From Curtobacterium sp. SGAir0471 (GTDB lineage Bacteria > Actinomycetota > Actinomycetes > Actinomycetales > Microbacteriaceae): a stretch of DNA of 64,000 bases. A model generated the notes under the pieces. The model saw nothing but the letters and a program-made list of their open reading frames with translations. It searched no databases and had not been told where the DNA came from. Made by a program: the position numbers and the translations under genes. The stretch covers positions 806,001-870,000 of the forward strand of contig NZ_CP027869.1 in assembly GCF_005490985.1 (NCBI RefSeq), given 5' to 3'. This document shows positions 1 to 64,000 of the stretch, one piece after another; the first letter of the stretch is position 1; each line of letters begins with the position of its first letter.

Positions 1-406
1 GCGCGATCGCGTCGACCAGGGCCTGCAGGTGCGGCGCGGGCACGGGCTCGCCGGAGCGGGCAGCGGCCACGGCGCCGCACTTCGTGTGCCGGAGCACGAC
101 GACGAGCGGGGTACCGAGGGCGACGACCGCGAACTCGATCGACCCGAGCACGACGTCGTCGACGATCTGCCCGGCGTTCCGGATCGCGAAGAGGTCACCG
201 ATGCCGGCGTCGAAGACGTGCTCGAACGGCACGCGCGAGTCCGAGCAGCCGAGCACCGTCGCGAAGGGCGCCTGCGAGCCGGTGAGCTCCCCGCGGCGGT
301 CCGGGTCGATCCGGCCGGTGCGGCGCTTGTCGGCGGCGAAGCGGGCGTTGCCCTCGACGAGCAGGCGGAGGGCGTCGGACGGGGTGGATGCGGCGCGGTC
401 GGGCAT
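1..406 (-). CDS. Beta-class carbonic anhydrase, 3' end cut by window edge
   Basis: Interconverts CO2 and bicarbonate in the cytoplasm. The first 135 residues are present. They show the zinc and active-site signature CSDSRV near residue 54 and the second ligand pair in HTKCGA near residue 107, both diagnostic of beta carbonic anhydrases (Cys, Asp/Arg dyad, His, Cys). The start at 406 follows a GAGGAAG ribosome-binding site. Roughly the last third of a normal 200-residue protein lies outside the window. It lies upstream of the DUF4245 gene on the opposite side of that gene's 3' end, with 35 bases between. Confidence 0.93.
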   Translation of the reverse strand, partial: MPDRAASTPSDALRLLVEGNARFAADKRRTGRIDPDRRGELTGSQAPFATVLGCSDSRVPFEHVFDAGIGDLFAIRNAGQIVDDVVLGSIEFAVVALGTPLVVVLRHTKCGAVAAARSGEPVPAPHLQALVDAIA

Positions 407-441
407 GGTCTTCCTCGTGCTTCGGGTTCGGTCGGGCGGGG

Positions 442-1077
442 TCAGTTCGCGAGTTGCTCGGTGACGGCCTTCGCGACGGTCGTGAACGACGAGTCGTCGG
501 CGGTGCCGGACAGGACGATGGTGTCGCGACCGAAGGTGTGGACGAGCGAGTACGCGTGGTTGCCGGCGTCCTTGCCCTCGTCACGGCGGTCGTACACGGT
601 CCACTTCGTGCCGTCGATCGTGCGGTCGCCGGTGGCGGGCTTCTGGTCGAGCTGGTTCGCCACCCACGACGCGTTCGCATCGATGCCCTGCTGCAGGCCG
701 ATGTACTGGCGGTCCGGCGTGACGAGGCCGACGGTCCAGACCCGGACGCCGTCCGACGTCTTGTCCTGGAAGTCGGCGCGGTTCGAGGTGAAGCCGTCGG
801 GCAGGTCGGGCGCCGCGAGCGTCACGCCGGGCACGTCCGCGCCGGCGGCCACCTGCTGGTAGTCGACCGAGCGGTCGACGGTCTGGTCGGGCCGGACGAC
901 GACGGCGACCAGGAAGAGCACGATGCCGAGCGACGCGATGAGCGCCAGGACGAGGTTGAAGGCGGTCTGGTGCTCGCGGCGGCTGCGGCGGGCGGCGTCC
1001 TTGCGGGCCCAGGTCTCCTCGGGGGTCTCCGGGCGGCCGAGCTCGGCGACGATCGGGCGTCCGTCGGGGTCGGTCAC
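442..1077 (-). CDS. DUF4245 membrane-anchored protein
   Basis: A 211-residue protein of the DUF4245 family, whose function is unknown. A short charged N-terminus (about residues 1-35, ending in basic RRSRREH) is followed by one hydrophobic segment (about 40-60) and then an extracytoplasmic domain of about 150 residues with the [13 protein letters not shown] and TKWTVYD stretches typical of the family. The GTG start at 1077 overlaps the xseB stop as GTGA, so the protein is translationally coupled to exonuclease VII; this order is usual in Microbacteriaceae. No catalytic motif is visible. Confidence 0.85.
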
Positions 1078-1346
1078 CGTGCCGCTCCGTCCTGGTCCGT
1101 CGGGGCGTCCGGGGTGCCCTCGCCGGTCGACGCGGCGCGGGCGGCGTCCAGGCGGGCACGTGCGCCGACGAGCCACTCCTCGCAGCGGGCCGCGAGTGCT
1201 TCGCCACGCTCCCAGAGGGCGAGCGAACGCTCGAGTGTCGCGGACCCCTGCTCCAGCTCGCTGACGACGCGCACGAGTTCGTCGCGCGCTGCCTCGTAGC
1301 TCAGCGACTGCACGTCGGACGGCACGGGTTCCTGCTGGGATGACAC
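1074..1346 (-). CDS. xseB: Exodeoxyribonuclease VII small subunit
   Basis: The 90-residue small subunit of exonuclease VII, which coats the long helical arm of XseA; the complex degrades single-stranded DNA from both ends. The core [19 protein letters not shown] with the following SLALWERGE is the family signature. The C-terminus is an Ala/Asp-rich tail. It starts with GTG at 1346. A TAGGAT hexamer lies 6 bases upstream and no Shine-Dalgarno is present, so a leaderless mRNA is likely. xseA lies 62 bases away in the same direction, but xseB appears to have its own promoter. Confidence 0.93.
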
Positions 1347-1352
1347 ACCTCG

Positions 1353-1358
1353 ATCCTA
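1353..1358 (-). promoter_or_regulatory. Leaderless -10 element of xseB
   Basis: TAGGAT on the minus strand, 6 bases before the GTG start of xseB. This would place the transcription start at or next to the first base of the start codon. Confidence 0.5.
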
Positions 1359-1408
1359 CCGAGCACCCTCCGACGCGGCCGACCGCGTCCGAGGGTGTGG
1401 AGGACGGG

Positions 1409-2665
1409 CTACGGTGCCGAGGCGTCCGCGCCGGAGCCGTCCGGCCCGGGACCCTCCGGCTCCAGCGTGCCCGTCGCCGTGCCGGCACCGAGCGTGACGT
1501 GAACCGGGGTCACGCCGTCGAGGTCCTCGGTCCCGCGCACGACACCGCCGTCCTTCCGCTGCACGATCGCGTACCCGCGGCGCAGGGTGTCCCGCGGCGA
1601 GAGCGCACGGAGCCGTCCGGTCAGGTGCCCGACCTCGCTGTGCGAGCGCTCGAGCCGTCGGTCGAGCAACTCGCGGGCACGGGACAGGTCGCGGGCGACC
1701 TCCTCTGCCCGGGTGTCGACGAGCCACGCGGTCGACGCCAGTGCCGGGCGGGACCGGAGCGCTGCGATCCGGTCGGCCTCGACCGACAGGGTGTGCGAGA
1801 GCCGGAGGCCGAGCCGCGCCCGGGCCTGCCGCACGTTGGCGAGTTCCTCGGCCACGTCGGGCACCACGCGCTTCGCGGCGTCCGTCGGGGTGGAGGCGCG
1901 CAGGTCGGCGACCTCGTCGAGGATCGGGCGGTCGGCCTCGTGCCCGATCGCCGAGACGATCGGCGTCGTGGCGGCAGCGGCGGTCCGGACGAGCCCCTCG
2001 TCGCTGAAGCCGAGCAGGTTCTGGAAGTCGCCGCCGCCCCGGGCGACGATGATGACGTCGACCGTGGGGTCGGCGTCGAGCTCGACGATCGCGGCGGTGA
2101 CCTCGCCGACGGCGCGTTCGCCCTGCACCGCCGTGTGCACGGTGCGGAACTCGACCTGCGGCCAACGCAGCTGCGCGTTCCGCTTGACGTCCTTCTCGGC
2201 GTCGGAGTCCTTGCCCGTGATGAGGCCGATGCGGTGCGGCAGGAACGGCAGACGCTTCTTGCGGGAGGGGTCGAACAGCCCCTCCTCCGCCAGGGTCCGG
2301 CGGAGCCGCTCCAGCCGTTCGAGCAGGTCACCGAGCCCGACGTGCTTCATCTCGACGACCTGCATCGTCAGCGAGCCGCCCTTGACCCAGTAGTTCGGCT
2401 TGACCGCGGCGACGACCCGGGCGCCCTGCCCCAGGTCGGCCGGCACCCGCGACCGCACGCTCGACCAGATCGAGAACGACACGGTCGCGTCGACCTCGAC
2501 GTCCTTGAGCTTGCCGTACACGTTGCCGCCGGCGACGTTCCACTGGGTGATCTCACCCTCGACCCAGGCGGTGCCGAGCCGGTCGATCCAGTCGCGGAGC
2601 TTCGCGCCGAGCAGGGCGACGGGCCACGGGTTGTCGGCCGTCGGCGGGCCCTGTTCGATCGCCAT
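1409..2665 (-). CDS. xseA: Exodeoxyribonuclease VII large subunit
   Basis: The 418-residue catalytic subunit of exonuclease VII. The N-terminal OB-fold (about 10-105, with [10 protein letters not shown] and GNVYGKLKD) binds single-stranded DNA. The catalytic core carries [29 protein letters not shown] and [20 protein letters not shown], including the ARGGG and GHE.D motifs conserved in XseA. The C-terminal end RRGYAIVQ closes the family domain. I chose the ATG at 2665 (MAIEQ) rather than longer versions because conservation begins just after it. The gene is divergent from ispH, with about 100 bases between. Confidence 0.95.
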
Positions 2666-2756
2666 GCCCACCATCGTGCCGCATGCCGGCGACAGCGCCG
2701 ACCCGACCCTGCCACCCCGGCCTCGCTGCACCCAGGCCCCACGCCTGCCCGGCACC

Positions 2757-2762
2757 TATCAT
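2757..2762 (+). promoter_or_regulatory. Leaderless -10 element of ispH
   Basis: TATCAT ending 7 bases before the GTG at 2770, with no Shine-Dalgarno in between. This also decides the start, because no in-frame codon further upstream fits the protein family. Confidence 0.55.
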
Positions 2763-2769
2763 CGGGGGC

Positions 2770-3834
2770 GTGACGATCACCAACGGCCGCACGGTCCCGC
2801 TCGCCCCGCCCCGGGTGCACGCAGCGCGCGGTCGCCTGCGGGACGAGCCGGTCGCCGGCACCAAGAAGGTCCTGCTCGCCGCCCCCCGCGGCTACTGCGC
2901 GGGCGTCGACCGCGCCGTGGTCGCGGTCGAGAAGGCGCTCGAGCAGTACGGCGAACCCGTCTACGTGCGGAAGCAGATCGTCCACAACGTCCACGTCGTC
3001 TCCACGCTCGAGCAGCGCGGTGCGGTGTTCGTCGACGACGTCGCCGAGGTCCCGCGCGGCGCCCACGTCGTCTTCAGCGCCCACGGCGTCTCGCCCGCCG
3101 TCGTGGCCGGTGCCGCCGAGCGCGACCTGCACGCCATCGACGCGACCTGTCCCCTCGTCACCAAGGTCCACCGCGAGGCCACCCGCTTCGCGAAGGCGGA
3201 CCGCACGATCATCCTCATCGGTCATGCCGGCCACGAGGAGGTCGAGGGCACCATGGGCCACGCCCCCGAGCGCACGATCCTGGTCAACGGCCCCGAGGAG
3301 GTCGCGGCGCTCGAGGTCCCCGACCCCGACAACCTCGTCTGGCTCTCGCAGACCACGCTGAGCGTCGACGAGACGATGGAGACCGTCCGGCTGCTCCGCG
3401 AGCGGTTCCCGTCGATCGAGAACCCGCCGTCGGACGACATCTGCTACGCCACGCAGAACCGCCAGGTCGCGGTGAAGAAGGTCGCACCGGACGCCGACCT
3501 CGTCATCGTCGTCGGCTCGGCGAACTCGTCGAACAGCGTGCGACTCGTCGACGTCGCCCTCGAGTACGGTGCAGCCGCCGCCCACCGCGTCGACTACGCC
3601 GAGGAGATCCGCCAGGACTGGCTCGACGGCGTCCGCACGGTGGGCGTGACCAGTGGCGCCTCGGTGCCCGAGGAACTCGTCACCGAGGTGCTCGAGCAGC
3701 TCGCGGACGCCGGGTACGGCACCGTGGAAGAGGTCGTGACGGCGCACGAGGACCTCATGTTCTCACTCCCCAAGGAGCTCCGCACCGACGCCTCGGGCAA
3801 GCCCACCCGCGCGCTCGGCGGGCGGCGCTCGTGA
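2770..3834 (+). CDS. ispH: 4-hydroxy-3-methylbut-2-enyl diphosphate reductase
   Basis: The last step of the MEP isoprenoid pathway: an iron-sulfur enzyme reducing HMBPP to IPP and DMAPP. The 354-residue protein shows the three cluster cysteines in their motifs: [12 protein letters not shown] near residue 40, [11 protein letters not shown] near 125, and [11 protein letters not shown] near 225, plus the substrate motifs SAHGVSP and [14 protein letters not shown]. Start GTG 2770 lies 7 bases after TATCAT. The downstream membrane-protein gene overlaps by 4 bases, forming a two-gene unit. Confidence 0.97.
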
Positions 3835-4574
3835 GCGGCGACTGGTCGTCGGCACCGGCCCGCGAGCCGGGTCACGTGGACGATACCGCGCTCGGCCGGG
3901 AGGCCCGCCCCGCGTCCGCCGCGCCGGCCACCGGTCGACGGGACGGCCGGGTCCACGGCACGCCGGCACCCGAGTACGGCGAGTACGCGCCCGCGGGGTG
4001 GGTGAACCCGGTGCTGGTCGAGCAGGAGCGGCAGGCGGCCCAGGACCGAGGTCGGGACGAAGCGCAGCGGCAGGACGCCGCCACGCGTCGCGCACCCGAT
4101 CCGACCGGGTCGGGTCCCGACGGGCGTGACGCCCGACGGACGCACGGACCCGGGTCCCCTCGTGGTTCGAGTGCCGCTCCCACCTCCGCGACGACGAGCC
4201 CCTACGGCGCCTCGCGGCTCGACTTCGTGCTCACCGTCGGGCTGCTGTTCGTCGGCCTCTGGTCCGTCTTCGGCGCGCTGTCCACCGGCACGGTCGCGAG
4301 CGTCACCCGTGAGTACGTGGCGGGGCAGTTCGGCGAGATGTCCTCGCCCGCTGCCCTGTCCTCCGCCGCGGTCGTCCGCGTGGTGATCCTCGCAGTGGTC
4401 TTCGCCCTGGTCGCCTGGTGGTCGGTCCGACGCCTGCGTGCCCGCCGCTGGACGTTCTGGGTGCCGTTGGTCGGCGGGGTCGTCGCGAGCGCGCTCGGCG
4501 CCGTGCCGATGCTCGTCGTGGTGTTCCAGGACCCCGCCGTGCAGGAGGCGATCCGTCGGGCGTCCGGCGGGTAG
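3831..4574 (+). CDS. Uncharacterised membrane protein (DUF6264-like) coupled to ispH
   Basis: A 247-residue protein starting at a GTG that overlaps the ispH stop (GTGA). The first 125 residues are hydrophilic, charged and probably disordered, with [14 protein letters not shown] and [18 protein letters not shown]. The C-terminal half has three hydrophobic segments (about 130-155, 180-200, 208-232) and ends in a short polar tail. It resembles the DUF6264 membrane proteins found beside ispH in Microbacteriaceae; I assign this from memory of the family layout. Function unknown. Confidence 0.75.
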
Positions 4575-4583
4575 GCGCCGGAG

Positions 4584-4623
4584 CGCGCCGTCGCCTACTC
4601 TGCGAGACCGCGCCGTCGCCTAC
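4584..4623. repeat. 15-bp direct repeat, 25-bp spacing
   Basis: CGCGCCGTCGCCTAC occurs at 4584-4598 and 4609-4623. The second copy contains the stop codon of the M18 aminopeptidase gene, so the repeat looks like a local duplication across the convergent gene ends. Confidence 0.6.
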
Positions 4624-5879
4624 CCGGCGAGGAAGGCCGCGACGGCGCCGTGCAGCGCGGCGAGGTCGTCCACGTGCACGAGCTCACGGACCGAGTGCAT
4701 GGACAGCAGGCCGACGCCGATGTCGATCGTCGGGATGCCGAGTCGCGTCGCCGCGATCGGACCGATGGTCGAGCCGCCGGGGATCGTGTTCACGTTGACG
4801 AACGGCTGCCAGGAGACCCCGGCGGCGTCGCACGCGGCGGACCAGACGGCCTCGCCCTTCGCCTCGGTCATGTAGCGCTGGTTCGCGCTGATCTTCAGGA
4901 GCGGGCCGCCGCCCGGACGCGGGCGGTTCGTGGGGTCGTGCTTCTCGGGCTGGTTCGGGTGCACGAGGTGCCCGGCGTCGCTGGAGAGCAGCCACGAGGC
5001 GCGGAAGGCACGAGCGGCCTCGGACCGCGTCGCACCGAGCCCCTCCTGCACGCGGCCGAGGACGTCCTCGAGGAACGGCCCGCCGGCGCCGGACGGGGTC
5101 GACGAGCCGATCTCCTCGTGGTCGAACGCCGCGAACAGCGGCACGTGGTCACCGTCGGCCGGTGCGTCGATGATGCCGCGGAGCCCGGCGTGCACGCTCG
5201 TCAGGTTGTCCATCCGGCCGGAGGCGAGGAACTCCCGGTCGATGCCGATCCGAGCCGGCGCCTGGGTGTCCGCGAGGAAGAGGTCCCACGAGACCGCGTC
5301 GTCGCCGAGCCGGCCGCGGAGCCAGGCGAGCACGTCGGTGCCGCCGGCGGTGCCGTCCGTGCCGACGACCGGCAGCGTGTGGCGCTGGCGGTCGATCTCC
5401 TTGCCGTCGTTCACGCCGCGGTCGAGGTGGATCGCGAGGTTCGGGATCCGGGCGACGGCGTCGGTCGACACCAGGCGCACCGAGCCGTCGGCGTCGACCA
5501 CGCGCCCGGCGATGCGGAGGTCGCGGTCGAACCACGTCGAGAGGAGCGCCCCGCCGTAGACCTCGACGTTGAGCTGCTCCCACCCGCCGACGCGCACGGC
5601 CGGGTTCGGCTTGATGCGGAAGCCGGGGGAGTCGGTGTGGGCACCGAGGATGCGGAACGGGGTGGTCGGGGTGGCACCCGAGGGCAGACGCCACGCGATG
5701 ACGGCGCCGTCGCGGACGACCACGTACGCTCCCGCCTCGGTCGGCCAGGCGTCGAGCTCCGACAGCTCCGTGAACCCTGCCGCGACGAGCTGGTCACGCG
5801 CGACCGCGGCCGCATGGAACGCGGTGGGGGACTCGGTGACGTACTGGGCGAACGAGGAGGCGATGGCGTCGGTGGTCAC
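4620..5879 (-). CDS. apeB: M18 family aminopeptidase
   Basis: A 419-residue aspartyl-aminopeptidase-type metalloenzyme that removes N-terminal residues from peptides in the cytoplasm. Motifs include the zinc-binding GAHTDSPGF near residue 95, HLDRGVN near 155, FAAFDHEEIGS near 250 and the C-terminal GVGLLSMHSVRE, in the order expected for M18. It starts with GTG at 5879; CACGAT lies 6 bases upstream, a weak leaderless-type element. It is convergent with the ispH unit. Confidence 0.95.
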   Translation of the reverse strand: MTTDAIASSFAQYVTESPTAFHAAAVARDQLVAAGFTELSELDAWPTEAGAYVVVRDGAVIAWRLPSGATPTTPFRILGAHTDSPGFRIKPNPAVRVGGWEQLNVEVYGGALLSTWFDRDLRIAGRVVDADGSVRLVSTDAVARIPNLAIHLDRGVNDGKEIDRQRHTLPVVGTDGTAGGTDVLAWLRGRLGDDAVSWDLFLADTQAPARIGIDREFLASGRMDNLTSVHAGLRGIIDAPADGDHVPLFAAFDHEEIGSSTPSGAGGPFLEDVLGRVQEGLGATRSEAARAFRASWLLSSDAGHLVHPNQPEKHDPTNRPRPGGGPLLKISANQRYMTEAKGEAVWSAACDAAGVSWQPFVNVNTIPGGSTIGPIAATRLGIPTIDIGVGLLSMHSVRELVHVDDLAALHGAVAAFLAG

Positions 5880-5917
5880 CTGCCCATCGTGGCACGGGCG
5901 GTGGACTCGACCGGACG

Positions 5918-5954
5918 AGGAACGGGGCGCGTCCGTCGGACGCGCCCCGTTCCT
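5918..5954. terminator. Terminator-like hairpin between fba and apeB
   Basis: A perfect 17-bp inverted repeat (5918-5934 and 5938-5954) with a 3-base loop, 19 bases past the fba stop. No U-run follows, as is common in very GC-rich actinobacteria. It could also insulate apeB. Confidence 0.75.
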
Positions 5955-5973
5955 CCCGACCGGGAGCCCGCGA

Positions 5974-7002
5974 TCAGCCCTTGCTGTTGCCGGCCGAGCC
6001 GAGCACCTTGGCGGCCTCGACCACGCGGGCCGCCATGGCGGTCTCGGCGACCTTGCCCCAGGCGCGCGGGTCGTACTGCTTCTTGTTGCCGACCTCGCCG
6101 TCGATCTTCAGCACGCCCTCGTAGTTCCGGAACATCGAGTCGGCGATCGAGCGGGTGAACGCGTACTGCGTGTCCGTGTCGATGTTCATCTTGATGACAC
6201 CGTTGCGGACGGCCTCGTGGATCTCGTCGTCGGTCGAGCCGGAGCCGCCGTGGAAGACGAGGTCGAGCGGGTTCTCGCCGGTGCCGTGCTTCTCGGCGAC
6301 GGAGCGCTGGATCTCGCCGAGGAGTTCCGGGCGCAGCTTGACGTTGCCCGGCTTGTAGACGCCGTGCACGTTGCCGAAGGTCAGTGCCGCGATCCAGCGA
6401 CCCTGGTCGCCCAGGCCCAGCGCGTCGACGACCTTCTCGACGTCGTTCGGGGTCGTGTACAGCGCGTCGTTGGTGCCCTCGTGCTGGACGCCGTCCTCCT
6501 CGCCGCCGACGACGCCGATCTCGACCTCGAGGATCGCGTTGATGTTGCGCGTCTTCTGGATCATGGTCTTCGCGATCTCGATGTTCTCGTCGAGCGGCAC
6601 GGCCGAACCGTCCCACATGTGCGACTGGAAGATCGGGTTGCGGCCCTGACGGACCTCCTCCTCGCTCGCGGCGATGAGGGGCATGACGAAGCCGTCGAGG
6701 GCGTCCTTCGGGCAGTGGTCGGTGTGCAGCGCGACGGTGACGTCGTAGTTCTTCGCGACCTCGTGCGCGAAGCGGGCCATCGCGAGGGCGCCGGCGGCGC
6801 GGTTCTTCACGGTGTGCCCGGCGAAGTAGTCGGCGCCACCGGTCGTGACCTGGAGGATGCCGTCCGAGCCGGCCTCCTGCAGGCCCTGGAGGACCGCGTT
6901 GATCGTCTGGGAGGAGGACACGTTCACCGCGGGGTAGGCGAACTTGCCGGCCTTCGCTCGTTCGAGCATCTCGGCGTACTGTTCCGGCGTTGCGATGGGC
7001 AC
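5974..7002 (-). CDS. fba: Class II fructose-bisphosphate aldolase
   Basis: A zinc-dependent aldolase of glycolysis and gluconeogenesis, splitting fructose 1,6-bisphosphate. The 342 residues include NVSSSQT, LHTDHCPKDALDGF (zinc ligand His and catalytic Asp) near residue 100, LEVEIGVVGGEEDG near 160, GNVHGVYKPGNV near 205 and the second zinc/phosphate motif VFHGGSGSTDDEI near 250. It starts with GTG at 7002, supported by an AAGGAG ribosome-binding site. A minus-strand TAGGCT at 7035-7040 is a candidate -10. glpX lies divergently upstream, pairing two steps of the same pathway. Confidence 0.97.
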   Translation of the reverse strand: MPIATPEQYAEMLERAKAGKFAYPAVNVSSSQTINAVLQGLQEAGSDGILQVTTGGADYFAGHTVKNRAAGALAMARFAHEVAKNYDVTVALHTDHCPKDALDGFVMPLIAASEEEVRQGRNPIFQSHMWDGSAVPLDENIEIAKTMIQKTRNINAILEVEIGVVGGEEDGVQHEGTNDALYTTPNDVEKVVDALGLGDQGRWIAALTFGNVHGVYKPGNVKLRPELLGEIQRSVAEKHGTGENPLDLVFHGGSGSTDDEIHEAVRNGVIKMNIDTDTQYAFTRSIADSMFRNYEGVLKIDGEVGNKKQYDPRAWGKVAETAMAARVVEAAKVLGSAGNSKG

Positions 7003-7034
7003 TGCGATCTCCTTCGACTGGTGGTTCCCCGCCG

Positions 7035-7040
7035 AGCCTA
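7035..7040 (-). promoter_or_regulatory. Candidate -10 element of fba
   Basis: TAGGCT on the minus strand, 32 bases upstream of the fba GTG. Unlike the leaderless cases it leaves room for the AAGGAG site before the start. No convincing -35 was seen. Confidence 0.4.
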
Positions 7041-7101
7041 GTCAGGGCTCCTCGACGGGTTACAGCGTGCACGTCCGTGCACCCGTTCGGCCGGGCCGGA
7101 G

Positions 7102-7195
7102 CCCCGTCGGTAGGCTCTGATCGTGACTCCCACTACCCTGAAGTGGGCAGAGCACCGGCTCCCCGTCGGTAGGCTTCGGTCGTGACTCCCACTAC
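7102..7195 (+). repeat. Tandem-duplicated glpX promoter and start
   Basis: Two near-identical 35-base blocks at 7102-7136 and 7161-7195, offset by 59 bases. Each holds CCCCGTCGGTAGGCT, a 6-base spacer, then GTG and ACTCCCACTAC. Only the spacer next to the GTG differs. Both copies therefore have a leaderless-type TAGGCT (7111-7116, 7170-7175) and a GTG start (7123, 7182). Confidence 0.9.
7123..7185 (+). CDS. Possible 20-codon upstream ORF before glpX
   Basis: The upstream copy of the duplicated glpX start opens a 20-codon frame beginning VTPTT, the same five residues as GlpX, then diverging. Its TGA (7183-7185) overlaps the real glpX GTG (7182) as GTGA. It could be a translated leader peptide coupled to glpX, or an inert relic of the duplication. 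No evidence shows that it is made. Confidence 0.35.
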
Positions 7196-8171
7196 GGAAA
7201 CCGGCTCCCTGTTCCTCCAGCCCGACCGCAACCTGGCGCTCGAGCTCGTGCGTGCGACGGAGGCCGCCGCGATCCGTGCCCAGCCGTGGGTCGGTCGGGG
7301 TGAGAAGAACCTCGCGGACGGCGCCGCCGTCGACGCGATGCGCAAGTTCCTCGGCACGGTGAACTTCGACGGCGTGGTCGTCATCGGCGAGGGCGAGAAG
7401 GACGACGCCCCGATGCTCTTCAACGGCGAGCACGTCGGCAACGGCCACGGCCCGGCCTGCGACATCGCGGTCGACCCGATCGACGGCACCTCGCTCACCG
7501 CCGCCGGCCGACAGAACGCCATCTCCGTGATGGCCGTCTCCGACCGCGGGTCGATGTACGACCCATCGGCGGTGTTCTACATGGACAAGATCGCCGCCGG
7601 GCCCGAGGGCCGCGGGGTCCTCGACCTCGAGAAGCCGATCGGCGAGAACATCCGCGCGCTCGCGAAGGCGAAGCACAAGGACATCGAGGACATGCAGATC
7701 GCCGTCCTCGACCGCCCGCGCCACGACGAGCTCATCCGCGCGATCCGCGCCACGGGTGCCGGCACGCGCCTGCTGCTCGACGGCGACGTCGCCGGCGGCA
7801 TCTCGGCGGCGCTGCCCGGGTCGAAGATCGACATGTGCGTCGGCGTCGGCGGCACCCCGGAGGGCATCATCACCGCCTGCGCGATCAAGGCGCTCGGCGG
7901 CGTCATCCTCGGCAAGCTCCAGCCGAAGGACGACGAGGAGCGCCAGAAGGCCCTCGACGCCGGACACGACCTCGACAAGGTCCTCGACCAGGACGACCTG
8001 GTGACGGGCGACAACACGTTCTTCGTCGCGACCGGTGTCACCGACGGCGTGCTCGTCGACGGGGTCCGCCGTTCGCGCGGTGTCATCCACACCGACTCGC
8101 TCGTGCTCCGCTCGCGCTCGAACACCATCCGCCGCATCCAGGCGGACCACCGCGCCGAGAAGTGGTTCTGA
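7182..8171 (+). CDS. glpX: Class II fructose-1,6-bisphosphatase
   Basis: Hydrolyses fructose 1,6-bisphosphate to fructose 6-phosphate in gluconeogenesis; it is the only FBPase type in most actinobacteria. The 329-residue protein has the metal site [15 protein letters not shown] (about 69-83), the Li+-sensitive phosphatase motif [14 protein letters not shown] (about 97-110) and the later [16 protein letters not shown]. The GTG at 7182 follows TAGGCT by 6 bases. A duplicate promoter/start sits 59 bases upstream. fba is divergent. Confidence 0.97.
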
Positions 8172-8218
8172 TCCAGCCGGTGTGCTGACGTCCGACGTCG
8201 CGCGGAGGTCGGGACCGG

Positions 8219-8275
8219 ACCACGGATCCGACGTCGAACCAGGTCGACCGACTGGTTCGATGTCGGATCCGTGGT
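8219..8275. terminator. Long bidirectional hairpin between glpX and rmuC
   Basis: 24-bp arms at 8219-8242 and 8252-8275, one G-T mismatch, 9-base loop. It sits between convergent genes. The right part, 8254-8278, is an exact 25-base match to 35971-35995 at another gene end. Confidence 0.8.
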
Positions 8276-8337
8276 TCGTCGGGCAGCGCGCGCCGGGCAG
8301 CGCGCGCCGGGCAGCGCGCGACGGGCCCCGCCGCGCG

Positions 8338-9600
8338 TCAGTCGTCGTCGAGGGCGCCGACGAGCTCGGGCGCGGTGAGCAGCCGCGGCTCGTCGTCGAT
8401 CGTGCCCGGGTCGGCGAGCACCTTCGACTCGTCGAGCAGCGACAGGCGTCGGGCGCTCGGCAGCACCTGGCGCTCGAGCGACCCGACGAACCGGTTGTAG
8501 TCGACGACGGACCCCCGGATCGCCCGGCCGAGCTTGTCGACGTGTCCGCCGAGGGTCGCCAGGCGTCCGTAGAGCTCACGCGACACCCGGAACAGCTCGC
8601 GCGCCTCGGCGGTGACGACGTCCTGCTGCCACGAGAACGCCACCGTCTTGAGCACCGACCACAGCGTGACCGGTGACGCCAGGGCGATCCGCTTCCGGAA
8701 GGCGTGGTCGAGCAGGCCCGGGTCGGCGGCAAGGGCGCTCGAGATCAGCGACTCCGACGGGATGAACGCGATGGTCAACTCGGGCGAGGCGTCGTAGCCC
8801 GTCCAGTACTCCCGCGCGGCCAGGGCGTCGACGTGCGCTCGCAGTGCCTTGACGTGCTGCGCGATGAGCTGCTCGCGCCGAGCCCCCTCGGCCCCGGTCG
8901 CGCTCGCCGGGATCTCCGCCGCCCTCAGGTAGGCGCTGAAGGGGACCTTCGCGTCGACCGCGATCGTCTTGCCGCCCGGCAGGTGCACGACCATGTCCGG
9001 TCGGGCGGTGCCGGCGGCCGTAGTCACCGAGGACTGCACGTCGAAGTCGACCCGTTCGAGGAGCCCGGCCGCCTCGACCACGTTCCGCAGCTGCGTCTCG
9101 CCCCAGACGCCCCGGGTGCTGTTCGACGACAGCGCGCTCGCGAGCGTGTCGGCCGTGGCGCGGAGTCGTTCCTCGGACTCGGCGGCGGACCGCAGCTGGG
9201 CGGACAGTGCGCCGTACTGCTCGGTCCGCGACTGCTCGAGCTCGGCGATCTTCGCCCGCATCTGGTCGAGCGTCTGCGCGACGGGGCTGAGCGCCGACAG
9301 CACCTTCGACTCGCCCTGGGTCCGTGCCGCGTCGGCGCCGTGCATGCGCTGGACGAGGTGCTCGAGCTCGGCGCTGCGCCGCTCGAGGGAGTCGACCTGG
9401 CGGCGGTACTGGGCGTCCTGGGCGTCGAGCCGTTCCTCGGCGTCGGCGCGCACCGAGTCGAGCTGTGCACGCAGCACGTCGGCCGTCGCACGCGCTGCGG
9501 CGGCGTCGACGCCGGCGCGCGAGCGCGCGAGCGACCAGGCGACGACCGCACCGACGGCGACGCCGAGGACGAGTCCGATGACCAGCGCGAGGATCTGCAT
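8338..9600 (-). CDS. rmuC: DNA recombination protein RmuC homologue
   Basis: A 420-residue RmuC-family protein: an N-terminal membrane anchor (residues 1-25), a coiled coil of about 120 residues (about 28-150, rich in Ala, Arg, Glu, with RRQVDSLERRSAELEHLVQR), then the nuclease-like domain with RGVWGETQLRNVVE, RPDMVVHLPGGKTIAVDAKVPF and VTLWSVLKTVAFSWQQ. The DxK-type VDAK core suggests a PD-(D/E)XK fold. In E. coli it limits inversions at short inverted repeats; here the role is inferred. The gene is divergent from iolC. Confidence 0.93.
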   Translation of the reverse strand: MQILALVIGLVLGVAVGAVVAWSLARSRAGVDAAAARATADVLRAQLDSVRADAEERLDAQDAQYRRQVDSLERRSAELEHLVQRMHGADAARTQGESKVLSALSPVAQTLDQMRAKIAELEQSRTEQYGALSAQLRSAAESEERLRATADTLASALSSNSTRGVWGETQLRNVVEAAGLLERVDFDVQSSVTTAAGTARPDMVVHLPGGKTIAVDAKVPFSAYLRAAEIPASATGAEGARREQLIAQHVKALRAHVDALAAREYWTGYDASPELTIAFIPSESLISSALAADPGLLDHAFRKRIALASPVTLWSVLKTVAFSWQQDVVTAEARELFRVSRELYGRLATLGGHVDKLGRAIRGSVVDYNRFVGSLERQVLPSARRLSLLDESKVLADPGTIDDEPRLLTAPELVGALDDD

Positions 9601-9675
9601 GACGCAACCGTGGCAGTGCCCACCGACACCGCGCCTCCAGGCCGGCCGCGAGTGTCGACAGAACGTCCGCGCCCA

Positions 9676-9685
9676 TGTAATGACA
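9676..9685. promoter_or_regulatory. Candidate GntR operator at the iol promoter
   Basis: TGTAATGACA overlaps the -35 hexamer of the iol promoter. Read on the other strand it is TGTCATTACA, which differs at two positions from TGTCGTGACA at 22716-22725 in front of the gntR gene. The placement would suit repression. Assignment to the GntR protein is inferred from the shared sequence. Confidence 0.5.
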
Positions 9686-9708
9686 TTCGGCCAAACGCCG
9701 TGTACAGT
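9680..9708 (+). promoter_or_regulatory. Promoter of the iol operon
   Basis: -35 ATGACA (9680-9685), 17-base spacer, -10 TACAGT (9703-9708). One of the few sites in the window with a good -35. It would give a leader of roughly 40 bases before iolC. Confidence 0.6.
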
Positions 9709-9753
9709 CGTGACCGTCCGCCGATGAAGCCGCACGGAAGGTCCGCCCGTCGC

Positions 9754-10755
9754 ATGACCAACGAAGCACCACACGTCCACGACGTCATCACGATGGGCCG
9801 TGTCTCGGTCGACATCTACCCGCAGCAGACCGGACCGCTCGAGGACGTCCCCACCTTCTCGAAGTCCGTCGGCGGCAGCGCCACGAACGTCGCCATCGCC
9901 GCGGCCCGACACGGCGCCGGCGCAGCGGTGATCACCCGCACGGGCAACGACCCGTTCGGCCGGTACATCGCCCGTACCCTGCCGGAGTTCGGGGTCGCGA
10001 ACGACTTCGTGGCGACGGTCGAGGGGCTGAACACCCCCGTGGCCTTCTGCGAGATCTTCCCGCCGGACGACTTCCCGCTCTACTTCTACCGGGCCCCGAA
10101 GGCGCCGGACCTGATGATCACGACGAAGTCCCTGCCGCTGCACGCGATCGAGCGGACCCGGGTGTTCTGGACGACCGTGACGGGACTCAGCGAGGAACCG
10201 AGCCGCAGCGCCCACCACGCGGCGTACGCGGCGCGGAGCGCGTCGACGGCCCCCACGAGGTCGCACACCGTGCTCGACCTCGACTACCGGGCGATGTTCT
10301 GGTCGAACCCCGCAGCGGCGACGCGCGAGGTCGCCGTCGCCCTGGAGCACGCCACCGTCGCCGTCGGCAACCGCGAGGAGTGCGAGGTCGCCGTGGGGGA
10401 GACCGACCCCGTGCGCGCCGCCGACGCGCTGCTCGACCGCGGCGTCGAGGTCGCGATCGTCAAGCAGGGGCCGAAGGGCGTCCTGGCGAAGACGCGCGAC
10501 GAGACCGTGGAGTTCCGCCCGCACACGATCGACGTGGTGAACGGGCTCGGCTCGGGCGACGGGTTCGGCGGCGCGCTCGTGCACGGACTGCTGCAGGGGT
10601 GGTCGCTCGACCGCACCCTCGCCTTCGCGAACGCCGCCGGCGCCATCGTCGCCACCCGCTTCGAGTGCTCGACGGCGATGCCGACGAGCGACGAGATCGA
10701 GCAGTTCCTGCAGGACAACCCCGTGCAGCCCACCAAGGAGGACGTCGATGCCTGA
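9754..10755 (+). CDS. iolC: 5-dehydro-2-deoxygluconokinase
   Basis: A PfkB-family kinase that phosphorylates 5-dehydro-2-deoxy-D-gluconate (DKG) to DKG 6-phosphate, the fifth step of myo-inositol catabolism. The 333-residue protein has the N-terminal GRVSVDIYP and SVGGSATNVAIAAARHG (ribokinase motif 1), AVGNREECEVA, and the ATP/catalytic NGLGSGDGFGGALVHGL (motif 2, catalytic Asp). I prefer ATG 9754 (MTNEAP), which has a GGAAGG about 12 bases upstream; ATG 9724 is possible. It is the first gene of the iol operon and overlaps the next gene by 8 bases. Confidence 0.94.
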   Translation: MTNEAPHVHDVITMGRVSVDIYPQQTGPLEDVPTFSKSVGGSATNVAIAAARHGAGAAVITRTGNDPFGRYIARTLPEFGVANDFVATVEGLNTPVAFCEIFPPDDFPLYFYRAPKAPDLMITTKSLPLHAIERTRVFWTTVTGLSEEPSRSAHHAAYAARSASTAPTRSHTVLDLDYRAMFWSNPAAATREVAVALEHATVAVGNREECEVAVGETDPVRAADALLDRGVEVAIVKQGPKGVLAKTRDETVEFRPHTIDVVNGLGSGDGFGGALVHGLLQGWSLDRTLAFANAAGAIVATRFECSTAMPTSDEIEQFLQDNPVQPTKEDVDA

Positions 10756-11737
10756 GATCAGCTCCGCCGACTTCGCCCGCCTGCGCGACCTGCGCGCCGG
10801 GTCACCGGAACGGGTCGCCGAGGTCCTGCGGACCCGGACCCGCCGTCCGCTGCTCGCCGACGACGGGAAGCTCTTCATCGTCGCCGCCGACCACCCCGCG
10901 CGCGGGGCACTCGCCGTCCGCGACGACGCTTCGGCGATGGCCGATCGGTACGACCTGCTCGAGCGACTCGTCGTGGCACTCGGCAGGCCGGGCGTCGACG
11001 GCGTCCTCGGTACGCCGGACGTCCTCGAGGACCTGGCGCTCCTCGGGGCGCTCGACGGCAAGGTCGTCGTCGGCTCGATGAACCGCGGCGGCCTGCGCGG
11101 TGCCGCGTTCGAGCTCGACGACCGCTACACGGCGTACTCCGCGCGGGCGATCAAGGACGCCGGGCTCGACTTCGCGAAGCTGCTGGTCCGGGTGGCACTG
11201 GAGGACGCCGGCACCGCGCCGACGCTCGAGGCGACGGCGAGGGCGGTCAGCGAGGCCGCCGCCCTGCAGCTGCCGATCATGCTCGAGCCGTTCATGTCCT
11301 CGTGGCGCGACGGCCGGGTTGTCAACGACCTGAGCGCCGACGCCGTGATCACCTCGATGGCGATCGCCGCGGGCCTGGGGGAGTCGAGCGCGTACAGCTG
11401 GCTGAAGATCCCGGTCGTCGACGACATGGCCCGGGTGATGGCCGCGACCACGCTGCCGACGCTGCTGCTCGGCGGCGACCCATCGGGCAGCCCCGACGAG
11501 ACGTACGCCACGTGGGCCGACGCGCTCGCCCTGCCGGGCGTTCGCGGACTCGTCGTCGGCCGCACCCTGCTCTACCCGCAGGACGGGGACGTCGCCGCCG
11601 CGGTCGACGTCGCGTCCTCACTCGTCCACAGCCGGGAGGCGCGTGGCGAGTCCTCCACAACGGCTCGCGATCACGCCGACTCGCCTGCCCCGTCCACCAC
11701 CCTGGACACGTCCGTCCCGGAAGGAAGCAACGCATGA
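10748..11737 (+). CDS. Cgl0159-type (beta/alpha)8 aldolase-family protein
   Basis: A 329-residue protein resembling the Cgl0159 family of TIM-barrel proteins related to DeoC/LacD aldolases, seen in actinobacterial inositol clusters. Visible features are FIVAADHPARGAL (near residue 40, the start of the barrel), KLLVRVAL near 140, and the strand-end motifs KIPVVDDM and GLVVGRTLLYP. There is no iolJ in the operon, so this is the natural candidate for the DKG 6-phosphate aldolase giving dihydroxyacetone phosphate and malonate semialdehyde; that role is inference. A polar C-terminal tail (about 295-329) overlaps the mmsA start (ATGA). Confidence 0.8.
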   Translation: MPEISSADFARLRDLRAGSPERVAEVLRTRTRRPLLADDGKLFIVAADHPARGALAVRDDASAMADRYDLLERLVVALGRPGVDGVLGTPDVLEDLALLGALDGKVVVGSMNRGGLRGAAFELDDRYTAYSARAIKDAGLDFAKLLVRVALEDAGTAPTLEATARAVSEAAALQLPIMLEPFMSSWRDGRVVNDLSADAVITSMAIAAGLGESSAYSWLKIPVVDDMARVMAATTLPTLLLGGDPSGSPDETYATWADALALPGVRGLVVGRTLLYPQDGDVAAAVDVASSLVHSREARGESSTTARDHADSPAPSTTLDTSVPEGSNA

Positions 11738-13269
11738 CCACCAGCACCCAGACCAGTACCGACGCCAGCACCGGAACCACGACGGTCGGGCACTGGATCG
11801 ACGGCGAGCACGTCGCGTCGGCCTCCGGTCGGACGGCACCGGTCTACGACCCGGCGCTCGGCGTCGCCACGAAGCAGGTCGCCCTCGCGGACGAGGCCGA
11901 GATCCAGCGGGCGATCGCGAGCGCCAAGGCAGCGTTCCCGGCATGGAGCAACCTGTCGCTGGCCAAGCGGCAGCAGATCCTCTTCGCGTTCCGCGAGGTC
12001 CTGAACCGCGACAAGGCCGAGCTGGCCGAGATCATCACGAGCGAGCACGGCAAGGTCATCGACGACGCCCTGGGAGAGATCGCCCGCGGGCAAGAGGTGG
12101 TGGAGCTCGCCACCAACATCCCGAGCCTGATGAAGGGCGAGTTCTCCGACCAGGTCTCGACCGGCATCGACGTGTACTCGATCCGCCAGCCGCTCGGCGT
12201 CGTGGGCATCATCTCGCCGTTCAACTTCCCGGCGATGGTGCCGCTCTGGTTCCTGCCGATCGCGATCGCGGCCGGCAACACCGTCGTGCTGAAGCCGAGC
12301 GAGAAGGACCCCTCGGCGGCGATCTGGCTGGCCGCGAAGTTCAAGGAGGCCGGCCTGCCCGACGGCGTCTTCACCGTGCTCAACGGCGACAAGGCCGCGG
12401 TCGACGGGCTCCTCACCAGCCCGGACGTCGAGTCGATCTCGTTCGTCGGGTCCACCCCGATCGCGCAGTACGTCTACGAGACCGGGACGAAGCACGGTAA
12501 GCGCGTGCAGGCCCTCGGCGGTGCGAAGAACCACATGCTGGTGCTGCCGGACGCCGACCTCGACCTCGTCGCGGACAACGCGATCAACGCGGGCTTCGGC
12601 TCCGCCGGCGAGCGCTGCATGGCGATCTCGGTCGTCGTCGCCGTCGAGCCGGTGGCCGACGAGCTCGTCGCGAAGATCCGCGAGCGCGCGGCGACGCTGC
12701 GCATCGGTGACGGACGCCGCGGCTGCGACATGGGCCCGCTCGTCACCGAGCAGCACCGCGACAAGGTCGCCTCGTACATCGAGGTCGCCGAGCAGGACGG
12801 TGCGGTGGTCGTGGTGGACGGCCGCACCGTCCAGCCCGACGGCGACGAGAACGGCTTCTGGCTCGGCCCGACCCTGATCGACAGGGTGCCGACGACGAGC
12901 CGGGTCTACACCGAGGAGATCTTCGGTCCGGTCCTGTCGGTCGTGCGCGTGCAGTCGTACGACGAGGGTCTCGAGCTCATCAACTCCGGCGCGTTCGGCA
13001 ACGGCACCGCGATCTTCACGAACGACGGCGGCGCCGCTCGTCGGTTCCAGCGCGACGTGCAGGTCGGCATGATCGGCATCAACGTCCCGATCCCGGTGCC
13101 CGTGGCGTACTACTCGTTCGGCGGGTGGAAGAACTCGCTGTTCGGCGACCACAAGGCGTACGGCGCCGACGGCGTCAGCTTCTTCACCCGGCAGAAGGCG
13201 ATCACCTCCCGCTGGCTCGACCCCGCCACGCACGGCGGTGTCGACCTCGGCTTCCCGTCGAACGGCTGA
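11734..13269 (+). CDS. mmsA: Methylmalonate/malonate-semialdehyde dehydrogenase (CoA-acylating)
   Basis: Converts malonate semialdehyde, the C3 product of inositol breakdown, to acetyl-CoA. A 511-residue aldehyde dehydrogenase with PFNFPAMVPLWFLPIAIAAG, the NAD site FVGSTPIAQYVYE, and the catalytic cysteine in AGERCMA (Cys295). The C-terminal SFGGWKNSLFGD matches the MmsA/IolA subfamily. The first 15 residues are a Ser/Thr-rich extension. ATG 11734 has a GGAAGGA site and overlaps the preceding stop. Confidence 0.95.
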   Translation: MTTSTQTSTDASTGTTTVGHWIDGEHVASASGRTAPVYDPALGVATKQVALADEAEIQRAIASAKAAFPAWSNLSLAKRQQILFAFREVLNRDKAELAEIITSEHGKVIDDALGEIARGQEVVELATNIPSLMKGEFSDQVSTGIDVYSIRQPLGVVGIISPFNFPAMVPLWFLPIAIAAGNTVVLKPSEKDPSAAIWLAAKFKEAGLPDGVFTVLNGDKAAVDGLLTSPDVESISFVGSTPIAQYVYETGTKHGKRVQALGGAKNHMLVLPDADLDLVADNAINAGFGSAGERCMAISVVVAVEPVADELVAKIRERAATLRIGDGRRGCDMGPLVTEQHRDKVASYIEVAEQDGAVVVVDGRTVQPDGDENGFWLGPTLIDRVPTTSRVYTEEIFGPVLSVVRVQSYDEGLELINSGAFGNGTAIFTNDGGAARRFQRDVQVGMIGINVPIPVPVAYYSFGGWKNSLFGDHKAYGADGVSFFTRQKAITSRWLDPATHGGVDLGFPSNG

Positions 13270-13277
13270 CGCGCAGC

Positions 13278-14186
13278 ATGGCGAACGAACAACAGCAGCA
13301 CGACCGCTGGTTCATCCCGGCGGGCTCACGCCCCGAGGCGGGCTGGACGGACGTCGTCGACGGCCGCATCGAGGGATGGGCGCACACCGGTCTGCGGACC
13401 GGCGCCCTGCAGGACGGGGGCGAGCTGCGCCTCCCGGCCGACGCGGTCGAACGACTCGTCGTCCCGCTCGCCGGCAGCTTCACCGTGTCGTACGACGACA
13501 CCACGCAGACCCTCGACGGACGCGCCAGTGTGTTCGAGGGTCCGACGGACGTCCTCTACCTCGGCTCGGGCACCGCCGCGACGATCACCGGTTCCGGCCG
13601 TGTCGCCGTCGCCGAGGCGCCCACCGAGACGGTCAAGCCGAGCGTGTACGTCGCCCGCGACGACGTACCCGTCGAACTGCGTGGCGCCGGACAGTCGAGC
13701 CGACAGGTGCACAACTTCGGGACCCCGGCCGCGCTCGACGCGGCGGAGTTCATCGTCTGCGAGGTGATCACCCCCGCCGGCAACTGGTCGTCGTACCCGC
13801 CGCACAAGCACGACACGAACCGGCCGGGCGAGGAATCGAACCTCGCGGAGATCTACTACTACGAGTGCGCCGTCGCCCGCGGCGTGCCCGCCCCGCCCGA
13901 GGCCGACCCGTTCGCACTGCACCGGACCTCCGCGTCCGACGACCGGCCGATCGACGAGTTCCGCCAGGTGCGGACCGGTGACGTCGCCCTCGTGCCGTAC
14001 GGCTGGCACGGCCCCGCCGTGGCCGCTCCCGGCTACGACATGTACTACCTCAACGTGATGGCCGGGCCGGACCCGGAGCGCGTCTGGAACATCACCGACG
14101 ACCCCGCCCACGGGTGGGTCCGTCAGACGTGGACCTCGGAGTCGATCGACCCACGCCTGCCCTACGAGAAGGAGCCTTCCCGATGA
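13278..14186 (+). CDS. iolB: 5-deoxy-glucuronate isomerase
   Basis: Isomerises 5-deoxy-D-glucuronate to DKG, the substrate of IolC. A 302-residue double-cupin protein. The metal-binding stretch SSYPPHKHDTNRPGEESN followed by LAEIYYYE supplies the His and Glu ligands of the KduI/IolB family, and a later PYGWHGPAVAAPGYDMYYLNVMAG gives the final His. Only 8 bases separate it from mmsA. iolD overlaps it by ATGA. Confidence 0.95.
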   Translation: MANEQQQHDRWFIPAGSRPEAGWTDVVDGRIEGWAHTGLRTGALQDGGELRLPADAVERLVVPLAGSFTVSYDDTTQTLDGRASVFEGPTDVLYLGSGTAATITGSGRVAVAEAPTETVKPSVYVARDDVPVELRGAGQSSRQVHNFGTPAALDAAEFIVCEVITPAGNWSSYPPHKHDTNRPGEESNLAEIYYYECAVARGVPAPPEADPFALHRTSASDDRPIDEFRQVRTGDVALVPYGWHGPAVAAPGYDMYYLNVMAGPDPERVWNITDDPAHGWVRQTWTSESIDPRLPYEKEPSR

Positions 14187-16108
14187 GCCAGCACACCGGC
14201 CCGGAGCAGACCCGTCGGATGACCGTCGGGCAGGCGCTCGTCGAGTTCCTGGCGAACCAGTGGACCGTCGACGGCGACGTCCGCGAGCGCACGATCCCGG
14301 GGATCTTCGGCATCTTCGGCCACGGCAACGTCGCCGGCCTCGGCCAGGCGATCAAGCAGCTGCACGTCGAGCAGCCCGGTCTGCTGCCGTACCACCAGGC
14401 CCGCAACGAGCAGGCGATGGTGCACGAGGCCGTCGGCTTCGCCCGTATGCACCGTCGACGCGCGACGTTCGCGTCGACGGCCTCGGTGGGTCCCGGCGCG
14501 GCGAACATGCTCACCGCGGCGGCGCTCGCCACGACGAACCGGCTGCCCGCACTCCTGCTGCCCTCGGACACGTTCGCCACCCGGACGACCGACCCGGTGC
14601 TCCAGCAGATCGAGATGCCGCACGACACCTCGCTGCAGGTGACCGACGCATTCCGGCCGCTGTCCCGCTTCTTCGACCGCGTCGAACGGCCCGAGCAGCT
14701 GTTCTCGATCGCGCTCGCCGCGATGCGCGTGCTGACGGACCCGGCCGAGACCGGCGCCGTGACGATCGCCCTGCCGGAGGACGTGCAGGCCGAAGCGCTC
14801 GACGTGCCGGTGGCGTTCCTCCAGCCGCGCGAGTGGCACGTCCGGCGTCCGCTGCCCGAGCGCGGACCGCTGGCCCGAGCCGTCGAGGCGATCCGTTCAG
14901 CGAAGCGGCCGGTGATCGTCGCCGGTGGCGGCGTGCTGTACTCCGACGCGTCGGAGCAGCTCGCGGCCTTCGTCGAGGCGACCGGCATCCCCGTCGGCAC
15001 CTCGCAGGCCGGCGGCGGCTCGCTCGTCTGGGACCACCCGCAGTACCTCGGCGGGGTCGGTGCGACGGGCACCGCGGCCGCGAACGCGATCGCCGCGCAG
15101 GCCGACGTGGTCATCGGCATCGGCACGCGGTACAGCGACTTCACCACGGCGTCGCGGACGGCGTTCCAGGACCCCGACGTGACGTTCGTCAACGTGAACG
15201 TCGCCGCGTTCGACGCCCACAAGCACGGCTCACAGCTGCCGCTCGTCGCGGACGCCCGGGAGGCCCTGGTCGCGTTGACCGAGGAGCTCACGGCAGGTTC
15301 GTCGTACGCCGTGTCCGCCGGGTACGCCGCCGAGATCGCATCGCGGAAGCAGGAGTGGGACGCCGTCGTCGACGCCGCGTTCGCGCCGTCCGGCCTCGCG
15401 GTCCCCGGCCAGTCCGAGATCATCGGCGCGGTGCAGGCGGCGACGGACCCGCGGGACGTCGTGATCCAGGCCGCCGGCTCGCTCCCGGGCGACCTGCACA
15501 AGCTCTGGCGCGTCCGCGACCCGCTCGGGTACCACGTCGAGTACGCGTTCTCGTGCATGGGCTACGAGATCGCCGGCGGCATCGGCGTCCGCCGGGGCGC
15601 CCCCGACCGCGACGCGATCGTCATGGTCGGCGACGGCTCGTACCTCATGCTGCACACCGAGCTCGTCACGGCCGTCGCCGAGGGCATCAAGATCGTCGTC
15701 GTGCTCATCCAGAACAACGGGTACGCGTCGATCGGGCACCTGTCCGAGACCGTCGGGTCCGAGCGCTACGGCACGAAGTACCGCTACCGGGACGACACCG
15801 GATCGTTCGAGAACGACGAGGTGCTGCCCGTCGACCTGGCGGCGAACGCGCGGTCGTACGGCGTCGACGTGATCGAGGTCCAGCCCGGGCCGGACGCGAT
15901 CGCCGACCTGACCGCGGCCGTGAAGCAGGCGAAGGCGAACGACCACACCACGCTGGTGCACGTGCACTCCGACCCGCTCGTCTACGCCCCGGAGGGCGAC
16001 GGCTGGTGGGACGTCCCGGTCGCCCAGACCTCGACCCTGCCGAGCACCCGACAGGCCCGAGCCGAGTACGAGCAGCAGGTCGCGTCGCAGCGCCCCCTGC
16101 TCGGCTGA
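14183..16108 (+). CDS. iolD: 3D-(3,5/4)-trihydroxycyclohexane-1,2-dione acylhydrolase
   Basis: Opens the inositol ring: a thiamine-diphosphate enzyme hydrolysing the diketone from IolE to 5-deoxyglucuronate. The 641-residue protein has the three-domain acetolactate-synthase layout: Pyr domain with NEQAMVHEAVGFAR (catalytic Glu, near residue 75), a central Rossmann domain with RPVIVAGGGVLYS near 245, and a PP domain with the ThDP/Mg motif from VGDGSYLM to IQNNGYASIGH (near 485-515). It sits between iolB and iolE. Confidence 0.96.
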   Translation: MSQHTGPEQTRRMTVGQALVEFLANQWTVDGDVRERTIPGIFGIFGHGNVAGLGQAIKQLHVEQPGLLPYHQARNEQAMVHEAVGFARMHRRRATFASTASVGPGAANMLTAAALATTNRLPALLLPSDTFATRTTDPVLQQIEMPHDTSLQVTDAFRPLSRFFDRVERPEQLFSIALAAMRVLTDPAETGAVTIALPEDVQAEALDVPVAFLQPREWHVRRPLPERGPLARAVEAIRSAKRPVIVAGGGVLYSDASEQLAAFVEATGIPVGTSQAGGGSLVWDHPQYLGGVGATGTAAANAIAAQADVVIGIGTRYSDFTTASRTAFQDPDVTFVNVNVAAFDAHKHGSQLPLVADAREALVALTEELTAGSSYAVSAGYAAEIASRKQEWDAVVDAAFAPSGLAVPGQSEIIGAVQAATDPRDVVIQAAGSLPGDLHKLWRVRDPLGYHVEYAFSCMGYEIAGGIGVRRGAPDRDAIVMVGDGSYLMLHTELVTAVAEGIKIVVVLIQNNGYASIGHLSETVGSERYGTKYRYRDDTGSFENDEVLPVDLAANARSYGVDVIEVQPGPDAIADLTAAVKQAKANDHTTLVHVHSDPLVYAPEGDGWWDVPVAQTSTLPSTRQARAEYEQQVASQRPLLG

Positions 16109-16140
16109 ACGAACCCCACCCCACGAAGGACGACGACGTC

Positions 16141-17097
16141 ATGACCGACACCCGAACCGCCGACAGCACCGCCGCCGATGCAGCAGCCGCCCCCGCCTCG
16201 ATCCGCATCGGCACCGCCCCCGACTCCTGGGGCGTCTGGTTCCCGGACGACCCCGGCCAGGTGCCGTGGCAGCGCTTCCTCGACGAGGCCGCCGCCGCCG
16301 GGTACGAGTGGATCGAGCTCGGCCCCTACGGCTACCTGCCCACCGATCCGTCGCAGCTCTCCGACGAGCTCGCGTCCCGCGGTCTCAAGCTGTCCGCCGG
16401 CACGGTGTTCACCGGGTTCCACAAGGGCGACGACCAGTTCCAGCGGGCGTGGGACCAGGCGGTCGCCGTGGCCGGCCTCGCGTCGGCGCTCGGCGCCGAG
16501 CACCTCGTCACGATCCCGGACCTCTGGCGGTCGGACGCGACGAACGAGGTCCTCGAGTCGCGCACCCTGACCGACGAGCAGTGGGAACGCCTCGGCAAGG
16601 GGCACGACCAGCTGGGCAGGGCACTGCTCGAGGAGTTCGGGGTCCACCAGCAGTTCCACACCCACGCGGACAGCCACGTCGGGACCTTCCGCGAGACCGT
16701 GCGGTTCCTCGAGGTGACCGACCCGCGGTACACGAACCTCTGCCTGGACACCGGGCACTTCGCCTACTACGGCGGCGACAACCTCCGCATGATCGCCGAG
16801 CACCCGGAACGCATCGGCTACCTGCACCTCAAGCAGGTCGACACCGAGCTGCTGTTCGACGTGCTGAAGAACGACGTCCCGTTCGCCACCGCCGTCGCGC
16901 AGGGGATCATGACCGAGCCCCCGCACGGCACCCCCGAGCTCGCCCCGATCATCGAGGCCGTCGCCCGGATCAACCCGGACGTCTTCGGCATCGTCGAGCA
17001 GGACATGTACGGCTGCTCGGTCGACGCCCCCGGCCCGATCGCCGAGCGCACGTTCCAGCACATCTTCGGGTCGACCTCGGCCGCCCGGGTCTCGTAG
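16141..17097 (+). CDS. iolE: Myo-inosose-2 dehydratase
   Basis: Dehydrates scyllo-inosose (2-keto-myo-inositol) to the diketone used by IolD. A 318-residue AP-endonuclease-2-type TIM barrel. Family motifs are GTAPDSWGVWFPDD near residue 25, WIELGPYGYLP near 60, FHTHADSHVGT near 175 and CLDTGHFAYYGGDN near 203, providing the His/Asp/Glu metal ligands, and GIVEQDMYG near the end. The first 20 residues are a Thr/Ala-rich extension. The gene has a good AAGGACG ribosome-binding site. Confidence 0.96.
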   Translation: MTDTRTADSTAADAAAAPASIRIGTAPDSWGVWFPDDPGQVPWQRFLDEAAAAGYEWIELGPYGYLPTDPSQLSDELASRGLKLSAGTVFTGFHKGDDQFQRAWDQAVAVAGLASALGAEHLVTIPDLWRSDATNEVLESRTLTDEQWERLGKGHDQLGRALLEEFGVHQQFHTHADSHVGTFRETVRFLEVTDPRYTNLCLDTGHFAYYGGDNLRMIAEHPERIGYLHLKQVDTELLFDVLKNDVPFATAVAQGIMTEPPHGTPELAPIIEAVARINPDVFGIVEQDMYGCSVDAPGPIAERTFQHIFGSTSAARVS

Positions 17098-17138
17098 CAG
17101 CGCCGTCCGCCACCACTCGTCCCGAGCAGGAGAACCCC

Positions 17139-18200
17139 ATGAGCACCACCGAGAACCTCCGCGTCGCCGTCGTCGGTGCCGGCGCGATGGGCAGCGACCA
17201 CGTCCGTCGCATCACGTCCACGATCGCCGGCGCCGACGTCGTCGCCGTCGTCGACCCCGACACCGCCCGCGCGACGGCCGCTGCCGAGAAGGCCCCGGGA
17301 GCAATCACCGCCGCGTCGTTCGAGGACGCCCTCGACGCCACCGCGATCGACGCCGTGATCGTCGCGACCCCCGGCTTCCTGCACGAGCCGGTCCTCGTGC
17401 CGGCGATCGAGCGCGGGCTCGCCGTCCTGTGCGAGAAGCCCCTCACGACGAGCGCCGAGGACTCCCTGCGCATCGTCGAGCTCGAGCAGGCCAGGTCCGA
17501 GCGGCCGCGCATCCAGGTCGGCTTCATGCGCCGGTTCGACAAGGGCTACCAGGAGCTGCGTGCGCTCCGCGAGTCCGGCGCGAACGGGGCGCTCCTCGCC
17601 CTGCACCACGCGCACCGCAACCCGACGACGCCACCGAACTTCAGCGAGTCGATGCTCATCCACGACTCGGTGATCCACGAGATCGACATCATCCCGTTCC
17701 TGACCGGCGAGCCGATCGTCGCGGTCGAGGTGAAGAAGCCGCGCCGGAACTCGCTCGCGCCGGCCGACCTGCCCGAGCCGCAGTTCGTGCTGTTCACGAC
17801 CGAGTCGGGGACGATGGCGATCGTCGAGATCAACGTCAACGCGCAGTTCGGGTACCAGGTGACCACCGACGCGGTGTTCGAGTCGGGCGTCGCCTACATC
17901 GGGCGCGAGACCACGATGAACGTCGTGTCCGCCGGTGTCTCCGGTCAGGGTGTCACGCCGTCGTTCGTCGAGCGCTTCGGTGCCGCCTACGACGAGGAGG
18001 TCCAGCGCTGGGTCGACGCCGCCCGCACCGGTGGCATCGACGGGCCGAGCGCCTGGGACGGCTACACCGCGTCGGTCGTCGCCGAGGTCGCCGTGCGCGC
18101 GCAGCAGTCCGGCGCCCTCGAGCAGGTGACCTACGCCACGGCGAAGCCCGCGTTCTACGAGACGACGACGGAAGCCGCGACCGCGCTCGCCGGGGCCTGA
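17139..18200 (+). CDS. iolG: Inositol 2-dehydrogenase
   Basis: NAD-dependent oxidation of myo-inositol to scyllo-inosose, the first catabolic step. A 353-residue Gfo/Idh/MocA protein: Rossmann motif VAVVGAGAMGSDHVRR at the N-terminus, the EKPLTTSAED substrate/cofactor motif (Lys near 98), and IHDSVIHEIDIIPFLTGEP with the catalytic Asp-His pair typical of IolG. Ribosome-binding site AGGAG. It is the first of two Idh-type genes in the operon; this one has the better IolG signature. Confidence 0.93.
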   Translation: MSTTENLRVAVVGAGAMGSDHVRRITSTIAGADVVAVVDPDTARATAAAEKAPGAITAASFEDALDATAIDAVIVATPGFLHEPVLVPAIERGLAVLCEKPLTTSAEDSLRIVELEQARSERPRIQVGFMRRFDKGYQELRALRESGANGALLALHHAHRNPTTPPNFSESMLIHDSVIHEIDIIPFLTGEPIVAVEVKKPRRNSLAPADLPEPQFVLFTTESGTMAIVEINVNAQFGYQVTTDAVFESGVAYIGRETTMNVVSAGVSGQGVTPSFVERFGAAYDEEVQRWVDAARTGGIDGPSAWDGYTASVVAEVAVRAQQSGALEQVTYATAKPAFYETTTEAATALAGA

Positions 18201-18203
18201 CGC

Positions 18204-19073
18204 ATGCCGAAGATCGCCCTCGACCCGACCCCGTTCCACCACGACCTGTCGCTGCTCGAGTTCCCGCGGAAGGTCGCCGAGCTCGGGTACGACCATCTGC
18301 AGCTCACGCCGCACAGGGACTTCATCCCCTTCTACCGACACCCGAAGGCCGACGACGACCTCGTGGACGCCTTCGCCGCCGCGTGCCGAGACGCCGGTGT
18401 CGGCATCGCCAGCGTGCTGCCGGTCCTGCGGTGGTCCGGCCCCGACCGCGACGCCCGCGAAGCCGCGGTGACGAAGTGGAAGCGCGTCATCGAGATCACG
18501 AAGCGACTCGGCGTCGACACCATCAACACCGAGTTCTCCGGCCGTCCCGAACGGGCGGAGGAGTCCGAGGACGCCTTCTACCGGTCGATGGAGGAGCTGC
18601 TGCCGATCATCGAGGCGTCGGGCATCCGGGTGCTCATCGACCCGCACCCCGACGACTTCGTCGAGAACGGGCTCGAGGCGCTCCGCGTCATCCGAGGCCT
18701 CAACTCGAAGCACGTCGGCTTCGTCTACGTCGCCTGCCACACGTTCCACTACGGCGGCAACCTGGACGAGATCATCGACGCCGCCGGTGACTCGCTGCAG
18801 CTGGTCCACGTCGCCGACGCCTACGACCACCGACGGTCGCACGGCCTTCGGTACATCTCCAATCCGCCCGGCAACACGGCGCGCGTGCACCAGCACCTGC
18901 CGGTCGGCCAGGCCGACGTCGACTTCGACGCCTTCTGGGCGGCACTCGACCGCGTGGGCTTCACGGCACGCGAGGACACCGTCGCGGTCTCCAGCGTCTT
19001 CGCCGAGGACGAGAACGCCGACGAGGTGTCCCGCTTCCAGCTCGACGCCATCAGGAAGGGACTCACCCGATGA
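18204..19073 (+). CDS. iolH: IolH-type sugar phosphate isomerase/epimerase
   Basis: A 289-residue TIM barrel of the xylose-isomerase-like superfamily, close to IolH proteins of actinobacterial inositol operons, whose exact reaction is unsettled. Metal-ligand stretches are visible: TINTEFSGRPERAEESED near 110, IDPHPDDFVENGLE near 145, VACHTFHYGG near 175, and HVADAYDHRRSHG near 205. It begins 4 bases after the iolG stop and overlaps the transaldolase by ATGA. Confidence 0.85.
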   Translation: MPKIALDPTPFHHDLSLLEFPRKVAELGYDHLQLTPHRDFIPFYRHPKADDDLVDAFAAACRDAGVGIASVLPVLRWSGPDRDAREAAVTKWKRVIEITKRLGVDTINTEFSGRPERAEESEDAFYRSMEELLPIIEASGIRVLIDPHPDDFVENGLEALRVIRGLNSKHVGFVYVACHTFHYGGNLDEIIDAAGDSLQLVHVADAYDHRRSHGLRYISNPPGNTARVHQHLPVGQADVDFDAFWAALDRVGFTAREDTVAVSSVFAEDENADEVSRFQLDAIRKGLTR

Positions 19074-20182
19074 CCACGACTCTCCAGACGCCGACCTCGA
19101 CCGGCGCCGACACCCGCCCCGTCACCCTGCGGGCAGCGGAGCAGACGCCCACCGCGCTCTGGAACGACTCCGCCGACCCTCGGGAGCTGTCGACCGCGAT
19201 CCACGAGTACGGCGCCGTCGGGGCGACCTGCAACCCGGTGATCGCCTACACGTGCATCCAGCAGGACCCGGAGACCTGGATCCCGCGCATCCGCGAGATC
19301 GCCGCCGAGCACCCGACCGCGGGGGAGTCCTGGATCGGCTGGAAGGCGGTCGAGGAGCTCTCCGTCGCCGCAGCCGCACAGCTGCTGCCGGCCTTCGGGG
19401 CCTCCGGCGGACGCAACGGCCGACTCTCGATGCAGACCGATCCTCGTCTGCACCGCGACGTCGACGCCCTCGTCGAACAGGCCGTCCGCTTCTCGCAGCT
19501 CGCGCCGAACATCATCGTGAAGATCCCCGCCACGAAGGTCGGCATCGCGGCGATCGAGGAGGCCGCCTTCCGGGGTGTGTCGATCAACGCGACGGTGTCC
19601 TTCACCGTGCCGCAGGTCGTCGCGGTCGGCGAGGCGATCGAGCGGGCACTCGACCGCCGCGCTGCCGAGGGACTGCCGGAGCAGGAGTTCGGGCACGTCG
19701 TCACGCTGATGGCTGGTCGCTTCGACGACTGGCTCAAGACGGTCGTCGAGCGCGACCACGTGATGATCGACCCCGGGTACCTGGAGTGGGCGGGCGTCGC
19801 CGCGGTGAAGCAGGCGTACCGGGTCGTCCGCGAGCGCGGGTTCCGGTCGCGGGTGCTCGTCGCCGCGTTCCGGAACCCGCTGCAGTGGTCGGAGTTCCAG
19901 GGCGGGGACCTCGTCGTCTCGCCACCGTTCCAGTGGTCGAAGGACATCAACGACAACGCGTACCCGTTCCGCCCGGACGCGATCGACGACGAGGTCCCCG
20001 CGCACGTCCTCGACGCCCTCCGCGCGGCCACGCCGGAGTTCGCCCGGGGCTACGACGTCGACGGCATGACGATCGACGAGTTCGACCGCTTCGGCGCGAC
20101 CGTCACCACGCTGCGCCAGTTCCTCGACGCCGACGCGAAGCTCGACGCCCTGGTGCGCGACGTCATCGTCCCGGCAGCATGA
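19070..20182 (+). CDS. Transaldolase-family protein within the iol operon
   Basis: A 370-residue protein with the transaldolase/F6P-aldolase fold signature: GATCNPVIA near residue 52 (the T-C-N-P stretch), RLSMQTDPRLHRD near 120, IIVKIPATKVG near 147, which carries the Schiff-base lysine, and GVSINATVSFT near 168. It is not a standard pentose-phosphate transaldolase by its N-terminus and lies tightly inside the operon (ATGA overlaps at both ends). Such an enzyme could move a dihydroxyacetone unit from unphosphorylated DKG to glyceraldehyde 3-phosphate; this is an inference from chemistry and context. Confidence 0.85.
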   Translation: MTTTLQTPTSTGADTRPVTLRAAEQTPTALWNDSADPRELSTAIHEYGAVGATCNPVIAYTCIQQDPETWIPRIREIAAEHPTAGESWIGWKAVEELSVAAAAQLLPAFGASGGRNGRLSMQTDPRLHRDVDALVEQAVRFSQLAPNIIVKIPATKVGIAAIEEAAFRGVSINATVSFTVPQVVAVGEAIERALDRRAAEGLPEQEFGHVVTLMAGRFDDWLKTVVERDHVMIDPGYLEWAGVAAVKQAYRVVRERGFRSRVLVAAFRNPLQWSEFQGGDLVVSPPFQWSKDINDNAYPFRPDAIDDEVPAHVLDALRAATPEFARGYDVDGMTIDEFDRFGATVTTLRQFLDADAKLDALVRDVIVPAA

Positions 20183-21378
20183 CCGCGGACACCCTCGGCG
20201 TCGGGCTCGTCTCGGTCGGGTGGATGGGGCGGCTGCACTCCCGTGCCTACCGCGCGCTGCCCGACCACTTCCCGGAGCTCGGCGTCCGTCCGCGGCTCGT
20301 CGTCGCCGCCGACCCCGTGCCCGAGGCCCGCGACCAGGCCGTCGGACGCCTGGGGTACGAGCGCGCGGTCGCCGACTTCCACGAGGTCCTCGCCGACCCC
20401 GCGGTCGACGTCGTCTCGATCTGCTCGCCGAACTTCCTGCACCGCGAGATGGCGGTCGCAGCGGCGGAGGCCGGCAAGCCGTTCTGGATCGAGAAGCCGA
20501 TGGGACGGTACGCGAGCGACTCCCGCGCGATCCACGAGGCCGTCGAGCGGGCGGGACTCGTCACGAGCGTCGGCTTCAACTACCGGCACGCCCCGGCGGT
20601 CCAGCGCGCCCGCGAACTCGTCCGGAGCGGTCGCCTCGGGCGCATCACGAACGTCCGCGGGTCGCTCCTCGCCGACTACTCGTCCGACCCGGAGGCCCCG
20701 CTCACCTGGCGGTTCGAGCGGGAGCGGGCGGGCTCGGGCGTCCTCGGTGACCTGCTGTCGCACGGCCTCGACCTCGCCCAGTACCTGGTCGGCCGGATCG
20801 CCAGCGTGACGGCGCTCGCCGAGACGTTCATCGAGAGCCGGCCCAGGCCCGGAGCGGGGATCGTCGACCGGTCGGCAGCGGCGACGGGCGAGCACGGCGC
20901 GGTCGAGAACGAGGACTACGCCGCCCTGCTGTTCCGCTTCGAGGACGGCGCGGTCGGCACCATGGACTCGAGCCGCGTGATGCGCGGCCCGCACGCCGAG
21001 TACACGCTCGAGGTCTACGGCACGCGGGGCTCGGTCCGGTGGGACTTCCAGCGGCTGAACGAGCTGCAGGTCGCGCTCGACGGGCAGGAGGTCGACGGGT
21101 ACGTCACGCACCTCGTCGCGCCGGGCGACGGCCACTTCGCGCGCTTCCAGCCCGGCGCCGGGACCGCGATGGGGTACGACGACCTCAAGACGATCGAGGC
21201 GGCCCAGTTCGTCGCGAGCGTGCTGCGCGGTGAGCAGCTCGCGCCGTCGGTCGCCGACGGGCTGGCGGCCGCGTCCATCGTGGAGGCGGCGGAGGCGTCG
21301 CTCGTCGACGGCGCGTGGCACGACGTGGCGCGCGTGGACGGGCTGGTCACGACCGACCGTCCCGCTCCGACGCTGTAG
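20179..21378 (+). CDS. Second Gfo/Idh/MocA dehydrogenase of the iol operon
   Basis: A 399-residue NAD(P)-dependent oxidoreductase. N-terminal Rossmann segment VGLVSVGWMGRLHSRAY, EKPMGRYASDS with the family lysine near residue 103, GFNYRHAPAVQRA, and a C-terminal domain with SGVLGDLLSHGLDLAQYLVG, which supplies the catalytic Asp/His positions. It is longer than IolG by a loop near residues 220-240. By position it may oxidise another inositol stereoisomer or a related sugar; the substrate cannot be read from sequence. It is the last gene of the ATGA-coupled chain and is followed by a strong hairpin. Confidence 0.88.
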   Translation: MTADTLGVGLVSVGWMGRLHSRAYRALPDHFPELGVRPRLVVAADPVPEARDQAVGRLGYERAVADFHEVLADPAVDVVSICSPNFLHREMAVAAAEAGKPFWIEKPMGRYASDSRAIHEAVERAGLVTSVGFNYRHAPAVQRARELVRSGRLGRITNVRGSLLADYSSDPEAPLTWRFERERAGSGVLGDLLSHGLDLAQYLVGRIASVTALAETFIESRPRPGAGIVDRSAAATGEHGAVENEDYAALLFRFEDGAVGTMDSSRVMRGPHAEYTLEVYGTRGSVRWDFQRLNELQVALDGQEVDGYVTHLVAPGDGHFARFQPGAGTAMGYDDLKTIEAAQFVASVLRGEQLAPSVADGLAAASIVEAAEASLVDGAWHDVARVDGLVTTDRPAPTL

Positions 21379-21391
21379 ACGCGCCGAACGT

Positions 21392-21435
21392 CGGACGGGA
21401 GGCGCGGTGCACGCTGGCACCGCGCCTCCCGTCCG
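21392..21435. terminator. Hairpin at the end of the iol operon
   Basis: Perfect 19-bp arms (21392-21410 and 21417-21435), 6-base loop, 14 bases after the last iol gene. A member of the GGAGGC/GCCTCC hairpin family seen at several gene ends in this window. Confidence 0.8.
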
Positions 21436-21485
21436 CGACGGCGCACCACCACACCCCCACCTCACCACCCCACACAGGAGGCACC

Positions 21486-21893
21486 ATGCCGCTCGTCCGC
21501 ATCGATCTCGTCACCGGCCGCACCCCGGAGCAGGTGCGCGCCGTCGCCGACGCGATCCACACCGCCATCGTCGACGAGTACGGCATCCCCGAGCGCGACC
21601 GGTTCCAGGTGATCACCGAGCACCCGGCGCAGCAGATCATCGCCGAGGACGCCGGCCTCGGCTTCGAGCGCACCGACGGCGTCGTGATGATCCAGGTCTT
21701 CACCCAGGGCGGGCGCAGCGACGAGGCGAAGCAGAGCCTCTACCGGGCGGTCCACGACCGGCTCGCCGAGGTCGGTGTCGCGAGCGAGGACGTCTTCATC
21801 GGCTACGTCGAGAACGGCCCGCAGGACTGGTCGTTCGGCTTCGGCCGCGCCCAGTACGTCACCGGCGAGCTCGGCGTGCCGTCTGCGAGCTGA
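21486..21893 (+). CDS. Tautomerase-family protein
   Basis: A 135-residue protein of the 4-oxalocrotonate tautomerase/MIF superfamily (two fused beta-alpha-beta units). The initiating Met is followed by Pro (MPLVRIDLVTGRT), which becomes the catalytic N-terminal proline after Met removal. It retains a later MIQVFTQGGRS strand-turn. The start has a strong AGGAGG site at 7 bases. It lies behind the iol terminator hairpin, so it may be read through from the operon or have an unseen promoter. Substrate unknown. Confidence 0.85.
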   Translation: MPLVRIDLVTGRTPEQVRAVADAIHTAIVDEYGIPERDRFQVITEHPAQQIIAEDAGLGFERTDGVVMIQVFTQGGRSDEAKQSLYRAVHDRLAEVGVASEDVFIGYVENGPQDWSFGFGRAQYVTGELGVPSAS

Positions 21894-21908
21894 GGCGGCT
21901 CCGCCGGT

Positions 21909-22667
21909 CTACTTGTCGACGAGGGTGACCTCGAACGAGTAGCGGTCCGGGCGGTAGCAGTGCACGCCGTACTCCACCGCCCGGCCCGACGCGTCGTACG
22001 CGGTGCGGCTCATCGTCAGCACCGGGTCACCGTCCTCGATCTCGAGCAGCGAGGCCTCGTCGTCCGTGACCGCTCGCGCCCCGATCCGCTGCTTCGCGAC
22101 CCGCATCGTCACGCCACGACCGCGCAGCAGCTGGTAGAGCCCGTGCGCCTGCAGGTCGGCGTCGGTGATGTCGGCGAACTCGGGCGGCAGGAAGTTCTCG
22201 AGGATCGCCATCGGCACGTCCTCGGCGAAGCGGACCCGACGGATGTGCGCGACGGTGGTGCCGGGCGCGAGGCCGAGCGCCTCGGCGACGGCGTCGGTCG
22301 CCGGGACGTCGTCGCGCTGCAGCAGCTTCGTCGCCGGTGCCTGCGCGCCCTGCGCCAGGTCGTCGTACAGGCTCGTCAGCTCGACCTTGCGCGTCACCGG
22401 GCCGTGCACGACCTGCGTGCCGATGCCGCGACGACGGACGAGCAGGCCCTTGTCGACGAGGTCCTGGATCGCTCGACGGATCGTCGGTCGCGAGAGCCCG
22501 AGGCGCTCGCCGAGGGCGATCTCGTTCTCGAGCCGGGCACCGGGCGGCATCGCGCCGGAGCGGATCGCCTCCTCGATGCGCGAGGCGACCTGGAAGTAGA
22601 GGGGCATCGGCCCCGACCGGTCCAGGTCCATGAACAGGTCGGACGGCAGCTGGCCTTCGTTGGTCAT
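21909..22667 (-). CDS. GntR/HutC-family transcriptional regulator
   Basis: A 252-residue repressor-type protein: N-terminal winged helix (about 15-85; PLYFQVASRIEEAIRSG, ENEIALGERLGLSRPTIRRA) and C-terminal UTRA effector domain (about 105-245; RVRFAEDVPMAILENFLP and the terminal YRPDRYSFEVTL). The UTRA domain binds small molecules, often sugar phosphates. It is convergent with the tautomerase gene at the end of the iol operon and is the likely iol regulator. ATG 22667 has an AAGGA site. A candidate operator overlaps its own -10, suggesting autoregulation. Confidence 0.93.
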   Translation of the reverse strand: MTNEGQLPSDLFMDLDRSGPMPLYFQVASRIEEAIRSGAMPPGARLENEIALGERLGLSRPTIRRAIQDLVDKGLLVRRRGIGTQVVHGPVTRKVELTSLYDDLAQGAQAPATKLLQRDDVPATDAVAEALGLAPGTTVAHIRRVRFAEDVPMAILENFLPPEFADITDADLQAHGLYQLLRGRGVTMRVAKQRIGARAVTDDEASLLEIEDGDPVLTMSRTAYDASGRAVEYGVHCYRPDRYSFEVTLVDK

Positions 22668-22715
22668 CGCGGTCCTTCGGGGGAGACGGCACCGACGGCG
22701 GTGCCCGAGCGGCAA

Positions 22716-22725
22716 TGTCGTGACA
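22716..22725. promoter_or_regulatory. Candidate operator in front of gntR
   Basis: TGTCGTGACA, a near-palindrome typical in shape of GntR-family sites, 49 bases upstream of the gntR start. It matches the site at the iol promoter (TGTCATTACA on the minus strand) at 8 of 10 positions. Confidence 0.5.
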
Positions 22726-22728
22726 ATA
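22723..22728 (-). promoter_or_regulatory. Candidate -10 of gntR
   Basis: TATTGT on the minus strand, overlapping the candidate operator by three bases. It leaves a leader of about 50 bases. No clear -35. Confidence 0.4.
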
Positions 22729-22767
22729 CCACCGGGGTCCCCGCGCCCCCGGGCGCGGCCCGCCCCG

Positions 22768-23436
22768 TCAGTCGGCGAAGATCATCGGGCGGTTCGACAG
22801 CCGCGGCTGGGCTGCCGCACGGGGCTGCTCCGGCCGCGGACGCACCGGCGCGATGTGCACGCGGGTCGCCGCACCGAGCGCCTCGACCGTGTCGCACCCG
22901 TGCTGCCCCGCTGCGTGCACGACGATCGCAGCGCAGGCCTCGGCGTCGGCGGCGGCGTCGTGGTGCTGGAACCCCTCGTACCCGGCCGCTCGCGCAGCCA
23001 TCGGCAGGCGGTACGAGTCGAGCGTGTACGTCTTCCGCGCCACCTGGAGCGAGCACAGCGAGTGGTGTTCGGCGAGTTCGGTACCGGTCGCCGAGCACCC
23101 GCCCGCGATCACACCCATGTCGAACCGGGCGTTGTGAGCGACGAGGACGTCCCCCTCGGCGAACGCCACGATGTCGCGGTACTGCTCGGCCCAGCCCTTG
23201 GCCCCGACGACGTCCGACGCGACGATGCCGTGGATGCGCGTGTTCCACTCGAGGAAGGCGTCGTGCCCGACCGGTGGCTGGATGAACCAGGAGGCCCGCT
23301 CGACCACGCGGCCACCGCGGACCTTGACGAGTCCGACGGAGCAGGCGCTCGCGGGGGAGCTGTTCGCGGTCTCGAAGTCGATCGCGGTGAAGTTCAACGG
23401 CACGCCCTCGATGCTCGCACGGGGTTCCGACATCAC
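22768..23436 (-). CDS. DnaQ-type 3'-5' exonuclease
   Basis: A 222-residue DEDDh exonuclease. Exo I is FTAIDFETANSS (Asp, Glu near residue 20), Exo II is VLVAHNARFDMGV near 98, and Exo III is HHDAAADAEACA near 158 with the H-x4-D pattern. The C-terminal 45 residues are Pro/Arg-rich and end in SNRPMIFAD. Similar proteins act as stand-alone proofreading or repair exonucleases; the exact substrate is unknown. Start is GTG 23436 or ATG 23433; neither has a clear ribosome-binding site. Confidence 0.88.
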   Translation of the reverse strand: MMSEPRASIEGVPLNFTAIDFETANSSPASACSVGLVKVRGGRVVERASWFIQPPVGHDAFLEWNTRIHGIVASDVVGAKGWAEQYRDIVAFAEGDVLVAHNARFDMGVIAGGCSATGTELAEHHSLCSLQVARKTYTLDSYRLPMAARAAGYEGFQHHDAAADAEACAAIVVHAAGQHGCDTVEALGAATRVHIAPVRPRPEQPRAAAQPRLSNRPMIFAD

Positions 23437-23470
23437 CCGTGCGCGGCCCCGGCGTTGCGGCCCGGCACGG

Positions 23471-23476
23471 TAGCGT
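23471..23476 (+). promoter_or_regulatory. Leaderless -10 element of the hydrolase gene
   Basis: TAGCGT ending 7 bases before the GTG at 23484. No Shine-Dalgarno between. Confidence 0.5.
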
Positions 23477-23483
23477 CCGAGGC

Positions 23484-24023
23484 GTGCCAGCTCCGACCTC
23501 CCAGCCGCTCGTCCTCGTCCTGCCCGGCTCCGGGTACGGCCAGCAAGCGCCGTTGCTCTGGTGGACGCGCGCGATCGCCGAGCAGCATGACATCGAGGTC
23601 GTCGCGCCCGCGTGGACGGTCGACTCCGCGGCGAAGGCGGACCCCGTGGCCTTCGTCGAGCGGCAGGTCACACGCGCACTCGACGGTCGCCGCCCCGACC
23701 TCGTCGTCGCGAAGTCGTTCGGGTGCTTCGCCCTGCCCTGGGCGGTCCGGCGCGGTGTCGACGGTGTGTGGCTCACGCCCGTCCTGACAGATCCCGCGGT
23801 GGCCGCCGCACTCGCCGCGGCCGGTGCGGAGTCGATCGCGGTCGGCGGGTCCGCCGACCCGATGTGGCTGCCGTCCGCGGTCGGGACGACCTGCGCCGGG
23901 CTGCACACCGTCGACGGAGCCGACCACGCGCTCGAGGTGCGTGGCGACTGGCGGCGTTCCCAGCGCCTCCAGTCCGACGTCCTGGGGCTGGTCGAGGAGC
24001 GCATCGCGACGCTGGTGCGGTGA
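23484..24023 (+). CDS. Small alpha/beta-hydrolase-fold protein
   Basis: A 179-residue protein with the hydrolase-fold order: LVLVLPGSGYGQQAP (oxyanion-hole strand), LVVAKSFGCFALPWA, where the nucleophile elbow reads K-S-F-G (Ser near residue 77), GSADPMW (acid, near 130) and GADHALEV (His near 152). This Ser-Asp-His order fits a short esterase/lipase-like enzyme. GTG 23484 is chosen from TAGCGT 7 bases upstream. It is divergent from the exonuclease gene. Substrate unknown. Confidence 0.8.
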   Translation: MPAPTSQPLVLVLPGSGYGQQAPLLWWTRAIAEQHDIEVVAPAWTVDSAAKADPVAFVERQVTRALDGRRPDLVVAKSFGCFALPWAVRRGVDGVWLTPVLTDPAVAAALAAAGAESIAVGGSADPMWLPSAVGTTCAGLHTVDGADHALEVRGDWRRSQRLQSDVLGLVEERIATLVR

Positions 24024-24035
24024 ACCGGTGCGACG

Positions 24036-24041
24036 TACAGT
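24036..24041 (+). promoter_or_regulatory. Leaderless -10 element
   Basis: TACAGT ending 6 bases before the ATG at 24048. Confidence 0.5.
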
Positions 24042-24047
24042 CGGCGC

Positions 24048-24248
24048 ATGGGGAAGTCGGGGGACCTGGACGCGCTGCTGGCGCGCGCTGATCGCGTCGA
24101 CGCGCAGCCGCACACCGTGCGCCGCGGGGTCGGCCTGGGCGTGACGCTGCTCGCGACGGCGGGGCTGGTCGCCTGCATCGTGCTCGGGATCGCGCAGGGC
24201 CTGCTGCTCACGGTCGTGCGCTTCGTGTACGGCATCTGGCCGCAGTGA
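24048..24248 (+). CDS. Small single-span membrane protein
   Basis: A 66-residue protein: charged N-terminal 25 residues (MGKSGDLDALLARADRVDAQ) followed by one long hydrophobic segment (about 29-60; GVTLLATAGLVACIVLGIAQ) and a short aromatic end. No family recognised. ATG 24048 lies 6 bases after TACAGT, which supports expression as a leaderless mRNA. Confidence 0.65.
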   Translation: MGKSGDLDALLARADRVDAQPHTVRRGVGLGVTLLATAGLVACIVLGIAQGLLLTVVRFVYGIWPQ

Positions 24249-24295
24249 CCGCACCGGCCTGGAGGCTCGGGTCGGCTCCGGCGGGCCGCCGCCGG

Positions 24296-24301
24296 TAGGC
24301 T
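24296..24301 (+). promoter_or_regulatory. Leaderless -10 element of ychF
   Basis: TAGGCT ending 8 bases before the GTG at 24310; the same hexamer as at glpX. Confidence 0.5.
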
Positions 24302-24309
24302 GTCCTCCC

Positions 24310-25383
24310 GTGGCTCTCACCATCGGAATCGTCGGTCTCCCGAACGTCGGCAAGTCGACCCTGTTCAACGCCCTGACCAAGAACCAGGTCCTCGCCGCGA
24401 ACTACCCGTTCGCGACGATCGAACCGAACGTCGGCGTGGTGAACCTGCCCGACCCGCGGCTCGACCAGCTCGCGACGCTCTTCAGCTCCGAGAAGACCGT
24501 CCCCGCGCCGGTGTCGTTCGTCGACATCGCCGGCATCGTCAAGGGTGCGAGCGAGGGCGAGGGCCTCGGCAACAAGTTCCTCGCGAACATCCGCGAGGCC
24601 GACGCGATCGCGCAGGTCGTCCGCGGCTTCGCCGACGACGACGTCGTGCACGTGGCGAACAAGGTCTCGCCGAAGGACGACCTCGAGGTCATCAACACCG
24701 AGCTGATCCTGGCCGACCTCGAGACCATCGAGAAGGCCCTGCCGCGGTACGAGAAGACCGTGAAGCTCAAGCAGGCCGAGCCGATCGTCCTCGAGACCGC
24801 GAAGGAGGCGAAGGCCGCACTCGAGCAGGGCACCCTGCTGTCCGCGACCTCGATCGACCTGTCGCCGATCGCCGAGCTCGGGCTGCTCAGCGCCAAGCCG
24901 TTCATCTTCGTCTTCAACGTCGACGAGTCGATCCTGACCGACGAGTCGCGGAAGGCCGAGCTCGCCGCCCTGGTCGCTCCTGCGCAGGCCGTGTTCCTCG
25001 ACGCGAAGATCGAGTCCGAGCTCATCGACCTCGACCCCGAGGACGCCGCCGAGCTCCTCGAGTCGACCGGGCAGACGGAGTCGGGCCTCGACCAGCTCGC
25101 CCGCATCGGCTTCGACACCCTCGGGCTGCAGACCTACCTGACCGCCGGGCCGAAGGAAGCGCGGGCGTGGACGATCGGCAAGGGCTGGAAGGCTCCCCAG
25201 GCTGCCGGCGTCATCCACACCGACTTCGAGAAGGGCTTCATCAAGGCCGAGGTCATCTCGTTCGAGGACCTCATGGAGGCCGGCTCCATCGCCGAGGCAC
25301 GTGCGCACGGCAAGGCCCGGATCGAGGGCAAGGACTACGTCATGCAGGACGGCGACGTGGTGGAGTTCCGCTTCAACAACTGA
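24310..25383 (+). CDS. ychF: Redox-regulated ATPase YchF (Obg family)
   Basis: A 357-residue Obg-family P-loop protein that prefers ATP and binds ribosomes. Motifs: G1 GLPNVGKSTLFN at residues 8-19, G3 FVDIAGIVKGASEGEGLGN, the YchF-specific NVDE at the G4 position in FIFVFNVDES near 203, and the C-terminal TGS domain with GVIHTDFEKGFIKAEV and VMQDGDVVEFRFNN. The GTG start fits TAGGCT 8 bases upstream. Followed by a hairpin. Confidence 0.97.
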   Translation: MALTIGIVGLPNVGKSTLFNALTKNQVLAANYPFATIEPNVGVVNLPDPRLDQLATLFSSEKTVPAPVSFVDIAGIVKGASEGEGLGNKFLANIREADAIAQVVRGFADDDVVHVANKVSPKDDLEVINTELILADLETIEKALPRYEKTVKLKQAEPIVLETAKEAKAALEQGTLLSATSIDLSPIAELGLLSAKPFIFVFNVDESILTDESRKAELAALVAPAQAVFLDAKIESELIDLDPEDAAELLESTGQTESGLDQLARIGFDTLGLQTYLTAGPKEARAWTIGKGWKAPQAAGVIHTDFEKGFIKAEVISFEDLMEAGSIAEARAHGKARIEGKDYVMQDGDVVEFRFNN

Positions 25384-25397
25384 CTGCCGTTGCCCGG

Positions 25398-25430
25398 AGC
25401 GCCCGTGCAGCCGTCGGCTGCGCGGGCGCT
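25398..25430. terminator. Hairpin between ychF and the TetR gene
   Basis: 15-bp arms (25398-25412, 25416-25430) with one G-T pair and a 3-base loop, just after ychF. It serves the convergent TetR-type gene too. Confidence 0.75.
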
Positions 25431-25438
25431 GCCGTCTG

Positions 25439-26074
25439 TCAGACGCCGCCGACCGCCTCGAGGTCCCACACCGGCGGGACGTACTCCCGCGACCAGCCCT
25501 CGCGGAGCCGGGTGACCGCGCGGTCGAACGACTCGAGCAGGTCCATCTCCGGCCGGACCATCGACTGCAGCTGCAGCCCCTCGTACGTCGCGAGGAGCTG
25601 CTCGGCACCGCGTGCCGGCTCCATCGTGTGCGGCTCGCGCCCGAGCTCGACGTCCCGCTGCAGAGCCGCGAGCACGAAGGCGTGGAAGCGTCGCCAGCGC
25701 AGGTGCAGCATCGGTGCGAGCGGGTGGTGCGGCGTCGCGGCGATGTTGAGCGTGCACGTCAGGAACCGCATGAGCGACGGGTCGGCGACGTTCGCGCGGA
25801 CGATGGCGCGGAGGAACACGATCGTCCCGCTGCGTTCGGCGATCGGCAGCAGCTCGGTCGTCCGCTGGTCGTTCCACTGGTCGATCGTGGCGAGCAGCAG
25901 CCCGTCCCAGGTCGGGAAGACCTCGGTCACGACGTCGAGTGGCCGTCCGGCCTCGGTGGCCACGTGCTCGTAGGACACCTCGTGCAGGGCGTTGGCGCGG
26001 AGCACGCGGATCATCGCGTCGACGATCTCGACCCGCAGCAGCGCGGACGAGTCGAGGGGTTGGAACGGTCGCAT
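25439..26074 (-). CDS. TetR-family transcriptional regulator
   Basis: A 211-residue regulator. N-terminal helix-turn-helix: VEIVDAMIRVLRANALHEVSY, then VATEAGRPLDVVTEVFPTWDGLLLATI, the TetR helix 2-4 pattern (about 12-62). The ligand-binding half is helical with TLNIAATPHHPLAPML and a C-terminal YVPPVWDLEAVGG. I take ATG 26074 (MRPFQP); a GTG at 26098 would add 8 residues. A short inverted repeat, CAGTG-6-CACTG at 26085-26100, just upstream might be its operator. Target unknown. Confidence 0.85.
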   Translation of the reverse strand: MRPFQPLDSSALLRVEIVDAMIRVLRANALHEVSYEHVATEAGRPLDVVTEVFPTWDGLLLATIDQWNDQRTTELLPIAERSGTIVFLRAIVRANVADPSLMRFLTCTLNIAATPHHPLAPMLHLRWRRFHAFVLAALQRDVELGREPHTMEPARGAEQLLATYEGLQLQSMVRPEMDLLESFDRAVTRLREGWSREYVPPVWDLEAVGGV

Positions 26075-26233
26075 GGATCCAGTCCAGTGCGTTGCCACTG
26101 CCCTGACCAGTCCCCAGAACTGGGAAGAGCCGATCCGCGCAGCCGTGCCGTCCCGGCGTGGCGGACGAGCAGCGCGTCCCCCGGCGGCAGGCCAACCTGA
26201 GTGCCCGGCTCAGGCGGGGCGTTGAATGCACTG

Positions 26234-26587
26234 GTGAAGTACGTGGTCTACGGAGAGAACCGAGTGATGACCGGCGATGCGATCGCCGAGGCGGTGCTCG
26301 CCTACGCCGCTGCGCTCGGCGAGAACGGGACGACGGACATCGTCGAGATCCCGACCGCTGACGCCGAGGGCTACGGCACGACGGCGGAGGTGCTGCTCGG
26401 CCCGGCTTCGCAGATCATGGTCGAAGTGGCTCCGGACGACGAACTGGAGCCGGAGGACGAGGACCTCGTCAACGAGCTCGCGCGTCGTACGAAGGCCGTC
26501 GGTGGCGGCCGGTTCGAAGATGCGGCGTCGTCGCACTCCGACGAGCCCGAGGCGCGCCGACTGCGGACGGACCCGCCCCAGGTCTGA
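26234..26587 (+). CDS. Uncharacterised small acidic protein, paralog of the one at 27591
   Basis: A 117-residue protein of unknown family. Residues 1-90 align without large gaps to the protein at 27591-27938: VKYVVYGE against VKYIHYDA, MTGDAIAEAVLAYAAALG against LTGDLIADAVADYAAVLG, LLGPASQIMVEVAPDDELEP against LVGPASELCVTVAPDDELEP. The C-termini differ. Start GTG 26234 is chosen by that alignment; TTGAAT lies 6 bases before it. The two copies flank the HEPN/MNT pair. Confidence 0.75.
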   Translation: MKYVVYGENRVMTGDAIAEAVLAYAAALGENGTTDIVEIPTADAEGYGTTAEVLLGPASQIMVEVAPDDELEPEDEDLVNELARRTKAVGGGRFEDAASSHSDEPEARRLRTDPPQV

Positions 26588-26593
26588 CCGGAT

Positions 26594-26620
26594 CGGAGCC
26601 CCTGTGGACGAGGGGCTCCG
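26594..26620. terminator. Hairpin between the small acidic protein gene and hepT
   Basis: Perfect 10-bp arms (26594-26603, 26611-26620) with a 7-base loop, directly after the stop of the small gene and before the convergent hepT end. Confidence 0.75.
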
Positions 26621-26644
26621 TCGTCACGCGGTCTGGTGCCGGGG

Positions 26645-27016
26645 TCACTCGACGATCGCGAGGATCACGCCCGGAATGTGCTGTTCGATGACGTCCCATA
26701 CGATGTCCTTCCGGGCTTTCCGGTAGTCGTGGGACAGGATGTTCCGTGTCCGTCGAACTGCTGCCAAGGACAAGTGGACCGGCAGTCGAGCGCGCCGGTC
26801 CTCGGGCAGGCGACCCAAGAGGTCGTCGAAGTGGATGACGACCGCTTCGGCGGCACGGTAGGTCAGACTCCGTGGAGCTTCGAACGTGTCCCTCCCGTGC
26901 TCGACGATCGACGAGCACTCGGCGAGCAGGTCGATCAGGCCGTCCCGGATCGCCGGCCAGCGATCGCGGTCGTCGTGACGATCGGAGCGCGCCTTCGGGG
27001 TGAACCGGTCGGTCAC
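26645..27016 (-). CDS. HepT-like HEPN ribonuclease toxin
   Basis: A 123-residue HEPN-domain protein of the HepT (DUF86) type, predicted to be the RNase toxin of a HEPN/MNT toxin-antitoxin system. The helix pair carries RNILSHDY: Arg91, His96 and Tyr98 form the RX4HXY active-site motif, in which the tyrosine is the residue modified by the partner in characterised MntA/HepT pairs. Its GTG start overlaps the antitoxin gene stop as GTGA, with the antitoxin upstream. The 25-residue N-terminus is unusually charged. Confidence 0.82.
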   Translation of the reverse strand: MTDRFTPKARSDRHDDRDRWPAIRDGLIDLLAECSSIVEHGRDTFEAPRSLTYRAAEAVVIHFDDLLGRLPEDRRARLPVHLSLAAVRRTRNILSHDYRKARKDIVWDVIEQHIPGVILAIVE

Positions 27017-27477
27017 AAGGGAACCGCTTCGTCGAGGACGTGACGGAAGTGCTCGTCGCCGACGAGATCGTCGGTGAGCACATCGGCCGCGAACCCGAGG
27101 AGGTCCTCGACCGCAGCGGCGAAGCCACCGAGGTCGAACAACGATGCGCCGGGTGCGAGGCCGACCAGCAGGTCGACGTCACTCTGCTCGGTGTCCTCAC
27201 CGCGGACGGCGGAGCCGAACACCCGCACATCGCGGAGGTGGAAGCGTTCCGCTGCCCGCAGGACATCGTCCGCGTAGAGAGCGAGCGGGATGCTGGGACG
27301 GGCCCGCGCCGCGCGCAGAATGCGCTGGAGCGTCTCAGGGCGTGGCTGCTTGCGACCGCTCTCGTAGGCGGAGATGCTCGGCTGCTGCATGCCCGCTGCC
27401 GTTGCCAGCGCGCTCTGGGACAGGCCGACGTCCTCACGCGCAGCGCGGATCAGTTCGGCCGCTCGTTCGACGCGCAT
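27013..27477 (-). CDS. MntA-like nucleotidyltransferase antitoxin fused to an XRE helix-turn-helix
   Basis: A 154-residue two-domain protein. Residues 1-60 are an XRE/Cro helix-turn-helix (REDVGLSQSALATAAGMQQP, then ISAYESGRKQPRPETL). Residues 80-154 are a minimal nucleotidyltransferase with the exact GSX10DXD motif: Gly88-Ser89, ten residues, Asp100-Val-Asp102. MntA enzymes of this kind AMPylate HepT. The fused HTH suggests that the antitoxin also represses the operon. ATG 27477 is chosen because it has GGAGG at 6 bases and because the residues before it lie over the promoter region. Confidence 0.85.
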   Translation of the reverse strand: MRVERAAELIRAAREDVGLSQSALATAAGMQQPSISAYESGRKQPRPETLQRILRAARARPSIPLALYADDVLRAAERFHLRDVRVFGSAVRGEDTEQSDVDLLVGLAPGASLFDLGGFAAAVEDLLGFAADVLTDDLVGDEHFRHVLDEAVPL

Positions 27478-27499
27478 CGCAGACCTCCCATACCCCAGG

Positions 27500-27505
27500 A
27501 CTATA
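27500..27505 (-). promoter_or_regulatory. Candidate -10 of the HEPN/MNT operon
   Basis: TATAGT on the minus strand, 22 bases before the antitoxin ATG, with a GGGAGG ribosome-binding site between (27483-27488). The region lies back to back with the promoter of the 27591 gene. Confidence 0.45.
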
Positions 27506-27561
27506 ACCTCCGGGGCTGGCCGCGCAACGCACACTCCGAACCTCCTCGCACAGGCGGAACC

Positions 27562-27567
27562 TACCGT
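27562..27567 (+). promoter_or_regulatory. Candidate -10 for the small acidic protein gene
   Basis: TACCGT, 23 bases before GTG 27591, followed by a GAGGAGG ribosome-binding site at 27580-27586. Expression logic therefore differs from that of its paralog. Confidence 0.35.
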
Positions 27568-27590
27568 CGATGACAAGACGAGGAGGACAC

Positions 27591-27938
27591 GTGAAGTACA
27601 TCCACTACGACGCGAGCCTGATCCTCACGGGGGACCTGATCGCGGACGCGGTCGCCGACTACGCGGCCGTCCTCGGAGCGAACTCCCGCACCGACACGAT
27701 CACGGTGCCCAGCGTGGGTGACGACGGCTCGGTGTCGACATCGATCCTGCTGGTGGGCCCGGCGAGCGAGCTCTGCGTGACCGTCGCTCCGGACGACGAG
27801 CTCGAGCCCGAGGACCCGGCGTTCATCCGTCGGCTTCGTGACGCGGCACGACGGGCGGGTCCGGCGCTCCCGGTGAACGCCGACGGCGGGATGCGCTTCC
27901 GCGGGGCGGAGGAGCCGTCCTCGTACGACCGGGCCTGA
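27591..27938 (+). CDS. Uncharacterised small acidic protein, paralog of the one at 26234
   Basis: A 115-residue protein of unknown function, homologous over about 90 residues to the product of 26234-26587 (shared core GPAS...V-APDDELEPED). The C-terminal 25 residues are different and end in a charged tail. GTG 27591 has a good GAGGAGG site. It is divergent from the antitoxin gene, so the toxin-antitoxin pair sits exactly between the two paralogs. Confidence 0.75.
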   Translation: MKYIHYDASLILTGDLIADAVADYAAVLGANSRTDTITVPSVGDDGSVSTSILLVGPASELCVTVAPDDELEPEDPAFIRRLRDAARRAGPALPVNADGGMRFRGAEEPSSYDRA

Positions 27939-27994
27939 GACGGCGACGAGCGCGCACGCGCAGCGCGCGACGACGGCACGCACGCCGCGCACGA

Positions 27995-28027
27995 CGAACG
28001 CCGCCGGCACTGGGCCGACGGCGTTCG
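27995..28027. terminator. Hairpin between convergent small genes
   Basis: 13-bp arms (27995-28007 and 28015-28027) with one mismatch and a 7-base loop, between the genes ending at 27938 and 28066. Confidence 0.65.
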
Positions 28028-28065
28028 TGTGGTCAGGGGCCGCGCGAGCGGTCCAGTTCGGGCCC

Positions 28066-28353
28066 CTAGGCGGCCAGGGCGAGCTCGCCCCTGCGGATGC
28101 GGCGCGCGAGCAGGATGGTCCGGCTCGACTCGCCCCGCCAGGAGCGGCCGGGGACGGTCCAGCCGGCTTCGCCGTCGACGTCCACGCGTGCGTCACGCGT
28201 GACGAACAGGCGCAGGTCGTCGGCCGGGATGCGGACGAGGTACTCGCGCTGCGAGCGGTCGTCACGCACCGGGAACTCGGCGATGCGGTCGGGGGAGACG
28301 GTGGGCGCCGCGAGTGCGGTCCCGGTGATGGTGATGCGGTCGTTGCTGGTCAT
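28066..28353 (-). CDS. Hypothetical small beta-rich protein
   Basis: A 95-residue protein that I do not recognise. It begins MTSNDRITITGTALAAPTVS, alternates hydrophobic and charged residues as in a small beta barrel, and contains REYLVRIPADDLRLFV. The N-terminus is loosely like the first OB-fold strand of single-stranded-DNA-binding proteins, but no SSB motif is complete. Coding use matches the neighbours. Confidence 0.55.
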   Translation of the reverse strand: MTSNDRITITGTALAAPTVSPDRIAEFPVRDDRSQREYLVRIPADDLRLFVTRDARVDVDGEAGWTVPGRSWRGESSRTILLARRIRRGELALAA

Positions 28354-28579
28354 GGTTGTGCGGTACTTCCTGGTCGTTCGGCGCCCGGTCGTGCCGTGGT
28401 CGGCGGACTTCGTGGTCCGGCGCGACGCATCGGCTGCGGGCGCGCACGTCGTGTCTCGACGTGCAGCTCGTCCGGTCGGACTGAGCGGTGGTCTCGGTGG
28501 AATGCGACCCGGCGGGTCGGTGTCGAGACAGGTTGGTGTGCGCGAGTCAGATGGGTTCGCTGCAGTGCACCAGCTGAAC

Positions 28580-28608
28580 AGTATACGTCGCCCCAGGCCG
28601 GACGTCCA
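28580..28608 (-). promoter_or_regulatory. Sigma-70-type promoter, minus strand
   Basis: -10 TATACT (28580-28585) and -35 TGGACG (28603-28608) with 17-base spacing on the minus strand. It would start a long untranslated leader before the gene that begins at 28353. Confidence 0.45.
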
Positions 28609-28669
28609 GGGTCCTCGGCCCGTAACGCCGCGGAAACGTGCGACGTCGGTGCGCGAAACAGTGCGCCGT

Positions 28670-28675
28670 TAGCGT
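28670..28675 (+). promoter_or_regulatory. Candidate -10 of the cohesin/amidase operon
   Basis: TAGCGT about 65 bases before the ATG at 28740. The mRNA would keep the GAAGGA ribosome-binding site. No good -35. Confidence 0.35.
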
Positions 28676-28739
28676 GCGGACCACTGAGTACCCGCTCAGA
28701 CTCCCTCCCCTCCCACCCCTTCCCGAAGGACCTGCTCGG

Positions 28740-29522
28740 ATGCAGCACCGAACCCTGCGGTGCCCTCGAGCCGCGATCGTCCCTGCGACGATCGCGGCCG
28801 GGGCCATCGGCCTCACCGTCCTCGCCGCGACGCCCGCGGCCGCGGCGCCCACCGCCACCACCGTCCGCATCGCGGCGCCGTCGAGCGCGACGGTCGGCGA
28901 ACCGATCGACCTCGACGTCACGATCCCGGCGACGACCGACGTCTACGCCTACGAGATCACGATCGACACCGACGAGGACGCCCTCGCGGTCGTCGACGGC
29001 AGCGTCACCGGCCCCGACGGCGGCTTCGACCGCGTCGAACAGGACGCCGACACCATCACGATCGTGCACTCCCGGCTCGGCACCTCGCCGGCGTTGAGCG
29101 GCGACCTGGCCGCCTCGGTGGCGCTGACGCCGACGGCTGCCGGTGACACCGACCTGGCGGTGTCGAGCGTCGTGCTCGTCGGCTCCGACGGCAGCTCGAC
29201 GACACTGACCGACCCGGTGTCGACGACCGTCAGCATCGCTGCCGTCCCGACCCCGACGCCGACCGCGACGCCAGACCCGACCGACGCACCCGACCCGGCA
29301 CCGAGCACGTCCACCACCCCGACCCCCGGCAGCACCGCGACGGCGGTCCCGGCCGGTGCCGCGGGAGCACCCGGTCGTCCCGCCGGCGGAGCGCTCGCCT
29401 GGACCGGTGCGGACGTCGCTCCCTGGGCTGCCGCGTCCCTGGCGCTGCTCGCACTCGGGACCACCCTCGTCACCCTGCGCGCCCGACGTGCGCGCCGCGA
29501 GCGCAACGGAGACGCCGCATGA
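28740..29522 (+). CDS. Secreted cohesin-like protein with LAWTG sorting signal
   Basis: A 260-residue exported protein. Residues 1-37 form a signal peptide ending near TPAAAAP. Residues 39-165 read as a cohesin-type beta sandwich: TVRIAAPSSATVGEPIDLDV, then DVYAYEITIDTDEDALAVVD, and the late GDTDLAVSSVVLVGSDGS strand. Residues 169-215 are a Pro/Thr linker. The end is a sorting signal: LAWTG (219-223), hydrophobic stretch (226-246) and basic tail. LAXTG is the site preferred by class E sortases. The start has a GAAGGA site. The next gene, overlapping by ATGA, encodes a dockerin-bearing amidase. Confidence 0.82.
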   Translation: MQHRTLRCPRAAIVPATIAAGAIGLTVLAATPAAAAPTATTVRIAAPSSATVGEPIDLDVTIPATTDVYAYEITIDTDEDALAVVDGSVTGPDGGFDRVEQDADTITIVHSRLGTSPALSGDLAASVALTPTAAGDTDLAVSSVVLVGSDGSSTTLTDPVSTTVSIAAVPTPTPTATPDPTDAPDPAPSTSTTPTPGSTATAVPAGAAGAPGRPAGGALAWTGADVAPWAAASLALLALGTTLVTLRARRARRERNGDAA

Positions 29523-31408
29523 CCGCCCGGAACCAGAGTGAAGGCCGCAGCGCTGCCCGGACCGGAGCGCGTCGACGCACCGCTGTCACCGGTGCCTCGT
29601 TGGTCGCCCTCGTCGGCGCGGGCATCGTCGCCGTCCCGAGCCTGACCGCTGCCGCCGCCCCGTCCGTGGACGCCCGCCCCGCCGCCATGCTCGCGCCGTA
29701 CTACACGGAACTCGACCTCAACGGTGACGAGCAGGTGACCGAGGACGACCTCGCCGAGCTCGGTGACCACCTCGGCGTCTCGCGACCGGCCACGGGCACC
29801 GACCCGGAGTGGGACGCGGTCGCCGTCGCCGACACGGACGGCGACGGCACCATCACCGTCGCCGACCTCGCGGCGCTGTCCCAGCGGATCATCTACGACG
29901 ACGGGCCGTTCGAGCTCGTCGAGGCCTCCACGATCGACATGCAGGCGGCGATGAACGCGGGGGTGACGACCTCCGTCGCCATCACGCAGGAGTACCTCGA
30001 CCGGATCGCCGCCTACGACCGGACGAAGGTCGACGGAGCCACGAACGGCCGACCGCTCAACTCGATCATCACCACGAACGCCGCCGCACTGACCGCAGCG
30101 AAGGCCGCCGACACCGAGCGGGCGGAACACGGCATGACGAGCATGCTACTCGGCGTGCCGATCGCGGTGAAGGACAACTACGACACGAAGGACATGCCGA
30201 CCACGGGCGGCTGCTCGTGCTGGAGCGCGAACCAGACCGACACCGACGCGACGATGGTCGCCGGCCTCCGCGACGCCGGTGCGGTCATCCTCGCCAAGGC
30301 GAGCCTCGACGAGTTCGCCTACGGCTTCGTCTCCGAGTTCTCGACCGGACAGCCGGCCGGTTCCTCGCTCCTCGTCGCGAGCCCGTACGTGACGTCGCAG
30401 AGCGCCGGTGGCTCCAGCGGCGGCACCGGTGCGGCGATCGCGGCGAACCTGGCCGGGATCGGGTTCGGTACGGACACGGGCGGTTCGATCCGCATCCCGT
30501 CGACCTACAACCAGCTCGTCGGCATCCGTCCGACGGTCGGGCTGGCCAGCCGTGACGGCATCATCCCGCTCGCCCTCTCGCAGGACACCGGCGGCCCGAT
30601 CGCCCGGTCGGTGACCGACGCCGCGGTCGCACTCGACGCCGTCACCGGTGTCGACGCTGCGGACCCCGTCACGAACACCCAGTCCGGCAAGGTCCCGACG
30701 TCGTACACCTCGTCGCTCGACGCGACGTCGCTGCAGGGCGCACGGATCGGGTACGTCACGAGCATGGTCGGCACGAACGCCACGACGAAGCGCCTGTTCG
30801 ACGAGTCCATGGCGAAGCTCACCGCGGCCGGTGCCACGGTCGTCCCGATCGCCCCGACGACGGCGTTCAACCGGGTGCTCTCCGAGGGCAGCGGCAGCAC
30901 GAACGAGTTCGGGCACGACCTCGACGAGTACGTCGCGGAGCACCTCGACCCGGACGTCACCGCGCGGTCGCTGCAGGGGATCCTCGACTCCGGGCAGTAC
31001 GTGCCGAGCCGGAAGTCCACCTACGAGTCGCGGAACACGATCACCGACGCGCAGTACCAGGCGTGGGCCGGCCCGACCGGATCGCACACGACGCAGCTCG
31101 CGGCCGGCAAGGCGCTCGTGACGCAGATGCTCGACGACCAGGACCTCGATGCCCTGGTCTACCCGTCGGGCACGCCGTACGGCACCCAGTCGACGAACAT
31201 GCGGCTCAGCCCGAACACGGGCATGCCGGCGCTGACGGTCCCGATGGGCCAGGCGACCGCTGCCGACGGCACGGTCACCGGCGGTGGCGTCAACCTCGAG
31301 TTCCTCGGCCGGTCCTTCGACGAGGGCACGCTGATCGGGCTCGGGTACTCGTTCGAGCAGGCCACGAAGGCGCGCACCGCGCCGGCGCTGTACGGCCCGC
31401 TCGGCTGA
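29519..31408 (+). CDS. Secreted amidase with N-terminal dockerin domain
   Basis: A 629-residue exported enzyme. A basic, hydrophobic signal region spans 1-47. Residues 60-125 carry two calcium-loop repeats of a type I dockerin: DLNGDEQVTEDD (66-77) and DTDGDGTITVAD (105-116). The rest is an amidase-signature hydrolase: Lys218 in PIAVKDNYD, the GGSSGG cis-serine loop (297-302), and the nucleophile Ser323 in GTDTGGSIRIPS, a complete Ser-Ser-Lys triad. Amidases of this family cleave C-N amide bonds; the substrate is unknown. Coupling to the cohesin gene suggests wall display through cohesin-dockerin binding. Confidence 0.88.
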   Translation: MTARNQSEGRSAARTGARRRTAVTGASLVALVGAGIVAVPSLTAAAAPSVDARPAAMLAPYYTELDLNGDEQVTEDDLAELGDHLGVSRPATGTDPEWDAVAVADTDGDGTITVADLAALSQRIIYDDGPFELVEASTIDMQAAMNAGVTTSVAITQEYLDRIAAYDRTKVDGATNGRPLNSIITTNAAALTAAKAADTERAEHGMTSMLLGVPIAVKDNYDTKDMPTTGGCSCWSANQTDTDATMVAGLRDAGAVILAKASLDEFAYGFVSEFSTGQPAGSSLLVASPYVTSQSAGGSSGGTGAAIAANLAGIGFGTDTGGSIRIPSTYNQLVGIRPTVGLASRDGIIPLALSQDTGGPIARSVTDAAVALDAVTGVDAADPVTNTQSGKVPTSYTSSLDATSLQGARIGYVTSMVGTNATTKRLFDESMAKLTAAGATVVPIAPTTAFNRVLSEGSGSTNEFGHDLDEYVAEHLDPDVTARSLQGILDSGQYVPSRKSTYESRNTITDAQYQAWAGPTGSHTTQLAAGKALVTQMLDDQDLDALVYPSGTPYGTQSTNMRLSPNTGMPALTVPMGQATAADGTVTGGGVNLEFLGRSFDEGTLIGLGYSFEQATKARTAPALYGPLG

Positions 31409-31437
31409 GCCGGACGGTCCTGACGGACCACGAGACG

Positions 31438-31477
31438 GACGGGAGGCCCGTGGCGACACCGCCACGGGCCTCCCGTC
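31438..31477. terminator. Hairpin after the amidase gene
   Basis: Perfect 18-bp arms (31438-31455, 31460-31477) with a 4-base loop. It contains GGAGGC/GCCTCC, the dispersed hairpin family. It lies between convergent genes. Confidence 0.8.
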
Positions 31478-31487
31478 TCCACGCGGT

Positions 31488-32264
31488 TCAGTTGAGGGCG
31501 GGGGTGTCCTCCGGCACGACGCCGTCGCCGTACAGGTCGGTCGCCAGGTCGCGCAGCGCCCGCAGCGCCACGCGCTGCGTCAGCGGGCCGTAGGAGATGC
31601 GCGCGACGCCGAGCTCCTGGTACTCGGCGGCGGTCAGTGCGCCGGGCAGGCCGATCACCGAGAGCCTGCCGCGGCCGAGCCCGTCGACGAGTCGCTCGAC
31701 CACGTCGCGCTGGATCGCGCCCGGCACGAAGACGAGCGGCGCTCCGACGTCGAGGAACGCCTTCCCGCGGGCGATGGCGTCCTCGATGCTCTCGTCGATC
31801 GGGCGGTCCCCGCCACGGGCGATCGCGTCCGTGCGGGCGTTGAGCTGGAAGTCGACGCCCTCGGCCTCGACGGCGGCGGTGATCGCGGCGACGCGGGCCA
31901 CGGCCTCGTCGAACGGCCGGAGCCGGTCCTCGACGTTGGCGCCGACGATCCCGGCGGCGATCGCGCGGCGGATCGTCTCAGCCGGGTCCTCGTACCCGTC
32001 GTCCAGGTCTGCCGTGACGGGCAGGTCCGTGGCGGCGGCGACGGTCGCGGCGCCCGCGAGGGCGACGTCGAGCGGCATCCCGCCGTCGTCGTAGCCGTGG
32101 CTCGCGGCGATGGAGTGCCCGGCCGTCGCGATGGCCTTCGTCTCCGGCAGGTCGCTGACGACCTTCGCGCTGATCGCGTCCCAGACGTTCACGACGCGCA
32201 GGATCTCGGGGGCTTCGTGCAGCTGCTTGAGGGTGGTCGCCTTGTCGGCGGTGCTCGTGCTCAT
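31488..32264 (-). CDS. Isocitrate lyase/PEP-mutase family protein
   Basis: A 258-residue TIM-barrel protein of the ICL/PEPM superfamily. It has VVNVWDAISAKVV near residue 25, TAGHSIAASHGYDDGG near 45, PVTADLDDGYEDP near 80 (metal-binding Asp pair), GANVEDRL near 107, and NARTDAIARG near 142. It lacks the KKCGH motif of true isocitrate lyases and fits the small oxaloacetase/phosphonopyruvate-type group; the substrate is unknown. The ATG at 32264 follows TAGGTT by 7 bases, a leaderless arrangement. Confidence 0.88.
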   Translation of the reverse strand: MSTSTADKATTLKQLHEAPEILRVVNVWDAISAKVVSDLPETKAIATAGHSIAASHGYDDGGMPLDVALAGAATVAAATDLPVTADLDDGYEDPAETIRRAIAAGIVGANVEDRLRPFDEAVARVAAITAAVEAEGVDFQLNARTDAIARGGDRPIDESIEDAIARGKAFLDVGAPLVFVPGAIQRDVVERLVDGLGRGRLSVIGLPGALTAAEYQELGVARISYGPLTQRVALRALRDLATDLYGDGVVPEDTPALN

Positions 32265-32271
32265 GGTGCCG

Positions 32272-32277
32272 AACCTA
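32272..32277 (-). promoter_or_regulatory. Leaderless -10 element of the PEP-mutase family gene
   Basis: TAGGTT on the minus strand, 7 bases before the ATG at 32264. Confidence 0.5.
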
Positions 32278-32376
32278 TGCGGCGGACGTGTGGCGCGACC
32301 GGGACCGGACCGGCAGACGACGTGGGATGACGTCTGGACTCGCCCCGCGCCTCCCGGTCGATGCATGCTGGGACGC

Positions 32377-33564
32377 ATGGCTGACGACGAACAGGACCCG
32401 GTCGGCACGCTCCGCGGGGTCCGCACGAGCATCAAGTGGACGCGCTACGCGCCCGACGTGCTGCCCCTGTTCGTCGCCGAGATGGACCACGACGTCGCTC
32501 CGGCGATCCGGCAGGCGCTGGTCGAGCGGGTGCAGCAGTCCGACCTCGGGTACCTCGACGGCCCCGGGCCGCTCGCACCGGCGTTCGCGCAGTTCGCGCG
32601 CGACCGGTGGGGCTGGGCCGTCGACCCGGCGCGGGTGCACCTCGCGACCGACGTCAGCGTGGGGATCGTCGAGTCGCTGCGGCTCGCGCTGCCGGACGGC
32701 GGACGCGTCGCGATCACCCCGCCGGTGTACCCGCCGTTCTTCGAGCTCGTGGAGGAGGCGCGATGTCAGGTAGAGGAGGTCCCGCTCGCCGAGCAGTGGG
32801 GCGTCTACCGGCTCGACCTCGACGGGCTCGAGCGCGCCTTCGCCGGCGGCGTGCGCGTCTTCCTGCTCTGCAACCCGCACAACCCGATGGGGCTCGTGCA
32901 CGACCGGGCCGACCTGCTCGCGCTCGCCGGACTCGCCGCCCGGTACGACGTGCTCGTCATCAGCGACGAGATCCACGCGCCGCTCACGCACCCCGGCGTC
33001 CGCTTCACCCCGTTCGCGATGGTCGCCGAGGCCGCCGGTGCCCGCAGCGTCTGCGTGACGAGTGCGAGCAAGGGGTGGAACCTCGCGGGGGTGAAGTGCT
33101 CGGTGATCGTGGCGGGGGACGACCGGACCGAGGCGCTCCTCGACACCCTGTGGGAGGAAGTGGCCTGCCGGACGAGCATCCTCGGGCTGCACGCGAACCT
33201 CGCGGCGTTCACGCTCGCCACGGACTGGCTCGACGACGTCGTCGCCCGGATCGTCGCGAACGAGCGGTTGCTCGGCTCGTTGCTCGCCGAGCACCTGCCG
33301 GGTGTCGTCTACACGCGGCCGCGAGCCGGCTACCTGGCGTGGCTCGACTTCCGGGGGATCGGCCTGGGGGACGACCCGGCGGTGCCGCTGCGCGAGCACG
33401 CCTACGTCGCGCTCAACTCCGGGCTGGGGTTCGGCGCGCAGGGCCGTGGCTTCGCGCGGCTCAACCTGGCGTGCTCGCCGGAGACCCTGCGCGAGGCGGT
33501 GCACCGCATCGCGGCGGCCTACCCGTCGAGTGCGCAGGAGGGGTTGGTCTGGCACGTCGCGTGA
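32377..33564 (+). CDS. MalY/PatB-type PLP-dependent C-S lyase or aminotransferase
   Basis: A 395-residue fold-type I PLP enzyme of the MalY/PatB subgroup, often cystathionine beta-lyases. N-terminal KWTRYAPDVLPLFVAEMD is the subgroup hallmark; then DVSVGIVESLRL, ITPPVYPPFFELV, LLCNPHNPMG, ISDEIHAPL (Asp near residue 203 contacts the PLP nitrogen) and TSASKGWNLAG with the Schiff-base Lys near 234; RLNLACS holds the carboxylate Arg. ATG 32377 lies 7 bases after CATGCT. It is divergent from the PEP-mutase gene. Confidence 0.9.
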   Translation: MADDEQDPVGTLRGVRTSIKWTRYAPDVLPLFVAEMDHDVAPAIRQALVERVQQSDLGYLDGPGPLAPAFAQFARDRWGWAVDPARVHLATDVSVGIVESLRLALPDGGRVAITPPVYPPFFELVEEARCQVEEVPLAEQWGVYRLDLDGLERAFAGGVRVFLLCNPHNPMGLVHDRADLLALAGLAARYDVLVISDEIHAPLTHPGVRFTPFAMVAEAAGARSVCVTSASKGWNLAGVKCSVIVAGDDRTEALLDTLWEEVACRTSILGLHANLAAFTLATDWLDDVVARIVANERLLGSLLAEHLPGVVYTRPRAGYLAWLDFRGIGLGDDPAVPLREHAYVALNSGLGFGAQGRGFARLNLACSPETLREAVHRIAAAYPSSAQEGLVWHVA

Positions 33565-33596
33565 GCGGCGGGTGACGGGCTGTCGGCCTGGAGACG

Positions 33597-33610
33597 CGCG
33601 GCCGGCCGCG
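33597..33610. terminator. Possible hairpin after the MalY gene
   Basis: A perfect 14-base palindrome, CGCGGCCGGCCGCG, 33 bases after the stop. It has no loop beyond the central bases, so a functional terminator is uncertain. The remaining bases up to 33719 show nothing else. Confidence 0.3.
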
Positions 33611-33719
33611 TGCTGCGAAGCTCGCGCTCAGCGACCCGTCTCGGCCCCGCGGACACGAGGAGCGTCGGTCAGCCCGAGTCTCGCACCAGCGAGCGCACGA
33701 GCTGGTCGCGGCGCCGGCG

Positions 33720-33917
33720 TCAGTCGGACGGGACGTCGACGTACTGGTTGCGGCCGACGACGCGGATGCGCAGGTCGTCGTCCCGGTCCATCGCGAGGAA
33801 CTCCCGTGCGACCGGGCCGACCGACGACCACCGCAGCACCTCGGTGATGGGGGTCCCCTCGATGAACACCTGCCAGACGCCGCGCTCACGGACGGCCTGC
33901 ACCTCGTACCTCGCCAT
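33720..33917 (-). CDS. Small hypothetical protein
   Basis: A 65-residue protein beginning MARYEVQAVRERGVWQVFIEG and ending VVGRNQYVDVPSD. The beta-strand pattern with a short helix (VGPVAREFLAMD) resembles the small HicB-like fold, but I see no partner toxin next to it, so no function is assigned. ATG 33917 lies 6 bases after a minus-strand TACGCT, which decides this start over longer versions. Confidence 0.65.
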   Translation of the reverse strand: MARYEVQAVRERGVWQVFIEGTPITEVLRWSSVGPVAREFLAMDRDDDLRIRVVGRNQYVDVPSD

Positions 33918-33923
33918 GCCGCG

Positions 33924-33929
33924 AGCGTA
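33924..33929 (-). promoter_or_regulatory. Leaderless -10 element
   Basis: TACGCT on the minus strand, 6 bases before ATG 33917. Confidence 0.5.
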
Positions 33930-33940
33930 CCGGGCTGCGG

Positions 33941-34447
33941 TCACACCAGGTGCTTCTCGTACCACCGCATCGTCGGCACCGTTCCGTCCGGCTTCGCCCA
34001 GTCCGCGGGGGAGCGGTGGGTCAGCCGCCACCCACGCCGCTCGTAGAGCCGCCACGCGCCGGGGGTCTCCTCGGTCACGTCGAGCCGGAGGGAGGGCGCA
34101 CCTCCGACGGCGTCAGCGCTCGCTCCGGCAGCGGCTGCAGCGGCTGCGGCGGCCGATTCAGCGGTCGCGAGCAGCGCGTCGGCGATCCCGCGCCCGCGGT
34201 GGTCCGGGTGGACGACGAGCCGGGTGACGAGCGGTGGCGCGACGGCGTCGGGGGCGGCGAGCCCGACGTGCCCGACGACGCCGGCATCGGACGACCACGC
34301 CGTCCAGGCGCCCAGGTGTCCGGGCGGTGTGAGCCACGATGCGGGATCGCCCGGCCAGTGTGCCGGGTAGCCGTCCTGGTCGTGCGTGCGCCGCAGCACC
34401 TCGGCCAGCTGCTGCAGATCGTCGTCGCTGCGCGGGCGGATGTGCAC
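33941..34447 (-). CDS. GNAT-family N-acetyltransferase
   Basis: A 168-residue GNAT enzyme that transfers acetyl from acetyl-CoA to an amine. The acetyl-CoA loop is VVHPDHRGRGIADALL (motif A, near residues 77-92), followed by an unusual alanine run (about 98-109) and LRLDVTEETPGAWRLYERRGW (motif B). Substrate unknown. GTG 34447 lies 7 bases after TAGCGT. Confidence 0.88.
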   Translation of the reverse strand: MHIRPRSDDDLQQLAEVLRRTHDQDGYPAHWPGDPASWLTPPGHLGAWTAWSSDAGVVGHVGLAAPDAVAPPLVTRLVVHPDHRGRGIADALLATAESAAAAAAAAAGASADAVGGAPSLRLDVTEETPGAWRLYERRGWRLTHRSPADWAKPDGTVPTMRWYEKHLV

Positions 34448-34454
34448 GAGCGCG

Positions 34455-34460
34455 ACGCTA
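34455..34460 (-). promoter_or_regulatory. Leaderless -10 element of the GNAT gene
   Basis: TAGCGT on the minus strand, 7 bases before GTG 34447. Confidence 0.5.
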
Positions 34461-34471
34461 CCGCCTCGTGG

Positions 34472-34960
34472 TCACACCAGGTCGAGCACCATGTGGACGT
34501 CGGCGCGGACGTACGGGCTCGGCGCGACCTCGTCGTGCTCCAGGTGGCGGAAGCCGAACGCCTCGTACAGGTGCACCGCGCTCGCCAGGGCGCTGTTGCT
34601 CTCGAGTGCGACCCGCTGCGCGCCGAGGGCCCGGGCGCGGTCGAGTGCGGCGGCGATGAGCTTCCGGCCGGTGCCGTGCCCCTGGTGCGCCGGCGAGACC
34701 GCCATCTTGACGAGCTCGAACACGCGCTCGCCGACCGGCATGATCCCGATGCAGCCGATGACCTCGTCGTCGAGCCGCGCGACGAACACCGCGCCGCCGG
34801 GTTCGACGATCCGGCCGGTCGGGTCGCCGAGGATCGCGCGGTCCTCGTCCTCGAGCGTGAAGTACCGCTCGATCCACGCCTCGTTGAGGGTGCGGAAGGC
34901 GGCGGCGTCGGCGGCGGTGGCGAGTTCGGCGATCGTGAGTGTCGGGGTCGTCTCGGGCAT
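34472..34960 (-). CDS. GNAT-family N-acetyltransferase
   Basis: A 162-residue GNAT protein. Motif A is KMAVSPAHQGHGTGRKLI near residue 85; motif B is RVALESNSALASAVHLYEAFGF near 118. A preceding IGCIGIMPV strand and EDRAILGDP are seen in many MarR-associated and stand-alone GNATs. I take ATG 34960; a TTG at 34996 would add 12 residues. It lies divergently beside the LysR gene, which may control it. Confidence 0.87.
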   Translation of the reverse strand: MPETTPTLTIAELATAADAAAFRTLNEAWIERYFTLEDEDRAILGDPTGRIVEPGGAVFVARLDDEVIGCIGIMPVGERVFELVKMAVSPAHQGHGTGRKLIAAALDRARALGAQRVALESNSALASAVHLYEAFGFRHLEHDEVAPSPYVRADVHMVLDLV

Positions 34961-35016
34961 GGACCCATCTTCGAACGGGGATCCGATCGCGTCCAATACT
35001 CGTTCGTGCGGATCGA

Positions 35017-35022
35017 TAAGCT
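35017..35022 (+). promoter_or_regulatory. Leaderless -10 element of the LysR gene
   Basis: TAAGCT ending 6 bases before ATG 35029. Confidence 0.5.
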
Positions 35023-35028
35023 GCGTGC

Positions 35029-35907
35029 ATGGATGTCGACCTCCGGCAGCTGCGGGCGTTCCTCGCCGTCGCCGACGAGTTGCACTTCGGGCGGGCCGCC
35101 GAGCGACTGCGCATCGCCCAGCCCGCGCTCTCGCAGCAGATCCGACGGACCGAGCGGGACCTCGGCGTGGACCTGTTCGTCCGGACCTCGCGGAGCGTCG
35201 CCCTGACCGCGGCCGGTCGGGTGCTGCAGGGGCGGGCCCGGTCGCTGCTCGACCAGGCAGCGCGTGACCTGGACGAGGTCGTGCGGGTCGGACGCGGTGA
35301 GGCGGGGCGACTCGACGTCGGGTTCGTCGTCTCGGCGCTGCCCCTCGGTCCGATCGAGCGCGTCCAGGCCTTCCGGCAGCGGTACCCGCTCGTCCGCGTC
35401 GAGTTGACGGAGGGCTACTCGTCGTCGCTCCTCGCCCGCATCGCCCGGGGCGAGCTCGACCTGGCGGCCCTGCGCGATCCCGACCCGGACCCCGCCGTGC
35501 GCTTCCTGCCGTTTCGGAGGGAGCGGTTCGTCGCGGCGGTCCCGCGCGGGCACCGGCTCGCGGAGCGGACGTCGATCCGCGGCACCGAACTGGTCGACGA
35601 CCCGTTCGTGTTCTTCCCGGCGGTCGCCGGTGCGGTCGCGACCGAACGCAACCTCGCTCCCGTGGTCGTCGACGGCCGTCGGCCCGAGATCGTGCAGGAG
35701 GCCACGACGTGGGCCACCGTGCTGCACCTGGTCGGAGCGGGGCTCGGCGTCACGGTCGCCCCGGAGAGCGCGACCCTCGCGGCGCCCGACACGGTGGTGC
35801 TGCTGCCCCTGCAGGACGACCCCGCCCGCAGTGAGCTCGTGTGGGCGGTCCGGGCCGACGACGACCGCGAGATACTCCGGAACTTCATCGCCGCCACCGA
35901 GCCCTGA
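35029..35907 (+). CDS. LysR-family transcriptional regulator
   Basis: A 292-residue LysR protein: N-terminal winged helix (LRQLRAFLAVADELHFGRAA, then ERLRIAQPALSQQIRRTERDLG, residues 5-60) and a substrate-binding-type effector domain (about 90-290; DVGFVVSALPLG, VRVELTEGYSS, GAGLGVTVAPESA). It is divergent from the GNAT gene at 34960, the usual target position for LysR regulators. The effector is unknown. Followed by a long hairpin. Confidence 0.93.
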   Translation: MDVDLRQLRAFLAVADELHFGRAAERLRIAQPALSQQIRRTERDLGVDLFVRTSRSVALTAAGRVLQGRARSLLDQAARDLDEVVRVGRGEAGRLDVGFVVSALPLGPIERVQAFRQRYPLVRVELTEGYSSSLLARIARGELDLAALRDPDPDPAVRFLPFRRERFVAAVPRGHRLAERTSIRGTELVDDPFVFFPAVAGAVATERNLAPVVVDGRRPEIVQEATTWATVLHLVGAGLGVTVAPESATLAAPDTVVLLPLQDDPARSELVWAVRADDDREILRNFIAATEP

Positions 35908-35932
35908 GCCCCGCGCCCGCACCGCCGCGGAT

Positions 35933-35995
35933 CGAACCAGGGATCCGACATCGAACCAGGGCGCGCGGTCGGTTCGATGTCGGATCCGTGGTTCG
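35933..35995. terminator. Long hairpin after the LysR gene
   Basis: 25-bp arms (35933-35957, 35971-35995) with one mismatch and a 13-base loop. The right arm is identical over all 25 bases to 8254-8278. It lies between convergent genes. Confidence 0.8.
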
Positions 35996-36020
35996 ACACC
36001 GGGCTCCGCAGCAGCGCCGC

Positions 36021-36275
36021 TCAGTCCAGGGGCAGCACCGGGGCCCGCTGGTCGCCGAGCTCGTCCTCGTGCCACGGCCGGGCTCCGCGCAGGGTCAGCC
36101 CGAGCTGCACGAGCACGAACGCCACGTGCGGCTCGACATCCGGGTCCCACACGCCCTCGACCCCGAGGCCGAATGCCCCGACCTCGTCGTCGGCCTCGTC
36201 CCGGATGCTGAGCCGCCACCGGCCGTCGCCCGACTCCTCGACGACGGCCCAACGAGCGGTGTCGAAGCGGCTCAC
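36021..36275 (-). CDS. Hypothetical small protein coupled to the FBP-domain gene
   Basis: An 84-residue acidic protein (WAVVEESGDGRWRLSIRDEA, then EGVWDPDVEPHVAFVLVQL). I do not recognise a family. Its start overlaps the upstream stop by 4 bases, so it is translated with the FBP-domain protein. No membrane segment or metal motif. Confidence 0.6.
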   Translation of the reverse strand: MSRFDTARWAVVEESGDGRWRLSIRDEADDEVGAFGLGVEGVWDPDVEPHVAFVLVQLGLTLRGARPWHEDELGDQRAPVLPLD

Positions 36276-36754
36276 GCGGTCTTCGAGACGTCCTCGGTGA
36301 AGTTCCGCACGCGCTGCAGCAGCGCCTCGCCGCGCATGGCGATCGTCGCCGGCGGGTTGAGGTGCGGCGGCGCGGTGCGGATGAGCATCGAGCAGCCGAG
36401 GTCCTCGCAGATGTACGAGCCGATGGTGTTGCCGTTGCGACCGGACTCACCGGCGCGCGCGGCCGAGAACAACCGGACCTGCGTCGCCGGCTGCGGCGAG
36501 TGGCAGAACGAGCACATCGCGGCGATGCCCGGGCGCAGGGACCCACCGGCGGAGCGGACGACGATGCCCACCGGGCGGTCGTCGATCCACGAAACGATGT
36601 AGCCGCGGCGGGCGGCCTGGGGGTCGCGCCAGCCCAGGAACTCGCGTTCGTCCCACAGCATCTCGTGCAACCCCGGGATCGGGAGCTGCTCGAGCTCGTC
36701 CGGGGTGGCGTTCACGAACGACGAACGGATGTCTGCTTCGGTCAGTGGCTTCAC
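36272..36754 (-). CDS. FBP-domain (FusB-like C-terminal) zinc-finger protein
   Basis: A 160-residue protein resembling the elongation-factor-G-binding FBP/FusB C-terminal domain. A treble-clef zinc site is formed by MCSFCHS (two Cys near residue 83) and ICEDLGCSM (two Cys near 118). N-terminal PLTEADIRSSFVN and LGWRDPQAARRGYIV match the family. FusB-type proteins bind EF-G and can protect it from fusidic acid; here only a possible translation-factor role can be inferred. GTG 36754, with TAGGCT 10 bases before it (36765-36770). Confidence 0.85.
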   Translation of the reverse strand: MKPLTEADIRSSFVNATPDELEQLPIPGLHEMLWDEREFLGWRDPQAARRGYIVSWIDDRPVGIVVRSAGGSLRPGIAAMCSFCHSPQPATQVRLFSAARAGESGRNGNTIGSYICEDLGCSMLIRTAPPHLNPPATIAMRGEALLQRVRNFTEDVSKTA

Positions 36755-36802
36755 GGTGCCCGCAAGCCTATGCCTCGCCGCCGACAGACGCGTCCGGTGG
36801 GT

Positions 36803-37540
36803 TCAGCCCAGCCGGGAGGCACGCACCGCCCCGAGCGCGCTCGTCCCGTCCGCCACGAGCACCGCCCGCCGCAGGGCGTCGCGTCCCACGCGTCGGGCCG
36901 CCGCGTCGTCGGCCGCGAACTCGACGAGCACGCGCGTCGACCGCGCCATGGCGCGCGCGCCCGGCACCCACGGGACCGCACGCTCGATCGACTCGGCGAC
37001 CGCGACGGCCACCGCGTGGCGCTGGGTCAGGTGGGCGCGCTCGTGGGCGACCACGGCCTCCAGTTCGTCGGTCCGCAGCAGGTCCGCCAGCCCGGTGCTG
37101 ACGAGCACCCCGCCGGACCGCCCGGGGACCGCGCAGGCGAGCGCGTGGTCCGCCTCGACCAGGGCGACGGTCGTGCCGTCGATCTGCCGGTGTGGTGCCG
37201 TACCGGAGCGCATCGCCTCGCGCACGGCCTCGTGCTCGGGGCCGGGACGGACCCGCACGGCGACCACGAAGGCGAGCACGGCGAGCAGCGCGACGCCGAT
37301 GTCGAAGCCGTGCCTCGGGGACTCGCCGAGTCCGAACGGGTCCGTGAGGGGCCGGTCCGCGACGACCACCAGGGTGGTGCCGACGACGAAGCCGACCACG
37401 CCGAGCAGGACCGCGACGGACCAGGACACGAGCGCGGTGCGCGGGTGGTCGATCGTCCACGCGGACCGGGTCAGGACGCGCGGGGCGACCACCACGACGA
37501 CGAGGGCGAGTGCGATGAGGACGACTCCGGCGACGACCAC
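36803..37540 (-). CDS. M56-family membrane metallopeptidase
   Basis: A 245-residue membrane protein with three or four hydrophobic segments (about 3-20, 38-62, 82-98) and a zinc protease motif VVAHERAHLTQRH (HExxH near residue 165) with a later EFAADDAAARR supplying the third ligand. This is the BlaR1-like M56 group but without a penicillin-sensor domain. It starts 13 bases after a BlaI-type repressor gene. In such pairs the protease usually cleaves the repressor on a signal; the signal is unknown. Confidence 0.88.
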   Translation of the reverse strand: MVVAGVVLIALALVVVVVAPRVLTRSAWTIDHPRTALVSWSVAVLLGVVGFVVGTTLVVVADRPLTDPFGLGESPRHGFDIGVALLAVLAFVVAVRVRPGPEHEAVREAMRSGTAPHRQIDGTTVALVEADHALACAVPGRSGGVLVSTGLADLLRTDELEAVVAHERAHLTQRHAVAVAVAESIERAVPWVPGARAMARSTRVLVEFAADDAAARRVGRDALRRAVLVADGTSALGAVRASRLG

Positions 37541-37553
37541 GCAGCGGCCTCTC

Positions 37554-37943
37554 TCAGGACTGGGCTCGGGCGTCGAGGGCGCGGCGCAGGACGTCGAGGT
37601 CGTCGGACGCGAGCGAGCCGGTGAACTGCAGCAGGGCGGCCTCGCGGTCCGACGCGGCGGCGAGCGCGCTCGACATCAGCGACGCGGTCTGCTGCTCGCG
37701 GCTGTGCACGGCGCGGAAGGTCAGCGGGGCGTCGTCGTGCTCCTGCCGTTCGACCTGGCCCTTGCGGCCGAGCCGGTCGAGCACGGTCAGCACCGTCGTC
37801 AGCGCAGGACGGGGTTCGGGGAAGGCGTCCAGCACCTGGCGGGCCGTGCACCCGTCCACGATCCCGCGGTCGGCCGCGGCGCGCAGGGTCTCGAGGACCG
37901 CCTGCTCGAGCTGCCCACGGGGGCGCGATCGCTGTCCTGCCAT
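37554..37943 (-). CDS. BlaI/MecI/CopY-family repressor
   Basis: A 129-residue winged-helix repressor: GQLEQAVLETLRAA and CTARQVLDAFPEPRPALTTV match the BlaI recognition-helix region, followed by LDRLGRKGQVERQEHD and the wing LTFRAVHSREQ. The C-terminal dimerisation helices follow. ATG 37943 lies 6 bases after TAGAAT. It forms a two-gene unit with the M56 protease. Confidence 0.9.
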   Translation of the reverse strand: MAGQRSRPRGQLEQAVLETLRAAADRGIVDGCTARQVLDAFPEPRPALTTVLTVLDRLGRKGQVERQEHDDAPLTFRAVHSREQQTASLMSSALAAASDREAALLQFTGSLASDDLDVLRRALDARAQS

Positions 37944-37949
37944 CCCCGC

Positions 37950-37955
37950 ATTCTA
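37950..37955 (-). promoter_or_regulatory. Leaderless -10 element of the BlaI-type gene
   Basis: TAGAAT on the minus strand, 6 bases before ATG 37943. Confidence 0.5.
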
Positions 37956-38004
37956 CGAGACGTCGAAGACGGTGCCGCGACACATGCCCGAAACGCGGGG
38001 TCGG

Positions 38005-38010
38005 TATGCT
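38005..38010 (+). promoter_or_regulatory. -10 of the gcv operon
   Basis: TATGCT about 40 bases before the glycine riboswitch. No strong -35 at the usual distance. Confidence 0.45.
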
Positions 38011-38046
38011 CGGGCCTGCACAACTCAACACCGGCCGCACACCCGC

Positions 38047-38250
38047 CGCGGGAGAGCCGAGCGCACGCGCACGGCACCGAAGGAGCAACCTCCCCGTCAA
38101 TCTCTCAGGTCCCACACCGCAGCGGACAGGCCACTCTGAAAAGCAGACACGCGTCCCCGCCGGGCCCGCGCGGTGTCTCGCCCACGGTGAAAGCCGCCGG
38201 ACCTCACGGGCCGCGGTGAAACTCTCAGGCCCATGACAGAGGGGGAGTTC
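38047..38250 (+). promoter_or_regulatory. Tandem glycine riboswitch
   Basis: Two glycine aptamers in series in the gcvT leader. The first runs from CGGGAGAG through GGCACCGAAGGAGCAA and CTCTCAGG to CCACTCTGAAAAG (about 38048-38143). The second has GGTGAAAGCC, then GGTGAAACTCTCAGGC and GACAGAGGGGGAG (about 38160-38250). The order and conserved cores match the family; the class normally turns on gcv genes when glycine is bound. Confidence 0.92.
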
Positions 38251-38252
38251 CC

Positions 38253-38273
38253 ACCCGACGACGGCCGTCGGGT
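38253..38273 (+). promoter_or_regulatory. Hairpin just after the glycine riboswitch
   Basis: 8-bp arms ACCCGACG (38253-38260) and CGTCGGGT (38266-38273), immediately downstream of aptamer 2 and 26 bases before gcvT. It may be part of the expression platform; there is no U-run. Confidence 0.4.
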
Positions 38274-38299
38274 CCTGCCGATGCCAGGAGAACTCCGTC

Positions 38300-39415
38300 A
38301 TGCGTTCCTCCCCACTCGAACCCGCGCACGAGGCTGCGGGCGCCACCTTCACCGACTTCGCCGGGTACCGGATGCCCGTGCGGTACTCGTCCGACCTCGC
38401 CGAGCACCACGCCGTGCGCCAGGCCGCCGGCGTGTTCGACCTGTCGCACATGGCCGAGGTCGGGGTCGTCGGCCCGGGTGCGGTGCCGTTCCTCGACCAC
38501 GCGCTCGCCGGGTCGTTCGGCGCGATGCCGGTCGGCCGTGCCAAGTACTCGCTGCTCCTCGCCGAGGACGGTGGGATCCTCGACGACCTCGTCGTGTACC
38601 GCACCGGCGAGGACGTCTTCCTGGTCGTGGCGAACGCCGCCAACCGGTCCGTCGCGGTGTCGGCGCTGCAGGACCGCAGCGCCGGGTACGACGTCGAGGT
38701 GACCGACGACTCGGACACGACGGCACTCGTGGCGATCCAGGGTCCGGCCGCGGCGGGCACGCTCGACGCCCTGGTCGTGGCCGACCGCCTGCAGCCGGAG
38801 ACGCCGCTCGACGAGCTCCGCTACTACCGCGTCCTGCACGCGCTGTTCGACGGCGCCGAGGTCCTGGTCGCCCGCACCGGGTACACCGGCGAGGACGGCT
38901 TCGAGATCTACAGCGGCACCGAGGTCGCGTCGTCGATCTGGGACGCCCTGCTCGAGACCGGTGCCGACCGCGGTGTCGTCCCCGCCGGGCTCGCTGCGCG
39001 GGACACCCTGCGCCTCGAGGCCGGCATGCCGCTCTACGGGCACGAGCTCTCCACCGACGTCCGTCCCGCCCAGGCCGGGCTCGGTCGGGTCGTCGCGACC
39101 TCGGGCTCGTTCGTCGGGGACGCCGGTGTGCAGCCGGCCCCCGACGCCCGCGTGCTCGTCGGACTCGTCACCGAGGGTCGTCGTGCCCCGCGTGCCGGCT
39201 ACGACGTCGTGCTCGACGGCGCCGTCGTGGGCACCGTGACGTCCGGTGCGCTGTCGCCGACGCTCGGCCACCCGGTGGCGATGGCGTTCGTCGACCCGTC
39301 GGCGCTCGCCGCGGCGACCGACGGGGGCCAGGTCCTCCACATCGACGTCCGCGGCACCGCCGTCCCCAGCACCGTCACCCCGTTCCCCTTCTACCGCCGC
39401 ACTCCGAGAGGCTGA
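38300..39415 (+). CDS. gcvT: Glycine cleavage system T protein (aminomethyltransferase)
   Basis: Transfers the aminomethyl carbon from lipoyl-GcvH to tetrahydrofolate, releasing ammonia. The 371-residue protein has [27 protein letters not shown] near residue 50, the tetrahydrofolate motif [13 protein letters not shown] near 192, and [19 protein letters not shown] near 232. The start has an AGGAG site. It is the first gene of gcvTHP under the glycine riboswitch. Confidence 0.97.
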
Positions 39416-39419
39416 TCCC

Positions 39420-39793
39420 GTGACCGACCAGACCGCACTGCAGTACACCGCCGACCACGAGTGGATCCTCGTCGAGGGCGACACCGTGACCGTCGGCATC
39501 ACCGACCACGCCGCCGAGCAGCTCGGGGACGTCGTCTACGTCGAGCTGCCCGCCGTCGGCACCACCACGACCGCCGGCGAGCAGATGGGCGAGATCGAGT
39601 CGACCAAGAGCGTCGGCGAGCTCTTCGCCCCGATCGAGGGCGAGGTCGTCGCGATCAACGACGCCGTGGTCGATGCACCCGACACCGTGAACCAGGACCC
39701 GTTCGGCGCCGGCTGGCTCGTGAAGCTCAAGGTCGACGGCACCTCGTTCCCCGAGGACCTGATGGACCACGACACCTACCGGGCGTCCCTCGC

Positions 39794-39797
<4 letters not shown>
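39420..39797 (+). CDS. gcvH: Glycine cleavage system H protein
   Basis: The 125-residue lipoyl carrier that shuttles the aminomethyl group between P, T and L proteins. Lipoylation site ESTKSVGE (Lys63), preceded by [19 protein letters not shown] and followed by [13 protein letters not shown], all typical. GTG 39420 lies 4 bases after gcvT; gcvP overlaps the end by ATGA. Confidence 0.97.
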
Positions 39798-42727
<2,930 letters not shown>

Positions 42728-42780
42728 TCCGACTCGCCGTTCGTGTCACACGGCGGCGATGCGAGCGCTGAGCGCGTAGC

Positions 42781-42814
42781 GTGTGCCCTGTCCGGAGCCC
42801 CGGGCAGGGCACAC
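42781..42814. terminator. Terminator hairpin of the gcv operon
   Basis: Perfect outer arms GTGTGCCCTG (42781-42790) and CAGGGCACAC (42805-42814), with partial pairing inside, about 55 bases after gcvP. Confidence 0.75.
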
Positions 42815-42912
42815 GTGCGTGCACGGGGTCCCGACCCGTGACGAGCAGCGGGACACGGGAGCGCTCCACGTCCCCGCGAGTGCTGCTCGACTAGCCCATC
42901 GGTGTGCGCTCG

Positions 42913-43000
42913 TGCAACAACTTCGTTGCAGAAGCAACAAACCCGCTCCGGCCCGATCGTAGCGCCCGAATCTTGCATCCTCCCGCAACGATCCTGCAAC
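42913..43000. repeat. Cluster of GCAAC repeats upstream of opp1
   Basis: TGCAAC at 42913 and 42995, GCAAC at 42934 and 42985, GTTGCA at 42925, TTGCA at 42973. The first three make two small inverted repeats (TGCAAC-6-GTTGCA and GTTGC-AGAA-GCAAC). It lies 35 bases upstream of the opp1 promoter and is a candidate regulator-binding region. Confidence 0.5.
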
Positions 43001-43034
43001 TTGGTTTCCGGTTTGTAACCGATGGCCGCAGGGT

Positions 43035-43064
43035 TTGGTGGGCGGTCGGAGCACTGCCTACAGT
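43035..43064 (+). promoter_or_regulatory. Promoter of the first opp operon
   Basis: -35 TTGGTG (43035-43040), 18-base spacer, -10 TACAGT (43059-43064). Leader of about 57 bases ending in an AGGAGG site before the TTG start. Confidence 0.5.
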
Positions 43065-43127
43065 GCAAGGACAAACACGCCCGGCAGCACCTCTGTGCCT
43101 GGCGTGTCCCATGCACCAGGAGGAACC

Positions 43128-44756
43128 TTGATCAAGAAGCGCGCTGGGCTCTCTGCCCTCGCCGTGCTCGGGGCCACAGCAATCGCCCTGACCGGCTGCT
43201 CCAGCAACGGAAGCGGCAACGGCGGTGACTCGGGCTCGACGAACGCGTCCGGGATCGTCACCACGAACGGCTCCGAGCCCCAGAACCCGCTCATCCCCTC
43301 GAACTCCACCGAGACCGGTGGCGGCAAGATCATCACGTCGATCTTCGAGGGTCTCGTCTCGTACGACGCCGACGGCAAGCCGGTCGACGAGGTCGCGAAG
43401 AGCATCGACACCGATGACTCCAAGACCTACGACATCAAGCTCAACACCGGCTACACCTTCACCAACGGCGAGAAGGTCACGGCCGAGTCGTTCACCAAGG
43501 CGTGGAACTGGGCCGCCCAGAAGTCGAACGCGCAGGGCGCGAGCTACTTCTTCGAGAACATCGAGGGCTACAACGCCGACGCGGACTCGGAGCTCACCGG
43601 CCTCAAGGTCGTCAGCGACGACGAGTTCACCGTGACGCTGAAGTCGGCGCAGTCGGACTTCCCGCTGTCGCTCGGCTACTCGGCCTTCATGCCGCTCCCC
43701 TCGGAGTTCTACAAGGACACCAAGGCCTTCGGTGAGAACCCGATCGGCAACGGCCCGTACAAGCTCGACGGCAAGGGTGCGTGGACGCACAACCAGTCGA
43801 TCAAGCTCGTCACCAACGAGGACTACGCCGGCAAGCGCAAGCCGAAGAACGGTGGTCTGACGATCACGTTCTACACCTCGCAGGACACCGCCTACGCGGA
43901 CGTGCAGGGCGGCAACCTCGACGTGCTCGACGCGATCCCGGACAGCGCCTTCCAGACCTACAAGTCGGACTTCCCGGACTCGAACGTCAACCAGCCGGCT
44001 GCGATCTTCCAGGCGTTCTACATGCCGTACTACCTGCAGCACTGGAGCGGCGAGGAGGGCAAGCTCCGTCGCGAGGCCCTGTCGCTGTCGGTGAACCGCA
44101 AGCAGATCACCGAGAAGATCTTCGACGGCACCCGCACCCCGGCCAAGGACTTCACCTCCCCGGTGATCTCCGGCTGGAACGACAAGCTCGACGGGTCGGA
44201 CGTCCTCGACTACAACCCGACCGAGGCCAAGAAGCTCTGGGCGCAGGCCAACGAGATCTCGCCGTACGACGAGACCCTCACCATCCAGTACAACGCCGAT
44301 GGTGGCCACGAGGCATGGGTGACCGCGGTCACCAACTCGATCTCGAACACGCTCGGGATCAAGGCCGAGGGCAAGGCCGTGCCGACGTTCCAGGAGGCCC
44401 TGGACACGCAGACGCAGGACAAGCTCACGGGCGGTAGCCGCACCGGTTGGCAGGCCGACTACCCGTCGCTGTACAACTTCCTCGGCCCGACCATGGGTGA
44501 GGGCTCGTCCAGCAACTACGCGCGCTACGACTCGACCGAGTACAACGACCTGCTCGCCAAGGGCCGTTCGGCTGCGACCGTCGAAGAGGGCAACAAGTAC
44601 TTCGACCAGGCCCAGGAACTCCTGTTCAAGGACCTGCCGGAGATCCCGCTGTGGTACTCCAACGTGACCGGCGTCTGGTCGGCTGACAACGTCAAGAACG
44701 TCAAGTTCGGTTGGGACTCCGTTCCGCTGTACTACGACATCGAGGTCACCAAGTAA
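43128..44756 (+). CDS. Oligopeptide ABC transporter substrate-binding lipoprotein
   Basis: A 542-residue family 5 extracellular solute-binding protein (OppA/DppA type). The signal peptide ends in a lipobox, ALTGC (Cys about residue 24), followed by a Ser/Gly/Asn linker. The mature part has GGGKIITSIFEGLVSYD, YTFTNGEKVTAESF, PIGNGPYKL and RREALSLSVNRKQITEKIF, all usual for peptide binders. The start is TTG 43128, placed 6 bases after AGGAGG; longer versions lack the signal-peptide structure. A hairpin separates it from the permease genes. Confidence 0.94.
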   Translation: MIKKRAGLSALAVLGATAIALTGCSSNGSGNGGDSGSTNASGIVTTNGSEPQNPLIPSNSTETGGGKIITSIFEGLVSYDADGKPVDEVAKSIDTDDSKTYDIKLNTGYTFTNGEKVTAESFTKAWNWAAQKSNAQGASYFFENIEGYNADADSELTGLKVVSDDEFTVTLKSAQSDFPLSLGYSAFMPLPSEFYKDTKAFGENPIGNGPYKLDGKGAWTHNQSIKLVTNEDYAGKRKPKNGGLTITFYTSQDTAYADVQGGNLDVLDAIPDSAFQTYKSDFPDSNVNQPAAIFQAFYMPYYLQHWSGEEGKLRREALSLSVNRKQITEKIFDGTRTPAKDFTSPVISGWNDKLDGSDVLDYNPTEAKKLWAQANEISPYDETLTIQYNADGGHEAWVTAVTNSISNTLGIKAEGKAVPTFQEALDTQTQDKLTGGSRTGWQADYPSLYNFLGPTMGEGSSSNYARYDSTEYNDLLAKGRSAATVEEGNKYFDQAQELLFKDLPEIPLWYSNVTGVWSADNVKNVKFGWDSVPLYYDIEVTK

Positions 44757-44828
44757 CACCGGTCCCACTGCGGTCCAGTACCGCTGGGACACACCGCGAG
44801 CAGGTATCCTGCTCCGCGGCCACCGGAC

Positions 44829-44862
44829 GGGGGTCCGGAGACCACACGGTCTCCGGGCCCCC
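44829..44862 (+). terminator. Intra-operon hairpin between oppA1 and oppB1
   Basis: 15-bp arms (44829-44843, 44848-44862), one G-T pair, 4-base loop, in the 246-base gap after the binding-protein gene. Such partial terminators or 3' stabilisers commonly keep binding protein in excess over the permease. Confidence 0.65.
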
Positions 44863-45002
44863 GTACCTCGGCGGCAACACAACCCCCACCACCGCGGGCG
44901 CCGCCGCCCGCACCGGACACCCGTGCCGACCCGCGAGCCGTCCACCCCTCACGACATGAACCAGAACGACACGCGCGCCGCTGCGCAGGACCGAGCGATC
45001 TG

Positions 45003-45932
45003 ATGCTCTGGTACCTCGGCAAGCGCCTCCTGCAACTCATCCCCGTCTTCTTCGGGGCCACGTTCCTCATCTACTTCATGGTCTTCTCGCTGCCCGGCGA
45101 CCCGATCGCCGCGCTGTTCGGCGATCGCCAGCCGTCGCCGCAGGTGATCGAGCAGCTCCGGCAGCAGTACAACCTGGACAAGCCGTTCCTCGTCCAGTAC
45201 CTGCTCTGGATCGGCGGCGTCTTCAAGGGCGACCTCGGGGTCACCTACTCGGGCCTGCCGGTGTCGCAGCAGCTCGCGTCGGCGTTCCCGATCACCGCGC
45301 GCCTCGCGCTCCTCTCGCTGCTCTTCGAGGCCGTCGCCGGCATCGTCGTCGGCGTGATCGCGGGCCTCAAGAAGGGCAAGTGGTTCGACACCACCGCGCT
45401 CGTCGTCTCGCTCCTGCTCATCTCGGTGCCGACCTTCGTCGTCGGCTTCCTGCTGCAGTACGTCTTCGGCATCCAGCTCGGGCTGTTCCGCGTCACCGTG
45501 TCGGGTCAGGCACCGTGGTCGGAGCTCGTGCTGCCGGCGATCGTGCTCGCGACCGTGTCGTTCGCGTACATCGTCCGTCTGACACGCGCCAGCGTCGCCG
45601 AGAACATGAGCGCCGACTTCGTCCGGACCGCCACCGCGAAGGGCCTGCCCCGTCGTCGCGTGGTCGGGGTGCACATCTTCCGCAACTCGCTCATCCCCGT
45701 GGTGACCTACCTCGGTGTCGACATCGGCAACCTGATGGTCGGCGCGGTCGTGACCGAGGGCATCTTCAACATCAACGGCGTCGGCGGCACGGTGTTCCGC
45801 GCCGTCAAGCTCGGCGAGGGCCCCACGGTCGTCTCGTTCGTCGCCGTGATGGTCATCATCTTCATGCTCGCCAACCTCCTGGTCGACCTGCTCTACGCCG
45901 TCCTGGACCCGAGGATCCGCTATGCCAAGTAA
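45003..45932 (+). CDS. Oligopeptide ABC transporter permease (OppB type)
   Basis: A 309-residue inner-membrane permease with six predicted spans. N-terminal LGKRLLQLIPVFFGATFLIY and FSLPGDPI are the OppB hallmark. The cytoplasmic EAA loop is visible at ADFVRTATAKGLPRRRVVGVHIFRN near 200, which contacts the ATPase. The gene overlaps oppC by 11 bases. Confidence 0.95.
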   Translation: MLWYLGKRLLQLIPVFFGATFLIYFMVFSLPGDPIAALFGDRQPSPQVIEQLRQQYNLDKPFLVQYLLWIGGVFKGDLGVTYSGLPVSQQLASAFPITARLALLSLLFEAVAGIVVGVIAGLKKGKWFDTTALVVSLLLISVPTFVVGFLLQYVFGIQLGLFRVTVSGQAPWSELVLPAIVLATVSFAYIVRLTRASVAENMSADFVRTATAKGLPRRRVVGVHIFRNSLIPVVTYLGVDIGNLMVGAVVTEGIFNINGVGGTVFRAVKLGEGPTVVSFVAVMVIIFMLANLLVDLLYAVLDPRIRYAK

Positions 45933-46872
45933 CGCCGAACCCCGCTCCGCGACGCACTACGTCGCGCCGATCGAGGAGACGCCGCTCCAGGCGGTCGACC
46001 AGGTCGACGAGACGGAGAAGACGCGCTCGACCTGGACCGACGCGTGGGACTCCATGCGCGTCCGCCCGACGTTCTGGATCTCGTCGATCCTGATCCTGCT
46101 CGTGCTCGTCGTCGCGATCTTCCCCGGCCTGTTCACGCACGTCGACCCGCGCGCGGCGAACCTCGACTTCAGTGACGAGGGCGCCCGTCCGGGCCACCCG
46201 CTCGGGTACAACCGCCAGGGCTACGACGTGTACGCCCGTGTCATCTGGGGCGCGCGCAGCTCGGTCATCGTCGGCCTGGTCGCGACGATCCTGGTGTCGC
46301 TCGTCGGCATCGTCATCGGTGCCCTCGCCGGCTTCTACGGCGGCTGGCTCGACACGATCGTCTCCCGCATCGGCGACATCTTCTTCTCGATCCCGACCAT
46401 CCTCGGCGCGATCGTGATCATGTCGGTCATCCCGGCGCGCAACGCGTTCACGGTGGCGCTCGTGCTCGCCGCGTTCGCGTGGCCACAGATCGCCCGCATC
46501 ATGCGCGGTGCCGTGCTGAGCGCGAAGCAGTCCGACTACGTCACCGCATCGGCGGCACTCGGCGTCAGCCGCTTCACCACGCTCGTCCGCCACGTGATCC
46601 CGAACGCGATCGCCCCCGTCATCGTGATCGCCACGGTGTCGCTGGGTTCGTTCATCGTCGCCGAGGCCACCCTGTCGTTCCTCGGCATCGGTCTGCCGCC
46701 GTCGGCGCTCAGCTGGGGCCTCGACATCGGCACCGCGCAGACGTCGATCCGCACCAACCCGTCGACGATCTTCTGGCCGTCCGCCGCCCTGTCCATCACC
46801 GTGCTCGCGTTCCTGCTCCTCGGCGACGTGGTCCGCGACGCGCTCGACCCGAAGGCGAGGGCCCGTCGATGA
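45922..46872 (+). CDS. Oligopeptide ABC transporter permease (OppC type)
   Basis: A 316-residue permease: polar N-terminal 45 residues, first span near 50-70, the OppC-typical HPLGYNRQGYDVYARVIWGAR near 92, and the EAA loop SDYVTASAALGVSRFTTLVRHVIPN near 205, then five more spans in total. Forms the channel with OppB. The end overlaps the ATPase gene as ATGA. Confidence 0.95.
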   Translation: MPSNAEPRSATHYVAPIEETPLQAVDQVDETEKTRSTWTDAWDSMRVRPTFWISSILILLVLVVAIFPGLFTHVDPRAANLDFSDEGARPGHPLGYNRQGYDVYARVIWGARSSVIVGLVATILVSLVGIVIGALAGFYGGWLDTIVSRIGDIFFSIPTILGAIVIMSVIPARNAFTVALVLAAFAWPQIARIMRGAVLSAKQSDYVTASAALGVSRFTTLVRHVIPNAIAPVIVIATVSLGSFIVAEATLSFLGIGLPPSALSWGLDIGTAQTSIRTNPSTIFWPSAALSITVLAFLLLGDVVRDALDPKARARR

Positions 46873-48611
46873 CCGAGACGCTCACCGATCCCACCACCCG
46901 TCGTCCGGCCGGTTCCGGCGCCCCGCTGCTCGAGGTCTCGGGCCTGCAGGTCGGGTTCCGCACCCAGAGCGGCATGGTCCAGGCCGTCCGCGGCGTCGAC
47001 TTCACCCTCGAGCAGGGCGAGCGCCTGGCGATCGTCGGCGAGTCCGGTTCGGGCAAGTCGACCAGCGCCCAGGCGATCATCAAGCTCCTCGCCGGCACCG
47101 GTGAGGTCACCGGCGGGTCGATCAAGTTCAACGGGCGCGAGCTCGTCGGGCTGTCCGACAAGGAGATGGCCGGCATCCGCGGGAAGGAGATCGGCTACGT
47201 CCCGCAGGACCCGATGTCGAACCTCAACCCGCTGTGGTCGATCGGCTTCCAGGTGGAAGAGGCGATCAAGGCCAACGGCATGGCGACCGGCAAGCACGCG
47301 ATCCGCGCCCGCGCGGTCGAGGTGCTGCAGGAGGCCGGCCTCGGCGACGCCGCGACCCGCCTGAAGCAGTTCCCGCACGAGTTCTCCGGCGGCATGCGCC
47401 AGCGCGTGCTCATCGGCATCGGCCTGTCGAGCCGCCCGCAGCTGCTCATCGCCGACGAGCCGACCTCGGCCCTCGACGTCACCGTGCAGCGGATCATCCT
47501 GGACCACCTCGAGACGCTGACCCGCGACTTCGGCACCTCGGTCCTGTTCATCACGCACGACCTCGGCCTCGCCGCCGAGCGCGCGGAGAAGCTCGTCGTG
47601 ATGTACAAGGGCCAGGTCGTCGAGTCGGGTCCGTCCAAGGAGATCCTGGCGAACCCGCAGCACCCGTACACGCAGCGCCTCGTCGCCGCGGCGCCCTCGC
47701 TCGCGAGCCGTCGCATCCAGTCGAAGGTGCAGCACCAGCGGGTCGACATCGCCGAGGCCGGCAGCGAGGACGACGAGCTGATCGCCCGCGCCCAGGAGCG
47801 CGAGCACCGTCCGGCGCAGGACCTCATCGTCGTGAAGAACCTGCAGAAGGTCTACAAGCTCCGCGGCAAGAACCTGCAGTCGCGCGAGCTGAAGGCCGTC
47901 GACGACGTGTCGTTCGCGATCCCGAAGGGCACCACCACGGCGCTCGTCGGCGAGTCCGGTTCGGGCAAGTCGACCGTGGCGAAGCTGGTGCTGCAGCTCG
48001 AGTCGATCACCGGGGGTTCGGTGACGTTCGACGGCATCGACATCGGCGCGCTCAAGGGCAAGGACCTGTTCGACTTCCGCCGCCGCGTGCAGCCGGTGTT
48101 CCAGGACCCGTACGGCTCGCTGGACCCGATGTACAACGTCGGGAACACGATCGCCGAGCCCCTCGCCACGCACAAGGTCGGCGACAAGGCCAGCCGCCGG
48201 GCCCGCGTGCTCGAGCTGCTCGACCAGGTCGCGCTGCCGAAGTCGATGGTGAACCGCTACCCGAACGAGCTGTCCGGTGGGCAGCGGCAGCGCATCGCCG
48301 TCGCGCGTGCGCTGGCGCTCAAGCCCGAGGTCATCGTGCTCGACGAGGCGGTCTCCGCGCTCGACGTGCTCGTCCAGGGCCAGATCCTCGACCTGCTCAC
48401 CGAGCTGCAGACCGAGCTGGACCTGACGTACCTCTTCATCACGCACGACCTCGCTGTCGTCCGCCTCGTGGCGGACAACGTGTGCGTCATGCGGAAGGGG
48501 CAGATCGTCGAGAAGGCGACGACCGACGAGGTCTTCGCCGACCCGAAGGAGCAGTACACGAAGGACCTGCTCGCCGCGATCCCGGGTGCCGGGTTCGAGT
48601 TCGGGCGCTGA
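46869..48611 (+). CDS. Oligopeptide ABC transporter, fused OppD-OppF ATPase
   Basis: 580 residues with two complete ABC domains in one chain. Domain 1 (about 15-270): Walker A GESGSGKST, Q-loop YVPQDPMSNL, signature FSGGMRQR, Walker B LLIADEPTSALD. Domain 2 (about 315-575): GESGSGKST, VFQDPYGSLDP, signature LSGGQRQR, Walker B VIVLDEAVSALD, where the usual DEP is DEA. The catalytic Glu is retained. The linker between the domains is charged (about 285-310). Confidence 0.95.
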   Translation: MTETLTDPTTRRPAGSGAPLLEVSGLQVGFRTQSGMVQAVRGVDFTLEQGERLAIVGESGSGKSTSAQAIIKLLAGTGEVTGGSIKFNGRELVGLSDKEMAGIRGKEIGYVPQDPMSNLNPLWSIGFQVEEAIKANGMATGKHAIRARAVEVLQEAGLGDAATRLKQFPHEFSGGMRQRVLIGIGLSSRPQLLIADEPTSALDVTVQRIILDHLETLTRDFGTSVLFITHDLGLAAERAEKLVVMYKGQVVESGPSKEILANPQHPYTQRLVAAAPSLASRRIQSKVQHQRVDIAEAGSEDDELIARAQEREHRPAQDLIVVKNLQKVYKLRGKNLQSRELKAVDDVSFAIPKGTTTALVGESGSGKSTVAKLVLQLESITGGSVTFDGIDIGALKGKDLFDFRRRVQPVFQDPYGSLDPMYNVGNTIAEPLATHKVGDKASRRARVLELLDQVALPKSMVNRYPNELSGGQRQRIAVARALALKPEVIVLDEAVSALDVLVQGQILDLLTELQTELDLTYLFITHDLAVVRLVADNVCVMRKGQIVEKATTDEVFADPKEQYTKDLLAAIPGAGFEFGR

Positions 48612-49177
48612 TCCCGCTGCACCACTCCGAGGCCGGACGTCCCGTCGTCCTCCGCGCAGGTCGCGGAGGGGCGGTGGCGTCCGGCCTCGTCGCCGTCCTG
48701 GGACTCTTCCTGCTCGTCGACGCGGCGGCGCGGGGGAGCTGGGACGTGGTCTGGTCGGCGGTCGGTCCGGTCGTCGCGGTCGTGTGGGTGCTCTGGCTGC
48801 TCACGGTCCGACCCGTCGTCCGGCTCGACGACGACGCCCTCACGGTCGTGAACCCGTTGCGCACGACCCGCATCCCGTGGGCGGCCGTCGCCGACGTCCG
48901 CCTGCGCTGGCAGATCGTCGTGCAGACCGCCGAGGGGAACACCGTCACCTGCCGAGGCGGGCCGTCGATCCGCGGGTCGCGTCCGGGCCGCCGCGGGGAG
49001 CTCTCCGTGCCGCACGAGCCCGAGGAGCTGCGGACGATCCGTCGCCGCTGGCACTCGCGTCGTGCGTCGAGCCCCGCCGACATCGCCGTCCGCCGCGAGT
49101 GGGACCGCCCGGCAGTGGTCGCCGGAGCAGCGGCCGCGGTCCTGCTGGTCGTCTCCGTGGTCGCGCTCGCGACCTGA
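48608..49177 (+). CDS. PH-domain membrane protein, start uncertain
   Basis: About 189 residues: two hydrophobic segments near 20-60, a bacterial PH-like domain (LDDDALTVVNPLRTTRIPWA, then VADVRLRWQIVV), a basic linker and a last hydrophobic segment at the C-terminus. Homologous in plan to the protein at 49370-49915. No ATG, GTG or TTG lies between the opp stop and the first conserved residues; the only coupled codon is CTG 48608, overlapping the TGA as CTGA. A GTG at 48674 would truncate the first span. Function unknown. Confidence 0.7.
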   Translation: MIPLHHSEAGRPVVLRAGRGGAVASGLVAVLGLFLLVDAAARGSWDVVWSAVGPVVAVVWVLWLLTVRPVVRLDDDALTVVNPLRTTRIPWAAVADVRLRWQIVVQTAEGNTVTCRGGPSIRGSRPGRRGELSVPHEPEELRTIRRRWHSRRASSPADIAVRREWDRPAVVAGAAAAVLLVVSVVALAT

Positions 49178-49212
49178 CCGACGGACGGTTCCGCCGCACG
49201 ACGGGGCGGACA

Positions 49213-49371
49213 GGAGGCGCGGCGCGGTCCCGCCACGCGCTTCCGGACCGCACACGCGTGTGTCTGGAGGCTCGGCGTGGTCCCGCCACGCGCCTCCGGA
49301 CCGAGCACCCATCGGTCGGGAGGCTCGGCGTGGTCCCGCCACGCGCCTCCCGTCCGGGGCGGGGCCGGTCT
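49213..49371. repeat. Three 53-bp tandem copies of a GGAGGC/GCCTCC hairpin
   Basis: GGAGGC starts at 49213, 49266 and 49319, exactly 53 bases apart. Each unit reads GGAGGC, a short variable stretch, GGTCCCGCCACGCG, then CTCC (TTCC in unit 1). Each folds on itself (GCGTGG/CCACGC inside GGAGGC/GCCTCC). Located between convergent PH-domain genes, so probably a multiplied terminator. Confidence 0.85.
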
Positions 49372-49915
49372 AGAGCTGTGCCGCCGCCATCGACGCGGCG
49401 ACGCCGAGCACGATCATCGCCGTGACGGACCAGCCGTGCACACGGTGGGTGATGATTGCCGCTTGGACCGTCGCCGGTGGCGGCCCGTCGTGCACCACGG
49501 GCGACGGGACGTGCGCGCGGAGGACGTCCGCGACCTGCCGGACGTCCGCAGCCGTGGTCGCGCCGCCCCCGGCGTGACGGATGCCGAGTGCAGCGGTCGG
49601 CCGCGTGGCGAGCCAGGTGCGGCGCACGCCCTCGGTCGTGACGACCTCGATGCCGTACTTCGTCCGGACCTCCTGCACGCGGCGCCAGGGGTAGGTGCTG
49701 GTGCGACGGACGTCGATGATCGTGAGAGCCTCGTCGGTCACCTCGAAGCGCGGCCGCCAGAGGATGGCCCAGGCGAGGAACGCGGTGAAGACGCTCGGGA
49801 CGGGGATCAGCCACGGGTTGCCGCCGGTCAGCAGCGCGAGGGGTACCAGCACGAGCGCGACGGCCCACAGGACGACGGCGAACAGGCGCATCCGGGGCGC
49901 GACGACGGTGCTCAT
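49370..49915 (-). CDS. PH-domain membrane protein
   Basis: A 181-residue protein: two hydrophobic spans (about 8-28, 33-50), a bacterial PH-like domain (VTDEALTIIDVRRTSTYPWR, then VQEVRTKYGIEVV), a polar stretch and a C-terminal hydrophobic span. The same order as the convergent neighbour at 48608-49177, so the two are probably distant paralogs. ATG 49915 lies 7 bases after TACGAT; an upstream ATG at 49924 would place that hexamer inside the gene. Confidence 0.82.
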   Translation of the reverse strand: MSTVVAPRMRLFAVVLWAVALVLVPLALLTGGNPWLIPVPSVFTAFLAWAILWRPRFEVTDEALTIIDVRRTSTYPWRRVQEVRTKYGIEVVTTEGVRRTWLATRPTAALGIRHAGGGATTAADVRQVADVLRAHVPSPVVHDGPPPATVQAAIITHRVHGWSVTAMIVLGVAASMAAAQL

Positions 49916-49922
49916 CCAGGCC

Positions 49923-49928
49923 ATCGTA
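49923..49928 (-). promoter_or_regulatory. Leaderless -10 element of the PH-domain gene
   Basis: TACGAT on the minus strand, 7 bases before ATG 49915. The rest of the gap up to 50145 shows no gene. Confidence 0.45.
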
Positions 49929-50145
49929 GGCGAGCAGGACAGGTCGAGAGCGCCTCCCCGGGGACGCCCGGGAGCGGGTGTGACACACCTGCGCGTACCG
50001 CCGGGCGACCCGGTTCCCCGGGGAGGCGGGTCCGTTGCGGACCTCGTCCGTCCATGGTCGGCACACCCCGTTCGGGTGTCAACACCCCGGCCGCGATCTT
50101 CAGGAACGAGAGCGCCCCGGCGTGCTCGGACGGGCGCGCGGACAC

Positions 50146-50182
50146 GGGACGGGCCCGGTCGCGTGGTGCGACCGGGCCCGTC
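50146..50182. terminator. Terminator hairpin of oppA2
   Basis: Perfect 16-bp arms (50146-50161, 50167-50182), 5-base loop, 14 bases past the stop of the second binding-protein gene. Confidence 0.8.
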
Positions 50183-50196
50183 CTGGTGTCGTGCTG

Positions 50197-51876
50197 CTAC
50201 TTCGTGAACCCGACCTTGGTCCAGTCGTAGGCCATCGCTCCGGAGCGCGCGCCGTAGTTCGCGAGCTTCGGGTTCTGCGCGATGACTCGCGGCGACTGCA
50301 CGATGGGCAGGGAGTGACCGATGGCCCACACGTCCTTGTCCACCTGGTTCCAGAGCTTGTTCGCCTTCGACGCGTCGGTCTCCGAGATCGCCTGGTTGAC
50401 CAACTTGTCGATCGCGTCGTCACCGACGCGGCCGTAGTTCTGCCCCGTGTCACCGGTGATGAAGATGCTCGCCCCGCTGGCGTGGTACCCGGTGCCGCCC
50501 CAGAGGAAGAGCGTCATGTCGTAGTTCCCCGGGGTGACGTACTGCGGGAAGAAGTCGTCGCTCGACACCGACTTGATGGACAGCTTCACGCCGACGTCCT
50601 TGAGCTGCGCCTGCACGACCTCCGCGATCTTCTGCGAGCTCGTCGCGCCGGACGGGATGGTTATCGAGATCGCGAGGGTCTTCCCGTCCTTCTTGCGGTA
50701 GGTGCCGTCGGTCTTCCAGCCGTCGTCGTCCAGGATCTTCTTCGCCTTCTCGACGTCGAAGGTGCCGTTCGGGCTCGAGTTGTCCTGGTAGCCGTTGTCG
50801 GTCGCCAGGAACACGTGGTTGTTCAGCACGGGCAGCTTGTACGGCAGGGTGCCGCCGATGACGGACGCGAGCGAGTCGCGGTTGATGGCGTGCTGCAGCG
50901 CCAGTCGGAGCTGCTTGTCCTTCAAGGTGCCCTGCGACGAGAAGTCGATGTGCGTGTAGGACGCCGACTGGGACGCGTAGATCTTCGTGTCCTTCGCGTC
51001 CTTGACCCGGGCGTACCGGTCGGAGGTGCCGGCGGAGACCGAGTCGAGCTCCTTGTTGAGGTAGGCGTCGATGTCGGCGTTGCCGTCGAGGCTCCGGAAG
51101 ATCACCTGGTCCAGCTTCGGCTTGTCGCCCCACCAGTTCTCGTCCGGCACGAGGGTGACCGTGCCGGCGGTCTCGTCGAGCTTCGAGACCTTGTACGGAC
51201 CAGCGGACACCGGGACCTTGTCCTTGTAGCCGTTGTTGAAGCCGTCGGGGGTCCCGATGACGCTCGCCGGGTAGAGCGGGCTGAAGAGGGACTTCCAGTC
51301 CGAGAACGGCGTGGAGTACTTGACGACCGCCTGCCGTTCGTCGGTGCCCTGGGTCACCGACTCGATGTCCTTCCAGCCGGTGCTGTCACCGATCTGGTAG
51401 CTCGTGTCGGTGCCGTTGTTGGCCTTCCAGAGCGCCTCGAAGTCCTTCCAGGTGATCGGCGTGCCGTCGTTCCACACGGCCTTCGGGTTCACGGTGTACG
51501 TGATCGTCAGCGGGTCCTCGCTGGTGACCTCGGCCGACTCGAGCGTGTCCTTGTCGAGCTGCGGCTTGCCGTCGGAGTCGATCACGAACGTCTGCGGCAT
51601 CGTCGCCGCCTCGATGTCCGCGGCGTCCTGCAGGGTGCCGTCGAGCTCGAAGTAGTTCCACTGCGAGATCCACTGCGAGATCGGCAGTCGGAGCGTGCCC
51701 CCCTGCTGCAGGTCGGAGACGGGCTTCTCGTTGATCTGGGCAGTGGACGGCAGGGCCTCCTTGCCCGAGTCACCGGAGCCGCCGGACCCGCCGGAGCCAC
51801 CGCTGGAGCATCCGGTGGCGACGAGGGCGAAGCCGGCGAGTGCCGCCGTCAACGCCAGGGCTTTCCTGTGCTTCAT
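50197..51876 (-). CDS. Second oligopeptide ABC substrate-binding lipoprotein
   Basis: A 559-residue family 5 solute-binding protein. Signal peptide with lipobox VATGC (Cys about residue 23) and a Gly/Ser linker. The mature domain has GGTLRLPISQWISQWNYFE, NPKAVWNDGTPITWKDFEAL, SAGPYKVSKLDE, LRLALQHAINRDSLASVIG and MTLFLWGGTGY. Little similarity to the first binder beyond family motifs, so a different peptide range is likely. It is transcribed away from its permease and ATPase genes; the start has a GGGAGGA site. Confidence 0.93.
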   Translation of the reverse strand: MKHRKALALTAALAGFALVATGCSSGGSGGSGGSGDSGKEALPSTAQINEKPVSDLQQGGTLRLPISQWISQWNYFELDGTLQDAADIEAATMPQTFVIDSDGKPQLDKDTLESAEVTSEDPLTITYTVNPKAVWNDGTPITWKDFEALWKANNGTDTSYQIGDSTGWKDIESVTQGTDERQAVVKYSTPFSDWKSLFSPLYPASVIGTPDGFNNGYKDKVPVSAGPYKVSKLDETAGTVTLVPDENWWGDKPKLDQVIFRSLDGNADIDAYLNKELDSVSAGTSDRYARVKDAKDTKIYASQSASYTHIDFSSQGTLKDKQLRLALQHAINRDSLASVIGGTLPYKLPVLNNHVFLATDNGYQDNSSPNGTFDVEKAKKILDDDGWKTDGTYRKKDGKTLAISITIPSGATSSQKIAEVVQAQLKDVGVKLSIKSVSSDDFFPQYVTPGNYDMTLFLWGGTGYHASGASIFITGDTGQNYGRVGDDAIDKLVNQAISETDASKANKLWNQVDKDVWAIGHSLPIVQSPRVIAQNPKLANYGARSGAMAYDWTKVGFTK

Positions 51877-52007
51877 GTTCTTCCTCCCGTGAAGATTGGC
51901 AACACCCTACGTCCCCTGGGCGGGGGCAGACGAGGGCTTCTGTTGCAAACGCCAATTCGTTACGTGCGGCGACCGAGCGTGTCATCTCCCGGAAACAAAT
52001 CGAGTCG

Positions 52008-52013
52008 TAAGGT
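52008..52013 (+). promoter_or_regulatory. Leaderless -10 element of oppB2
   Basis: TAAGGT ending 7 bases before ATG 52021. Confidence 0.5.
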
Positions 52014-52020
52014 GATCCGC

Positions 52021-53004
52021 ATGATCCGCTACCTGGCGCGTCGACTCGTGTACTACGTCGTGCTCGTGTTCCTCGCCACGTCGCTGACGTACTTCCTGGC
52101 GTCGGCAACGTTCAGCCCTCGATCCGTCTACGCGGAGCGCAATCCGGCACCGCCGACCGCCGTGGTCGACGCGAAGCTCGACCACATCGGGGTGAACGAC
52201 AAGACGCCGGTCATCGTCCGGTACGGGCACTGGCTCGGCGACGCGGTGCAGGGCAACCTCGGCCAGACGATCCAGGACAAGAGCGTCAACGATGCGTTCT
52301 GGCCGCGCCTGGGCGTCAGCCTGCGGCTCCTGCTCGTCGGGTCCGTCATCGGCATCGTGCTCGGCGTGCTGCTCGGTGTCTGGAACGCGATCCGGCAGTA
52401 CCGGCTGTCCGACCGGGTGAGCGCGATCATCTCGATCTTCCTCATCTCGACACCGGTGTTCCTGACCGCGGTGTTCCTGAAGATCGGGGCGACGAAGCTC
52501 AACCAGGACACCGGCACGCAGCTCATCAACTTCACCGGCGAGGCGACGCCGGGGCTGACCGGCAGCTGGTGGGACCTGTTCCTCGACCGCGGCGTGCACC
52601 TGCTCCTGCCGACGATCTCGATCGCACTCGGGCTCATCGCCATCTACAGCCGGTACCAGCGGGCGACGATGCTCGACGTGCTCGGCTCGGACTTCCTGCG
52701 GACCGCTCGTGCGAAGGGGCTGACGAAGGGACGTGCGACGTTCAAGCACGGTCTGCGCACGGCGCTCATCCCGATGACGACCCTGTTCGCGTACGGGTTC
52801 CTCGGCATCCTGACCGGTGCGACCTTCACGGAGAAGATCTTCGGGTGGAACGGGCTCGGTGCCTGGTTCATCGACGCGGTGCAGAACAACGACGTGAACT
52901 CCGTCACCGCGTACACCCTGTTCGCGGCCGTCGTGGTGCTGCTCGCGGGGTTCCTCGCCGACACCATGACCGCCGTGCTCGACCCGCGTGTCCGGAGGGC
53001 CTGA
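52021..53004 (+). CDS. Second oligopeptide ABC permease (OppB type)
   Basis: A 327-residue permease. N-terminal span YLARRLVYYVVLVFLATSLT, large periplasmic insert with FSPRSVYAERNPAPP (about 35-70), GVNDKTPVIVRYGHWLGDA, and the EAA loop SDFLRTARAKGLTKGRATFKH near 222. Six spans predicted. Divergent from its binding-protein gene; leaderless-type start. Confidence 0.94.
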   Translation: MIRYLARRLVYYVVLVFLATSLTYFLASATFSPRSVYAERNPAPPTAVVDAKLDHIGVNDKTPVIVRYGHWLGDAVQGNLGQTIQDKSVNDAFWPRLGVSLRLLLVGSVIGIVLGVLLGVWNAIRQYRLSDRVSAIISIFLISTPVFLTAVFLKIGATKLNQDTGTQLINFTGEATPGLTGSWWDLFLDRGVHLLLPTISIALGLIAIYSRYQRATMLDVLGSDFLRTARAKGLTKGRATFKHGLRTALIPMTTLFAYGFLGILTGATFTEKIFGWNGLGAWFIDAVQNNDVNSVTAYTLFAAVVVLLAGFLADTMTAVLDPRVRRA

Positions 53005-53005
53005 C

Positions 53006-54034
53006 ATGACCGACACCCGCATCGAACCGGTCGACGGGTCGACCGTCGCACGAGCGGACACTCCGCTCCCCGGAACGCCGGCACCGGGGCGGAAGCAGCG
53101 CAACCGCTTCGTGCAGACCGTCGTCCGCGTGTTCATGAACCGCGGCGCCGGGGTCGGCCTCGTGACCATCCTCGTGCTGTTCGCGTTCGCCTTCATCGGT
53201 CCGCTCGTCAGCCCGTGGGGGTACTCGCAGATCGACTACACCGCGTTCACCCAGCCGCCGAGCGGAACGCACTGGTTCGGCACGAACGGCATCGGGCAGG
53301 ACGTCTTCACGCAGACCGCCCGTGCGATGCAGAAGAGCCTGCTCATCGGGCTGCTCGTCGCGGTGTTCTCCACCGCCCTCGCCGCCCTGGCCGGAGCCGC
53401 CGCCGGGTACTTCGGCGGTTGGACCGACCGCATCGTGATGTTCTTCGTCGACGTGCTGCTCGTGCTGCCGTCGTTCCTGATCATCGCGATCATCAGCCCG
53501 CGGATCCAGGACTCCGGCTGGATCGTGCTGGTCGTCCTCATCGCGGCCTTCGGCTGGATGGTCACCGCCCGCGTGGTCCGTTCGATGACGCTGTCGGTGA
53601 AGGAGCGCGAGTTCGTGCGCGCGGCGCGGTACATGGGCATCGGACCGTTCCGGATCATCGTGCGGCACATCCTGCCGAACGTGGCGTCGTTCCTGATCAT
53701 CGACGGCACGATCCAGGTCGGTGCAGCGGTGCTCTCCGAGACGAGCCTGAGCTACTTCGGCTTCGGCGTGCAGCCGCCGGACGTGTCGCTCGGCACGCTC
53801 ATCGCGCAGAACCAGGACGCCGCGCTCACGTACCCGTGGCTGTTCTACTTCGCGGCCGGCGCCCTCGTGGTCTTCGCGCTCGCGGCCAACCTGCTCGGCG
53901 ACGGGCTGCGCGACGCGCTCGACCCGACGTCCGCGACGGGCAAGAAGCAGAAGCGGACCGGTCGGAAGCGCGACCAGGACCAGGCAGCGGTCGACGCCGC
54001 GACCATCACCACGCAGGCAGGGGCCGGCGCATGA
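53006..54034 (+). CDS. Second oligopeptide ABC permease (OppC type)
   Basis: A 342-residue permease: polar N-terminal 45 residues, HWFGTNGIGQDVFTQTARAMQ near 95, EAA loop REFVRAARYMGIGPFRIIVRHILPN near 205, and a basic C-terminal tail with KKQKRTGRKRDQD. It starts 1 base after oppB2 and overlaps the ATPase gene as ATGA. Confidence 0.94.
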   Translation: MTDTRIEPVDGSTVARADTPLPGTPAPGRKQRNRFVQTVVRVFMNRGAGVGLVTILVLFAFAFIGPLVSPWGYSQIDYTAFTQPPSGTHWFGTNGIGQDVFTQTARAMQKSLLIGLLVAVFSTALAALAGAAAGYFGGWTDRIVMFFVDVLLVLPSFLIIAIISPRIQDSGWIVLVVLIAAFGWMVTARVVRSMTLSVKEREFVRAARYMGIGPFRIIVRHILPNVASFLIIDGTIQVGAAVLSETSLSYFGFGVQPPDVSLGTLIAQNQDAALTYPWLFYFAAGALVVFALAANLLGDGLRDALDPTSATGKKQKRTGRKRDQDQAAVDAATITTQAGAGA

Positions 54035-56160
54035 GCACCACCACGACCACCACCGAGACCGTCCTGCGCGTCCGCGGACTCGACGTCCGCTTCCCGACCC
54101 CGCGTGGTGAGGTCCACGCTGTCCGCGGCGTCGACCTCGAGCTGCGTCGGGGTGAGGTCCTCGGCATCGTCGGGGAGTCCGGCTCGGGCAAGTCCGTGAC
54201 GAGCATGGCGATCCTCGGCCTGCTCCCGGAGACCACGAAGGTCACGGGCTCGATCGAGCTCGAGGGGCAGGAGCTCGTCGGCCGCAGCGACAAGCAGATG
54301 AGCAAGCTCCGCGGCGCGAAGGTCGCGATGGTCTTCCAGGACCCGCTGTCAGCCTTCACCCCCGTCTACACGATCGGCGACCAGATCGCGGAGACCGTCC
54401 TCGTGCACCGCGGCGGCACCAAGCAGCAGGCCCGCGAGCGCGCGGTCGAGCTCCTCAAGCTCGTCGGCATCCCGCAGGCCGACCGGCGGGTGGACGCCTT
54501 CCCGCACGAGTTCTCGGGCGGCATGCGGCAGCGCGCGATGATCGCGATGGCGATGGCGAACGATCCGGACGTGATCCTGGCCGACGAACCCACCACGGCG
54601 CTCGACGTGACGATCCAGGCACAGATCATCGACGTGCTCCGGACCGCGCAGCGGGAGACCGGTGCGGCGCTCGTCTTCGTCAGTCACGACCTCGGGGTCA
54701 TCGCCGGCATCGCCGACCGCATCGCCGTGATGTACGCGGGCAGGATCGTCGAGACCGCGAGTGCCGAGGAGCTGTTCGCCCGGCCGCGGATGCCGTACAC
54801 GATCGGCCTGATCGGCGCGCTGCCCCGGCTGGACGAGTCGAGCGGCGGGCCGCTCGTGCCGATCCCCGGCTCGCCGCCGTCCCTGATCGGGCTCGCCGAC
54901 GCCTGCCCGTTCGCCGATCGGTGCCCACTCGCCGCGGCGGTCTGCCGCGGCTCGGAGCCACCGCTCGCCGCGATCGACGTCGCGGCGGGTGTCCCCGGCG
55001 AAAACCCGATCGACATCTCGGTGCCGCACGCCGTCGCCTGCCACCGGTACGAGGAGGTCGCCGCGGCGCACGCCGATGCGGGCGCGATCTTCCACCTGCC
55101 GGAGATCCCCGAGACCGGCACCGCGGTGACCGGGCCGACCGATCGCGCCGCACGCGACGCCGTCGTCCGGGTGGAGGGCCTGACGAAGACCTTCCCGCTG
55201 CTGCGCGGTGCGCTCTTCAAGCGGAAGGTCGGTGAGGTCTTCGCCGTCGATGGTGTCGACCTCGACATCCGGAAGGGCGAGACCCTGGGACTCGTCGGCG
55301 AGTCCGGATCCGGCAAGTCCACGACGCTCCACCAGCTGATGGACCTGGACCGACCGGAGCAGGGCAGCGTCGAGTTGTTCGGTCGGCCCGTGGTCGCCAC
55401 GAAGCAGCTGCGGCAGCGCATCTCGATGGTGTTCCAGGACCCGGCGGCGAGCCTCGACCCGCGCATGTCGGTGTACGACGTCGTCGCCGAGCCGCTCCGG
55501 GCGATCGGGGCGTCGTCCGACCGGATCGCCGAGCGCGTGCCGGCGCTCCTCGGACTCGTCGGACTCCGCGCCGCCGAGGCCGACCGCTACCCGCACGAGT
55601 TCTCGGGTGGACAGCGGCAGCGCATCTCGATCGCACGGGCGCTGGCCACCGAGCCGGAACTCGTCGTGCTCGACGAGCCGGTCTCCGCGCTCGATGTGTC
55701 GATCCAGGCCGGGGTGCTCAACCTGCTCGCCGACCTCAAGGCACGCCTGGGACTGTCCTACCTGTTCGTGTCGCACGACCTGTCGGTGATCCGGCACGTC
55801 GCGGACCGCGTCAGCGTGATGTACCTCGGCCGCACCGTGGAGGAGGGCGCCGTCGACGAGGTCTTCGAGCGGCCCATGCACCCGTACACGGCGGCGCTCA
55901 TGTCGGCGGTGCCGGTGCCGGACCCCGTGGTGGAGCGGTCGCGGCGGACGATCCTGCTGCCGGGGGACCCGCCGAGCCCGACCGAACGCCCGACCGGGTG
56001 CCGGTTCCGCTCGCGCTGCCCGCTGTACGCGATGCTGCCCGAGTCCGAGCAGCAGCGCTGCCGTGACGAGGTGCCCGAGAAGGCGGCGCGCCGCGGCGCG
56101 GAGCGCGACCACCGCGCGGCCTGCCACTACCCGGAGAAGGTGCCACAGCTGGTCGCGTGA
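54031..56160 (+). CDS. Second oligopeptide ABC transporter, fused OppD-OppF ATPase
   Basis: 709 residues with two ABC domains. Domain 1: Walker A GESGSGKSVT, signature FSGGMRQR, Walker B VILADEPTTALD, then an OppD-type C-terminal region with the cysteine motif ACPFADRCPLAAAVC (about 290-305). Domain 2: Walker A GESGSGKSTT, signature FSGGQRQR, Walker B LVVLDEPVSALD, again ending in a Cys motif CRFRSRCPLY and a later CHY; such Cys motifs can hold an iron-sulfur cluster in OppD proteins. Longer than the first fused ATPase, which lacks them. Confidence 0.95.
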   Translation: MSTTTTTTETVLRVRGLDVRFPTPRGEVHAVRGVDLELRRGEVLGIVGESGSGKSVTSMAILGLLPETTKVTGSIELEGQELVGRSDKQMSKLRGAKVAMVFQDPLSAFTPVYTIGDQIAETVLVHRGGTKQQARERAVELLKLVGIPQADRRVDAFPHEFSGGMRQRAMIAMAMANDPDVILADEPTTALDVTIQAQIIDVLRTAQRETGAALVFVSHDLGVIAGIADRIAVMYAGRIVETASAEELFARPRMPYTIGLIGALPRLDESSGGPLVPIPGSPPSLIGLADACPFADRCPLAAAVCRGSEPPLAAIDVAAGVPGENPIDISVPHAVACHRYEEVAAAHADAGAIFHLPEIPETGTAVTGPTDRAARDAVVRVEGLTKTFPLLRGALFKRKVGEVFAVDGVDLDIRKGETLGLVGESGSGKSTTLHQLMDLDRPEQGSVELFGRPVVATKQLRQRISMVFQDPAASLDPRMSVYDVVAEPLRAIGASSDRIAERVPALLGLVGLRAAEADRYPHEFSGGQRQRISIARALATEPELVVLDEPVSALDVSIQAGVLNLLADLKARLGLSYLFVSHDLSVIRHVADRVSVMYLGRTVEEGAVDEVFERPMHPYTAALMSAVPVPDPVVERSRRTILLPGDPPSPTERPTGCRFRSRCPLYAMLPESEQQRCRDEVPEKAARRGAERDHRAACHYPEKVPQLVA

Positions 56161-56166
56161 CCAGCC

Positions 56167-56214
56167 GACGGACTGGAGGCGCGGGGTCGGCTGGCACCGT
56201 GCCTCCCGTCCGTC
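56167..56214. terminator. Hairpin between opp2 and the CPBP gene
   Basis: 18-bp arms (56167-56184, 56197-56214) with two mismatches, containing GGAGGC/GCCTCC. It lies between convergent genes. Confidence 0.7.
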
Positions 56215-56242
56215 ACCCGCTCACGTCACGACCGTGCGCGAC

Positions 56243-56992
56243 TCACCGGAACAGCTGCGGGAACGCCTGCGCCACGAACGGGTACCCCACGAACACCACC
56301 GCGTCGAGCAGGCAGTGCGTGATCACGAGGGGGAGCAGCCGTCCCCACCTCGTGTAGATCCACCCGAACACGATGCCCATCACCGCGTTCCCCACGAAGG
56401 CCCCGAAGCCCTGGTACAGGTGGTAGCTGCCGCGCAGCACGGCGGTCGACAGGATCACCTGCCAGCGACCCCACCCGATGCCGCCGAGCCGCTCGTACAG
56501 GTACCCGATGACGATGACCTCCTCCTGCAGGCCCGACCGGACCGCCGAGAGCAGCAGCACCGGGATGGTCCACCAGTAGGTGTTCAGCGCCGCGGGGTCG
56601 ACGTCCACGGCGAAGCCGAGCGCCCTGCCCGTGAAGTACAGCGCGAGCCCGGGGATGCCGATGCCGAGCGCGATGAGCGCCGCGCCCCCGAGGTCCGGTC
56701 GCACCCGGAACCGGTCGATCCCGAGTCGGTGCAGGTGGGGGCGGCGGGCGCTCCAGAGGAGGTAGCAGACGAGCGCGACCGGGGCGAGGTCGACCGCGAT
56801 GCCGACGAGCTGCCGCGCGAGGTCGACGTACTGCACGGTCGTGGTCGACGTGTTGAGCGCGGTGGACTGCTGCCCGAGCGGGGTCGTCTGCGACAGGTCG
56901 TCGATGATCTGCAGCACCGAGTACAGCGCGCTGCCGCCCAACGAGAGCAAGAGGACGATCGTGATCTCGATCCACGTCCGCCGTCGCGTCAT
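56243..56992 (-). CDS. CPBP-family intramembrane protease
   Basis: A 249-residue membrane protein with about six to eight spans. CPBP/ABI (Rce1-like) motifs: GLQEEVIVIGYLYERL (Glu-Glu pair near residue 155), a second-motif RGSYHLYQGFGAF near 187, and HCLLDAV near 228. Usually a glutamate protease of membrane peptides; the substrate is unknown. ATG-proximal GAGGAG site. Divergent from typA. Confidence 0.9.
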   Translation of the reverse strand: MTRRRTWIEITIVLLLSLGGSALYSVLQIIDDLSQTTPLGQQSTALNTSTTTVQYVDLARQLVGIAVDLAPVALVCYLLWSARRPHLHRLGIDRFRVRPDLGGAALIALGIGIPGLALYFTGRALGFAVDVDPAALNTYWWTIPVLLLSAVRSGLQEEVIVIGYLYERLGGIGWGRWQVILSTAVLRGSYHLYQGFGAFVGNAVMGIVFGWIYTRWGRLLPLVITHCLLDAVVFVGYPFVAQAFPQLFR

Positions 56993-57132
56993 GCGCTGTA
57001 CTCCTCAGGGTTGCGAACTACCGGTAGACTGGCGTGTCGGGCGTTCCAGCCCACCCACGGGCAGTGCCACCACGGCGCGAGAGCCGCCGTCGGCCGCCCG
57101 ATCTTCTTACGAACACTTGAAGGATGTCCTGT

Positions 57133-59055
57133 ATGGCGCTCGCCACCCGGTCCGACCTGCGCAACGTCGCCATCGTGGCACACGTCGACCACGGCAAGAC
57201 CACCCTCGTCGACGCGATGCTCACGCAGACCAACTCGTTCGACGCCCACTTCGAGGGCGAAGACCGGATGATGGACTCGAACGACCTCGAGCGCGAGAAG
57301 GGCATCACCATCCTCGCGAAGAACACCTCGGTGCTCTACAACGGGAAGCACGCCGAGGAGTTCAACCCGGGCGGTCGCATCACGATCAACGTGATCGACA
57401 CCCCCGGCCACGCCGACTTCGGTGGTGAGGTCGAGCGCGGCCTCTCCATGGTCGACGGTGTCGTGCTGCTCGTCGACGCGTCCGAGGGCCCGCTGCCCCA
57501 GACCCGCTTCGTGCTCCGCAAGGCGCTCGCCGCGAAGCTCCCGGTGATCCTGCTCGTCAACAAGACGGACCGCCCGGACTCGCGCATCGACGAGGTCGTC
57601 TCCGAGTCGCAGGACCTGCTCCTCGGCCTGGCCTCCGACCTGGCGGACGAGGTCGACGACCTCGACCTCGACGCGATCCTCGACGTGCCCGTCGTCTACG
57701 CGTCCGGTCGTGCCGGTGCCGCGTCGCGCAACAAGCCCGAGGACGGCTCGCTGCCCGACAACGACGACCTCGAGCCGCTGTTCGAGGCGATCCTGCAGCA
57801 CGTCCCGGCCCCGAAGTACGACGACGAGCACCCGCTGCAGGCGCACGTCACGAACCTCGACGCCTCGCCGTTCCTCGGCCGCCTCGCGCTGCTGCGCATC
57901 TTCCACGGCACGATGAAGAAGGGGCAGACGGTCGCGTGGGTCAAGCACGACGGCACCGTCGCGAACGCCCGCATCACCGAGCTCCTCATCACGAAGGCGC
58001 TCGACCGCTACCCGGCCGAGTCCGCCGGCCCCGGTGACATCGTCGCCGTCGCGGGCTTCGACACGATCACCATCGGTGAGACGCTGTCCGACCCCGAGGA
58101 CGTCCGTCCGCTGCCGACCATCACGGTCGACGACCCGGCGATCTCGATGACCATCGGCACGAACACCTCGCCGCTCGTCGGCAAGGTCAAGGGCCACAAG
58201 CTCACGGCCCGCATGGTGAAGGACCGCCTGGACCGCGAGCTCATCGGCAACGTCTCGCTCAAGGTGCAGGACATCGGCCGCCCGGACACCTGGGAGGTCC
58301 AGGGCCGCGGTGAGCTGGCGCTCGCCATCCTCGTCGAGCAGATGCGCCGCGAGGGCTTCGAGCTCACCGTCGGCAAGCCGCAGGTCGTCACGAAGCGTGA
58401 CGAGAACGGCAAGCTCCTCGAGCCCTACGAGCACATGACGATCGACACGCCGGAGGAGCACCTCGGCGCGATCACGCAGCTCATGGCCGCGCGCAAGGGT
58501 CGCATGGAGAACATGACGAACCACGGCACCGGCTGGATCCGCATGGAGTTCATCGTGCCGTCGCGCGGGCTCATCGGCTTCCGCACGTCGTTCCTCACCG
58601 AGACCCGCGGCACCGGCATCGCGAACGCGATCGCGCACGGCTACGACGAGTGGGCCGGCCCGATCCAGACCCGCATCAACGGCTCGATCGTCTCAGACCG
58701 CGCCGGTGTCGTCACGCCGTTCGCCATCACGAACCTGCAGGAGCGCATGACGTTCTTCGTCAACCCGACGGAGGAGGTCTACGAAGGCATGGTCATCGGC
58801 GAGAACTCGCGCGCCGACGACATGGACGTGAACATCACCAAGGAGAAGAAGCTCACGAACATGCGTTCGGCGAACGCCGACTCCTTCGAGTCGATGACGC
58901 CGTCGCGCCAGCTCTCCCTCGAGGAGTGCCTGGAGTTCGCGCGCGAGGACGAGTGCGTCGAGGTCACGCCCGACAACGTCCGCATCCGCAAGGTCGAGCT
59001 CGATGCGCAGGCCCGCCAGCGCGCCTACGCCCGCCTGAAGCGCCAGGACGCGTAG
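57133..59055 (+). CDS. typA: Translational GTPase TypA/BipA
   Basis: A 640-residue ribosome-associated GTPase of the EF-G family. G1 AHVDHGKTTLVDAML near residue 15, G2/switch EREKGITILAKNTSV, G3 DTPGHADFGGEV, G4 NKTDRPDSR. Domain V and the BipA-specific C-terminus are present (GFRTSFLTETRGTGIAN, NADSFESMTPSRQLSLEECLEF). I take ATG 57133, 8 bases after AAGGA; ATG 57124 sits too close to that site. Confidence 0.97.
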   Translation: MALATRSDLRNVAIVAHVDHGKTTLVDAMLTQTNSFDAHFEGEDRMMDSNDLEREKGITILAKNTSVLYNGKHAEEFNPGGRITINVIDTPGHADFGGEVERGLSMVDGVVLLVDASEGPLPQTRFVLRKALAAKLPVILLVNKTDRPDSRIDEVVSESQDLLLGLASDLADEVDDLDLDAILDVPVVYASGRAGAASRNKPEDGSLPDNDDLEPLFEAILQHVPAPKYDDEHPLQAHVTNLDASPFLGRLALLRIFHGTMKKGQTVAWVKHDGTVANARITELLITKALDRYPAESAGPGDIVAVAGFDTITIGETLSDPEDVRPLPTITVDDPAISMTIGTNTSPLVGKVKGHKLTARMVKDRLDRELIGNVSLKVQDIGRPDTWEVQGRGELALAILVEQMRREGFELTVGKPQVVTKRDENGKLLEPYEHMTIDTPEEHLGAITQLMAARKGRMENMTNHGTGWIRMEFIVPSRGLIGFRTSFLTETRGTGIANAIAHGYDEWAGPIQTRINGSIVSDRAGVVTPFAITNLQERMTFFVNPTEEVYEGMVIGENSRADDMDVNITKEKKLTNMRSANADSFESMTPSRQLSLEECLEFAREDECVEVTPDNVRIRKVELDAQARQRAYARLKRQDA

Positions 59056-59094
59056 CCAGCGGAACGGCACCAGCCTGGAGGCACGCCCTCCACG

Positions 59095-59131
59095 ACCGGC
59101 CCGGTCACCTCGTCGAGGTGGCCGGGCCGGT
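59095..59131. terminator. Terminator hairpin of typA
   Basis: 18-base arms (59095-59112, 59114-59131) with one mismatch, forming a long GC stem about 40 bases after typA and ending just before the next promoter. Confidence 0.75.
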
Positions 59132-59139
59132 CTCGGTTG

Positions 59140-59145
59140 TAGCGT
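59140..59145 (+). promoter_or_regulatory. Leaderless -10 element of the M20 gene
   Basis: TAGCGT ending 7 bases before GTG 59153. It decides that start over an in-frame GTG at 59144, which lies inside the hexamer. Confidence 0.5.
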
Positions 59146-59152
59146 GGGGTGC

Positions 59153-60346
59153 GTGACCCTCGACCTCCTCTCCCTGTACCAGGACCTGCACGCCCACCCG
59201 GAGCTCGGCTTCCAGGAGCACCGCACCTCCGGTGTCATCGCCGACCGGCTCGCCGAGATCGGCGGGATCGAGGTCACCACGGGCGTCGGCGGCACGGGCG
59301 TCGTGGGCGTCCTGGCGAACGGCGACGGCCCGGTCGTGTGGCTCCGCGCCGACATGGACGGTCTGCCGGTGCAGGAGCGCACCGGCCTGCCCTACGCGAG
59401 CACCCACACCGGTCGCGACGACGAGGGCGGCGAGGTCCCGACCATGCACGCCTGCGGGCACGACATCCACGTGACGTGGCTGCTCGGCGCCCTGGAACGG
59501 CTCGTCGCCGACCGTGGGGCGTGGCACGGCACGGTCGTGGCCGTGTTCCAGCCCGCAGAAGAGGTGATCTCCGGCGCCCGCGCGATGCTCGAGGACGGCC
59601 TCGTGGAGCGCTTCCCGCGGCCGGACGTCGTGCTCGGGCAGCACTCCGCCCCGGCTCCGGTCGGCATCGTCGCGGTCGGCAGCGGCCCCGTGATGGCGTC
59701 GAGCGACCGCCTGACCGTCACCTTCAACGGCCGTGGTGCGCACGGGTCGGCGCCGCAGGCATCGCTCGACCCGATCGTCACCGCCGCGAGCGCCGTCGTG
59801 CGCCTGCAGACCGTGGTCTCCCGCGAGGTCTCGCCCTCCGACGCGGGCGTCGTCACCGTCGGGAGCTTCCACGCCGGGACCCGTCCGAACATCATCCCGG
59901 ACCAGGCGGTCATCGAGATCTCGACGCGGGCCCGCAACGAGGAGACCCGCGAGCGCATCATCGCTTCGATCGAGCGCATCGTCCGTGCCGAGAGCGCAGC
60001 GGGTGGCCTCGACGCCCCGACGATCGAGCGTGCTCCGGGCGCCGAGGTCACCGTGAACGACGCCGAGGCCGCTGCCCGCGTGCTCGACGCGCTCCGCGGT
60101 GCCGTGCCGGACGCCCGTGACCTGGAGATCGGTCTCGCGATGGCGTCGGAGGACGTCGGTCAGCTCGCGACCGCGGCGGGCGTGCCGCTCGTGTACTGGT
60201 TCACCGGCATCACCGACCCGGAGCTGTTCCGCCGCGGCGAGGAGATCCCGAGCAACCACTCGCCGTTCTACGCACCGCAGGCCGAGACGGCGATCCCGGT
60301 CGGCGTCGACGCCCTGACGGCGGCCGCGCGCGCCTGGCTGTCCTGA
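59153..60346 (+). CDS. M20D-family amidohydrolase
   Basis: A 397-residue metal-dependent amidohydrolase, similar to hippurate or N-acyl-amino-acid hydrolases. N-terminal LHAHPELGFQEHRTS, WLRADMDGLPVQERTGL, HACGHDIHVTWLLG near residue 100 (metal ligands), VFQPAEEVISGARAML near 130 (catalytic Glu pair), and a dimerisation insert with GRGAHGSAPQASLDPI near 195. C-terminal IPSNHSPFYAP holds the last His. Substrate unknown. Confidence 0.92.
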   Translation: MTLDLLSLYQDLHAHPELGFQEHRTSGVIADRLAEIGGIEVTTGVGGTGVVGVLANGDGPVVWLRADMDGLPVQERTGLPYASTHTGRDDEGGEVPTMHACGHDIHVTWLLGALERLVADRGAWHGTVVAVFQPAEEVISGARAMLEDGLVERFPRPDVVLGQHSAPAPVGIVAVGSGPVMASSDRLTVTFNGRGAHGSAPQASLDPIVTAASAVVRLQTVVSREVSPSDAGVVTVGSFHAGTRPNIIPDQAVIEISTRARNEETRERIIASIERIVRAESAAGGLDAPTIERAPGAEVTVNDAEAAARVLDALRGAVPDARDLEIGLAMASEDVGQLATAAGVPLVYWFTGITDPELFRRGEEIPSNHSPFYAPQAETAIPVGVDALTAAARAWLS

Positions 60347-60358
60347 GGCGACCCCTTC

Positions 60359-60430
60359 CGCGAAACGCAACTCCGGCGGCAGCGCGCAGCGCCACAGCGC
60401 TGCGAGCAGCCGCCGTCGTTGCGTTCCGCG
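60359..60430. terminator. Terminator hairpin of the M20 gene
   Basis: 22-base arms at about 60359-60380 and 60409-60430 with three mismatches, with a second small hairpin in the loop. Confidence 0.65.
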
Positions 60431-60431
60431 G

Positions 60432-60474
60432 GGCGCGGCGGGCGGGAGACTTCCCAGGGAACGCACGCCGCGCC
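60432..60474. terminator. Second hairpin, related to the GGAGGC family
   Basis: GGCGCGGCG (60432-60440) pairs with CGCCGCGCC (60466-60474), with CGGGAG and CTCCCG nearby. Directly follows the previous hairpin. Confidence 0.4.
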
Positions 60475-60489
60475 TCCCGGCAGTCCACC

Positions 60490-60495
60490 TAGGGT
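60490..60495 (+). promoter_or_regulatory. Leaderless -10 element
   Basis: TAGGGT ending 6 bases before ATG 60502. Confidence 0.5.
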
Positions 60496-60501
60496 GTCCG
60501 C

Positions 60502-61041
60502 ATGCGCACGACCCGGACCCTCATCGCCGCCGTCACCGCGGGCATCGCCCTGGCGGGCCTGACCGGCTGCTCCGCCGACGCGGTGCAGCAGGCAACCGAC
60601 CTCGGTTCGTCGGTCGCCTCGAACGTCAGCGAGACCGTGCAGGGGATCGACGGCAAGGCGATCCAGGACGGCATGGCCTCCGTCGCCGGTGGCATCGACG
60701 GCGCCCTCGACGCGGCGCTCTCGGGCACCGGGGTGACGAGCGACGGCAAGGTGCCGGACGGCTTCCCGACCGCTGACGTCCCGCTCGTCGACGGCACCGT
60801 CCTGGGCGGCGGGGCCGGCCCGAACGGCTCCGGGTGGGTGGTGCAGGTCCGCGTGGCCTCCGTCGACGACTTCCGGGCGGCCGCAGAACAGCTCGCAGCG
60901 GCCGGGTACACCGAGTCCGCGAAGCGCGAGGACGCGTCGAGCGCCTTCGGGCTGTTCCGCAGCGAGACGCACCGCGTGGTGCTGACGGTGTCCGAGTCGA
61001 AGGACGGCGTCACCGCGACGTACATCGTCACGCCGCGGTAG
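60502..61041 (+). CDS. Small secreted lipoprotein, unknown function
   Basis: A 179-residue protein. Signal peptide with lipobox GLTGC (Cys23), then an amphipathic helical stretch (about 25-70) and a C-terminal alpha/beta domain with GSGWVVQVRVASVDDFRAA and HRVVLTVSESKDGVTATYIV. No family recognised. The N-terminal Arg pair and hydrophobic core support export and lipidation. Leaderless-type start. Confidence 0.78.
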   Translation: MRTTRTLIAAVTAGIALAGLTGCSADAVQQATDLGSSVASNVSETVQGIDGKAIQDGMASVAGGIDGALDAALSGTGVTSDGKVPDGFPTADVPLVDGTVLGGGAGPNGSGWVVQVRVASVDDFRAAAEQLAAAGYTESAKREDASSAFGLFRSETHRVVLTVSESKDGVTATYIVTPR

Positions 61042-61046
61042 CGAAG

Positions 61047-61052
61047 TACCCT
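61047..61052 (+). promoter_or_regulatory. Leaderless -10 element of the PIG-L gene
   Basis: TACCCT ending 8 bases before ATG 61061. Confidence 0.45.
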
Positions 61053-61060
61053 GGGACGCG

Positions 61061-62335
61061 ATGTCCAAGGCTCCCGCACCGCGTCCCGAGCGCGTCCTGT
61101 TCGTGCACGCCCACCCCGACGACGAGACGCTGTCGTCCGGCGGCACCATCGCCACCCTGCTCGAGCTCGGCGCCGAGGTGACCGTGCTCACCGCGACCCG
61201 GGGCGAGCGCGGCGAGATGCTCACCGAGACTCTCGCGCCGCTCTTCGGCGACGGACCCCGGGTCGCCGCGCACCGTGAGACCGAGATCGCCGCCGCGCTG
61301 GCCGCCCTCGGGGGTCCGGCGCACCTGTGGCTCGGCAGCGGGGGAGCGCGCCCCACGGACCTGCCCGAGCGTCGGTACAGCGACTCCGGCATGCAGTGGG
61401 GACCCGACGGACGAGCCATCGCCGCCGACGACGCCCCGGCCGACTCGCTCACGGCGGCCGACCTCGGCGAGGTCGTCGACGACGTCCGCGCAGCGATCCG
61501 CTCGACGGGTGCGGACGCCGTGGTGAGCTACGCGGACGACGGCGGGTACGGCCACCCGGACCACGTGCGGGTGCACCACGCCGCCCGGTACGCCGCCCGT
61601 GCCGAGGAGGTCCCCTTCTCCATGATCGTGCCCGCGGACTCCGACGAGGTCGACCTGACCGTCGACGTCCTCCCCGTCCGGGCGAAGGTGCGCGCAGCCG
61701 TCGAGCAGTACCGGTCGCAGGTCACGATCGATCCCGTGGACCCGGCCGATCCGCAGCGCCTGACCTGGGTGATGCCGCACGGTGTCCGACAGGAGGCTCC
61801 CGCGGTCGAGGCCTTCCGGCACGACGCCGACCCGGTGCCGCCGGCACCGCAGACCTTCGCCGAGCTCTCCCGTCAGGGGAAGGTGACGGCGGTCGTCGTC
61901 GCCGCGGTCGCCGGGTTGGTCGTCGGCGCCCTCGGGACCGTCACCCACCAGCAGCGGCTCGGGGGCTTCCCGGTCGGCATGGTGCTCACGACCCTCATCG
62001 TGCTCGGCATGGTCGTCGGGCTGCGGCTCCTGTACCGCTCGCGGGCGATGGTCGCGGCGGCCGGCATCGCGATCATCGTCGCGACGCAGGTCCTGGTGAG
62101 CGTCGGCGGTCAGTCGTCACCGCTCGTGCTCGCGAACCCCGCCGGGTACGTCTGGACCTTCGCACCGGCGGTGATCGCGGCGTTCACCCTGGCGTGGCCC
62201 GACCTGTCCGGCCTCCGTGCCCGCGCGGCAGCGGCGTCGGCAGGTGCGGGCGCCGGACCGGCGGCGTCGGCTCCTGCGTCGTCCCCGGACCCCTCGGACC
62301 CTGCGGCGTCCGGGGCTCCCGGACGCCGCGGGTAG
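61061..62335 (+). CDS. PIG-L/MshB-type deacetylase with C-terminal membrane domain
   Basis: A 424-residue fusion. Residues 1-260 are a zinc-dependent PIG-L deacetylase: HAHPDDETLSSGG near residue 15 (His, Asp, Asp), TRGERGE, and GGYGHPDHVRVHH near 162 (third ligand). This domain resembles MshB, which deacetylates GlcNAc-inositol in mycothiol synthesis. Residues 270-385 hold four hydrophobic segments, and the tail is Ala/Pro-rich. The tether makes a role at the membrane plausible; canonical MshB is soluble. Its stop overlaps a candidate -10 of fdxA. Confidence 0.86.
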   Translation: MSKAPAPRPERVLFVHAHPDDETLSSGGTIATLLELGAEVTVLTATRGERGEMLTETLAPLFGDGPRVAAHRETEIAAALAALGGPAHLWLGSGGARPTDLPERRYSDSGMQWGPDGRAIAADDAPADSLTAADLGEVVDDVRAAIRSTGADAVVSYADDGGYGHPDHVRVHHAARYAARAEEVPFSMIVPADSDEVDLTVDVLPVRAKVRAAVEQYRSQVTIDPVDPADPQRLTWVMPHGVRQEAPAVEAFRHDADPVPPAPQTFAELSRQGKVTAVVVAAVAGLVVGALGTVTHQQRLGGFPVGMVLTTLIVLGMVVGLRLLYRSRAMVAAAGIAIIVATQVLVSVGGQSSPLVLANPAGYVWTFAPAVIAAFTLAWPDLSGLRARAAAASAGAGAGPAASAPASSPDPSDPAASGAPGRRG

Positions 62336-62338
62336 ACT
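62333..62338 (+). promoter_or_regulatory. Candidate -10 of fdxA
   Basis: TAGACT, overlapping the stop codon of the PIG-L gene, 34 bases before the fdxA start. Confidence 0.4.
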
Positions 62339-62372
62339 CGACAACGCTCAGTCCGAAGGGAGCACCCGCACC

Positions 62373-62690
62373 GTGACCTACGTGATCGCCCAGCCCTGTG
62401 TCGACGTCAAGGACCGCGCCTGCATCGACGAATGCCCGGTCGACTGCATCTACGAGGGTGACCGGTCGCTCTACATCCACCCCGACGAGTGCGTCGACTG
62501 CGGTGCGTGCGAGCCGGTCTGCCCGGTCGAGGCGATCTACTACGAGGACGACCTGCCGGACGAGTGGGCCGACTACTACAAGGCCAACGTCGAGTTCTTC
62601 GAAGAGGTCGGTTCGCCCGGCGGCGCCGCGAAGGTCGGCGTGATCCACAAGGACCACCCGGTGGTCATGGCCGAGCCCCCGCGCGGCTGA
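62373..62690 (+). CDS. fdxA: Seven-iron ferredoxin
   Basis: A 105-residue ferredoxin with one 3Fe-4S and one 4Fe-4S cluster. Cluster cysteines are in CVDVKDRACIDECPVDCIY (residues 9-25) and CVDCGACEPVCPVEAI near 40. An extended C-terminal half ends in HPVVMAEPPRG, as in actinobacterial FdxA. An AAGGGAG site lies before GTG 62373. dapC follows 13 bases downstream, a conserved pairing. Confidence 0.96.
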   Translation: MTYVIAQPCVDVKDRACIDECPVDCIYEGDRSLYIHPDECVDCGACEPVCPVEAIYYEDDLPDEWADYYKANVEFFEEVGSPGGAAKVGVIHKDHPVVMAEPPRG

Positions 62691-62703
62691 CCCGGACCGA
62701 TCC

Positions 62704-63822
62704 GTGGCGCTCGACCTCCCCGACTTCCCCTGGGACCAGCTCGTCCCGTTCAAGCAGCGCGCAGCGGCGTACGAGGGCGGCATCGTCGACCTCAGCGTCG
62801 GCTCGCCCGTCGACCCGACCCCCGAGGTCGTCCGACAGGCCCTCGCCCGCGCGACCGACGCGCACGCGTACCCGCAGGTCGCCGGGACGCCCGCGCTGCG
62901 CGAGGCGATCGCCGACTGGTACGGCCGTCGGCACGGCATCGCGCTGACCCCGGAGCAGGTCCTCCCGACGATCGGGTCGAAGGAGTTCATCGCCGGGCTC
63001 GCGCTCTGGCTCGGCATCGGTCCGGGGGACACCGTCGTGTTCCCGGAGGCCGCGTACCCGACCTACGAGCTCGGCGCCGCCCTCGTGCGTGCCGAGGCGC
63101 TGGCGTCGGACGACCCAGCCACGTGGCCGGAGAGCACGAAGCTCGTGTGGCTGAACTCGCCGGGCAACCCGGACGGCCGCGTGCTCTCCGTCGAGCAGCT
63201 CCGCGCCGCGGTGGCACGGGCGCGGGAGCTCGGCGCCGTCGTCGTCGGTGACGAGTGCTACGCCGAACTCGGGTGGGAAGCGCCGTACGACAGCGCCCCG
63301 ACGCCCTCGATCCTCGACCCGCGGGTCGTGGGTGACCGGGTCGACGGCGTGCTCAGTGTCTACTCGCTGTCGAAGCAGTCCAACCTCGCCGGCTACCGTG
63401 CCGCGTTCGTCGCGGGCGACGCCAGGATCCTGGCCGATGTCCTGGCGGTCCGGAAGCACACCGGCATGATGCCGCCGCTGCCCGTGCAGGAGGCGATGAT
63501 CGTCGCCCTGGCCGACGACACCCACGTGCAGCAGCAGAAGTCCCGGTACCGCGCTCGACGGAACATGCTCCGACGGGCACTCGAGGGAGCGGGCTTCCGG
63601 ATCGACCACAGCCAGGCGGGCCTGTACCTCTGGGCGACCCGTGGCGAGGCCGCGCTCGACACCGTCGGGTGGCTGGCGGACCGCGGCATCCTCGTCGCAC
63701 CCGGCACGTTCTACGGGTCGGCCGGGGCGGAGCACGTGCGTGTGGCGCTCACGGCGAGCGACGACCGGATCGCGGCGGCGGCGCAGCGCCTGGCGAGCGC
63801 CCGACGGCTCGCGGTCTCCTGA
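62704..63822 (+). CDS. dapC: Succinyldiaminopimelate transaminase
   Basis: A 372-residue fold-type I aminotransferase, the DapC type found next to fdxA in actinobacteria; it makes N-succinyl-LL-DAP in lysine and peptidoglycan synthesis. Motifs: VDLSVGSPVDPTPEVV near residue 28, PTIGSKEFIAGLA near 98, WLNSPGNPDGRV near 150, GDECYAEL near 182, SLSKQSNLAGYR with the Schiff-base Lys near 223, and a C-terminal Arg in VRVALT. GTG 62704. Confidence 0.92.
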   Translation: MALDLPDFPWDQLVPFKQRAAAYEGGIVDLSVGSPVDPTPEVVRQALARATDAHAYPQVAGTPALREAIADWYGRRHGIALTPEQVLPTIGSKEFIAGLALWLGIGPGDTVVFPEAAYPTYELGAALVRAEALASDDPATWPESTKLVWLNSPGNPDGRVLSVEQLRAAVARARELGAVVVGDECYAELGWEAPYDSAPTPSILDPRVVGDRVDGVLSVYSLSKQSNLAGYRAAFVAGDARILADVLAVRKHTGMMPPLPVQEAMIVALADDTHVQQQKSRYRARRNMLRRALEGAGFRIDHSQAGLYLWATRGEAALDTVGWLADRGILVAPGTFYGSAGAEHVRVALTASDDRIAAAAQRLASARRLAVS

Positions 63823-63925
63823 TCCGGCCACCCGGGTTCTCCTGGCATACGAAATACCGACAGACTGGTCCGTTAGAACTCCTTCCGGTCGAACCGCACC
63901 CCGCGGTCCCACAGGAAGGAACACC

Positions 63926-64000
63926 GTGAAGCGTCCCGCACTGATCACCACCGCCGTCGCACTCGGCCTCGGCCTGGCACTCAGCCCGATCGCCGCGAAC
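63926..64000 (+). CDS. Exported protein, N-terminus only (cut by window end)
   Basis: Twenty-five codons from GTG 63926: a basic start (VKRPALITT) and a hydrophobic core ALGLGLALSPIAAN, a clear signal-peptide beginning. AGGAAGGA lies 6 bases upstream. The gene continues past the window, so no product can be named. The gap before it (63823-63925) is locally less GC-rich and should contain its promoter; TAGAAC near 63874 is one candidate. Confidence 0.7.
   Translation, partial: MKRPALITTAVALGLGLALSPIAAN

Follow-up and report, generated by a model that had tools for sequence, protein, structure and literature searches.

Cohesin and dockerin are component domains of cellulosomes. What, then, do one cohesin and one dockerin do when they are encoded by two overlapping genes of an actinomycete, the first on a protein with no enzyme domain and the second on an amidase? 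This question is raised by a locus of Curtobacterium sp. SGAir0471 (Microbacteriaceae), which we analyzed within a window comprising 64,000 nucleotides of contig NZ_CP027869.1 (positions 806,001 to 870,000). An initial annotation had proposed that the two proteins form a surface complex that holds the amidase. That reading is supported by the predicted fold of the cohesin, the near-exclusive pairing of the two proteins, the existence of natural fusions and the presence of a class E sortase. We consider it quite likely that the two genes form a self-contained unit, whose cohesin would capture the dockerin of one amidase-family enzyme and whose LAWTG tail would display that enzyme on the cell surface.

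Two overlapping genes encode a cohesin protein and a dockerin-amidase

The first gene (28740..29522; this and all other features of the pair lie on the forward strand) encodes a protein of 260 amino acids and the second (29519..31408) a protein of 629 amino acids. As the initial annotation had described, the genes are adjacent and overlap, sharing a 4-nucleotide ATGA stop/start sequence (29519..29522). The overlap is conserved: taking the start codon nearest to the cohesin stop, we found ATGA in 38 of the 40 related loci from named genomes that have an upstream cohesin gene with an unbroken frame, and TGATG in the other two. Such an overlap would favor roughly equal synthesis of both proteins.

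Directly 3′ of the second gene is a 19-bp hairpin (31437..31478, forward strand; fold of −54.6 kcal/mol for 31425-31490, z −9.3). This hairpin is unusually strong and sits between the second gene and a convergent PEP-mutase-like gene (31488-32435). We did not call it a terminator because it lacks a T run; it is nevertheless the likely transcript end for both convergent genes.

Elsewhere in the window, the reverse strand (26645-27576) encodes an HTH-nucleotidyltransferase protein (27013-27576) and then, overlapping it at the end, a HepT-like protein (26645-27016); together they look like an MNT/HEPN toxin-antitoxin pair. Flanking them on the forward strand are genes for two short acidic proteins (26201-26587 and 27570-27938) that are alike by eye and share the sequence VAPDDELEPED. 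Neither protein matches a Pfam family at E ≤ 0.001.

The first protein begins with a hydrophobic segment ending in AAAAP that reads as a signal peptide, through which the protein would be exported. Its cohesin domain spans residues 41-165 (28860..29234), followed by a Pro/Thr-rich stalk (29247..29393). Against the Pfam cohesin model (PF00963) the whole protein scores 21.8 bits (E 2.3e-4), under the curated cut-off of 24.1, and the domain alone scores 24.2 bits. Pfam profiles had been put forward beforehand as a check on both domains; the dockerin exceeds its curated cut-off (28.1 bits against 22.9), and the cohesin scores, for whole protein and domain, fall on either side of theirs. We accept the sub-threshold cohesin assignment on the strength of the predicted fold and of the homologs: at E ≤ 0.01, Cohesin matches 22 of the 25 relatives. 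An AlphaFold2 model of the segment encoded at 28836-29264 (pLDDT 93.6, pTM 0.86) shows a nine-stranded cohesin beta sandwich whose best fold matches are solved cohesins. The cohesin-like sandwich claimed in the initial annotation, which had named the fold as one of three points on which its reading could fail, is thus confidently predicted.

The second protein has a signal-like start, which in our reading of the sequence would direct its export, followed by a type I dockerin (PF00404) at residues 66-124 (29714..29890) and then the amidase domain. The dockerin has the characteristic duplicated calcium loop-helix at a curated score. Both calcium loops noticed at the outset are present: DLNGDEQVTEDD at residues 66-77 (29714..29749) and DTDGDGTITVAD at residues 105-116 (29831..29866). 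Conservation was assessed in 68 distinct pairs, out of 75, that have all three domains well covered. The acidic positions are kept in 66-68 of the 68 pairs for the first loop and in 65-68 for the second.

A pair of EF-hand-type loops could also mean something other than docking. The two proteins might share a process without binding each other, the loops serving as a calcium-dependent folding or stability module and the cohesin-like sandwich belonging to an independent wall protein. A conserved YDDGxF segment joins the dockerin directly to the catalytic domain, so the dockerin could be structural. Moreover, a profile of the pair's dockerins matched 238 PDB sequences, and the 60 matches listed are calmodulins and calmodulin-based sensors rather than dockerins, a resemblance to generic EF-hands. 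Against this stands the comparison of models: in the window protein Dockerin_1 outscores the Pfam EF-hand models, and at E ≤ 0.01 it matches all 25 relatives, compared with 11 for the best of the EF-hand models. Further evidence on both sides comes from the distribution of the pair and from its predicted contact site (below), and on balance we regard this alternative as unlikely.

The catalytic domain (residues 156-549; 29984..31165) scores 252.7 bits against PF01425, in agreement with the earlier designation of the enzyme as an amidase rather than a glycosidase. Its closest relative is PAM, the peptide amidase of Stenotrophomonas maltophilia (1m21/1m22), at about one-third identity; the match starts at query residue 130, past the dockerin. 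Lys218, Ser299/300 and Ser323 fall at conserved positions of the PAM alignment, and we take them to fill the roles of the Ser-Ser(cis)-Lys triad. The sequence match and these residues place the enzyme in the amidase signature family. PAM hydrolyzes the C-terminal amides of peptides. Transfer of this substrate is uncertain at about one-third identity, and we propose only tentatively that the Curtobacterium enzyme acts extracellularly and cleaves the amides of small peptides or of similar compounds. Action on the cell's own wall is possible.

The cohesin and the dockerin-amidase occur together

In its own genome (3.53 Mb, one contig), the pair accounts for the only cohesin-model match and the only dockerin-model match at E ≤ 0.001. 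Together with the retention of the pair in relatives, this argues that the association is not due to chance.

A family survey using Pfam models alone identified a cohesin in 15 and a dockerin in 21 of 299 genomes, and missed the cohesin of the Curtobacterium genome itself along with partners later found by custom profile. Because the Pfam models were too insensitive, we built custom profiles for the dockerin (A1) and the cohesin (A2) and repeated the scan. These scans score the 20 or 13 top candidates of each genome and, going by matching handles, are taken to cover the same 298 Microbacteriaceae genomes. A1 matched 22 genomes and A2 matched 21. Both parts occur in 21 genomes, the cohesin alone in none and the dockerin alone in one (G056), where the match lies at the first bases of a contig. 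Frequent independent occurrence of the two genes, which the initial annotation had named as evidence against its reading, is therefore not what these genomes contain. In 20 of these 21 genomes the cohesin and dockerin matches share a strand, and the gap between them is below about 1.7 kb; in G155 they are on two contigs, each close to a contig end. Six other genomes of the same genus as the window were included in the 298 and have neither part, so the unit is patchy and dispensable.

Across 384 genomes sampled at the class level, each profile matched 10 genomes, and nine contain both parts adjacent to each other, with the cohesin downstream in the five genomes of one family (f34). One match outside these pairs is a weak A1 hit in an unrelated 99-amino acid EF-hand frame (G602). 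The sole real exception found is G598, which encodes a cohesin (Pfam, 35.4 bits) that lacks the conserved motif described below and is unaccompanied by a dockerin-profile match. This cohesin protein has an Ig-like end and adjoins an M28 peptidase with a PA domain (L114:1874-3025 and 3029-4798, reverse strand). The peptidase is possibly another kind of partner for such cohesins.

We also searched named genomes for the amidase and identified 54 loci; in 46 of these (L038-L083) the best segment of the enzyme shows an identity of 57% or more. All 46 have one match to the dockerin profile, and 43 have one match to the cohesin profile. In the other three (L054, L061 and L076) a contig end truncates the locus; the stalk and the LALTG tail of the cohesin gene are still present in L076. 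The remaining eight loci (L084-L091), whose amidases are distant (32-38% identical), give no match to either profile. The cohesin and the dockerin-amidase thus occur together in nearly every related genome that has either. A Pfam dockerin match in G264 (L021) was left out of the family: it falls in an 86-amino acid frame near a contig end, is not accompanied by an amidase and adjoins an unrelated-looking 482-amino acid frame.

Comparison of neighboring genes, using mechanical gene calls and flanks of at most 6 kb, identified no conserved neighbors that hint at a substrate: the pair's own cluster spans 46 loci and the next clusters span nine and eight. As the flanks are not widely conserved, the unit looks self-contained, in varying surroundings.

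Pairing of this kind bears on the alternative without docking in two ways. Co-occurrence is expected of any operon, and because genes passed on as one block would remain neighbors even without contact, we infer rather than observe that the cohesin and dockerin bind. In every pair examined, however, the partner of the dockerin is a cohesin, a known dockerin-binding fold, and each is present once per genome.

Gene order varies and some lineages encode a single chain

Among the 43 loci with a cohesin match, the cohesin gene is upstream of the amidase gene in 40 (including L071, which has a broken frame), downstream in two (L072, Nocardioides; L079, Aeromicrobium) and part of the same chain in one (L078, Nocardioides). 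The cohesin gene is also downstream in G149, with an LSGTG tail at its end. Downstream cohesins with an Ig-like tail and no LAxTG also occur.

L078 is a single open frame encoding dockerin, amidase, cohesin and an Ig-like end, the last of these judged from sequence. Using the C-terminal part of this protein as a database query, we identified 12 single-chain proteins, including that of L078 itself and several named Nocardioides. These natural fusions are the basis of our alignment A5. When ten fusions were scanned with Pfam at E ≤ 0.05, Amidase matched 10, Dockerin_1 matched eight and Cohesin matched six; with the custom profiles, all three domains were found in 10 of the 11 fusions other than that of L078. 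No LAxTG occurs in the last 80 residues of any of the 12 proteins, two of which (P0194 and P0198) are incomplete. A model of the L078 protein minus its Ig-like end (pLDDT 85.8, pTM 0.80) is compatible with docking or with none, and its fold matches all fall to the amidase part. That single chains join exactly these domains is a further point against two proteins that merely share a process.

One upstream-type locus has lost features on both sides. In Microbacterium sp. Marseille-Q6648 (L071:4780-7641, forward strand), the cohesin frame is shifted ahead of the sorting signal and the dockerin lacks its second calcium loop. This double loss is what one would expect if the cohesin and the dockerin decay together; it is a single case, and the shift could be a sequencing error.

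A conserved cohesin motif falls at the predicted contact site

The cohesin contains the sequence RLGTSP at residues 112-117 (29073..29090), an instance of a family motif, [RK]LGxSP, that is present in 67 of the 68 distinct pairs. Within it L113, G114 and S116 are invariant in all 68. In the structural model, the motif lies in the loop between the strands at 73-80 and 87-99, which we count as strands 6 and 7. Passages on solved Ruminococcus complexes describe the 8-3-6-5 sheet as the dockerin platform and place the 6-7 loop nearer to dockerin helix 1 (PMC5429695). By analogy, the conserved [RK]LGxSP patch would fall where the dockerin would sit. Docking would depend on calcium, and the surfaces probably involved are helix 1 of the dockerin and the cohesin loop that carries [RK]LGxSP. 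A conserved motif at the expected contact loop is not what independent functions for the two proteins would lead one to expect.

Co-variation of the two domains fits less neatly with docking. Cohesin and dockerin distances are correlated (Spearman 0.63, or 0.27 as a partial correlation that takes the catalytic domain into account), and a mirror-tree test with plain permutation gave p 0.0005. A fairer control, based on windows of the catalytic domain, places the dockerin near the top of the range and not outside it: the partial value of 0.27 is reached by 2 of 44 windows, or by 4 of 44 when the 54 two-gene pairs are used, and the raw correlation by 12 of 44. Because catalytic-domain windows reach the same correlations, we treat the co-variation as suggestive only, and this weak signal of co-evolution counts in favor of the alternative without docking.

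The cohesin protein has a class E sortase signal

The cohesin protein ends in a LAWTG sorting signal (residues 219-223), a hydrophobic stretch and an Arg-rich tail (29394..29519). LAXTG has been described as the signal of class E sortases (PMC5148588). The genome encodes a class E sortase (NF033747, 226.9 bits; cut-off 160), as well as a class F sortase (174.7 bits; cut-off 166). With the motif, the hydrophobic stretch, the positive tail and the enzyme all present, the class E type of anchor proposed in the initial annotation stands, and sortase E may be expected to anchor the cohesin protein covalently to the wall.

All 40 named upstream loci whose frame is unbroken, comprising 39 whole genes and the tail in L076, have an LAxTG end. 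Other relatives have variant anchors, including LPxTG (L023, L026 and L033), LSGTG (L003) and a membrane tail only (L017). No sorting signal was recognized in L072, L078 or L079. The anchor thus varies and the cohesin-dockerin pair is constant, which makes docking, not wall display, the shared feature.

This constancy opens a second alternative, in which docking is real and display secondary: the cohesin would clamp onto its own enzyme, or link enzymes head to tail, and in this way stabilize the amidase or gate it; the sorting signal would be a lineage-specific addition. Fused versions without LAxTG, downstream cohesins with an Ig-like tail and the variety of anchors are all consistent with such a role. 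The uniform presence of LAxTG at the upstream loci, in turn, indicates that display is the norm for this lineage, and we consider a clamp or gate even less likely than the absence of docking.

A proposed one-enzyme display unit

Capture of the enzyme by the cohesin and its display through the LAWTG tail remain our preferred reading. It builds on features observed directly, namely the gene layout, the domain identities, the near-exclusive pairing, the conserved start/stop overlap, the single-chain versions and the class E sortase. In the proposed mechanism, both proteins would be made together and then exported. Outside the cell, the cohesin and the dockerin would dock one to one with calcium, and sortase E would attach the cohesin protein to the wall via its LAWTG tail. 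The result would be a single amidase held at the cell surface on a flexible stalk, comparable to a cellulosome with just one enzyme. Nocardioides and its relatives have the pair in reversed or fused form and with no recognizable sorting signal; docking there would therefore be intramolecular or head-to-tail, and the complex may be released or held by other means.

A broader hypothesis, which we think less likely than not, is that the unit is a portable one-enzyme display cassette unrelated to polysaccharides, occurring in two-gene form in Microbacteriaceae and relatives and in single-chain form in Nocardioides. Calcium-gated docking would be needed for the work of the amidase or for its retention at the wall, where it would edit peptide or own-wall amides. 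The remaining alternative, a remnant of a cellulosome-like scaffold that recruited several enzymes, as the cellulosomal nature of both domains might suggest, is highly improbable: a cellulosome has several dockerin enzymes on a multi-cohesin scaffoldin, whereas this genome, and likewise each genome with the pair, has one cohesin match and one dockerin match, and the enzyme is not a glycosidase.

If the preferred reading is correct, the unit is about the simplest natural cohesin-dockerin system, with one anchor, one enzyme, one operon and no other partner detected. Two small proteins would suffice to test specificity, calcium dependence and sortase E display, and the single-chain relatives offer a ready-made natural means of asking whether the enzyme benefits from docking as such. 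A surface-display module for Actinobacteria might also be derived from the pair.

Comparison with known cohesin-dockerin systems

The closest solved relatives of the cohesin, in both sequence and fold, are those of Clostridium perfringens (NagJ/GH84, NanJ/GH33 and GH20). These cohesins and the dockerins of C. perfringens NagH and other proteins are described as non-cellulosomal and as forming pairwise rather than scaffold-based interactions (PMC12997984). In that species both domains are found on glycosidases and several partners cross-bind; the unit described here has one pair per genome, an enzyme-free cohesin protein and an amidase.

Anchoring by sortase also has precedents, among them the Ruminococcus scaffoldin named ScaE. 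Cohesins tied to the wall by sortase and holding dockerin proteins are described for Ruminococcus scaffoldins and for Limousia cSca5, which has an LPxTG signal (PMC11557425, PMC12997984). Those scaffoldins serve multi-enzyme complexes, in contrast to the single enzyme, LAxTG/class E signal and two-gene organization found here in Actinomycetes.

A GH31 protein of Akkermansia muciniphila combines one dockerin and one cohesin in one chain (PMC12997984). It resembles the actinomycete fusions in having both domains and differs in being a glycosidase; no two-gene version is mentioned in the passages that describe it. Within the actinomycetes, the relevant passages of a study of three Cellulomonas genomes report no cohesin or dockerin (PMC3544764), while proteins named from other Cellulomonas (P0049 and P0175) do carry cohesin/dockerin domains. 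In the open-licence PMC literature we recognized no description of such a pair in Microbacteriaceae, an absence that is not proof of novelty. The unit differs from the known systems in its near-exclusive one-to-one pairing, its amidase, its class E signal, its phylum and its existence in both two-gene and one-chain forms.
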